A stretch of 25,619 bases of DNA. Origin: a virus. How positions within the stretch are numbered: the stretch's first letter is position 1; each line of letters opens with the position of its first letter. Both the position numbers and the translations under genes were made by a program. Location of the stretch: the IMG/VR virus record IMGVR_UViG_3300027805_000080, positions 1-25,619 of that record; one strand, 5' to 3'. Positions 1 through 25,619 of this stretch are shown here, in pieces. A model generated the notes under the pieces. The model saw only the letters and a program-made list of their open reading frames with translations. It was not told the origin of the DNA and made no database searches.

Positions 1-115
1 TCCATTCGTCTGTTTGATACCAAACTTTTTTACCAGGCCCCAATAGTTGGTCGCACCATTCTATTATTTCACGTTGTTGGTGAAATTTATCGTAGCCTAA
101 TCTTATTTCAACCAT
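1..115 (-). CDS. Partial small protein of the WC/LRW paralogue family (3' end outside window)
   Basis: Only the first 38 codons are inside the window; the gene continues beyond base 1. The visible N-terminus reads MVEIRLGYDKF, then an IIEWCDQLLG block and a VWYQTDEW block. The EWC...G...W pattern matches the neighbouring genes at 161-433 (IEWCKEHFG...SRWYENQ) and 651-980 (REWCWQTWG...HWCFQNN), so I read it as a third member of one small paralogous family. Function unknown. The start codon lies at the foot of a perfect hairpin (115-133), and no conventional Shine-Dalgarno sequence is seen. It is the last visible gene of the leftmost operon. Confidence 0.6.
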   Translation of the reverse strand, partial: MVEIRLGYDKFHQQREIIEWCDQLLGPGKKVWYQTDEW

Positions 116-133
116 CCTTAAAATATTTAAGGA
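115..133 (-). promoter_or_regulatory. Perfect hairpin at the start codon of the leftmost gene
   Basis: An 8-bp perfect inverted repeat (TCCTTAAA / TTTAAGGA) with a 3-nt loop abuts the ATG at 115. In the mRNA it would place AAGG next to the start codon inside a stem. It could limit translation initiation; it lacks a U-tract, so it is not a typical terminator. The regulatory role is inferred. Confidence 0.35.
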
Positions 134-160
134 TAGTGTTGGACAATTAATCTGCTGGGT

Positions 161-433
161 TTATGACCACCTCAAGATAAACATGCTCATGTCTCGTTCA
201 TCCTTAAAGAAAAATTTACTTTGGTTTTCATACCAACGAGAACCACTATTACCAAAATGTTCCTTACACCATTCAATAGCAGAAGGGATATTGTTATCAG
301 CATCCGGGTCTTGTGCGGGACTTACCCAATGATACTCACCAAGCCAACTTTTAGCCTTTCCAGTTTTCATCGGAACTTTTTTTGAACCAAGATCAATATC
401 TTCTAATTGTTTTACAATATTATTGATATTCAT
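161..433 (-). CDS. Small orphan protein, WC/LRW paralogue family
   Basis: A 90-residue soluble protein of unknown function. It carries the family pattern AIEWCKEHFG (about residues 52-61), a SRWYENQSKFFFKDE block and a C-terminal MFILRWS. The same order (W-C, G, W, aromatic strand, F-x-LRW) occurs at 651-980, and its first part in the partial gene at 1-115, so these are diverged tandem duplicates. The codons for the terminal LRW read TTGAGGTGG, itself a strong Shine-Dalgarno-like sequence. The gene starts just after the stop of the gene at 436-654, with no obvious ribosome binding site of its own, so it may rely on translational coupling. Confidence 0.7.
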   Translation of the reverse strand: MNINNIVKQLEDIDLGSKKVPMKTGKAKSWLGEYHWVSPAQDPDADNNIPSAIEWCKEHFGNSGSRWYENQSKFFFKDERDMSMFILRWS

Positions 434-435
434 AA

Positions 436-654
436 TTATTTTTTATCTGGTTTAGGAGGCATGTCTGGAAATGCTCCCCAAGGCTGTCGAAGTTCAGGTG
501 AAACATCGTTTGGTCCACCTTGATCCAACCACATCTTTGTAATAGTTACAATGGGCATACCATCAACTACAACATGTCTAATTCCAGATGCAGAATTATC
601 ATATGTGCCATCTGCTGCCCACGCAAACATTTTCCAACCTGAATCTGAACTCAT
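436..654 (-). CDS. Hypothetical 72-residue protein
   Basis: Unknown function. The start at 654 is chosen because the ATG overlaps the previous gene's TGA (ATGA) and is preceded by GAGGTGG, which is formed by the LRW codons of that upstream gene. A longer open frame upstream exists but would bury the neighbouring coding sequence. The protein starts MSSDSGWKMFAWAADGTYD, has a beta-rich middle (IRHVVVDGMPIVTITKMW) and a Pro/Lys-rich tail ending PPKPDKK. No cysteines or membrane segment. Confidence 0.65.
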   Translation of the reverse strand: MSSDSGWKMFAWAADGTYDNSASGIRHVVVDGMPIVTITKMWLDQGGPNDVSPELRQPWGAFPDMPPKPDKK

Positions 655-980
655 AACCACCTCAATAAAAATGTGCTTAGTTCTTTGTCGCCACGCAGAT
701 ATATACGAGTGGCAAATTGATTGTTTTGAAAACACCAATGCTCATTATGCCCAACTGTGTTAGCATTGGGTAAATGCCTTGTATCCTCTAACCAAGAATC
801 TAACTCCTTACTACCACCCCAAGTTTGCCAACACCATTCTCTCCATGCAAAATAGAGTTGAGTAGCTTGATATAAACTGACAATATTACCGGAGTAATAG
901 TAGGAACGATTAATATAATATTTCCAATACCCATACCCGGTATTGCGCTTATCTAATTTTTTAAAAAGTTTTCTTGTCAT
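651..980 (-). CDS. Small orphan protein, WC/LRW paralogue family
   Basis: 109 residues if started at the ATG at 980, which overlaps the preceding gene by 20 bp; an upstream in-frame start would overlap that gene more deeply. The N-terminus is basic (MTRKLFKKLDKRN), then Tyr-rich, then the family block WREWCWQTWGG, HWCFQNNQFATRIYL and the C-terminal FLLRWL. It resembles the gene at 161-433 in motif order but has an extra N-terminal 30-40 residues. The terminal LRW codons (TTGAGGTGG) supply the ribosome binding site of the next gene. Function unknown. Confidence 0.65.
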   Translation of the reverse strand: MTRKLFKKLDKRNTGYGYWKYYINRSYYYSGNIVSLYQATQLYFAWREWCWQTWGGSKELDSWLEDTRHLPNANTVGHNEHWCFQNNQFATRIYLRGDKELSTFLLRWL

Positions 981-1230
981 TGTTAAACAAACCAAATTTA
1001 CTTGTTTGCTCTTCCAAATAAGACGGGATAGTGGGAATTTCATCATCTACTGGTTTAGGCGGTGGTTGATAGCTTTTGAGAAACTTTTCTGTTTCAATTG
1101 TAGCCACCCGCTCTTTAACTTTATTAACGATCGGTAAAACTTGCTGTCTGTAAAAATCAGGGTTAGCCCAGGTTCTTACTTTTTGAAAAGTATCTAATAC
1201 TTCCTGTAGTAGTTCATATTCAGTAGTCAT
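961..1230 (-). CDS. Hypothetical 89-residue protein
   Basis: Starts MTTEYELLQEVLDTFQKVR. The ATG at 1230 directly follows the upstream gene's stop at 1232. The first two thirds look alpha-helical (LLQEVLDTFQKVRTW...VNKVKERVATIETEKF) and the tail is Pro-rich (PPPKPVDD) with an acidic to basic end. The ribosome binding site is weak, so coupling to the upstream gene is likely. No family recognised. Confidence 0.6.
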   Translation of the reverse strand: MTTEYELLQEVLDTFQKVRTWANPDFYRQQVLPIVNKVKERVATIETEKFLKSYQPPPKPVDDEIPTIPSYLEEQTSKFGLFNNDKKTF

Positions 1231-1231
1231 T

Positions 1232-1507
1232 TTAACTATTTGATGTATTATAAGGACTGTATACATCATGACCCAATGTGGCTGGATCATAATCGATATA
1301 CTTTATACCAGTATTTTCGTCTTCATACAAACAGGCAAATTCATCTGTAATTTCAAAAAACATATCACTAATATTGATTTCATAATCATCAAACATACTT
1401 AGTTTATGTTCGTGATAGACACGAATACGGTATTTACCGTCACTGCAATACATGAGACAGGCTACTAATCCCTGTGCTGGGCGGATTAATTTTCTTTTTG
1501 GTTTCAT
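1232..1507 (-). CDS. Hypothetical acidic 91-residue protein
   Basis: Start ATG at 1507 overlaps the upstream TGA (ATGA) and is preceded by GAGGTGAAC, a good ribosome binding site. The N-terminus is basic (MKPKRKLIRP). The middle looks like a beta-sheet (GKYRIRVYHEH) and the C-terminal half is rich in Asp, Glu and Tyr (FFEITDEFACLYEDENTG). Function unknown. It is translationally coupled within the 3.4-0 kb operon. Confidence 0.7.
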   Translation of the reverse strand: MKPKRKLIRPAQGLVACLMYCSDGKYRIRVYHEHKLSMFDDYEINISDMFFEITDEFACLYEDENTGIKYIDYDPATLGHDVYSPYNTSNS

Positions 1508-1707
1508 CGTTCACCTCTTGATTTTTTAACGATCTCTTCAATCTCGGCAGAGAATTCCGGGTTACGGTCCAGAATTTCTTCTATAACAGTATTCAGCTCT
1601 GCCAAACTGCGGCGATTGCCTGGTCGTTTCATACAATCCATCATTTCCTCTACTGACATAGGAAAGTCAATAGGATTTTTAGTATTGGTAAAGTGTGGTT
1701 TTTTCAT
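1504..1707 (-). CDS. Hypothetical helical 67-residue protein
   Basis: Small charged protein MKKPHFTNTKNPIDF..., followed by helical, Glu-rich sequence (SVEEMMDCMKRPG, LNTVIEEILDRNPEFSAEIEEIVKKS). Its ATG overlaps the stop of the upstream MNERIKEL-family gene (ATGA). The ribosome binding site GGAG lies inside the FGV codons of that upstream gene. No known domain; a regulatory or host-interaction role would only be a guess. Confidence 0.65.
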   Translation of the reverse strand: MKKPHFTNTKNPIDFPMSVEEMMDCMKRPGNRRSLAELNTVIEEILDRNPEFSAEIEEIVKKSRGER

Positions 1708-1937
1708 TCTTTAACTCCGAAATGTTCTAATACTGCTACAGCATAATGCGTAGGTGTTTGATTTATATCGGGCGGAACTTTTCGTTCAATAGCATTATCA
1801 TACATAACTTTTACACATTCCTTGATAATCAACTCAGCGAACTTTTCTTTGTTAAAGATCCAACCTTCACCGCTGTTTGCTGTCGGTTCAATATAAGTTG
1901 TAGCCTGTAGAGCAAGTTCTTTAATTCGTTCGTTCAC
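1704..1937 (-). CDS. MNERIKEL-family small protein, copy A
   Basis: 77 residues, one of four paralogues in this window (others at 2695-2940, 3194-3394, 4682-4915). The shared layout is an N-terminal MNERIKELA, a variable linker, a central EKFAELIIKECV helix and a C-terminal EHFGVKE. This copy starts with GTG at 1937 behind GGAG-N7. Such small proteins recur in T4-like and other large phage genomes, but I know of no assigned function. Uniquely, its leader still holds the 3' tail sequence of another family member (see 1938-1957), so recombination occurred just upstream. Confidence 0.75.
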   Translation of the reverse strand: MNERIKELALQATTYIEPTANSGEGWIFNKEKFAELIIKECVKVMYDNAIERKVPPDINQTPTHYAVAVLEHFGVKE

Positions 1938-1957
1938 GATTCAACTCCGAAATGTTA
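1938..1957 (-). repeat. Remnant 3' tail of an MNERIKEL-family gene between MetAP and copy A
   Basis: Between the MetAP stop codon and the GTG of copy A lies the minus-strand sequence CATTTCGGAGTTGAATCG. Read in frame it would encode HFGVES and a TGA, the usual C-terminus of the family. A matching TTCGGAGTTGAAGAATGA ends copy B immediately before the MetAP start. MetAP is therefore flanked by two copies of the family's 3' end, as expected if it was inserted into, or replaced the body of, a family member. Confidence 0.55.
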
Positions 1958-2698
1958 TCTTGTTAAAACTTCGCTACCGTCTTTAGTAACAAGAATAGTA
2001 TGTTCATATTGAGCACTATATCCACCATCTCTGGTTGTAACAGTCCATCCATCTTCTAATATTTTTACCTTGTGTCCCCGCTCGTTTAACATTGGTTCTA
2101 TGGTAAATATCATCCCTTCTTTCATTAAAGAAGAATCGTTATTCTTATAGTGTAATATTTGGGGAGCAGTATGAAATTCTTTACCAATACCGTGTCCGGA
2201 GAAATCTCTCACTACACTAAAGCCTGCATTGGAAGCCGTTTTTTCTATAACTTCACCTATCTTACTAAACGGAACTCCGTCCCGTACAATCTTGATGGCA
2301 TTTTCTAAACAATCATATGTTGTTTTACACAAGAATTTATGACGAGGATGAACTTCACCAATCATAAACATTTTACTAGTGTCACCAAAGAAATAAGAAC
2401 CATCTATTAACTTTTTTACAGTTACATCTATGTTTAAGATATCTCCATTCTTTAGTGGAATATCGTTTGGAATGCCGTGACAAACTACCGTGTTTACGCT
2501 AGCACAAATTGATTTTGTAAAACCCTCATAGTTTAACTGAGCACTTTCTGCGTTGAGAACATTTACAGTATAATCCTCACACAAATCATTAAGATGGTTA
2601 GTAGTTACTCCTGCCGCAACCGACGGGGAGATGTAATCTAATAATTGTTTTGCTAGATTACACACTAGCCGCATATTGTTTATTTCTTGTTGGTTCAT
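1955..2698 (-). CDS. map: Type I methionine aminopeptidase
   Basis: 247 residues, the normal length of a short bacterial MetAP (E. coli is 264). The enzyme removes the initiator Met from nascent proteins in the cytoplasm. The five metal ligands of the family are all visible: D91 (NIDVTV), D106 (FFGDTS), H169 (SGHGIG), E201 (IEPML) and E232 (QYEHT). H74 (VCHGIP) and H176 (FHTAP) are also present, so it should be active. The start ATG at 2698 overlaps the stop of copy B of the MNERIKEL family, whose GGAG serves as ribosome binding site. A MetAP gene is unusual in a phage. It might speed maturation of phage proteins, possibly alongside a peptide deformylase, though none is in this window. Confidence 0.93.
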   Translation of the reverse strand: MNQQEINNMRLVCNLAKQLLDYISPSVAAGVTTNHLNDLCEDYTVNVLNAESAQLNYEGFTKSICASVNTVVCHGIPNDIPLKNGDILNIDVTVKKLIDGSYFFGDTSKMFMIGEVHPRHKFLCKTTYDCLENAIKIVRDGVPFSKIGEVIEKTASNAGFSVVRDFSGHGIGKEFHTAPQILHYKNNDSSLMKEGMIFTIEPMLNERGHKVKILEDGWTVTTRDGGYSAQYEHTILVTKDGSEVLTR

Positions 2699-2940
2699 TC
2701 TTCAACTCCGAACATTTTTCTAATAGCACCGGCACATTCTGCGGGCTGCATACCCACATCCCTTGCTTGAAATCTATCGCAAAGATCAGCACATTCCCGA
2801 ACAATCAGGTTGGCGAATCGTTGGGCACTTGCCTCACCTTGCCAATATACGGTAGGAGGATTGCCATCAAGTGCAGGATCACCATCGTAGTGGCGAGTGC
2901 CGTGGGCTTGGCGGTATAGTTCTTTGATTCGTTCGTTCAT
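2695..2940 (-). CDS. MNERIKEL-family small protein, copy B
   Basis: 81 residues with the shared start MNERIKELYRQAHG, central RFANLIVRECADLC, and end MFGVEE. The linker differs (DGDPALDGNPPTVYW), so the family conserves its termini and one helix while the middle diverges. Its start overlaps the upstream stop (ATGA). Its final codons (TTCGGAGTTGAAGAATGA) hold both the ribosome binding site and the start of the MetAP gene. Function unknown. Confidence 0.75.
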   Translation of the reverse strand: MNERIKELYRQAHGTRHYDGDPALDGNPPTVYWQGEASAQRFANLIVRECADLCDRFQARDVGMQPAECAGAIRKMFGVEE

Positions 2941-3197
2941 TCTAAATTATCCTTTAACCATCCAATAACGGTCCATTGTTTTACTACAAAAGTTCCATCA
3001 CCAAACACTGGATTAGCAAAATCGTTCAGAATTTCAAATGGATTTTCCGGATCATCTAACCTAACACCATGCTGTTTACAGAAACCAATCAATTCATCTC
3101 TATCATAAAATATCTTGCTGGGACCATGGACACCGGGCATTTCGAATGTGAATGATTTCCTCCATAATCCTATGTCTCTGGGATAAAAGGTAATCAT
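2937..3197 (-). CDS. Hypothetical 86-residue protein
   Basis: Starts MITFYPRDIGLWRKSFTFEM. The ATG at 3197 overlaps the stop of MNERIKEL copy C and uses the GGAG in its FGV codons. The longer reading frame upstream is not used, because it would lie within copy C. The middle has FYDRDELIGFCKQHGVRLDDPENPFE, and the end is WTVIGWLKDNLE. It looks like a compact alpha/beta protein; no family recognised. Confidence 0.65.
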   Translation of the reverse strand: MITFYPRDIGLWRKSFTFEMPGVHGPSKIFYDRDELIGFCKQHGVRLDDPENPFEILNDFANPVFGDGTFVVKQWTVIGWLKDNLE

Positions 3198-3394
3198 TCT
3201 GAAACTCCGAAATGTCTTTTCAGTTGAGTACAATATGCTTTTCCGGTTAGCATGGCGTAATTCTCTTCGCCAATAACGTCGATACATTCCCGAACAATCA
3301 ACTCGGCAAACTTTTCCAGTTCCTGCGAAGAAAGTAAATAGTTGGGGCCGGTAAATCCTTGTTTTTCGGCAAGTTCTTTAATTCTTTCGTTCAT
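3194..3394 (-). CDS. MNERIKEL-family small protein, copy C
   Basis: The shortest copy, 66 residues: MNERIKELAEKQGF, EKFAELIVRECIDVIG, then RHFGVSE. It is the first gene of the overlapping operon running to the left edge. A short AGGA precedes the ATG closely, and a sigma-70-like promoter lies just upstream (3405-3434). Function unknown. Near-identical termini among copies A-C make it a natural substrate for unequal recombination. Confidence 0.75.
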   Translation of the reverse strand: MNERIKELAEKQGFTGPNYLLSSQELEKFAELIVRECIDVIGEENYAMLTGKAYCTQLKRHFGVSE

Positions 3395-3404
3395 TTTCCT
3401 GCTC

Positions 3405-3434
3405 TTTATAAGAATGCTAACAAGAATTCAGCAA
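3405..3434 (-). promoter_or_regulatory. Candidate sigma-70 promoter for the 3.4-0 kb operon
   Basis: Minus strand TTGCTG - 18 bp - TATAAA, ending about 11 bases upstream of the ATG at 3394, which leaves a very short leader. It is in the right place for the operon of overlapping small genes, but the match is moderate and it differs from the repeated promoter used elsewhere in the window. Confidence 0.35.
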
Positions 3435-3455
3435 TAAATACCTATGAGATTAACA

Positions 3456-3599
3456 TCAGCCCGGACCGGTAAAGATCGCTCCCGCTCCATACTGGCCTTC
3501 CAGCATCATGCGCGCTTGAACAACATTCTCTGCTTGAACCGTGACCTTAAAAGTAGCGCCGGTGCGAGGATCTCGAATCCATGCCGTGTAGGTATTCAC
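3456..3599 (-). CDS. Small 47-residue protein (GTG start)
   Basis: A short gene behind a clear AAGGAG ribosome binding site, starting with GTG at 3599. It begins (M)NTYTAWIRDPRTGATFK, followed by VTVQAENVVQARMMLEGQYG and ends IFTGPG. The pattern of a beta hairpin then a helix with QAR..LE.QYG resembles small proteins seen in several phages, with no function known to me. The opposite-strand reading here lacks such organisation. It is probably the last gene of the operon starting at the 4191-4218 promoter. Confidence 0.6.
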   Translation of the reverse strand: MNTYTAWIRDPRTGATFKVTVQAENVVQARMMLEGQYGAGAIFTGPG

Positions 3600-3637
3600 C
3601 TAATCTCCTTGTTGATTTTTGTCAAACACTGCTTATC

Positions 3638-3982
3638 TTACTTAAATACGGCCAAAGCAGCTTTAGTTGTGGTGTTTAGCTGAGAATCAAATGCTACAGT
3701 TGGAGTCCACTGAACTTGATCACCAACGGTCTTGTATGCAACTTCATTAATAACATGCCATTCACCAAAGCTAGATCCAGTTTGATCATGGTAGAATTGG
3801 CGTTGACTGTTAAGTGTGAAATAATTACCACTCGCACCAGCAATAAAGTGAAGAGCACCATTCGGCTTCTTACACACCACAACGGTTCCTTCAGGCCAAT
3901 GGGAGGGGATTTCGCTAAGAGAAACCTTCAACTTATTGAAGAGCGCTTGGGTGGCGGGGAGAATAGCTGAGCCAGTAAACAT
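3638..3982 (-). CDS. Hypothetical 114-residue protein
   Basis: Start ATG at 3982 is chosen because GGGAGGAAAT stands directly before it; an ATG at 3997 has no such site. The sequence begins MFTGSAILPATQALFNKLKV, has a beta-rich centre with many aromatic and Ser/Thr residues (EGTVVVCKKPNGALHFIAG, YFTLNSQRQFYHDQ, WHVINEVAYKTVGDQVQW), and ends TTKAALAVFK. No membrane segment or known motif. It lies between two small genes in one operon. Confidence 0.7.
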   Translation of the reverse strand: MFTGSAILPATQALFNKLKVSLSEIPSHWPEGTVVVCKKPNGALHFIAGASGNYFTLNSQRQFYHDQTGSSFGEWHVINEVAYKTVGDQVQWTPTVAFDSQLNTTTKAALAVFK

Positions 3983-3993
3983 ATTTCCTCCCA

Positions 3994-4155
3994 TCATTCT
4001 GCAGTAGTGGGCTTTTCACTGCGAAATACCACTGTTACTTCACCAGGTTTTTGAGACTTAAGCCTAACAGAATTAGGCTTCCATGCTAGACGGCGCTGCT
4101 TGCGCTGTTCCTTGGTCATTTCGGGAGCCGTGCGAGAAACGAAGGGTGATGCCAT
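3994..4155 (-). CDS. Small basic 53-residue protein
   Basis: Very short but well supported: a GAGGAG ribosome binding site 9 bases before the ATG, and a strong repeated promoter about 35 bases further upstream. The protein (MASPFVSRTAPEMTKEQRKQ...) is strongly basic in its first half (RKQRRLAWKPNSVRLK) and ends in a beta-like stretch VTVVFRSEKPTTAE. Nucleic-acid binding is possible but unproven. First gene of the operon continuing with 3638-3982 and 3456-3599. Confidence 0.65.
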   Translation of the reverse strand: MASPFVSRTAPEMTKEQRKQRRLAWKPNSVRLKSQKPGEVTVVFRSEKPTTAE

Positions 4156-4170
4156 TTTTAGATCTCCTCA

Positions 4171-4228
4171 GTTAATCAATCGATAAGGCTATTATACACT
4201 GAACCTGGGAAAAGTAAACAGTTATTTT
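4171..4228 (-). promoter_or_regulatory. 58-bp promoter-leader repeat, copy 1 (TTTACT-N16-TATAAT)
   Basis: The minus strand has -35 TTTACT (4213-4218) and -10 TATAAT (4191-4196), 16 bp apart, then a leader running into a GAGGAG ribosome binding site. The same 58 bp occur at 5549-5606 and 11447-11504 with only a few changes. The promoter core recurs at 9152-9179 and 14238-14265. This copy drives the 53-residue gene. Confidence 0.8.
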
Positions 4229-4316
4229 AGATTTAATTTAAGATTTTTACTTCTTTCAATTTTTCAATTTTTAAAAGACTTAGTTAAATGCCCCCGAAAC
4301 TGCAGAAAATTAAAAA

Positions 4317-4667
4317 CTATGCGCTGCAATAGCGCTCCGTGGAAGGGTCTAAGAAGGTTCCAAGCTCTCTCGTAGGAATCATAACAGTCATACCGCTCAT
4401 CAAGCTGACTACCGGAACAAGCTGGTCTATTCCAAAAGCTTTATTGTAATGGTGCTCATTGGCGATAACGTAGGGAGCGTAATCATAGTCTGTCCCGTTG
4501 GTAGCCCACTCCTGCTCGAAGAAACCACATTTTGCCATAGACTTTCGAGTCCAGCCGGCGTTACGGTTGCAGGCTCGCATGCCAATGAGCGCGCCTTTGC
4601 GAGTCTCATAACGCTTGAGGATGCTGGGAGTTCCTGCTTGGGTTCGATTAAAGAGCACGTATGCCAT
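4317..4667 (-). CDS. Hypothetical phage protein, 116 residues
   Basis: Begins MAYVLFNRTQAGTPSILKRY, then ETRKGALIGMRACNRNAGW and a FEQEWAT block, ending in PSTERYCSA. The YVLFNRT...Y.T..GA..G....NRNAG.....EQEWA pattern recalls a small protein recurrent in T4-like phages of unknown role. No ribosome binding site precedes the ATG; it lies 14 bases after the MNERIKEL copy D gene, so re-initiation is likely. About 90 AT-rich bases between its stop and the repeat element at 4171-4228 hold no gene I can see. Confidence 0.7.
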   Translation of the reverse strand: MAYVLFNRTQAGTPSILKRYETRKGALIGMRACNRNAGWTRKSMAKCGFFEQEWATNGTDYDYAPYVIANEHHYNKAFGIDQLVPVVSLMSGMTVMIPTRELGTFLDPSTERYCSA

Positions 4668-4681
4668 AGTAGTATGTTAAA

Positions 4682-4915
4682 TTAGTCAACTACCCCGAAC
4701 CTCATCTTGATCATCTTGCCGCAGCTTTGAGCAGTGGCCTTAGTCTTAAGAGCCAGCTCGTCGGAGTTGATGTTCTCGGCGATGTCAGCAAGACTCTCAC
4801 ACTGCCGGACACATTCCTTGACGATCAGCTCGGCAAACTTCTCTACCATTTCACTCTGCGCATCGAAAGGGGAAAATCCAGCGTTCTTTGCAAGTTCACG
4901 AATTCGTTCGTTCAT
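4682..4915 (-). CDS. MNERIKEL-family small protein, copy D
   Basis: 77 residues from the ATG at 4915, chosen because AGAGGATTGA lies just upstream and because it restores the family start MNERIRELAKNAGF; six extra upstream codons are possible. The middle has VEKFAELIVKECVRQCESLAD and the end is MRFGVVD. Unlike copies A-C, its stop is TAA and does not overlap the next start, and its GC content is higher. It sits behind its own promoter (4941-4969), away from the other three copies. Function unknown. Confidence 0.72.
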   Translation of the reverse strand: MNERIRELAKNAGFSPFDAQSEMVEKFAELIVKECVRQCESLADIAENINSDELALKTKATAQSCGKMIKMRFGVVD

Positions 4916-4940
4916 TTCAATCCTCTCAGTCATTCAAGCT

Positions 4941-4969
4941 AGTATAGCACAAAGAGTCCAAAAGATCAA
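4941..4969 (-). promoter_or_regulatory. Candidate sigma-70 promoter upstream of MNERIKEL copy D
   Basis: Minus strand TTGATC - 17 bp - TATACT, about 25 bases before the start at 4915. The -35 overlaps the stop codon of the preceding gene (4966-5169). A good match in spacing and sequence. Confidence 0.5.
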
Positions 4970-5169
4970 GCCGTTTCGGTCTCGTTCAGCCGCTCTTCAA
5001 CCAGGTGCGCAACATAGAGCGTGTCCCCGTACTCAGCCACCCAGTCCACAGACTCCAGCGCCTCACGGAAACGCTTGACAGCTTCCCGCCGTGTGCGATA
5101 AGAGCCGAGCAGAAAAGGACCGCGGTCATCCCTGCCCCCCACTACGTACCCATGATCCCACTTCTTCAT
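4966..5169 (-). CDS. Hypothetical 67-residue protein
   Basis: Start ATG at 5169 follows the upstream stop by 2 bases and has AAGGCGG 7 bases before it; a TTG two codons earlier is less likely. The sequence MKKWDHGYVVGGRDDRGPFL has a beta-strand look, then SYRTRREAVKRFREALESVDW, an amphipathic helix, and YVAHLVEERLNETETA. Function unknown. It forms a two-gene operon with 5172-5534. Confidence 0.65.
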   Translation of the reverse strand: MKKWDHGYVVGGRDDRGPFLLGSYRTRREAVKRFREALESVDWVAEYGDTLYVAHLVEERLNETETA

Positions 5170-5171
5170 GA

Positions 5172-5534
5172 TCAAGCCGCCTTCTTGAAGTAGCCGTAGG
5201 GCAGTCCATGCTCATAGCACAACAACTCCCAGTCGCCATTGCAGCTAGAGGCATCCATGATCCATCGCAGAGCGGTCTCACGATCTGCAGCGCCGCGCTC
5301 AATCGTTTCACTTACTAGTTGCTCAAACCGTGAAATTGCCAATAGCTCGCGCTGGTTATCTTCCTCGATCGAGCGCTTGACAGCAATCAGAAGTGAATCC
5401 CATTCTGCTTGCAGCTCATCATTAGTCGCCGTATCCATCCACACGTAGAACCGCTCGCTGGGTCGGAACCCATAGGCATCCTTGTGAAGATCGCTGAAGG
5501 TATTAATGTCAAAAGTATAAACTGCTTCAGACAT
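5172..5534 (-). CDS. Hypothetical phage protein with DLHKDAYGFRP motif
   Basis: 120 residues. The N-terminal part has TFSDLHKDAYGFRPSERFYVW, a short motif I recognise from many small phage proteins of unknown function. It is followed by an acidic helical region (NDELQAEWDSLLIAVKRSIEEDNQREL). The C-terminal half (RFEQLVSETIERGAADRETALRWIMD...) ends YGYFKKAA. AAGGACTC is the ribosome binding site. Promoter repeat copy 2 lies directly upstream. Confidence 0.7.
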   Translation of the reverse strand: MSEAVYTFDINTFSDLHKDAYGFRPSERFYVWMDTATNDELQAEWDSLLIAVKRSIEEDNQRELLAISRFEQLVSETIERGAADRETALRWIMDASSCNGDWELLCYEHGLPYGYFKKAA

Positions 5535-5548
5535 AATATGAGTCCTTA

Positions 5549-5606
5549 GTTAATCAATCGATGAGGCTATTATACATTGAACCTGAGAAAAGTAAACAGT
5601 TATTTT
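5549..5606 (-). promoter_or_regulatory. 58-bp promoter-leader repeat, copy 2
   Basis: TTTACT (5591-5596) - 16 bp - TATAAT (5569-5574) on the minus strand, with the same flanks and same TTATCGATTGATTAACT-type leader as copy 1, differing at about three positions. Drives 5534-4966. Confidence 0.8.
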
Positions 5607-5637
5607 GTAGCAATCTCATAAACTTAATTTAAGTTTA

Positions 5638-5820
5638 TTAGCCTATTACGACCACTAAGTTAGATTCATCAAAAATAGCATCCCCAACACGCTCAAGCTC
5701 CACTGCATGAGATTCAACATTATTCAGAATAGTTCCGTCATTTTGATCTCTAATTTTGATTTCTAGATCTGGTTCGTATTGTGCTAGGTGTTCAATAAGT
5801 TCTCTTACTGTCATGCTCAT
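5638..5820 (-). CDS. Small 60-residue protein
   Basis: Start ATG at 5820 is 9 bases after AGGAG. The protein starts MSMTVRELIEHLAQYEPDLE and ends ELERVGDAIFDESNLVVVIG. The first 25 residues, TVRELIEHLAQYEPDLEIKI, follow a pattern common in small phage and bacterial proteins (one helix, a P-D turn, a strand). Function unknown. A strong hairpin (5841-5873) sits just upstream of its ribosome binding site with no promoter between, so expression probably depends on read-through. Confidence 0.7.
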   Translation of the reverse strand: MSMTVRELIEHLAQYEPDLEIKIRDQNDGTILNNVESHAVELERVGDAIFDESNLVVVIG

Positions 5821-5840
5821 ATAAATTATCTCCTGTGAAA

Positions 5841-5873
5841 AATGCACATACAGCGCTATCCTGTATGTGCATT
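5841..5873 (-). terminator. Intrinsic terminator or attenuator hairpin
   Basis: Perfect 13-bp inverted repeat (AATGCACATACAG / CTGTATGTGCATT) with a 7-nt loop. On the minus strand the stem runs directly into TTTTT. It lies between 5899-6162 and 5638-5820. It looks like a Rho-independent terminator with a moderately GC stem, and would work as an attenuator for the downstream gene. Confidence 0.7.
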
Positions 5874-5898
5874 CTGCTTTTAAGTATTCGAAATTAAA

Positions 5899-6162
5899 TT
5901 AGGCGGCCTGTTTTACCTTGCGATGATGGGGCCTAAAAGGATCAGAAACTTTCACACTGACCTGTGAAAGATCAATGATTAACTCAACCAGTGATTCATC
6001 TGGGCGAAGCTTAATGTCATACTTGTTAGTAAACTTTTTACCCAAACGAGCATCTTCAACAAAATTTGCCCTTCCTTTAGTTGGGTCAAACCCTCCAAAG
6101 AACTTTCCCTCGGACGTCCGTACCACATATAGTGAAACCAGAGCGTTATTTTCTTGCATCAT
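5899..6162 (-). CDS. Hypothetical 86-87-residue protein
   Basis: AGGAGAAA precedes two consecutive ATGs at 6162 and 6159; the second has the better spacing. The sequence (MQENNALVSLYVVRTSEGKF) continues with FGGFDPTKGRANFVEDARLG and the tail SDPFRPHHRKVKQAA. The start has a beta character, and the C-terminus is basic. The phrase 'YVVRTSEGKFFGG..' suggests a small domain in which residues 10-45 form a sheet, but no family is assigned. It is followed by the strong hairpin at 5841-5873. Confidence 0.68.
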   Translation of the reverse strand: MMQENNALVSLYVVRTSEGKFFGGFDPTKGRANFVEDARLGKKFTNKYDIKLRPDESLVELIIDLSQVSVKVSDPFRPHHRKVKQAA

Positions 6163-6182
6163 TTTCTCCTAATTTTTAAGAT

Positions 6183-6638
6183 TCAATCTCTTCCCAGTAG
6201 TTTTAACTGTTGAGAAAATACAACAAAAAGAACAATGTTAAGAGACCTTGCACTCACCTCAGACACCATGTCTGCTGGCGTTGAAAAAATTTCTTTACCT
6301 CTGTGAAATGCGGCCATCCATCCGTGCTGATTATTGAATGTGCTTCCAGGACAAAATACTGCTATCATCATGTTGAGCTTTTGCTCTGTAACTGAGATAG
6401 CATTAAGATCATTGACGTAATCAGTACCATCAGGTCCTCTGTCCGTAGAGGGCAATTTCGATTCTATGAATTCATTTAGTCTATTTTTAGCTGCAAATCG
6501 CTGCCATTCACCAATAACATCTTCATAAACATCTTGAAAAATTTCATGACGTGTTTTTGGTTGAGCGGGGAAGTTATCAGTTTTACGATGGTGCGGTTTT
6601 TCACCATCTGGTTTCTTGAATTGGAAAATTTCTGCCAT
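6183..6638 (-). CDS. Hypothetical 151-residue protein
   Basis: Starts MAEIFQFKKPDGEKPHHRKT, a basic His-rich and probably flexible N-terminus, followed by a mixed helical region (EIFQDVYEDVIGEWQRFAA), a block VTEQKLNMMIAVFCPG, and a hydrophobic C-terminal helix (LNIVLFVVFSQQLKLLG). That last segment could be buried or membrane-associated. No ribosome binding site is evident before the ATG at 6638, so start confidence is moderate. Function unknown. Confidence 0.65.
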   Translation of the reverse strand: MAEIFQFKKPDGEKPHHRKTDNFPAQPKTRHEIFQDVYEDVIGEWQRFAAKNRLNEFIESKLPSTDRGPDGTDYVNDLNAISVTEQKLNMMIAVFCPGSTFNNQHGWMAAFHRGKEIFSTPADMVSEVSARSLNIVLFVVFSQQLKLLGRD

Positions 6639-6683
6639 TACACTAATCGTTTAATTTTAGAGATTGTGCAGCCCATGTCTTAC

Positions 6684-7154
6684 TTAGCCAGGGATTTGCT
6701 CTTTTACTACTAAATGAGCGCCATTTATTTCAAGCATCAGATATTGCTGGGGTTTACCGATAATTTTAGTATAATCGCGGCCTCCATCAATAGCAACTTC
6801 TTGACCGCCTACCCACCTAAAATCGTGACGATAGCGACTATATCCGATTTCGCCATTATGACGAATGGCATTAATAGGTTCTTTTACAGCTGTCTCACCG
6901 CTAGTTATGAAGACACGGGGAGTACCGTCAATCAGGTCTCGACGCACAAAAATCGCAAAATAATTAGAATACCCCTTTACGGGCGGCGACTCTTGCCAAT
7001 AGAGCTGAACTGGTTCATCACTCCAATTTCCATTTGCAGTGCGAATGCAAGTTTCGCAAATAAACTTTGCGTTCTTTTTATTTTCAACGGCTTCAACATT
7101 GATGGGCACCAGCAAATGCTCTTGCTTGCGAGATACTTCAACAATTTCCATCAT
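6684..7154 (-). CDS. Hypothetical 156-residue protein
   Basis: AGGAG precedes tandem ATGs at 7154 and 7151. The protein looks rich in beta-sheet: EHLLVPINVEAVENKKNAKF, a CETC pair near residues 33-36, then QLYWQES, NYFAIFVRRDLIDGTPRVFI and a C-terminal YLMLEINGAHLVVKEQ. The single CxxC pair might bind metal only as a dimer. No family recognised. An opposite-strand frame of similar length exists but has no ribosome binding site or matching neighbours. Confidence 0.7.
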   Translation of the reverse strand: MMEIVEVSRKQEHLLVPINVEAVENKKNAKFICETCIRTANGNWSDEPVQLYWQESPPVKGYSNYFAIFVRRDLIDGTPRVFITSGETAVKEPINAIRHNGEIGYSRYRHDFRWVGGQEVAIDGGRDYTKIIGKPQQYLMLEINGAHLVVKEQIPG

Positions 7155-7200
7155 CGGCTCCTATTTTTATTTGGTATGTGCTATTTTACAATATTGCTTA

Positions 7201-7353
7201 TTAATTAGCAAACTTTTTAATCCATTCCTTAAAGCAAGTCTTCATTACAGATACAGATCCAGTTTTAGATTGAAGCGCGTGCTCGCTTATCCTCTTCTCA
7301 AGGTTTTGAATAGCTCTATTATTTCTGTAAATTTGTAGATCAATGACTTTCAT
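7201..7353 (-). CDS. Small 50-residue basic protein
   Basis: ATG at 7353 behind GAGGAC. The protein begins MKVIDLQIYRNNRAIQNLEK, followed by the helical RISEHALQSKTGSV and a C-terminal CFKEWIKKFAN. Strongly basic and likely helical. A candidate T4-type late promoter (GATAAATA, 7383-7390) lies about 30 bases upstream, which would make this a late gene. Function unknown. Confidence 0.55.
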   Translation of the reverse strand: MKVIDLQIYRNNRAIQNLEKRISEHALQSKTGSVSVMKTCFKEWIKKFAN

Positions 7354-7382
7354 ACCATGTCCTCATAGTGCAAGAACATGAA

Positions 7383-7390
7383 TATTTATC
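7383..7390 (-). promoter_or_regulatory. Candidate T4-type late promoter (GATAAATA)
   Basis: Minus-strand GATAAATA fits the NATAAATA late -10 element recognised in T4-like phages by the gp55-type sigma factor. It sits about 30 bases before the start of the 50-residue gene. An identical 8-mer precedes the plus-strand gene at 11608. Confidence 0.4.
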
Positions 7391-7391
7391 A

Positions 7392-7613
7392 TCAGAACTT
7401 ATATTTAAGTGATATTGAATTGAACATTCTCCTTAGGAGATATGACCTAATAATGGAAAATACCGTAAACGTGACGGTGATTATAAAGTTTTGAGTAAGC
7501 GTAACATTGAACCCCATAAGTGGAAGTATCCATGCGTTGATGCTCATCGAGATAATGAAACCTATCAGGATGTTTGTGACAGTCTCAGTAAGTGATCCTA
7601 TTCTAGTTTGCAT
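7392..7613 (-). CDS. Small two-helix membrane protein (DUF7220-like)
   Basis: 73 residues: RIGSLTETVTNILIGFIISM, a hydrophobic segment to about residue 32, then LPLMGFNVTLTQNFIITVTFTVFS and IIRSYLLRRMFN. The TE..N...G, P..GF.V and FT..S..RSY..RR.FN pattern resembles a small phage membrane family (I believe DUF7220). It probably spans the inner membrane twice with a basic cytoplasmic tail. GGGAG lies 9 bases before the start. It follows the 51-residue membrane gene in the ligase operon. Confidence 0.75.
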   Translation of the reverse strand: MQTRIGSLTETVTNILIGFIISMSINAWILPLMGFNVTLTQNFIITVTFTVFSIIRSYLLRRMFNSISLKYKF

Positions 7614-7654
7614 TAACTAGCTCCCATTCTTATTTAATTTTAAAGAACGTGTAT

Positions 7655-7810
7655 TCATCGCGCAAAAAAGTTAATCACAGCAATGAATCCAATTACTGAA
7701 GAAACAAACACTAATGCTGATTCTAGTTTTGAGCAACTTAGGGAGTACCAGTATTTTGTAAACAGCGCCGAAATAAGTACGGCAGAAATTACAAGAAGGA
7801 AAGTAAACAT
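7655..7810 (-). CDS. Small 51-residue membrane protein
   Basis: ATG at 7810 uses GGAG located in the last codons of the ligase gene (GGAGATCTAAATAATG). The protein is hydrophobic throughout: MFTFLLVISAVLISALFTKY forms a first membrane segment, and LVFVSSVIGFIAVINFFAR a second, joined by a short polar Ser/Lys/Glu turn. It precedes another small membrane protein (7392-7613). No sequence family is known to me; phage membrane miniproteins often alter host envelope or exclusion functions, but that is only a possibility here. Confidence 0.6.
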   Translation of the reverse strand: MFTFLLVISAVLISALFTKYWYSLSCSKLESALVFVSSVIGFIAVINFFAR

Positions 7811-7813
7811 TAT

Positions 7814-9127
7814 TTAGATCTCCACGGTTTTATCATCACGAGCACGTTCATATGTACAGAAGCGGAGAGATGCCACCGCCTTGCTCTTAGAGCGCGAAAC
7901 TTCTTGATACTTGATCACATGAGTAGTATCTAGCCACTTTTGTGGGTTTGTCTTCATGTCAGCACGTTGCTCATCTGAAAAACCAGAGCCAACGTTGAAT
8001 TCTACGCGCTCTCCACTCTCAAGAAATGCAACACAGTTGACTCCACCGACCGTATTAGCAAGCCGGCTCTTAGGACGACCGGGGTAGAAACCAACAATAC
8101 GAGCATCCACATCATAGAAGCGCTTCACCTTAGTCCATGCGAAGGTACGATCCCATTGATAGGTAGAATCCCAGTTCTTCAGAATAAGGCCTTCCACTCC
8201 ATGCTTGTCAATAGCCTCATTACAGAAGTCCATCATGTCTTGGTAGTCATTGACCTCACGACCTTCAGAAAGGATGATCTTCGTACAGCCACTTAGCCTC
8301 AATCGCTTTTCAAGAGTAGCGCGGGCCTGACGCATAGTGATACTCGTGCTCTGATTCGTCCAATCAGAGAGAGGCATCATAAAGAATGCGCGAAATTTTA
8401 GGTTCTTCTTTGCTTCATCATTCCCAGACTTCTTCGCGTTCATTGTTTCAGTGAAGTTAGACGCATACCGCTCACCGTCAAGTACAAAATCATAACCTTC
8501 TGCTGCGCGGATGTCCAGGAGTTCTTCATCAAAAAGACCATTTACGTGCACTGCTTCCTTACCAGACCGACTGTAGTAGGTGACGCCGTTTGGAGTAACA
8601 AACGCAATTGTTCGTTCACCATCGTACTTGAAGTCTGCTTGGCATGGAAACGTAACTTCAGTTTCAAAATCCTCAGTGCTCTCGCACTTATCTGCGAGCA
8701 TAACGTCGAATGTAGGGATCTTATTCTTTGGGAAGATCTTGTTAAAAGTATCAGCCGAGAACCCTGCCTTGAGATCCTTGTCGAAGATGCGCTCGAGATA
8801 CGATGCCGTCTCGAGAGTAAACTCGCACAGAGCGTTTGCAACAGCAGTTTGTGCTGCCTTTCCAGTCAGCTCACGGGAAGCAAGCTTATCCAGAACGCTG
8901 AAGAACCCGTCGATATTGTAGTTGTCATTCGTGGCGTAGAAGTGATCGGGCTTTCGCTCGAACTTGCGCACACCGAAGACGCGGTACGGATTGAGAGCTT
9001 CATTGATCAGTCGCTGGGTAACCAGATTGGACTTCTTCAGGGCAGCCTTGATGGTTTCCTTTGTACCAGCCCCGCCAGCAGTTTCGCATTCCTTGATGAC
9101 GTTCACGAAATTCAGAACTTCGTACAT
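7814..9127 (-). CDS. ATP-dependent DNA ligase
   Basis: 437 residues. The nucleotidyltransferase motifs appear in order: motif I KYDGER with adenylated K167, motif III FVLDGERY (about 214-221), motif IV VEGLILKN (311-318) and motif V WTKVKRF (331-337). An OB-fold-like C-terminus follows (DARIVGFYPG...). It seals nicks in duplex DNA with ATP, as T4 gp30 does during replication and recombination. The start has AAGGAG. Promoter core copy 4 lies just upstream, so it is transcribed as an operon with the two membrane miniproteins. A long opposite-strand frame here is a shadow. Confidence 0.93.
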   Translation of the reverse strand: MYEVLNFVNVIKECETAGGAGTKETIKAALKKSNLVTQRLINEALNPYRVFGVRKFERKPDHFYATNDNYNIDGFFSVLDKLASRELTGKAAQTAVANALCEFTLETASYLERIFDKDLKAGFSADTFNKIFPKNKIPTFDVMLADKCESTEDFETEVTFPCQADFKYDGERTIAFVTPNGVTYYSRSGKEAVHVNGLFDEELLDIRAAEGYDFVLDGERYASNFTETMNAKKSGNDEAKKNLKFRAFFMMPLSDWTNQSTSITMRQARATLEKRLRLSGCTKIILSEGREVNDYQDMMDFCNEAIDKHGVEGLILKNWDSTYQWDRTFAWTKVKRFYDVDARIVGFYPGRPKSRLANTVGGVNCVAFLESGERVEFNVGSGFSDEQRADMKTNPQKWLDTTHVIKYQEVSRSKSKAVASLRFCTYERARDDKTVEI

Positions 9128-9151
9128 TGGATCTCCTTGGTCAGTATGTTC

Positions 9152-9179
9152 ATTATATCATGAACCTGAGAAAAGTAAA
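9152..9179 (-). promoter_or_regulatory. Repeated promoter core, copy 4 (ligase promoter)
   Basis: TTTACT (9174-9179) - 16 bp - TATAAT (9152-9157), sharing the TTTACTTTTCTCAGGTTCA spacer with copy 2 but lacking the long common leader. Directly upstream of the ligase gene. Confidence 0.75.
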
Positions 9180-9183
9180 CGAT

Positions 9184-9309
9184 TTACAGATTGAATTCCA
9201 CGACAAGTTCATCCACGATAGGACGAACCTTCTTCGCGAACTCCTCAATCCAGCTGCGTGGCAGGCCGCGTCTGAAGGCTTCTTCTTGAGAGATAGGAGT
9301 GAGATTCAT
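9184..9309 (-). CDS. Small 41-residue protein
   Basis: MNLTPISQEEAFRRGLPRSW continuing IEEFAKKVRPIVDELVVEFNL and a TAA. The composition is that of a real small helical protein, and its position is right behind the SprT-like gene with a 14-base gap. The ribosome binding site is weak (AATAAGAA). It ends only a few bases before the ligase promoter. Function unknown. Confidence 0.5.
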   Translation of the reverse strand: MNLTPISQEEAFRRGLPRSWIEEFAKKVRPIVDELVVEFNL

Positions 9310-9323
9310 TTCTTATTTTCGTT

Positions 9324-9866
9324 TCAGGCCATTACCAGAATTCCGTGGCGATCGAGGTCAGATGCCAGGTTCAGTTGTTCTTCTTCGGTCAGACGCATGA
9401 TCTGCTTCATGATTCGCTGGACGCGGTCCACGGAATTCTTCCGCTTATGCTTGGCGAACTTCTCAATTGAGGAGCAGTCATATGTATGGCGCACAGAAGG
9501 AGTAACCTTCAGAACTCCCATAACTTCTTTCCACTCCTTGCCATGAGGCATCTGTCGCTTCTTGCCTTCAGCAAGCTTGAACTTGCCTTCACGGAAGCAA
9601 GCGTTCACGATCATATGAGCGACTTCATGGGGGACCACGTTGTCGATGTAGTGCTGCTCGTTCTCCACTAGCAGGATGAGGTTGAACCGCATGAGGTTCC
9701 GGTTGCGGTAAGCTAGACCGCCGGTCCACGACTTGATGTCGTAGCGAATTTCAGGGAATTCGATCTTGATGCCGTAGTGCTTTTCGGCAACCTTGAAGCA
9801 AGCCTTTGCCTTGGCTTCAACCTTATTGCGAAGTTCCGGAGTCAGGAGTTGAAGGTGGTCTTTCAT
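9324..9866 (-). CDS. SprT-like zinc metalloprotease
   Basis: 180 residues from the ATG at 9866, chosen for GAGGA just upstream; a start four codons earlier is possible. The SprT/Spartan-type zinc site is visible: HEVAH (about residues 80-84), then a third His in MPHGKEW (about 108). The N-terminus (residues 20-50, with GIKIEFPEIRYDI and WTGGLAYR) matches the SprT fold. Family members cleave DNA-protein crosslinks or are uncharacterised. The C-terminus has only one Cys (TYDCSS), so the usual zinc ribbon is missing or replaced by a basic tract (KFAKHKRKN). Own promoter at 9896-9924. Confidence 0.85.
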   Translation of the reverse strand: MKDHLQLLTPELRNKVEAKAKACFKVAEKHYGIKIEFPEIRYDIKSWTGGLAYRNRNLMRFNLILLVENEQHYIDNVVPHEVAHMIVNACFREGKFKLAEGKKRQMPHGKEWKEVMGVLKVTPSVRHTYDCSSIEKFAKHKRKNSVDRVQRIMKQIMRLTEEEQLNLASDLDRHGILVMA

Positions 9867-9895
9867 CGGGTTCCTCATCAGGAGTTTATGAGGGT

Positions 9896-9924
9896 ATTAT
9901 ACCATCATTTTAGCAAAATGTACA
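9896..9924 (-). promoter_or_regulatory. Candidate sigma-70 promoter for the SprT-like gene
   Basis: Minus strand TGTACA (9919-9924) - 17 bp - TATAAT (9896-9901), about 30 bases from the start at 9866. It overlaps the 3' end of the upstream gene (9905-10099). Confidence 0.6.
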
Positions 9925-10099
9925 CTCTTATTTTCTCGTCAAGAGTAAGAGAATTCCACCAGGCATCTTCCTTTGCTGCCGGGTTTATGGGTTCGCATGC
10001 GAAATGTTCGCAGCTGCATTTAGGAAGAGCTTTTCCCACAGCCGTTTGGCAATCATTGTCATCTGGGCAGCCGCGAGTGATATGGGTCATGAAGCTCAT
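9905..10099 (-). CDS. Cys-rich 64-residue protein
   Basis: MSFMTHITRGCPDDNDCQTA then KCSCEHFACEP, five cysteines at about 11, 17, 28, 30 and 35 with a His in between, followed by WWNSLTLDEKIRVYILLK. The Cys pattern suggests a small zinc-binding fold, with the C-terminus forming a helix. GGAG lies 9 bases before the ATG at 10099. No family recognised; whether it binds metal is unproven. Confidence 0.6.
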   Translation of the reverse strand: MSFMTHITRGCPDDNDCQTAVGKALPKCSCEHFACEPINPAAKEDAWWNSLTLDEKIRVYILLK

Positions 10100-10102
10100 T
10101 AT

Positions 10103-10357
10103 TCAGTGCTCCTTTACAGTTCCACCAAGGAAGATGTTCAGAATTTCGCTATCTTTCAGTCCATTTGACTTGACGTTAAGAGAAGTACTTTCACCATAGC
10201 AGACATAGTAGGCACCATCATTGGAAATATATGTAAATCCCGCCCCAGTACACTCTGATTCGGGTGCAACAAGGCGCTTCATTTCATCATGCGCATAAGT
10301 TTCAGGGAACACAATCGGTGTTTTGTTATTAAGAATAATGTACTTAGCCTTAAACAT
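10103..10357 (-). CDS. Hypothetical phage protein, 84 residues
   Basis: MFKAKYIILNNKTPIVFPET, then HDEMKRLV and GAGFTYISNDGAYYVCYGES, ending DSEILNIFLGGTVKEH. A small beta-rich protein. The arrangement 'I.VFPE...H.......GAGF......YVCYGES.SL..KS...DS.ILN.FLGG' looks like a family that recurs in T4-like phages without known function. It overlaps the upstream gene by 8 bp and uses GAGGTC as ribosome binding site. Confidence 0.72.
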   Translation of the reverse strand: MFKAKYIILNNKTPIVFPETYAHDEMKRLVAPESECTGAGFTYISNDGAYYVCYGESTSLNVKSNGLKDSEILNIFLGGTVKEH

Positions 10358-10697
10358 CTTGGCTGACCTCTGGCTTTTTTACAATTTGAAATCCCATTTT
10401 TTGCACCGCTTCTCGGAGTAGGCGGATGAGCATAGCACGGGCATCGTCATTGGGCCGCCAGATAGAAGACGAAACTGGAACTGCGTTGTAACCATCAATC
10501 ACGACCATGGACTGTACATCTGCGTGTGTGCACTCTATGACCGTCCCGTATCCTAGCATACGATTGGGATCATACTGATTAGTGGCACCGGACAAACCAG
10601 ACAATGAAGCATTGTAAATTTTTCGACCAAGTTCTGGATCGTTCATCCACTCATTACTTCGGTCGTTTTCAAGAATCACAACAGTGCGGTAGCCCAT
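10350..10697 (-). CDS. Hypothetical phage protein with MGYRTVVIL start, 115 residues
   Basis: MGYRTVVILENDRSNEWMND is followed by PELGRKIYNASLSGL, then YGTVIECTHADVQSMVVIDG and RAMLIRLLREAVQKMGFQIV. The N-terminal 'GYRTV..L.ND...EW..DPELG..I' and 'G...ECTHAD.Q...V.D.Y' blocks look like a conserved phage family of unknown role, probably an alpha/beta fold. GGAG lies 7 bases before the ATG. It heads a tail-to-head overlapping pair with 10103-10357. Confidence 0.72.
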   Translation of the reverse strand: MGYRTVVILENDRSNEWMNDPELGRKIYNASLSGLSGATNQYDPNRMLGYGTVIECTHADVQSMVVIDGYNAVPVSSSIWRPNDDARAMLIRLLREAVQKMGFQIVKKPEVSQDV

Positions 10698-10706
10698 GAT
10701 CTACTC

Positions 10707-10913
10707 CTAGTTTACTACAAAGGAGTCTTTTTTGGCTCGGTCAATTGCTACTTGATCGATCCAACCAAGAACCTGATTGACAGTCCTGCATCGATCCGAC
10801 AACACCCGCCCATTCTCACGAATGATGAAGTAAGGCCGACCGGCAGAAACGGTGAAGCGGTAGCCATCAACCGTGACGACCATGCCGCCCGAAGAAGTAG
10901 TTTTGACATCCAT
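10707..10913 (-). CDS. Hypothetical 68-residue protein
   Basis: Start ATG at 10913 follows AAGGAG by 9 bases; two upstream in-frame starts lie inside the neighbour and lack this spacing. The protein reads MDVKTTSSGGMVVTVDGYRF, then TVSAGRPYFIIRENGRVLSD and a C-terminal helix NQVLGWIDQVAIDRAKKDSF. A small beta hairpin plus helix design. Function unknown. It starts 2 bases after the stop of 10915-11100. Confidence 0.65.
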   Translation of the reverse strand: MDVKTTSSGGMVVTVDGYRFTVSAGRPYFIIRENGRVLSDRCRTVNQVLGWIDQVAIDRAKKDSFVVN

Positions 10914-10914
10914 G

Positions 10915-11100
10915 TTATGCATCTCCTTGAATTTCGTATTGACCAATAACCACGTTTGAGGCAATTTCAGAATCCTGAACCAACTCGTCTATGCGGAACA
11001 CTACGGATTCAACAAATTCTTCGGTGGTCTGACCATGCAGTTCATTCTCATCATCCGGCATATAGATGTCAAGAGGGACTATGACAGTAATTCGAGGCAT
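10915..11100 (-). CDS. Hypothetical acidic 61-residue protein
   Basis: MPRITVIVPLDIYMPDDENE, then TTEEFVESVVFRIDELVQDS and a closing VVIGQYEIQGDA. Strand-helix-strand, strongly acidic. AAGGATC is the ribosome binding site. Part of the operon initiated at promoter repeat copy 3. Function unknown. Confidence 0.65.
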   Translation of the reverse strand: MPRITVIVPLDIYMPDDENELHGQTTEEFVESVVFRIDELVQDSEIASNVVIGQYEIQGDA

Positions 11101-11115
11101 CTTGTGATCCTTTAA

Positions 11116-11433
11116 TTAAACTGGTGCGCATAGAGTCGTAGAGACAGTCCACCGGGTGGGCAGGGTAGACTTGTTACCAGTTCGATCGCATTCGTATCCA
11201 ACTAGAGCCGTACCTGCCCGGTTGAACTTTTCGATCTTGATGAACTTAATGCCCTTCCGCTTGGCATCGAAGCGAACAATTTGGCCAATGGTGAACTTGG
11301 ATCCAGCGATTACCTTGTGCACTCGCTGGGACGTGCGGATCATCTCAACGAGAGATCGATTCAGAATCAACTTATCATCGGTAGAGAGTTGTCCTGCCAC
11401 TTCCAGAATTTCAGAGAGGGTCATCGTCTTCAT
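11116..11433 (-). CDS. Hypothetical protein with a KOW/SH3-like C-terminal half, 105 residues
   Basis: The N-terminal half is helical (MKTMTLSEILEVAGQLSTDD...LVEMIRTSQ). The C-terminal half, starting GSKFTIGQIVRFDAKRKGIK, then FIKIEKFNRAGTALVGY and RWTVSTTL, looks like a small beta-barrel of the 'VG..V.F..K..G.......N......V' kind seen in many T4-like phage miniproteins. RNA or DNA binding is possible. GAGGAC precedes the ATG; promoter repeat copy 3 lies directly upstream. Confidence 0.68.
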   Translation of the reverse strand: MKTMTLSEILEVAGQLSTDDKLILNRSLVEMIRTSQRVHKVIAGSKFTIGQIVRFDAKRKGIKFIKIEKFNRAGTALVGYECDRTGNKSTLPTRWTVSTTLCAPV

Positions 11434-11446
11434 TTGAGAGTCCTCA

Positions 11447-11504
11447 GTTAATCAATCGATAAGGCTATTATACACTGAACCTGGGGAAAGTAAACAGTTA
11501 TTTT
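11447..11504 (-). promoter_or_regulatory. 58-bp promoter-leader repeat, copy 3
   Basis: TTTACT (11489-11494) - 16 bp - TATAAT (11467-11472), differing from copy 1 by a single base over 58 bp although the two lie 7 kb apart. Drives the 11433-10103 gene group. It shares its intergenic space with a plus-strand gene running the other way. Confidence 0.82.
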
Positions 11505-11564
11505 GAGCTATTTTGAGTTATTTTATAACGATTTGTATCATTTCTGTCACAGGTTTCGCAATCT

Positions 11565-11572
11565 GATAAATA
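11565..11572 (+). promoter_or_regulatory. Candidate T4-type late promoter (GATAAATA)
   Basis: GATAAATA, about 36 bases upstream of the TTG start at 11608, matches the NATAAATA late element. It sits inside a small palindrome (TGATAAATATCA). The only plus-strand gene lies behind it, so strand and promoter type both change here. Confidence 0.45.
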
Positions 11573-11607
11573 TCAGGATCCCTACAGGATCATAAAGGGA
11601 GAGAAAA

Positions 11608-12039
11608 TTGGCAAAAAAGAGAGCGCCGGAACTTAAAGTTGAGCACGTGCAGGGAAAAATAAATCATCATTTTTTGTGCCTGCTGGAATATAGGCGCGAG
11701 AATTTTTTGTGCATCATAGATAATGTAACTAGTGATTCAATAAATGCATATGTGTTAGATTATGCTGAGCAAGAAAGCGTTATCGTAGATAAGTTTTTAA
11801 GCCTTGCCACAGAGTGGTTTTATTCCAAATCAGAACAATATCCACTAAGTGTAGAGATAGCGCGGAGAGGTCTGTCAAGCCAACTTGCTTCTATCTATAG
11901 AACGTTTGATATAACTTATGTGTCAAGGATAATTGGGCATGCCTTTTCTTATGATGGCGTATCTAAAACCAAAGTCAGGCGTAGAAGAGTAGTGGCAATT
12001 CCTGAAGGAATTGCGATAAAATTTAAGAAACTTACTTGA
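11608..12039 (+). CDS. Hypothetical 143-residue basic protein, only plus-strand gene
   Basis: Starts with TTG at 11608 behind a strong GGGAGAG. The protein (MAKKRAPELKVEHVQGKINH) continues with HFLCLLEYRRENFLCIIDNV, SINAYVLDYAEQESVIVDKF, a helix with WFYSKSEQYPLSVEIARRGLS, and a basic tail KTKVRRRRVVAI. No known domain recognised. The reading frame has sensible composition throughout, and its stop overlaps the 3' end of the convergent gene at 12032 by 8 bp. Placement on the opposite strand behind a late-type promoter suggests a late function, possibly virion-associated or regulatory; this is inference. Confidence 0.75.
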   Translation: MAKKRAPELKVEHVQGKINHHFLCLLEYRRENFLCIIDNVTSDSINAYVLDYAEQESVIVDKFLSLATEWFYSKSEQYPLSVEIARRGLSSQLASIYRTFDITYVSRIIGHAFSYDGVSKTKVRRRRVVAIPEGIAIKFKKLT

Positions 12040-13060
12040 TACTATATTCTTGGCGAAGAAATGCCACCTTCCATTCTTTGAATTGCTCATCAAGCTCAGG
12101 CGTTCTTTCCTTTAGTACTGATTTTTCTACAGCAGAATCAACTTTGGTAAATGCATCATCGAGATATCTAGTTGCCTCCTGAATAGAACATTTACCATTT
12201 TTTACCGCCAGAAGAAGATGCGCATTTGGCCTGGGAAATTTTAGATGTCCGGTTTGAGAAAGCTCTATAACTTGCTCAGTTATACGGATAGCATGACTGA
12301 GTGCCTTCCAGTCAACGCCTTCACCATCAAATTCTTTCACGCGATCCCCATAACCGCTTACTCTTTTTTGCAAAGATTTTACAACCGTCTCTACCTTGTT
12401 AGAAAGCGGAAATTGCTTGCCACAAATTTCAAGAGCTTGCGACATTTCAGATCCTCCTGCTGCATTGAGAACTTCAGTGCGTTTTACGTGTGGAAGCTTG
12501 AGCAATCGCTCTACTAGCTCAGGCACGTCATTTAAGGAGTGCTTGTTTTGAGAAGCAAATAACTCATGAGCTTTTTCAAAGCCGTATTTGTTCATTTCGC
12601 GCAGCACTTCAGATAAAGTAGTGTATCGTTCTGTCTTAAGACCATAAAGTTGGGACTGAGCTACTGCATAACCTACCATCTTCTTAACATTCTTTGTAAG
12701 AAAATTGTGAAGCATTTCCTTGATCTTATACATCCAAAAATCTTTAAACTTAGCATCATGCATGCCTTGCGCAACTGCAAACGCAACCTCTAAAGCATAT
12801 GTTTGACCATTAAAGAAGTCATCAAGAAATACCTGAAGCGGGATATATTCTGTTTCGGTTTCACCGGCATGCATCTTTTCACCTGCACCAATGCCATGTG
12901 GTTTTTCCTTGCGATTAGTTACTTTCTTGTTGAGCAAGAGATCATTTAGATCGGGCAAGTACACTACTTTATAGTCAAGATCTGATTTTTCTGTGGCTGT
13001 TCCATACAAGTGAGAGCCTGTCAATACTTTGAAAAGAGTAATTTCTTTATTCACGGTCAT
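12032..13060 (-). CDS. Nucleotidyltransferase of the COG3541/RlaP-like type
   Basis: 342 residues. The N-terminal catalytic core reads TGSHLYGTATEKSDLDYKVV: GS at about 15-16 and SDLD at 26-29, the classic GS...D-x-D signature of polymerase-beta-type nucleotidyltransferases. The long C-terminal region is helical and lacks a second recognised domain. Relatives (RlaP, YcgL-like) add nucleotides to RNA ends or occur in RNA repair clusters. It overlaps the CCA-adding gene by 14 bp and shares its promoter, which points to RNA 3'-end processing. Substrate unknown. AAAGGA is the ribosome binding site. Confidence 0.82.
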   Translation of the reverse strand: MTVNKEITLFKVLTGSHLYGTATEKSDLDYKVVYLPDLNDLLLNKKVTNRKEKPHGIGAGEKMHAGETETEYIPLQVFLDDFFNGQTYALEVAFAVAQGMHDAKFKDFWMYKIKEMLHNFLTKNVKKMVGYAVAQSQLYGLKTERYTTLSEVLREMNKYGFEKAHELFASQNKHSLNDVPELVERLLKLPHVKRTEVLNAAGGSEMSQALEICGKQFPLSNKVETVVKSLQKRVSGYGDRVKEFDGEGVDWKALSHAIRITEQVIELSQTGHLKFPRPNAHLLLAVKNGKCSIQEATRYLDDAFTKVDSAVEKSVLKERTPELDEQFKEWKVAFLRQEYSIK

Positions 13061-14204
13061 TGCACAATATCCTTTTACTATGTAGAACTTTTTCTATTCT
13101 ACTTAATCTTTCACGATTCATTGCTTCGCCAAGCTGTGTATCACGTAGGCCGGCCTCAATAAAAGCAGCAGACGTGACACTTTGGCTGGCTATAGCAGCT
13201 TCACGCAAAATACAAGAAGTGACAGTATCTCTAACACCATCGAGATGCTCCATCATTTCAAGCACCGCAATAATGTTTGATATTTTCAAGCTCATTTTGG
13301 AAGTTGCGCGGCAAAATGCTAGAACGTGGAAAAGGTGGATTGCATCTAATGTTTCACCCTTCGCATAAATAATTTCCCACATTCTATTCCATGCTAAATG
13401 TGTATCCTGTATATCGCTAGAGACTTTTGACAGATCAGCATCAGAATTTGCACAGGACACAATCATAGCCATAAAAGCCATGTTAACATCACTGAACATT
13501 TTTTTCGCAATTGCTGCTCGTGGCCCAATGTTTATACTAACATGCCATGCCGTGGGTAATTTTTTAAAGTTTTTGCAAAAGAAGCTAACACAATTTATTA
13601 TACCAAATAATTGGAGTGCCTCAAAGAATCTCTGAGGATCTGCGTGTGTATCTTGCATAACTTTATAGATTTCAGCCCAATATCTTTCATGTGAGATGGC
13701 ATCCAGCTCTCCAGAAAGAACAACCTTCTGTGCAATACTAACAGTAGAAGAAGCTATGCTAAAATCTGTGTAGCGAGAATAAAAACGGGCAAGACGAACA
13801 ACACGCAGCGGATCTTCTGCAAATGCATCAGATACATGCCTCAATACTTTTTGTGCTAAGTCTTTTTGGCCTCCATGTGGATCAATAATTTCACCAGTGA
13901 CTAGGTCCTGTGCTATGGCATTTATAGTTAGATCCCGCCTATATAGGTCATCTTCTAACGTTATGCTCTTATCGAATTCTACTGAGAACCCGTTATAGCC
14001 CATTCCAATCTTTCGCTCCTTGCGGGCCAGAGCGTATTGATCTCCATTCTTGTCCATGAAGACGGGGAATGACTCTCCAACATTCTTGTATCCTAGTGCT
14101 TCCATATCTGATGGTGTAGCACCAACTACGACATAATCACGGTCGTGCGTAGGTCTGCCCATGAGAGCATCTCTAACGGCACCGCCAACTAGATATGTTT
14201 GCAT
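13047..14204 (-). CDS. cca: tRNA nucleotidyltransferase (CCA-adding enzyme, class II)
   Basis: 385 residues. The class II signatures are clear: VGGAVRD (6-12), catalytic HDRDYVVVG with D21 and D23, LYRRDLTINAIA (87-98) and EDPLRVVRLARFY (130-142). The overall order follows E. coli Cca closely over the first 180 residues. It adds or repairs the 3' CCA of tRNAs from CTP and ATP. It is shorter than E. coli Cca (412), with no recognisable HD phosphohydrolase motif in its diverged C-terminal half. The start has no strong ribosome binding site. Promoter core copy 5 lies upstream. No tRNA gene is in this window; the phage may carry some elsewhere. Confidence 0.93.
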   Translation of the reverse strand: MQTYLVGGAVRDALMGRPTHDRDYVVVGATPSDMEALGYKNVGESFPVFMDKNGDQYALARKERKIGMGYNGFSVEFDKSITLEDDLYRRDLTINAIAQDLVTGEIIDPHGGQKDLAQKVLRHVSDAFAEDPLRVVRLARFYSRYTDFSIASSTVSIAQKVVLSGELDAISHERYWAEIYKVMQDTHADPQRFFEALQLFGIINCVSFFCKNFKKLPTAWHVSINIGPRAAIAKKMFSDVNMAFMAMIVSCANSDADLSKVSSDIQDTHLAWNRMWEIIYAKGETLDAIHLFHVLAFCRATSKMSLKISNIIAVLEMMEHLDGVRDTVTSCILREAAIASQSVTSAAFIEAGLRDTQLGEAMNRERLSRIEKVLHSKRILCNDRE

Positions 14205-14237
14205 TTTTGAGTATTAAAGCAAATTTACATATTGATG

Positions 14238-14265
14238 ATTATAAAGTGAATAAGAAAAAAGTAAA
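14238..14265 (-). promoter_or_regulatory. Repeated promoter core, copy 5 (cca promoter)
   Basis: TTTACT (14260-14265) - 16 bp - TATAAT (14238-14243), with a diverged spacer and no long leader repeat. About 34 bases upstream of the cca start. The spacing is the same as in copies 1-4. Confidence 0.7.
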
Positions 14266-14294
14266 CATTTATTTCATGCTGCAATTAATGTTGA

Positions 14295-15485
14295 TCATAT
14301 TAAATTTGAAAGCCGATATGATGTCGCTGCAGCAAGGGTCCATCCTAGGTGGCCGTGGCCACCATGATACCACAATCCATCCGATTTGCTTTTGATAATC
14401 ATGGGCAGCATGTCACTTGACATGGGCCTTAGACAAGCCCAGCGAGAATATACCGTAGTGTTTATGGATGGGAAATTTTCATTTACCCAGTTCAGCAATG
14501 GTTTAATTCTATCTTGGCATATATCTAGATTGTTTCCATCTAGTTCTGCTGTTCCCGCTACTCTAAGTCTGTTTCCCAGTAGCGAACATACTATCTTTTT
14601 ACTATCATCAAGCAGTGAAATTTCTGGTGCTGATGCTGCCTCAGGTATAGTTATAGAATATCCTTTTACAGGATAAATGTTAAGATAATCACCATGCGCG
14701 AAAGACCACTTTGTCATTTCATGCCCATTGCAAAGAACAACTGCATCATATGATTCATGTATTCTTTCGTCTATATCATTCTGCTTATAAATTATATTTT
14801 TGCCACCAATACCTATAACATCTGTATTAAATTTAAAAGTAGTACCTAATGATTCACAGACAGATTGTAACTTTTGGCAGAATAAATGGGCATCACCCGT
14901 CCAATCAGACATCGTTAGAAAACCACCCTTAAGATTTTTAAAATCACGCATTCCTTTATCGCGTTGGATTATTTCTTCAGGTGTTAGGAATTTCCATTCA
15001 ATACCATTATTTTCAAAAAGTGATTTAGAGCTGTATGCTTCTTCTATTGATTTTTCATCTGAGTATACGTGCATAATGCCACTTTGACGCCTATCAAATT
15101 CTATTTGTTCTGAGTCAATAAGCTGCTCATACAGTTGTTGCGATTGCTTTGCCAACATTATAGTTCTAATAGTGTTTCTTTCATGAGTGTTATTAAGCAC
15201 GTGTCTTAAAAAACCAGCAAGCCAAAAAATCTTTGATGGGGTTGGCATTGGCCTAATAAGAAGAGGCGCATCTTTCTTAAGCATCCACTTTAACCCCTTC
15301 TTTACGTTATTCCACGTATTCCATGTTTCAGAATTACATACTGAAAATTGCCCGCCATTAGCATAAGAGCATTTCATGGCGGGTGATGGTTCTCTGTCAT
15401 AAACAGTTACGGAATGATTCTTCTTCGTTAGATAATACGCAGATGTCATTCCTACTATTCCAGCGCCTATAATTGCTATCTTCAT
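14295..15485 (-). CDS. FAD-dependent D-amino acid dehydrogenase-like oxidoreductase (DadA family)
   Basis: 396 residues. A dinucleotide-binding Rossmann motif GAGIVG (7-12) is followed by VYDRE, which ends the second strand; the C-terminal GGHGHLGWTLA (about 373-383) is the typical FAD-contact region of DadA-type enzymes. These oxidatively deaminate D-amino acids (or sarcosine/glycine in related groups) and pass electrons to an acceptor. It ends about 25-35 residues earlier than E. coli DadA (432). Its ATG overlaps the stop of the polymerase C-half gene (ATGA), so it is translated in the replication operon. Such an enzyme is rare in phages; substrate is uncertain. Confidence 0.85.
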   Translation of the reverse strand: MKIAIIGAGIVGMTSAYYLTKKNHSVTVYDREPSPAMKCSYANGGQFSVCNSETWNTWNNVKKGLKWMLKKDAPLLIRPMPTPSKIFWLAGFLRHVLNNTHERNTIRTIMLAKQSQQLYEQLIDSEQIEFDRRQSGIMHVYSDEKSIEEAYSSKSLFENNGIEWKFLTPEEIIQRDKGMRDFKNLKGGFLTMSDWTGDAHLFCQKLQSVCESLGTTFKFNTDVIGIGGKNIIYKQNDIDERIHESYDAVVLCNGHEMTKWSFAHGDYLNIYPVKGYSITIPEAASAPEISLLDDSKKIVCSLLGNRLRVAGTAELDGNNLDICQDRIKPLLNWVNENFPSINTTVYSRWACLRPMSSDMLPMIIKSKSDGLWYHGGHGHLGWTLAAATSYRLSNLI

Positions 15486-16051
15486 ATAATTCCTGATGAT
15501 ATTAGGTGTAATTGTAAAACAATAACCATAGCATATGCTATAGCATGCGATTTTTTAAAGGAGTAACCAGTTTCATCTTTTGAATAAAGAATTCTTCTGG
15601 TGGCTTCTCTTTGTGTTTTATATAGTTTAATAAATTGTTTTTTGCCCGGCCTTATGAGAGCCAAGACGTCTGCTAGTTCTTCTATTGACTTGGGTCTAAT
15701 AGAATCAAGAACTTCTCCGTGATTTGATAATTGAAATAATTTCTTTTGGTGTTTAGGGTCAACCAAAAGTTGCCAGTCTGGTTCAATTTCCAAAAGTTGT
15801 TCGATTTCTTCTCTTGATTTAAAGTTATCATACACACTTAAATGAAGAAAATCTATCTTGAAAAAGCCCAACTGCTCTGCACTTTGGTATGGAATTGCAC
15901 ACAACTTGGTTACTTGATCTACAGGAATATTTTGTGGATGAACGCCACAGGGGTGAGGATACAATTGCCCATCCTTTACCATGCTCGCTCTTACCCATGG
16001 AAAAATATTCATAGGATTAAATGATGTGGGTGTGTCAATATCTATATCCAT
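15482..16051 (-). CDS. DnaE-type DNA polymerase, C-terminal half of a split catalytic core
   Basis: 189 residues. It begins with MDIDIDTPT, matching the catalytic PDFDxDF strand of DnaE (E. coli D401/D403). HPCGVHPQ (about 33-40) corresponds to the KHAGGVV block, and GFFKIDFLHL (62-71) holds the third catalytic Asp (D67). LFQLSNHGE, LALIRPGKK (131-138) and SFKKSHAIAYAMV (164-176) follow the order of DnaE. The GRGS block that normally precedes PDFDxDF is absent here but ends the protein at 22374-22883. PHP, beta-binding and tau-binding regions are absent. The start overlaps the upstream stop (TGATG). Together the two proteins would make a minimal C-family palm/fingers. Confidence 0.85.
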   Translation of the reverse strand: MDIDIDTPTSFNPMNIFPWVRASMVKDGQLYPHPCGVHPQNIPVDQVTKLCAIPYQSAEQLGFFKIDFLHLSVYDNFKSREEIEQLLEIEPDWQLLVDPKHQKKLFQLSNHGEVLDSIRPKSIEELADVLALIRPGKKQFIKLYKTQREATRRILYSKDETGYSFKKSHAIAYAMVIVLQLHLISSGII

Positions 16052-16824
16052 CAGAAATCTAGCTCACGAGATATTTGATTAATGTCCTTGATGATATTTT
16101 TATTTTCTTCAAATTTTTTTGCCCAATAAGAAGAATTAACTATAGTATTAAATGCTGAAAGCTGATGCTTATCTAGGGTCTTCAGCAGCACGCCAAATCT
16201 TTTAGAACAAAATAGAAACCATGGAGATAGTCGACGCTGTCTAACTAATGATATTATTCTGGCAGCACCTAAGTGCTGAAATATCTGTTTAAATTCCACA
16301 CCTTCCTTTTCGCTCAAGTCCAAAAGATAATTTATTGTAGATGATACTTCATCCATCGGATCAGCCATCTTATCTACCCATTCTAGATAAACAGAATAAC
16401 ACTGTTCTCTGCACCACAAAATTGGCAAAATATCTGCCTCAATCATTAGAGATATATATTTTTCCGGATTAGCTATATTAGCATCTTTGACTAGTTCAGC
16501 AAAGTTAATAAATGCTCTATAGTAACGCGATTCCATAAATGCTACGGACGAAGGCTGACTGTATTTTTTCAAGCGCATCCATTCACGATAATAACTATAA
16601 GCAGCTTGTCCTAGGGGTGACATCAACTCTTGAGTACGTCTTTTAGGTTCACAATGATGCTTCATAAAAGTCATCTCATTGCGAAACCTATGATTGCAAT
16701 AATGGCAATGCCAATTCTTAGCTTTTGTTAGATTTATCTCGGCATCTTCAAGCGGAATCCTTCGAGCAGCAATTTGCTCTTCATTAAGCATTTTGATGTC
16801 TTTCGTTGAGTCTTGCTGGGACAA
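16051..16824 (-). CDS. Zinc-finger protein of the replication operon
   Basis: 257 residues from a TTG at 16824 behind GGAGG with 6-base spacing; an ATG 11 codons further in (16791) is the alternative. Residues about 38-60 carry a C2H2-type finger: WHCHYCNHRF, then FMKHHCEPKRR, with Cys at 40 and 43 and His at 56/57. The rest is helical and rich in aromatics (YYREWMRLKKYSQPSSVAF, WCREQCYSVYLEWVDKMADP). It lies immediately upstream of the polymerase C-half, so a DNA-binding accessory role in replication is plausible. No precise family assigned. Confidence 0.78.
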   Translation of the reverse strand: MSQQDSTKDIKMLNEEQIAARRIPLEDAEINLTKAKNWHCHYCNHRFRNEMTFMKHHCEPKRRTQELMSPLGQAAYSYYREWMRLKKYSQPSSVAFMESRYYRAFINFAELVKDANIANPEKYISLMIEADILPILWCREQCYSVYLEWVDKMADPMDEVSSTINYLLDLSEKEGVEFKQIFQHLGAARIISLVRQRRLSPWFLFCSKRFGVLLKTLDKHQLSAFNTIVNSSYWAKKFEENKNIIKDINQISRELDF

Positions 16825-17416
16825 CTGTTACCTCCTCACCCTGCCATACAATTCCAGGTTTTATTGGCTCTCCAAGTGACCTGAAAAATGTGATGAAATC
16901 CCTAATGTAGTGCTCGTCAATGTGCTGTGTATTTACAGTAGCATGAACTCCAACTGCTACTGATCCATAGTTTTTGATTTCTATTGTTGGCACTACTTTA
17001 TATTCTTCTTTTAGGAACTGATTAAGAAGAATATCCTTCTTGACAACTGCACGATTAAATTCTTCAGCGGGCTGCATCTTATACAGCTTACCATAATTAG
17101 GATCAGTCGCATCATAAACTAATCTAGTTTCTGGAAATTCGACCAATGAGTATGCTTTGTCTTCTGCTTCGTGCCAAGCATGCCATTCAGCAGTAACCAT
17201 TGCTACCGAAAAATATCTTTTTAGCTTAGTATGAAAGAACCTAAAGTCTACCCACACCCATGGGCGATCTGGTTCATAAACATGATCACAATAAAAGTCA
17301 CCGCCATAAGAGCAATCTGGATACTTCTTCATAAGATTCTTAACACCCATCCAGCGCGCCTTGCGCTGTTTGCGATTTGAGTCCATTCTAGACATCTTAG
17401 AGAATCTTTCAGGCAT
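16784..17416 (-). CDS. Hypothetical 210-residue protein
   Basis: Start ATG at 17416 has GGAG 7 bases upstream and overlaps the previous gene by 8 bp; a longer frame to 17491 is unlikely because it lies inside that gene. N-terminus strongly basic (MPERFSKMSRMDSNRKQRKA), followed by a Tyr/Trp/His-rich region (DRPWVWVDFRFFHTKLKRYF, EWHAWHEAEDKAYS) and a C-terminal part with IRDFITFFRSLGEPIKPGI. Probably an alpha/beta enzyme or nucleic-acid-binding protein, but nothing is recognisable. It lies in the 44-62-polymerase stretch. Confidence 0.72.
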   Translation of the reverse strand: MPERFSKMSRMDSNRKQRKARWMGVKNLMKKYPDCSYGGDFYCDHVYEPDRPWVWVDFRFFHTKLKRYFSVAMVTAEWHAWHEAEDKAYSLVEFPETRLVYDATDPNYGKLYKMQPAEEFNRAVVKKDILLNQFLKEEYKVVPTIEIKNYGSVAVGVHATVNTQHIDEHYIRDFITFFRSLGEPIKPGIVWQGEEVTVVPARLNERHQNA

Positions 17417-17756
17417 CCATTTTCTCCAATAAGAGCAAAGCATCCTTTTCTTTAAGAATCGTAATCTTGACAAAGTCCTTGCTTTTGTCAATTATGTTAC
17501 TAAGCACCCCAAATGACCACCCTGACGTGCCATAGCTTCCCTTGTGGCATATGTAGGTACTACCACTTGATTGTGGCATGCTGTAGAAGTTATCCTTCAA
17601 TGATGATGACTCAACACCCGATGAAAGCTTCCATGATTCTCCATGCACAAATCCGCCATACCAGGTGGCAAATACTCGGTAATACGTATCTAATTTGGGA
17701 TCTTCTTGCGGTTCAAGCTTAACTAAAACCCAACGATCCGGTTTATATTCGCTCAT
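17409..17756 (-). CDS. Hypothetical phage protein, 115 residues (YRVFATWYGG motif)
   Basis: MSEYKPDRWVLVKLEPQEDP is followed by TYYRVFATWYGGFVHGESWK, then SSGVESSSLKDNFYSMPQSS, GSTYICHKGSYGTSGW and a C-terminal helix. The 'DRW..VK......YRVFA.WYGG...G.SWK..SG' block and 'GS.Y.CHK..YG.S' look like a small family found in many large phages, function unknown. AAGGA lies 5 bases before the ATG. It starts 1 base after the gp62-like gene. Confidence 0.75.
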   Translation of the reverse strand: MSEYKPDRWVLVKLEPQEDPKLDTYYRVFATWYGGFVHGESWKLSSGVESSSLKDNFYSMPQSSGSTYICHKGSYGTSGWSFGVLSNIIDKSKDFVKITILKEKDALLLLEKMDA

Positions 17757-17757
17757 G

Positions 17758-18213
17758 TTATTCCTTTTCTAGCTTTTTAATCTCATCTTTCTGCATGCCA
17801 AGATCCTGCGCCATTTGCATAACTTCTTCATGGCTTGGAAATGGATTGAGTAGCGCAGCTTCTCTAAGAGACATGTCAAAATACTCAGCTACTATTGAGA
17901 GTGATTGCACATTCTTCTTTTTAGATTTTGTACTGATCCAATTGTAGCGCTTGGATGTTTTAGATGAAGCGACCTGAAGAAGCTGCATAAGAAGGTGCGG
18001 GTGCTTGCCAAGTGTAAACACTCTTGGATTTACAAACTCGTTGAGCATCATAATTTGACGTTCATCAGAAGTGCCGGACATCCAGCGCATTACAACAGGC
18101 GGCGCAAATCCCTTGCGCTCATCTTCAGAAAGTTGCGCGTAAATATCCCCGCTCTTCGCGCTGTTGAGCCTGTTCAAAAGATCAAAGATATCCAGCTTAT
18201 AGTTAGTTGCCAT
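17758..18213 (-). CDS. Clamp loader small subunit, T4 gp62-like
   Basis: 151 residues (T4 gp62 is 187). The pattern KGFAPPVVMRWMSGTSDERQ, MMLNEFVNPRVFTL, then KHPHLLMQLLQVASS, KRYNWI and AEYFDMSLREAALL matches what I recall of gp62-like proteins of T4-superfamily phages. KRY..W and a final '.Y....REA' also line up with T4 gp62 (KRYGKW, RYQVNTNDAIN). With the gp44-like ATPase upstream it would load the sliding clamp onto primed DNA. The start has no ribosome binding site; a TAA 4 bases upstream suggests coupling. Homology to T4 gp62 itself is remote, so this call also rests on gene order. Confidence 0.65.
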   Translation of the reverse strand: MATNYKLDIFDLLNRLNSAKSGDIYAQLSEDERKGFAPPVVMRWMSGTSDERQIMMLNEFVNPRVFTLGKHPHLLMQLLQVASSKTSKRYNWISTKSKKKNVQSLSIVAEYFDMSLREAALLNPFPSHEEVMQMAQDLGMQKDEIKKLEKE

Positions 18214-18219
18214 GAGCTA

Positions 18220-18681
18220 TTATACACTCGCTTTCTTTGATTTATTTTCTTCATGCCAAGCAAGAATTTCCTTTAGTGGCACGTGGTAAATATCGTAAGA
18301 ATTGCTATTATCAGTCCAGATAATCTTAACAGTCCAGTCCTCTACTTGGAGAGCTTCCCACTGTTCAGCTGTAAGTTCTTTCTTGAGCCAAACATCCCAA
18401 GGTAAAAGCTCAAAGGTTGAGAAGTAAAAGTTGAAAGTTCCATTTCTGCCATGATATGCCATAACTACATCCCATAGGTCATCTAGAACAGAGATAAATG
18501 TTTTTCTGCGAAGCAAATCAATCATGGAAGCAGCTTCTTCTAAGAGATCAGCAATCCTGTCAGGAAGCCCCTCTTGAACGCTCTTTCGATCAGGAATTTG
18601 GCGCCGAATCTCAGCGCGCTTGATTAGGCGATAGACAATGTCATCCTTCCCAACTTTTGCTTCTAGCTCTTCTGCGTTCAT
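18220..18681 (-). CDS. Hypothetical 153-residue protein
   Basis: The N-terminal half is a charged helical region (MNAEELEAKVGKDDIVYRLI, KRAEIRRQIPDRKSVQEGLP, then DRIADLLEEAASMIDLL), a pattern also seen in small phage proteins of unknown role. The C-terminal half has LPWDVWLKKELTAEQWEALQ and WTVKIIWTDNSNSYDIYHV, possibly a small beta domain. It starts 1 base after the 18683 gene ends. Function unknown; it sits between the two clamp-loader genes. Confidence 0.7.
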   Translation of the reverse strand: MNAEELEAKVGKDDIVYRLIKRAEIRRQIPDRKSVQEGLPDRIADLLEEAASMIDLLRRKTFISVLDDLWDVVMAYHGRNGTFNFYFSTFELLPWDVWLKKELTAEQWEALQVEDWTVKIIWTDNSNSYDIYHVPLKEILAWHEENKSKKASV

Positions 18682-18682
18682 A

Positions 18683-18928
18683 TCATAACCCCTTTATCTT
18701 TATCTTCCACCAAAGATGAGTAGAGATCCACGCTGTTCCATAGTAGCGCTGATAACCGTGAATAAAACTATGCCGCCAATCTCCCTGCTTTGGTTCAGGA
18801 AGCTTAGAGCGTTCTACATACTTTAGCTTGAATACTTCACCGCCTGAAGTCATTGGCTGCACACCAACTATTTCAGCAGCAATCACCTTAGGATCAATGT
18901 TGCGTATAATTGGAAGAATGATGCTCAT
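18683..18928 (-). CDS. 81-residue protein with a T4 gp23-like N-terminal motif
   Basis: MSIILPIIRNIDPKVIAAEI is followed by VGVQPMTSGGEVFKLKYVE. This is strikingly close to the conserved strand of T4 major capsid protein gp23 (VRRAIPNLIAFDICGVQPM...GQVFALR). The rest of the capsid protein is missing and the C-terminus (HSFIHGYQRYYGTAWISTHL...) is unrelated. I believe similar mini-proteins occur in other phages. Whether it relates to gp23 by descent and binds capsid, or matches by chance, is open. It lies in the replication operon, an odd location for a capsid-type motif. ATG at 18928; no strong ribosome binding site was noted. Confidence 0.65.
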   Translation of the reverse strand: MSIILPIIRNIDPKVIAAEIVGVQPMTSGGEVFKLKYVERSKLPEPKQGDWRHSFIHGYQRYYGTAWISTHLWWKIKIKGL

Positions 18929-18985
18929 AGATTTCCTAGATTTTGTTCAATGTATGCCATGAAATTACACAGTAGGTAAACGATA

Positions 18986-19324
18986 TCACTCTCGTCCACG
19001 TTGTCTGTTCCATTCTTCCATCTCTTTACGACGCTGTTCTTGCTCTTCTGAATAGTTTACCGGAGGAACATCCTCGGGGTTGTCAGTTAGCACCGCTCGG
19101 TCAGCGATGTAGTCGGCCCAAGCATGGAGAATTTTGCGAACTCGATCACGACCCATGCACTCATTGTGGATAAGAAGATCACCATCCTTTGAAAGGAAGA
19201 CCTCGAGCTGGCCGAAGCCACAGCCCTTCCAGCCCCAATCGAAGTAGGTCTTTGCCCAATGCAGACCGCTAACCTCAGGTGGGTTAGCCTCCATCATAGC
19301 CTTACGCTCTTCAATTGACAGCAT
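18986..19324 (-). CDS. Hypothetical 112-residue protein
   Basis: Start ATG at 19324 behind AAGGAAG, overlapping the upstream gene by 14 bp; a start 14 codons upstream lacks support. The sequence MLSIEERKAMMEANPPEVSG is followed by YFDWGWKGCGFGQLEVFLSK, then IHNECMGRDRVRKILHAWAD and an acidic/basic tail (NYSEEQEQRRKEMEEWNRQR). The centre 'W..CGFGQL.....DG....NE.M....V...L...AD' resembles small proteins of unknown role in several phages. No function assigned. Confidence 0.72.
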   Translation of the reverse strand: MLSIEERKAMMEANPPEVSGLHWAKTYFDWGWKGCGFGQLEVFLSKDGDLLIHNECMGRDRVRKILHAWADYIADRAVLTDNPEDVPPVNYSEEQEQRRKEMEEWNRQRGRE

Positions 19325-19541
19325 TTGCTTCTTCCTTATCTCTTTGAATGATCTTCGTGCATGCATCCATGGTCATGATGCATGCGTCTGGCATTCCGCT
19401 AGGGAACGTGCAGCAACAATCAGAACAGATCCATGAGCACTCGCCGCGTGCTGCTTGCAGTGTCCATTGTTGGGTGATGTGATTCATTTCATGAAGAGTC
19501 ACATCAAGATTTTCTGCGGTAGTGATGAAGATTCCGCTCAT
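19311..19541 (-). CDS. Cys-rich 76-residue protein
   Basis: The ATG overlaps the stop of the clamp loader gene (ATGA). The protein begins MSGIFITTAENLDVTLHEMN; the centre is unusually rich in cysteine: ECSWICSDCCCTFPSGMPDA followed by C, then a further Cys at about 61. Clustered cysteines plus HEMNH suggest metal binding. It lies immediately after the clamp loader gene and before the 112-residue gene, which it overlaps by 14 bp. Function unknown. Confidence 0.65.
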   Translation of the reverse strand: MSGIFITTAENLDVTLHEMNHITQQWTLQAARGECSWICSDCCCTFPSGMPDACIMTMDACTKIIQRDKEEANAVN

Positions 19542-20449
19542 AGCTTTCCTAGAGAGATGAAGCAGGCCGCCAAATTGATCTCAGTATCTGCAACAATTGA
19601 GTGCTTGTACAGGTGCTCAGCTATTACTAGGATAGCTTCTTCCTTATCATTCACTTTGAGCTTGTCAATATTTTCATAAAGAAATCGATAGACATCTTCA
19701 TGTTCTTCTTTAGTTGCTGAGTCACAAACAAGCTTTCTTGCTACCTTAAAATTACCTGCTGAAATAGCGTCAAGTAGCCCAAAGCGCCAGTCGCTAAAGC
19801 CATCATCAGCCGACTTGGGATCTAGAAGCTTACCACCTTGAGAATTTCCCTGAATTAGCTGGATAGTTTTTCTGATATCTGGATACCCAACATCAACATA
19901 CGTTAACAGAATTTCTGCATCATACTCTATGCCTTCCTTCTCAAGAATTTCTGCCATTCTAACAGCAACCTTTTCCTTGTCAGGAGCTTTGAAGTAAAAC
20001 TCTTGGAAGCGGGATTTAAGTGGAGCAATTATTTTGTTTGAATAATTACAGGTTGCAATGTACCTGCAGTTTGTTTGCGTTTCATCCATTAGACTACGAA
20101 GAAGGGCTTGTGCATCTAGAGATAGATAATCAATCTCTTCAAGTCGCACCACCTTAAACTTGCCAAGAGGCATAGACATGGCAAATGATGTTACCTTGTT
20201 ACGAATTGCCTCAATTTTTTCATCTGAGCAATTTACCTTTATCACATCAGAAGGATCGACATTTAGGTCATGAATGAGCGCTTTTGAGATAGACGTTTTT
20301 CCAGTTCCTTGAACGCCTGCCAAGAACAAATGCGGGATATCCGCAGAATGAACAAATGATTCAAACTTAGATTGTTGTCTGTCATCTTGAAAGATAACGT
20401 CAGCCACTGTTTTAGGACGATAGCGCTCTACCCAAATATTTGTTTTCAT
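19538..20449 (-). CDS. Clamp loader AAA+ ATPase, T4 gp44 / RFC small subunit-like
   Basis: 303 residues (T4 gp44 is 319). It begins with WVERYRPKTVADVIF, the typical RFC box. It carries Walker A GVQGTGKT (45-52), a Walker B position VVRLEEID (100-107; E in place of the first D), sensor 1 IATCNY (131-136) and the arginine-finger KSRFQ (145-149). Residues after about 200 form the helical collar. It hydrolyses ATP to open the sliding clamp and load it at primer ends. The first gene behind the promoter at 20480-20507. Its ATGA overlap couples it to the next gene. Confidence 0.9.
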   Translation of the reverse strand: MKTNIWVERYRPKTVADVIFQDDRQQSKFESFVHSADIPHLFLAGVQGTGKTSISKALIHDLNVDPSDVIKVNCSDEKIEAIRNKVTSFAMSMPLGKFKVVRLEEIDYLSLDAQALLRSLMDETQTNCRYIATCNYSNKIIAPLKSRFQEFYFKAPDKEKVAVRMAEILEKEGIEYDAEILLTYVDVGYPDIRKTIQLIQGNSQGGKLLDPKSADDGFSDWRFGLLDAISAGNFKVARKLVCDSATKEEHEDVYRFLYENIDKLKVNDKEEAILVIAEHLYKHSIVADTEINLAACFISLGKL

Positions 20450-20479
20450 GCTGGAAATAATAAAAGTTATGGATTACTT

Positions 20480-20507
20480 ATTATAATCCAACGTACAGAA
20501 TATTAAA
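20480..20507 (-). promoter_or_regulatory. Candidate sigma-70 promoter for the clamp-loader/polymerase operon
   Basis: Minus strand TTTAAT (20502-20507) - 16 bp - TATAAT (20480-20485), 30 bases upstream of the clamp loader start, with the same spacing as the repeated promoter though not its sequence. It sits in the short gap after the membrane protein gene. Confidence 0.5.
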
Positions 20508-20513
20508 CAACAA

Positions 20514-21626
20514 TCAGATATTGTCCTGATATATGCTTTTTATTTTTGATAGATTAGATCTATGATCTGTATCTACCTGAATGTCAGCATTATCTTTTAC
20601 TATTATGTCTTCCAGTAAAGATTTTGCGGGAGGGCTAGATGTATCTATGACGATTTCTATTGAGTCTTGCTGCTGCAGCTTACTATCATCAGATAAAGCT
20701 GGCAATTCACCAGTTGTCGTTTGTTCATCTAGCATTTCTTCTTTTTGCTCTACTGCTGGCTCTACTGCTGGTTGAGCAGTAGTTAGAGTATGTATTTCCA
20801 GTAATGACGGTGCAGCAGGTATTACATCAAGACCTTCTTTATTTGTTTCTGTCAAATGATTGTCAGAAGTAATATCATCTTTAGATAATCCAGTATCAGT
20901 ATCAGTGTCATTCAATTTACTATCATCAGATTCTTTTTTATTCTTTTCCCGGTTTCTTTCTTCTAAAAGAAAGTTTCCTGCCAGAAGCAGTGCTATCGCA
21001 AGTGGATCAAATACAAATATAATGATAAAAATTACCCATTTAACAGCTTTTTCTGGCGTAGTGTCAAATGCTTCTGCGATATAAATTATAGGGCCAACCT
21101 CAACATTCTTTTTTATAGAATCTATTTTGAGAGATGGAAGTTCTTTATCTATTTCTGCAATACGTTCATTTATTCTGTTGACCTCGGGTGCAAACTGTCT
21201 CATTAATTGAGTTCTACCGCGCACCATGTTTTCTGGTAATTGCGCTATTTGCTTGTCAATTTCTTCTTTACGTTTTTGCAGCCTTGCCTGTTCTTCTTGC
21301 AAAGTTTGGATCATAACATTTTGGGTGTTAGTTCCTGAAATTGCCTTCTGAAATTCGGCAGAAAGGAATCCAAACGCTCCTGCTGAAGTAATAATCATAA
21401 GAACTACAGCAGCAACAGTCATATAACTTCTCATCACGAGATTAATATGATTCCACTTTTTATATAGAAAACTAACGCTAACTACTTTTCCTATATCTAA
21501 TGCAATTGCCAATGCGATAATAATCGGATTGGCAGAAAATAATGATGCCAAACCCAGTACGCTTACATATGTTCCAATTGTTTCAATTAAAAACGCCGAA
21601 AATAAAACTAGGATGGTAAAAGGCAT
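20514..21626 (-). CDS. Membrane protein with coiled coil and acidic tail, 370 residues
   Basis: Three hydrophobic segments occupy residues about 3-30, 34-55 and 67-90. A periplasm- or cytoplasm-facing coiled coil follows (about 100-165, ENMVRGRTQLMRQFAPEVNR flanked by Glu/Lys/Gln heptads), then a fourth segment at about 198-221 (FVFDPLAIALLLAGNFLLEE). The last 140 residues are low-complexity, Asp/Ser/Thr-rich and probably disordered. It resembles membrane proteins of large T4-like phages by layout only; function unknown. Inner-membrane location inferred. GAGGAG precedes the ATG closely. It follows the GroES-like gene by 10 bases. Confidence 0.78.
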   Translation of the reverse strand: MPFTILVLFSAFLIETIGTYVSVLGLASLFSANPIIIALAIALDIGKVVSVSFLYKKWNHINLVMRSYMTVAAVVLMIITSAGAFGFLSAEFQKAISGTNTQNVMIQTLQEEQARLQKRKEEIDKQIAQLPENMVRGRTQLMRQFAPEVNRINERIAEIDKELPSLKIDSIKKNVEVGPIIYIAEAFDTTPEKAVKWVIFIIIFVFDPLAIALLLAGNFLLEERNREKNKKESDDSKLNDTDTDTGLSKDDITSDNHLTETNKEGLDVIPAAPSLLEIHTLTTAQPAVEPAVEQKEEMLDEQTTTGELPALSDDSKLQQQDSIEIVIDTSSPPAKSLLEDIIVKDNADIQVDTDHRSNLSKIKSIYQDNI

Positions 21627-21636
21627 CTACTCCTCT

Positions 21637-21954
21637 TTAATACGCATACGTGACACTTTCATCATTTCCAATAGCTATGACCTTAGTGTCATCAGATTTC
21701 CAATATGATTTTCCTTCAAATTTTATTTCTTTAGTCCACTGAAGAGCTTCTATTAAAACTATATCACCCACGTTAAAATCTGTCACCTTGCTTCCAACGG
21801 CTTCAACTTTTCCCCACCTAGCATATTTGCCCTGAGTATCAAAGTCTTGATTTGTTAGAATAATCTTTCCACTGTTTCTTTCGATAAATCTACCACCAGC
21901 AGTGACTGAAAAAAATGAAAACAAAAAGGAATTTCCGAGCGGTTTAAGCGCCAT
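21637..21954 (-). CDS. GroES-like co-chaperonin (T4 gp31-like)
   Basis: 105 residues. The start (MALKPLGNSFLF), the mobile-loop-like segment TAGGRFIERNSGKIILTN and the closing strands (ARWGKVEAVGSKVTDFNVGD, then VLIEALQWTKEI) fit the small beta-barrel of GroES/gp31 proteins (T4 gp31 is 111). In T4 this subunit replaces GroES on host GroEL to fold the capsid protein. The sequence is closer in feel to the co-chaperonin-like proteins of other T4-type phages than to bacterial GroES. GGAG lies 8 bases before the ATG. It follows the 95-residue gene behind the late-type promoter. Confidence 0.72.
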   Translation of the reverse strand: MALKPLGNSFLFSFFSVTAGGRFIERNSGKIILTNQDFDTQGKYARWGKVEAVGSKVTDFNVGDIVLIEALQWTKEIKFEGKSYWKSDDTKVIAIGNDESVTYAY

Positions 21955-21997
21955 GATATTATCTCCTATATTGATGATCTTAATGATGATATCTGTA

Positions 21998-22285
21998 TTA
22001 CGCGATTTCTGTCTTATTTTTATTTTTCTTTGGTGCTTCTGTAATATCAGAATCAGAAGCAGAAGCAGAAATGATAGCAGCTTCCATTGATATATTTAAT
22101 GCACTTGGCAATTCTTGCGCAAGTTGGTTAGTGTTTTCTTTTATTTTTATTCCATCTTTTTCATCAATGAATCTTCTTCGTTGATCAACCCCCACTGGTA
22201 CAGGAGTTACCGCTAATTGCTCTTTTATAGACAGAAGATCAAAATCAACAATCTCGCCTCGAGCGCTTCTTGCTTTTTTGCTCAT
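21998..22285 (-). CDS. Hypothetical 95-residue phage protein (RSARGEIVDFDLL motif)
   Basis: Start ATG at 22285 is 9 bases after GGAG; a TTG five codons upstream overlaps that site. It begins MSKKARSARGEIVDFDLLSI, followed by KEQLAVTPVPVGVDQRRRFI and a Ser/Asp/Lys-rich tail (SASASDSDITEAPKKNKN). The ARG..VDFDL..IK.Q......P..V..R..FID motif looks conserved among large phages, but I know no function. A candidate late promoter lies 60 bases upstream, so it may be a late or virion-associated protein, possibly co-expressed with the co-chaperonin. Confidence 0.7.
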   Translation of the reverse strand: MSKKARSARGEIVDFDLLSIKEQLAVTPVPVGVDQRRRFIDEKDGIKIKENTNQLAQELPSALNISMEAAIISASASDSDITEAPKKNKNKTEIA

Positions 22286-22343
22286 TGGTATTTTCTCCAA
22301 TAGGATATGGGTATAAATATTATAATTGCTTGTGCAATCTGTT

Positions 22344-22351
22344 TATTTATT
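22344..22351 (-). promoter_or_regulatory. Candidate T4-type late promoter (AATAAATA)
   Basis: The minus strand reads AATAAATA about 60 bases before the start at 22285, matching NATAAATA. It stands between the polymerase N-half and the genes for the 95-residue protein and co-chaperonin. The region is AT-rich, so chance cannot be excluded. Confidence 0.4.
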
Positions 22352-22353
22352 AT

Positions 22354-22364
22354 CCGCCCGGCGG
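22354..22364. other. Short GC-rich palindrome
   Basis: CCGCC-C-GGCGG, flanked by TTATT/AATAA arms, lies between the stop of the polymerase N-half and the late-type promoter. The loop is only one base, so hairpin formation is doubtful and no U-tract follows. Protein-binding site or chance. Confidence 0.25.
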
Positions 22365-22373
22365 TTAATAACC

Positions 22374-22883
22374 TTAATCATGGAAAAATTCTTCTAACGG
22401 TATGTTAAACCTGATTGGGTCTACTTTATGAAGACCTAAAATGAACAAAACTAGAGATGCACAAGATGATCCTCTTCCCACTCCCCAAAGAGTATTTGTT
22501 TCCTTTAAGACATCTACGACATAAATTAGCGCTCTAAAAACATCGGTTAGTTTTCTAGTCTTTATTTCATGCAATTCTCTTTCGGCGCGATGTTCATAAG
22601 CATGCCCCAATTTACTTGCTTTCTGCATTATTAAAGAATCTAAATCTAGATTTAGATATTCTTGAGGTATTTTCCATGAAAAGTCAGGATCAAATACTGA
22701 TTTTGACTCTGCACCTATTTCATAATCAGAAAGATTATTAAACAGCTGTATATCTTCATTCAGATAATTGACAATTATTTTTTCCTGTTCGACACCACTT
22801 AAAAATAGCGATGGGACGTGCTCAGGATTAACCTGATTAGTCCCGTCAAAGTAAAGAATTCTATCTTTTAGTTCAGTCTTCAT
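22374..22883 (-). CDS. DnaE-type DNA polymerase, N-terminal half of a split catalytic core
   Basis: 169 residues. The C-terminal third is clearly DnaE-like: LWGVGRGSSCASLVLFILGL (133-152) followed by HKVDPIRFNIPLEEFFHD, matching the GPGRGSGAGSLVAY...DLDPLRF...FERFLN block. It stops exactly where DnaE would continue to PDFDxDF, which begins the protein at 15482-16051. The preceding helices (residues 72-130, with HAYEHRAERELHEIKTRKLT) correspond to the region just before GRGS. There is no PHP domain. The start overlaps the preceding gene by 11 bp, and there is no ribosome binding site of note. It should bind template/dNTP phosphates but cannot catalyse alone. Confidence 0.85.
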   Translation of the reverse strand: MKTELKDRILYFDGTNQVNPEHVPSLFLSGVEQEKIIVNYLNEDIQLFNNLSDYEIGAESKSVFDPDFSWKIPQEYLNLDLDSLIMQKASKLGHAYEHRAERELHEIKTRKLTDVFRALIYVVDVLKETNTLWGVGRGSSCASLVLFILGLHKVDPIRFNIPLEEFFHD

Positions 22884-23130
22884 TAGATTGGTTTTGCATC
22901 ATGGGATTCATTTTTAGCTGATGCATACAGAATTTTCTAATAACTGTCTCAGGCACAGTAACATATGGAGATTCAACAAAAAATTGAATTTTACCCCAGT
23001 TACCAGTAGCAAGAAACTTTTTAAGTGATTCAAGGTGCAACTTATTTTTAGGATTAAAGTTTTCGCGCTTTATCTGATTGCCCTTAAGAAGCTTAGACAT
23101 CAAGCGATCTTCAGTTTCTAAGAAATACAT
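22873..23130 (-). CDS. Hypothetical 85-residue protein
   Basis: Start ATG at 23130, 7 bases after GGAG, directly follows the deaminase stop. The sequence MYFLETEDRLMSKLLKGNQI continues with KNKLHLESLKKFLATGNWGK and VESPYVTVPETVIRKFCMHQ. The middle 'LESLKKFLATGNWGKIQFFVESPY..VPETV..K' may be a small DNA-associated helical protein. No family recognised. It is sandwiched between deaminase and polymerase N-half, overlapping the latter by 11 bp. Confidence 0.68.
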   Translation of the reverse strand: MYFLETEDRLMSKLLKGNQIKRENFNPKNKLHLESLKKFLATGNWGKIQFFVESPYVTVPETVIRKFCMHQLKMNPMMQNQSNED

Positions 23131-23131
23131 T

Positions 23132-23692
23132 TTATTTCTCCTCAAGTTTAACAACTTCTACGCCGCGGCTTTTTAAGAATTCAATTCCAGAGGCATCACG
23201 GTACTGTTCACGATAAACAACCTTAGCAATCTTTGACTGCTTAATAAGTTTAGAGCACTCAAAACAGGGAGACATTGTCACGTATAGTGTGGCTCCTCTA
23301 GCTCCAACGCCGCCATTTTCGGCAATCTTAGTCAGTGCATTGCTTTCTGCGTGAAGAACCCCAGGCTTTGTTAGAAGTTTGTATCGCCCGGTCATTTCAT
23401 TACCACTAGAATCTATGTAGGTTCCCGTGTGTGGCCATTGTTCTTCAATTTCTTCTGGGGATAACCACCCTCCAGCAGAGCACCATTCCACAGTTTCGCA
23501 CCCGTCATCCTCATCGCCAGCAGGCATCCCATTATACCCATCTGAGATGATTTGCCGATCCTTGACAATTAGAGCGCCCACCTGCTTGCGATTAGCTTTT
23601 GAGCGTTTAGCCCAGACCTCGGCCATCTGCATGTAGGCCTCGTCAAGATCAATTCGGTTTGGATTAGTGGTAATTCGCGGGAGAATCATCAT
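23132..23692 (-). CDS. dCMP deaminase
   Basis: 186 residues from the ATG at 23692 (ribosome binding site GAGG; the longer frame upstream lies in the neighbouring gene), close to the 193 of T4 Cd. The cytidine/deoxycytidylate deaminase zinc site is complete: HAESNAL with H114 and catalytic E116, and PCFECSKLI with C143 and C146. The T4-type GYNGMPAG loop (52-59) is present. It converts dCMP to dUMP, feeding dTTP synthesis. The insertion DDGCETVEWC resembles the second metal site of the T4 enzyme. It overlaps the upstream gene by 29 bp, with the polymerase N-half downstream. Confidence 0.92.
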   Translation of the reverse strand: MMILPRITTNPNRIDLDEAYMQMAEVWAKRSKANRKQVGALIVKDRQIISDGYNGMPAGDEDDGCETVEWCSAGGWLSPEEIEEQWPHTGTYIDSSGNEMTGRYKLLTKPGVLHAESNALTKIAENGGVGARGATLYVTMSPCFECSKLIKQSKIAKVVYREQYRDASGIEFLKSRGVEVVKLEEK

Positions 23693-24014
23693 CTGTAATT
23701 TCCTCGTCTGGATCAATTCCGAGCTGTTCTTCGAGATCATGAATAACGTCACGAATGATAGAAAACAGAGTAAGATTCCCATTAGCAACCTGGTCACCTA
23801 GCTCAGCATAAAGGCCTTCAGCTAGAATACCGTAGTATCCCGTCGCATTGATGTATGTCTGGACTCCTTCTTCGTCTTCCATAAGCTTAACACCTAGTGT
23901 TAAGAGAGCATGATCTTCGCTTGCTTCAAATTTCTCAACAACCTGCCCAGTTATATCAGCTAATTCATTTAGAAGATCATCATCTGATTTTGTATTATCT
24001 ATAAGCTTGCTCAT
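23664..24014 (-). CDS. Hypothetical acidic 116-residue protein
   Basis: MSKLIDNTKSDDDLLNELAD, then a region with QTYINATGYYGILAEGLYAE and a C-terminal acidic stretch (LEEQLGIDPDEEITDDD). Strongly acidic and helical; the 'VQTYINATGYYGILAEGLYAE' part looks conserved among large phages, function unknown. AAGGAC lies before the ATG. It is the first gene behind the promoter at 24037-24042 and overlaps the deaminase start. Confidence 0.72.
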   Translation of the reverse strand: MSKLIDNTKSDDDLLNELADITGQVVEKFEASEDHALLTLGVKLMEDEEGVQTYINATGYYGILAEGLYAELGDQVANGNLTLFSIIRDVIHDLEEQLGIDPDEEITDDDSPANYH

Positions 24015-24036
24015 GTATGTCCTTTATTATTAAAGT

Positions 24037-24042
24037 ATTATA
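24037..24042 (-). promoter_or_regulatory. Candidate extended -10 promoter (TGCTATAAT)
   Basis: The minus strand has TGCTATAAT, a full extended -10 element, 23 bases before the ATG at 24014. The -35 region is poor, which is tolerable for extended -10 promoters. It would drive the acidic protein, deaminase, 85-residue protein and polymerase N-half genes. Confidence 0.55.
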
Positions 24043-24073
24043 GCATAAAGCTAAATGATTGAAAACTTAAAGT

Positions 24074-24967
24074 TTATATCCCGGATTCTTCTACTTCTAT
24101 TAAATCTTTCAATGTGTTCGGATTAGATTTCAATAGCATGGCAAGCACGCTAAATCCACTATATTTTGCCCATGTGCAACCATGCAATTCTACCATATGC
24201 AAAGTCTCTGCCATAGCCAGTGTGAGAAGATCTAATATTGCATTAGTATTATTTTTTCTCGGGTTATTGTTTTCAAAGTGAAGAGATCCATTTGAATTAA
24301 GATTAACCTCGGGCTGAATATCAGAAAATGAAATAAGTTGATTTCCAAATTCTATTTTAAAAGCGTTTAATACTTCTGCGCTGTCCGTAGCAACAAATAA
24401 TCTATTAATGTTTAGCTTCTTTAAAGATTCAATAGCTGTGACATAATCGGTCTTTAGATCTGTATTTCGAACGTGAACAGCGTGATACGCTCCACCAATT
24501 GAATTAATTCTATCCTTAAGCATCTTAGCTAGCCATGACTTAATTCTAAGTTTTTGAAGAGCATTTATAGAACGTACACCTCCTCCAAAGTGCTGCTGAA
24601 CCAACACTGTTTCCGTGTAATCTTTGCCAAAATCAAATAAGATCGGCATCTTAGATTTTGTTTCTACCCAGCAGCCGTAGTTTTGACTAAATTCAATGTG
24701 GTAGTTGTCAACTTTTCCAGTTAGAAAAGTTGGATATACATCTAATTCATTTAATTCTGCGTTGTATGTGTTTAAACTAAGAATTAATCTGTCATCGGTG
24801 CTTGTAAAATAGTGTTCGAAATCATCTCTAAAATGCTTACTAGAAACATGATTTGTGTCAACAATAACACACCTATCGTGCGAAATTGCATATTGATATG
24901 CAATTTCAATCTGATTTAACATATCGTTTAGACCAGATTCTGGTCTACACAAAACATACCTATTCAT
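24074..24967 (-). CDS. Fucosyltransferase-like glycosyltransferase
   Basis: 297 residues. The N-terminus has GLNDMLNQIEIAYQYAISHD, like the GLGNRL..L..A...A... opening of alpha-1,2/1,6-fucosyltransferases. HAVHVRNTDLKTDY (about 162-175) sits where those enzymes have HIRRxD, and LFVATDSAEVLNAFK and AILDLLTLAMAETLH follow as the second nucleotide-sugar region. The key HxR is present; the sugar donor (GDP-fucose by analogy) is not certain. It is paired with the FkbM-type methyltransferase upstream. The ribosome binding site is weak. Confidence 0.65.
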   Translation of the reverse strand: MNRYVLCRPESGLNDMLNQIEIAYQYAISHDRCVIVDTNHVSSKHFRDDFEHYFTSTDDRLILSLNTYNAELNELDVYPTFLTGKVDNYHIEFSQNYGCWVETKSKMPILFDFGKDYTETVLVQQHFGGGVRSINALQKLRIKSWLAKMLKDRINSIGGAYHAVHVRNTDLKTDYVTAIESLKKLNINRLFVATDSAEVLNAFKIEFGNQLISFSDIQPEVNLNSNGSLHFENNNPRKNNTNAILDLLTLAMAETLHMVELHGCTWAKYSGFSVLAMLLKSNPNTLKDLIEVEESGI

Positions 24968-24979
24968 AAATTTTTATCT

Positions 24980-25603
24980 TTAGAGCTTTGTATACCAGTC
25001 ATCCCACTTACTTTCTTTTTCTTGCACTCTGCGATATCCTTTAGAGGTTAGAAATTCGTATATGTTCTGTCTTGTTTGCGAATAGTTATGTTCAACCGTT
25101 ATAAGAGATATATCATAATAAGACCAATCGAATGTTTTAAGAATTTCATATTCTCCGCCCTCTGTATCTAAACTTAGATAGTCTATTTGTCGAGGAGCAT
25201 TAAATTGCTCAAGTAGATCTAATAACGTAATTGTTTGTACTTCTATCTTTTTATGGTTACTAAGTCTAGTGTTTGAATGAAAGTCACAATTTGCAAATTC
25301 TTCTAAGGCACTTAAGGCATGTTCATTGTCTGCGCTGCCACCGCAATCAAGAAATGTGAGAATTTTATTCGATTCAGTGTAAACACACTTAGTTGATATG
25401 TTGCATTTACGATTTTTGTGTAGTGCTTCATGATGCATCGGGTTAGGTTCTGCTAATATTCCATTCCAGCCATGATTTTTTTCTAGAGCATACGTATTAC
25501 TCAACATTATGCCGTCTACAGCACCAAACTCAACGAAATATCCGTTTTGTTTGTTATTTGTTTTTTGAAGAACCCATAAGTCTTGACCTAATTGTGAATG
25601 CAT
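24980..25603 (-). CDS. FkbM-type SAM-dependent methyltransferase
   Basis: 207 residues. It opens SQLGQDLWVLQ and GYFVEFGAVDG (the SAM-binding loop, about 21-31), then ILAEPNP and DYLSLDTEGGEYEIL, the three hallmarks of FkbM-type methyltransferases. The family mostly methylates sugar hydroxyls or small molecules. It is followed 12 bases downstream by the fucosyltransferase-like gene, so the pair may build and cap a glycan on phage or host surface, or act in DNA modification; this is inference. The ribosome binding site is GAGAG, slightly weak. The gene's upstream promoter is outside the window. Confidence 0.88.
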   Translation of the reverse strand: MHSQLGQDLWVLQKTNNKQNGYFVEFGAVDGIMLSNTYALEKNHGWNGILAEPNPMHHEALHKNRKCNISTKCVYTESNKILTFLDCGGSADNEHALSALEEFANCDFHSNTRLSNHKKIEVQTITLLDLLEQFNAPRQIDYLSLDTEGGEYEILKTFDWSYYDISLITVEHNYSQTRQNIYEFLTSKGYRRVQEKESKWDDWYTKL

Positions 25604-25619
25604 AATTTTTACTCTCTAC

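Follow-up and report, generated by a model that had tools for sequence, protein, structure and literature searches.

Do two short genes on the minus strand of a viral contig, whose products each resemble one half of the catalytic core of the family C (DnaE) DNA polymerase, encode a single polymerase active site divided between two proteins? The contig, hereafter the window, is the entire IMG/VR record IMGVR_UViG_3300027805_000080 (25,619 bases), and the record stops at both window edges. The two proteins, here called N-half (169 aa) and C-half (189 aa), are encoded where the preliminary description had placed them (Table 1) and total 358 residues, as it had counted. From the N-half stop to the C-half start there are 6,322 bases. 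The N-half start overlaps an upstream ORF by 11 bases, and the C-half ATG and the stop of the upstream zinc-finger gene have one base in common (TGATG).

Table 1. Positions in the window of the two polymerase halves and of the genes lying between them
Feature	Position	Strand	Details
N-half, split family C polymerase	22374..22883	-	Palm segment and GRGS loop
GroES/Cpn10-like protein (weak assignment)	21637..21954	-	PF00166, E 0.0017, below its cut-off
gp44/RFC-type clamp-loader ATPase	19538..20449	-	phrog_168, 8.2e-83
gp62-like small clamp-loader subunit	17758..18213	-	phrog_225 'clamp loader', 1.3e-5
C2H2 zinc-finger protein	16051..16824	-	phrog_11058 (unknown function), 1.5e-46
C-half, split family C polymerase	15482..16051	-	D2, D4, D6, K65, D67, R134-P135-G-K137, K167-S-H169-A

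The N-half scores 49.6 bits against PF07733 (cut-off 23.9; E 5.3e-13) and matches phrog_11127 at E 1.3e-31; the C-half scores 25.9 bits against PF17657 (cut-off 22; E 7.1e-6) and matches phrog_11778 at E 9.1e-63. Chance similarity is ruled out for both. These two domains are the only matches of the Pfam scan, which detected no PHP domain in either half. The GRGS loop occupies residues 134-140 of the N-half (GVGRGSS), and the matched DnaE palm segment ends past this loop. The AlphaFold2 models are confident, with mean pLDDT values of 94.3 (N-half, pTM 0.73) and 95.3 (C-half, pTM 0.87). Residues 67-169 of the N-half model align to residues 275-394 of E. coli alpha (5fku_A, Z 9.9; best row of the fold comparison 5lew, Z 11.9), and for the ~66 residues preceding these the PDB offers no good match, with fold comparison rows reaching only Z 2.1-2.5. 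The whole C-half model (residues 1-189) aligns to residues 401-782 of E. coli alpha (Z 9.9, with 182 residues aligned to 2hnh). Two values count against reading the pair as a polymerase: by sequence profile alone the C-half reaches DnaE structures only at E 0.029, and its TM-scores by Foldseek are 0.51-0.54.

The family matches and the structural alignments bear out that the N-half is the DnaE segment up to the GRGS block, and that the C-half opens at DxDxD and continues through the third aspartate, RPGK and KSHA. Half of the active site is thus absent from each protein, and neither is complete alone. The complementarity originally described holds at the break, where the two ranges of E. coli alpha adjoin without overlap (394/401), but not inside the C-half. 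There, the first and third aspartates are 65 residues apart against 154 in E. coli DnaE, the third aspartate and RP 67 against 84, and RP and the KSHA histidine 35 against 121, so that ~190 internal residues are absent. What is gone is the thumb region, located between DxDxD and the third aspartate, together with a large part of the fingers that includes the stretch with LRRAMGKK; moreover, the C-half has nothing beyond the KSHA helix, and the clamp-binding parts are missing from the pair. In view of these losses, the idea that the two pieces make up a nearly complete polymerase core is not supported, while a PHP-less family C catalytic core split between a GRGS part and a DxDxD part is what we observe. 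With the thumb region and the LRRAMGKK stretch missing, polymerisation is not assured.

At least 594 relatives of the C-half occur in IMG/VR, on contigs of up to 389 kb among the matches listed; from the scans for N-halves and for C-halves, the best 80 loci were kept. Alignments A1 and A2 each comprise the window and 12 of 15 named phages (leaving out GAP32, Kaldavass and MIJ3 in A1, and CBB, Kaldavass and MIJ3 in A2), A3 the window and 83 of 88 filtered IMG/VR C-halves, and A4 the window and 75 of 76 IMG/VR N-halves, L254 being dropped as a broken single-chain gene. The window proteins are 24-35% (N-half) and 35-47% (C-half) identical to those of the 12 named phages compared. The catalytic aspartates and lysine are kept in all 100 distinct C-half sequences among the matches listed, and these aspartates were part of no search pattern. 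The R-G-S of the GRGS loop is kept in 99/99 sequences, a count that includes three single-chain proteins and is biased because the GRGS pattern is one of the two N-half search patterns. In addition, a lysine follows RP in 99 of the 100 C-halves, where E. coli DnaE has G-P. Purifying selection on the halves is strong, with dN/dS of 0.014-0.042 in six close pairs.

In the window and in 20 related records, the halves flank a clamp-loader cassette of 4-15 kb. The gene order N-half, gp44, gp62-like, zinc-finger protein, C-half is found in the window and in 20/20 records among the matches listed that have both halves in one locus. Among the best loci kept, 63 of 64 have a GroES-like homologue, and 60 a gp44 homologue, no more than 5 kb downstream of the N-half; at most 6 kb upstream of the C-half, gp62-like and zinc-finger homologues are present in 57 and 56 of 62 loci, respectively (two contigs, L070/L147 and L072/L155, are counted double in these totals). 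The GroES-like protein of the window matches phrog_3188 'co-chaperonin GroES' at 7.2e-4 and, as its best PHROG, phrog_931 'head morphogenesis' at 3.6e-6. The gp62-like assignment derives from phrog_225, matched by 4 of 11 members of the family (best 2.9e-10); no clamp-loader match was found for this family among solved structures (PDB) at E up to 5. The zinc-finger protein matches zinc fingers in the PDB, and its C40, C43, H56 and C58 are invariant in alignment A6 (13 sequences, excluding wrong neighbours from XacN1 and RAS14). We regard it as a candidate partner of the polymerase. An identity with the T4 helicase loader gp59 was not supported (hhalign probability 0.1% against the gp59 of the T4 record). 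Homology to the thumb was rejected (0.1% when A6 was compared with the thumb stretch of E. coli), a result that excludes only detectable sequence homology and not a functional stand-in.

All 15 named phages with the pair also encode a family B polymerase, as do 12 of the 13 IMG/VR records of at least 150 kb among the matches listed; none is present in the 25.6-kb window record, which is a fragment. A search with PF07733 revealed no second DnaE in 20/20 records. The preliminary description had held two observations in combination against a split polymerase, a full-length replicative polymerase elsewhere in the genome and loss of the catalytic aspartates in relatives: the former is found in relatives, and the latter is not, the aspartates being kept in all 100 C-half sequences.

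We consider it fairly probable that the pair represents a two-subunit, non-covalent family C core, accessory to the family B replicase in a T4-type replisome. The N-half would provide the palm segment, its GRGS loop binding the phosphates of the incoming nucleotide, and the C-half would bring the aspartates that bind metal, the lysine next to them and fingers in shortened form. One Pol-beta-like active site would result, with no covalent bond between the halves, non-covalent assembly being the natural inference. Without a PHP domain, a thumb region or clamp-binding parts, and with much of the fingers gone, the pair would have to hold DNA through partners, likely the clamp loader (gp44 and the gp62-like protein) with its clamp, and the zinc-finger protein of the cassette. 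DNA synthesis by such a core may serve the second strand, gap filling or repair, rather than act as sole replicase. A more specific two-polymerase replisome, combining the T4-type clamp loader, PolB and the thumbless two-subunit core, with the zinc-finger protein replacing the thumb as DNA grip, is a tentative proposal that we hold to be possible but doubtful.

It is rather unlikely, yet deserves weight, that the halves assemble with a working site whose product is a nucleotidyltransferase or an NTP-sensing replisome regulator instead of a templated DNA polymerase. Such a function could account for metal and phosphate ligands being kept under strong purifying selection when the thumb region and the LRRAMGKK stretch are gone, and it would agree with the lysine after RP and with the PolB already present in relatives. 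However, the gene neighbours are replisome genes, and the remaining fingers residues (RP, KSHA) are those of polymerases.

Sought in other phage genomes, as initially suggested, the pair was found in 15/15 named phages, with the split conserved, and in 11 of 13 IMG/VR records of at least 150 kb among the matches listed; the 141-kb circular record Slicko01 carries it. Among 223 loci, no ORF matched both profiles at E 1e-3, so that a fused form was rejected. Overall, both halves occur in 26 of the 28 long or complete records examined; counting against pairing, the C-half is absent from G006 (347 kb) and the N-half from G017 (292 kb), although these two records may be fragments. Single-chain DnaE-like proteins of ~560 aa without PHP are encoded at marine loci (L117, L224-L303) and in LR756508.1. 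In the marine clade, the C-half lies upstream of the single-chain gene in 31 of 32 loci, so that its partner there could be something else. Fourteen marine contigs of 25-91 kb with a C-half and a single-chain DnaE showed no separate N-half. Moreover, in 12 of the 15 named phages the two genes belong to different clusters, at least ~29 kb from each other. The halves might then act unpaired, the N-half with the clamp loader and the C-half with a primase/helicase or the single-chain DnaE. We judge this improbable, as each protein lacks half of one active site all of whose residues are kept, and both halves accompany each other in nearly all long records.

The single-chain proteins share with the split form the family C palm and fingers and the absence of PHP. 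They differ in being one chain, in having 124-129 residues between the first and third aspartates (a partial thumb) and in retaining the fingers stretch aligned to LRRAMGKK, unlike the split C-half. The LR756508.1 protein matches both profiles weakly (A1 7.8e-5, A2 9.7e-12). In a tree of 275 trimmed columns, with CBB and MIJ3 left out, the 19 split pairs and the 10 non-split sequences fall into two groups with a bootstrap of 100; the sequences are very divergent, and the branch between the groups is long. The single-chain DnaE was not retained as the closest relative of the split form, its placement beside it being without support.

That the halves are non-functional, degenerate DnaE remnants, as the large internal deletions of the C-half and the family B polymerase of relatives could suggest, is very improbable in view of the low dN/dS, the fully kept catalytic residues and the abundance of C-half relatives. 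Joining by a split intein is also known, cyanobacterial DnaE being encoded by two genes whose products are joined in this way. In 16/16 phages aligned (start codons chosen by script), no intein-like sequence is visible at either break, in agreement with the first inspection of the window: N-halves end 2-4 residues past a conserved E-F pair, which is E-L in Slicko01, while the start of the C-halves lies at most 18 residues ahead of DxDxD. Trans-splicing, although a split intein has been reported in the PolB of phage MIJ3 (PMC6892783), is extremely improbable where either break leaves no room for intein parts.

Should the two-subunit polymerase be real, the bacterial replicase would have a very small relative in this thumbless family C site made of 169- and 189-residue proteins, one that would reveal which parts the family C catalytic core can dispense with. 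The pair co-exists with PolB and a T4-type clamp loader in relatives, so that bacterial and archaeal/eukaryotic-type replication parts share one genome, and the clamp-loader cassette supplies testable partners for the polymerase.

Compared with known systems, the phage core resembles cyanobacterial split DnaE in consisting of two genes, but has no intein and is minimal. With E. coli and Thermus DnaE it shares the GRGS loop, DxDxD, K-x-D, RP and KSHA, as well as alignable palm and fingers segments; it differs in consisting of two chains, in lacking PHP and the thumb region, in its shortened fingers and in ending at the KSHA helix. The window proteins match phrog_11127 and phrog_11778 (both 'DNA polymerase') over nearly their whole length, and no difference of kind was found. 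The split itself, presented as new in the preliminary description, was already published: Iyer et al. 2021 (PMC7824862) describe a split minimal Pol III alpha in group 2.2 jumbo phages, alongside a family B polymerase, with an N-terminal NTP-binding part and a C-terminal Mg/DNA-binding part as separate proteins, the other Pol III domains being absent, and propose the same two-protein assembly. By that description, the window proteins, one with the GRGS part and one with the Mg-binding aspartates, are their counterparts, and Atu_ph07, a group 2.2 phage in that study, has homologues of both. The main idea being in print, the gain of our analysis is one of detail: the word 'thumb' is absent from the main text of PMC7824862, and the two genes, called distantly located there, flank the clamp-loader cassette in the window and the 20 related records, a gene order that is the addition of this analysis to the known split polymerase.

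The two proteins of the split family C (DnaE-type) polymerase, the GRGS-loop part (N-half) and the DxDxD part (C-half), were modeled with AlphaFold2 from alignments of IMG/VR relatives, and both models are confident (mean pLDDT 94.3 and pTM 0.73 for the N-half, 95.3 and 0.87 for the C-half). With VIA-align, the N-half maps to E. coli alpha in 5fku_A (residues 67-169 to 275-394, Z 9.9) and in 2hnh (residues 71-169 to 279-394, Z 10.0); M. tuberculosis 5lew scores highest (Z 11.9), and non-polymerase rows begin at Z 2.5. The C-half maps over residues 1-189 to E. coli alpha 401-782 (2hnh, Z 9.9, rmsd 3.8, 182 aligned) and to Taq alpha 462-839 (3e0d, Z 10.1), its DnaE/PolC rows lying at Z 6.5-10.1 and the next other row at Z 3.9. 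Foldseek gave eight C-half matches at E ≤0.001, all to Pol III alpha, with query TM-scores of 0.51-0.54. Compared with DnaE structures, the family profile of the N-half reached E 1.6e-8 and that of the C-half a weaker 0.029.

The break falls between E. coli alpha 394 and 401, immediately N-terminal of the first catalytic Asp. The preliminary description, in which almost nothing was missing, holds at the break but not inside the C-half, where spacings are shortened: 65 residues from the first to the third Asp versus 154 in E. coli (63-67 in all 16 phages aligned), 67 versus 84 from the third Asp to RP, and 35 versus 121 from RP to the KSHA histidine. Alignment gaps separate DxDxD from the KHAGG-type motif and also cover the fingers stretch reading YQEQ and LRRAMGKK in E. 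coli; we take these regions to be the thumb and a part of the fingers that contacts the nucleotide.

Catalytic residues are strongly conserved. Among the matches listed, 101 distinct C-half sequences were found, 100 with letters in the relevant columns; the three DxDxD Asp, the Lys and Asp of KxD, R-P and the KSHA His are each present in 100 of 100, and the Lys after RP in 99. D2, D4, D6, K65 and D67 are invariant in the C-half alignment (A3, 84 rows, among the matches listed), and R-G-S occurs in 99/99 N-type sequences listed, a count biased by the search pattern. Comparisons of GAP32, CBB and Kaldavass by the Nei-Gojobori method put dN/dS at 0.014-0.028 in the C-half and at 0.024-0.042 in the N-half (dS 0.7-1.5). 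Among six more distant pairs, two N-half values were 0.19 and 0.24, and four C-half pairs had no usable dS.

The pair recurs in other phage genomes: both halves are present in 15/15 named phages, each selected for having one half (XacN1, Atu_ph07, GAP32, PBECO4, RaK2, PA5oct, Phosso, Slicko01, RAS14, Vibrio 2.275, XaC1, Munch, CBB, Kaldavass and MIJ3), and in 11 of the 13 IMG/VR contigs ≥150 kb among the matches listed, the exceptions being G006 (N-half only) and G017 (C-half only). By tblastn, the C-half matches 105 of 50,697 phage records, 63 of them over at least 80% of its length; Gordonia phages account for 35 of the 105, and the one examined, Sadboi, has a 1,113-aa DnaE. At least 594 IMG/VR stretches encode a C-half relative. 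Many public records (JN882285.1, KU574722.1, MK773491.1 and others) label the C-half “putative membrane protein” or “hypothetical protein”. In a tree, 19 split pairs grouped apart from 10 non-split sequences with a bootstrap of 100 and a long branch between the groups, a result consistent with the split having arisen once within this sample. The split pair of the window is real, conserved and striking.

Features of the window and of related loci
Feature	Location	Strand	Details
N-half ORF	22374-22883	-	169 aa; PF07733 positions 16-94 of 260; phrog_11127 positions 2-170 of 171
C-half ORF	15482-16051	-	189 aa; PF17657 positions 25-112 of 166; phrog_11778 positions 7-193 of 197
GroES-like gene	21637-21954		between N-half and gp44
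gp44-type ATPase	19538-20449		clamp loader
gp62-like gene	17758-18213		small clamp-loader subunit; also L003:4083-4925 (GAP32), L005:4091-4885 (RaK2)
Zinc-finger gene	16051-16824		C2H2; phrog_11058 (family of unknown function)
Four small ORFs	1704-1937, 2695-2940, 3194-3394, 4682-4933		MNERI(K/R)EL near start, F-A-(E/N)-L-I-(V/I)-(K/R)-E-C further on
Single-chain DnaE-like protein, marine loci	L117:15691-17373; also L108, L120, L224-L303		~560 aa

The window spans the full IMG/VR record of 25,619 bases. In it, 6,322 bases separate the halves and hold twelve same-strand ORFs (≥60 aa), not necessarily all genes. Elsewhere in the window, the four small ORFs appear by eye to be diverged paralogues. 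The order N-half, gp44, gp62-like, zinc finger, C-half on one strand is shared by the window and by all 20 distinct records (22 loci; XacN1, RAS14, Slicko01 and 17 IMG/VR contigs) with both halves in one locus, 4.3-14.9 kb apart. The GroES-like gene, odd company for replication genes, is also in the window and in 19 of these records, Slicko01 being without it. More broadly, among 64 loci with 5 kb downstream of the N-half, 60 have gp44 and 63 the GroES-like gene on that side; gp62-like and zinc-finger genes lie 5' of the C-half in 57 and 56 of 62 loci with 6 kb upstream, and primase and gp41-type helicase both lie 3' of it in 27 of 38 with 6 kb downstream. A distance of about 29 kb or more separates the halves in the remaining 12 named phages (~180 kb in Atu_ph07, ~224 kb in Phosso), and the C-half is kept with gp62-like, zinc-finger, primase and helicase genes in 11/11 loci examined. 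An hhalign comparison of the zinc-finger protein with gp59 and with the DnaE thumb detected no similarity to either. A gp62-like subunit is encoded in RaK2-like phages; passages of the RaK2 and CBB (PMC5259590) papers report a failure to find gp62.

PolB (PF00136) is present in 15/15 named phages and in 12 of 13 long IMG/VR records among the matches listed (exception G010, 162 kb); these relatives thus have a polymerase besides the split enzyme. We read a YGDTDS or YADTDS motif in 13 of the 15 named phages, the other two being Slicko01 and Atu_ph07. PolB is spread over more than one open frame in NC_042013.1 (Atu_ph07), OQ508956.1 (Slicko01) and IMG/VR record G005, and a split intein in the PolB of MIJ3 has been reported (PMC6892783). 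No second DnaE was detected by PF07733 above cut-off in 20/20 records, the N-half being the sole such match in each; CBB has one extra match below cut-off with three stops inside.

Marine phage contigs commonly encode a single-chain DnaE-like protein that lacks PHP and has a partial thumb (140 pattern matches). Where enough sequence precedes it, a split C-half is present upstream in 31/32 loci, at a distance of 3.9-7.6 kb, and primase and gp41-type helicase stand between the two in 36/36 loci with both. The 484-kb uncultured phage LR756508.1 (L304) encodes such a protein in a 575-aa frame, and neither split half turned up as a separate gene anywhere in its record.

Taken together, the two halves would form a non-covalent two-subunit family C core that would act alongside PolB and near the clamp loader. 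Among the titles in the part of the literature searched, we recognized no experimental work on the pair. Passages of earlier reports mention a truncated alpha subunit of 172 aa in CBB (PMC5259590), an alpha subunit in Atu_ph07 (PMC6102473) and a marine jumbo-phage cluster of which 51.9% carries PF07733 (PMC9123017). In passages of Iyer et al. 2021 (PMC7824862) we found no mention of clamp-loader genes bracketed by the halves; the authors suggest there that the pair reconstitutes an enzyme, which might help make one strand or serve in repair, and view it as a model of an ancestral form. The pair in the window is a further member of this already described system.

Follow-up and report, generated by a model that had tools for sequence, protein, structure and literature searches.

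A DadA-like FAD-dependent dehydrogenase gene recurs in uncultured phages and adjoins a DNA polymerase fragment in a jumbo-phage contig

We analyzed one metagenome contig of 25,619 bases (25.6 kb) that IMG/VR records as a virus. This contig, the whole of which we call the window, is a fragment of a jumbo-phage genome and encodes a DadA-like dehydrogenase, dadA (Table 1). The reading frame starts with ATG and stays open for 396 codons without an internal stop. As an earlier note on this DNA had described, it overlaps a polymerase piece by ATGA, with its start codon lying on the stop codon of the upstream gene; since an AGGA motif also stands 5 nt before the ATG, translational coupling of the polymerase fragment and dadA is plausible from the sequence. 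In the direction of transcription, dadA is followed by a gene that encodes a poly(A)-polymerase head domain and then by an RlaP-like gene. The base composition of dadA (GC 0.377, GC3 0.30) is in line with that of its neighbors, and promoter- or terminator-like sites around the gene were found at no more than chance level.

Table 1. Features at the dadA locus, in window coordinates.
Feature	Position	Strand	Basis or remark
DadA-like FAD-dependent D-amino acid dehydrogenase, 396 aa	14295..15485	-	ORF, Pfam/NCBI family matches, model, tree
ATGA overlap: polymerase-fragment stop (TGA) and dadA start (ATG)	15482..15485	-	Sequence
AGGA Shine-Dalgarno-like motif, 5 nt before the dadA ATG	15491..15494	-	Sequence
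Upstream gene: DNA polymerase III alpha fragment (finger part, starts at catalytic MDIDID), 189 aa	15482..16051	-	Pfam; phrog_11778; neighbor, outside the enzyme
GxGxxG FAD-binding glycines, residues 7-12 (GAGIVG)	15450..15467	-	Invariant in 45 aligned sequences and E. coli DadA
Cys351-Leu352-Arg353	14427..14435	-	Arg353 aligned with the glycine oxidase carboxylate arginine; Cys351 a phage-clade signature (Gly in bacterial relatives)
His377-Gly378-His379	14349..14357	-	His379 common to bacterial PRK12409 relatives; Thr in E. coli DadA

The polymerase III alpha subunit, of the bacterial type in the piece just upstream of dadA, is present in the window as separate small pieces 6.3 kb apart, namely a 169-residue protein ending in FFHD (22374-22883, minus strand) and the fragment that adjoins dadA. 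Both are related to pieces found in jumbo phages, for instance Xanthomonas phage XacN1 and Stenotrophomonas phage RAS14. Short families in PHROGs correspond to these pieces, and related phages retain a separate C piece of about 190 residues that begins with MDIDID or MDVDVD, so the division seems to be old and widespread within this group of jumbo phages. The window also contains a set of repeated short proteins (1704-1937, 2695-2940, 3194-3394 and 4682-4933, all on the minus strand) with an MNERIKEL start and a FAELIVRECV-like stretch in common, and a family related to them occurs near dadA in other phages.

Adjacency to the polymerase piece is particular to the window phage. A different ORF follows the same piece in XacN1, and at two further loci (L013 and L014) other genes come after it, ahead of one similar to the RlaP-like gene. 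A 336-kb record that contains L014 as well as L103 has dadA and the polymerase piece roughly 30 kb apart. Only one of six related polymerase-bearing records carried dadA at all, with no match in the other five. As dadA is thus absent or distant from the polymerase piece in relatives, it is an accessory gene of variable place, and its assignment to a replication operon in the earlier note applies to the window and does not extend to the relatives.

The window gene is a real, intact gene for a complete flavoenzyme of the DadA group with a predicted DAO fold. Its product matched PF01266 (DAO) end to end (205 bits against a gathering score of 27.9, profile positions 1-350 of 353), and its best NCBI family was PRK12409 (NF009074, D-amino acid dehydrogenase, 410 aa) with 414 bits over profile positions 3-401 of 410; both matches are far beyond chance. 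PRK00711, the E. coli-type DadA, came second with 315 bits. The curated equivalog cut-off of PRK12409 (494 bits) was reached neither by the window protein nor by five phage relatives (399-480 bits), the curated cut-off of PRK00711 (383 bits) was likewise missed, and all six phage proteins scored below the cut-offs of both D-amino acid dehydrogenase families. The models of glycine oxidase ThiO (TIGR02352; 99.8 bits, cut-off 250.8) and of the MnmC flavin domain (TIGR03197; 69.1 bits, cut-off 174.2) were missed as well. While the phage proteins are 386-404 aa long, the nearest bacterial ones mostly measure 407-422 aa as trimmed. The shortfall of about 30 residues at the C-terminus that had been pointed out before holds against E. 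coli DadA only and, far from being a defect, is a trait of the whole phage clade. Since phage relatives share the short C-terminus and the closest curated family is itself only 410 aa long, the protein is not truncated; truncation or decay was rejected also in view of the good model and of the low dN/dS among phage copies.

An AlphaFold model built from a 45-sequence alignment reached a mean pLDDT of 94.6 and a pTM of 0.92. The closest solved chain was a glycine oxidase (Z 38.5, rmsd 2.1 over 335 residues), followed by heterotetrameric sarcosine oxidase (Z 37.4) and a proline dehydrogenase (Z 37.2); MnmC is among the chains with the same fold, and a viral structure library offered no close match (best TM-score about 0.6). 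About 49 columns are invariant over the phage, bacterial and E. coli DadA proteins, including the FAD glycines (G7, G9 and G12) and Arg353, which aligns with the arginine in the WAGLRP motif of glycine oxidase, Arg302, the ligand of the substrate carboxylate. With the fold matched from end to end and these residues in place, the proposal of a complete FAD oxidoreductase was borne out. The position of a substrate-near tyrosine of glycine oxidase, Tyr246, is occupied by Ile298, and by Ile in E. coli DadA too. Ten columns set the phage proteins apart from the bacterial ones, among them Cys351, two residues from Arg353, and as some of the ten lie near the presumed active site, the substrate may differ.

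Upon scanning IMG/VR with a ten-sequence alignment, we obtained 369 places encoding relatives, a count that may include some host DNA, and fetched the best 80 of the 369, a set that leans toward sequences near that of the window; a second scan aimed at closer kin of the window gene gave nearly the same loci. The DadA-like dehydrogenase is hence a recurrent gene of uncultured phages, and with relatives at hundreds of IMG/VR loci, the previous supposition of their rarity in phages is wrong where uncultured phages are concerned. A search of 50,697 phage records returned four matches only, all named Acinetobacter phage MD-2021a, and no cultured phage record with dadA. We left these four out of the phage count, as the one locus that was read has the chromosomal genes fumC, argF, glnG and ispF; judged by the gene content of this one stretch, the records of this name (among them L363, CAKLQH020000012.1) are apparently misfiled bacterial chromosome.

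In trees that were computed quickly, with SH-aLRT values in place of bootstrap, 57 non-redundant phage proteins fell on one side of a branch (support 97) that separated them from 35 bacterial proteins. After 27 bacterial proteins had been added, most of them drawn from 60 genomes within a single order, all 57 phage proteins examined still formed one clade (99), whose sister was a bacterial PRK12409-like clade (98), with E. coli DadA outside both. This nearest cellular clade is annotated as D-amino acid dehydrogenase and neighbors the one that contains E. coli DadA. Within the phage-only clade, the closest company of the window protein is L099, L102, L103 and L109, at 51-56% identity, and a recent transfer from a bacterium is unsupported in the sampled genomes. 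Phage copies are under purifying selection, with a median dN/dS of 0.11 and a maximum of 0.21 (Nei-Gojobori; 88 pairs with dS under 2), values that cover the phage relatives, the window gene itself being too distant from any of them for the test. It is extremely improbable that dadA is a stray host fragment, a product of chimeric assembly or a decaying gene, because the patchy occurrence among polymerase-bearing records and the origin of the window from a single contig, which would fit such an accident, are set against the position inside the phage-only clade, the local base composition, the absence of internal stops and the low dN/dS among relatives.

The neighborhoods of dadA in the 57 phages were varied. 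Within 5 kb we found QueD in 23 phages, UvdE in 14, an epimerase in 14, NrdB in 13, a class II aldolase in 12, glutaredoxin in 10, QueE in 9, FolE in 8 and NrdA in 7, where Pfam backs the names QueD, UvdE, aldolase and FolE, as well as GlyA, and the remaining names were given by eye; neighbors were co-directional with dadA in 87% of cases. In one phage lineage (L003, L005, L008 and L009), a porin-like and an AhpC-like gene, also named by eye, lie close to dadA. Much of this pattern could reflect gene blocks inherited together from common ancestors, so such neighbors are leads and not proof.

Phage glyA, encoding serine hydroxymethyltransferase, is widespread in viral contigs, and dadA stands beside it in L185-L188, L212, L260 and L262. 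In a search seeded with glyA, dadA adjoined it in 7 of 80 phage loci, directly upstream wherever both ends were visible, and in other relatives dadA sits next to nrdA/nrdB or, in some, close to thyX. Together with the glycine and sarcosine oxidases at the top of the structural matches, these pairings would suit an enzyme that oxidizes glycine, D-serine or sarcosine for one-carbon and thymidylate supply, with glycine removal pulling GlyA toward methylene-tetrahydrofolate in phage DNA synthesis. We consider this unlikely, although it is the next best explanation after the oxidation of D-amino acids, given that glyA occurred in only 3 of 23 dadA contigs, that most glyA loci have no dadA nearby, that the ThiO score is far below its cut-off and that Ile298 replaces the glycine oxidase tyrosine as it does in E. 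coli DadA.

The frequent QueD, the QueE lying directly downstream of dadA in 7 of the 57 phages, and FolE, together with the fold shared with MnmC, raise the alternative of a role in modifying DNA or RNA, in which the enzyme would resemble the MnmC flavin domain or the flavin-dependent thymidine hypermodification enzymes and act on a pterin or modified base at its aminomethyl or amino-acid group. This is highly improbable: no QueD lies near dadA in the window, L099, L102 or L103, the MnmC model was missed by a wide score difference, and the DadA-type signature is intact. Moreover, QueC scored above its cut-off in just 1 of 32 dadA or related records, on which ground a full 7-deazaguanine pathway was rejected as a general partner. 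Many phage dadA genes have a gene for a QueD-like protein next to them (L104:6540-7043, L109:7013-7513, L011:6853-7356 and L004:6236-6748). This protein retains two E. coli QueD residues, Cys27 and His31, but has Tyr in place of the zinc ligands His16 and His33; by these residues it may be no ordinary QueD.

Peptidoglycan contains D-amino acids, and action on D-alanine or other D-amino acids of the host wall had been proposed in the earlier note. The enzyme would then remove them to alter the wall or envelope (for lysis timing or the exclusion of other phages) and not to feed metabolism. No wall or lysis gene was recognized as a recurrent neighbor within 5 kb of dadA in the 57 phages, and we regard this role as improbable; it is, like base modification, less supported than one-carbon supply. 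A phage alanine racemase was found in none of 23 contigs, and therefore any D-isomer would come from the host.

With moderate confidence, we propose that the phage protein is an auxiliary dehydrogenase that draws on small D-amino acids of the host, among which D-alanine is the most likely, and turns them into keto acid, ammonia and electrons for respiration, where we infer the substrate, the electron acceptor and the benefit to the phage. In this scheme, Arg353 would hold the carboxylate of a small D-amino acid, of which host-supplied D-alanine is the likeliest, a hydride would pass from the alpha-carbon to FAD, and the resulting imino acid would be hydrolyzed to keto acid and ammonia, while the reduced flavin would hand its electrons to a host acceptor, probably a membrane quinone as in E. 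coli DadA. During infection, alanine or wall-derived D-alanine might in this way yield pyruvate, ammonium and respiratory electrons as the phage replicates. Among the roles suggested earlier, which included wall remodeling and moonlighting, a supply of electrons and nitrogen from host D-alanine appears to fit best. Oxidation of D-amino acids is the best reading in light of the DAO and PRK12409 matches, the high-confidence model, the conserved residues, the annotated sister clade, the median dN/dS and the many contexts in which dadA appears as a stand-alone gene. Counting against it are the family scores below cut-off, the ten phage-specific columns, some of them near the presumed active site, and neighbors in relatives that suggest nucleotide and pterin metabolism no less than the use of alanine. 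It is conceivable, if unlikely, that the phage clade constitutes a distinct infection-specialized enzyme with a substrate preference of its own, marked by Cys351 and the stretch of residues 49-60, whose amino-acid oxidation is coupled to phage deoxynucleotide, one-carbon or pterin synthesis and not to alanine catabolism.

Among known enzymes, bacterial PRK12409 proteins resemble the window protein in the end-to-end match, in 39-46% identity to 12 aligned members, in their place as sister clade and in the same FAD, Arg353 and His379 residues, whereas the window protein falls under the family cut-off, has a shorter C-terminus and carries the phage-specific columns. E. coli DadA shares 33% identity and the DadA signature positions but differs in its longer C-terminus, in the Thr at His379 and in belonging to a separate clade. 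Glycine oxidase ThiO (PDB 4ysh, 1ryi), with its matching carboxylate arginine, and the beta subunit of heterotetrameric sarcosine oxidase are the closest solved folds (Z 37-38.5), yet their identity is about 15-21%. D-arginine dehydrogenase of P. aeruginosa (3nye) is also a D-amino acid dehydrogenase of the same fold (Z 33.5), but is only 15% identical, and nothing here points to a basic substrate.

A wastewater virome study includes dadA once in a list of transcribed virus-borne auxiliary genes that also holds queC, queD and queE (PMC11183165), a likeness by gene name. Beyond this entry, our literature search on phage D-amino-acid dehydrogenases or glycine oxidases yielded nothing, and passages of a paper that deals with D-amino-acid use and a Shewanella prophage name no phage-borne dehydrogenase. 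Viral dadA is hence already known as an auxiliary gene, and the new part is the separate phage clade with its signature residues. The window gene is mostly an expected metabolic helper and not a one-off oddity: uncultured phages carry a recurrent DadA-like gene on a branch of its own, kept by purifying selection. If active, the enzyme would let phages tap the D-amino acids of the host for electrons, carbon and nitrogen, and its recurring neighbors (nrd, que and gly genes) provide a testable link to DNA precursor supply.
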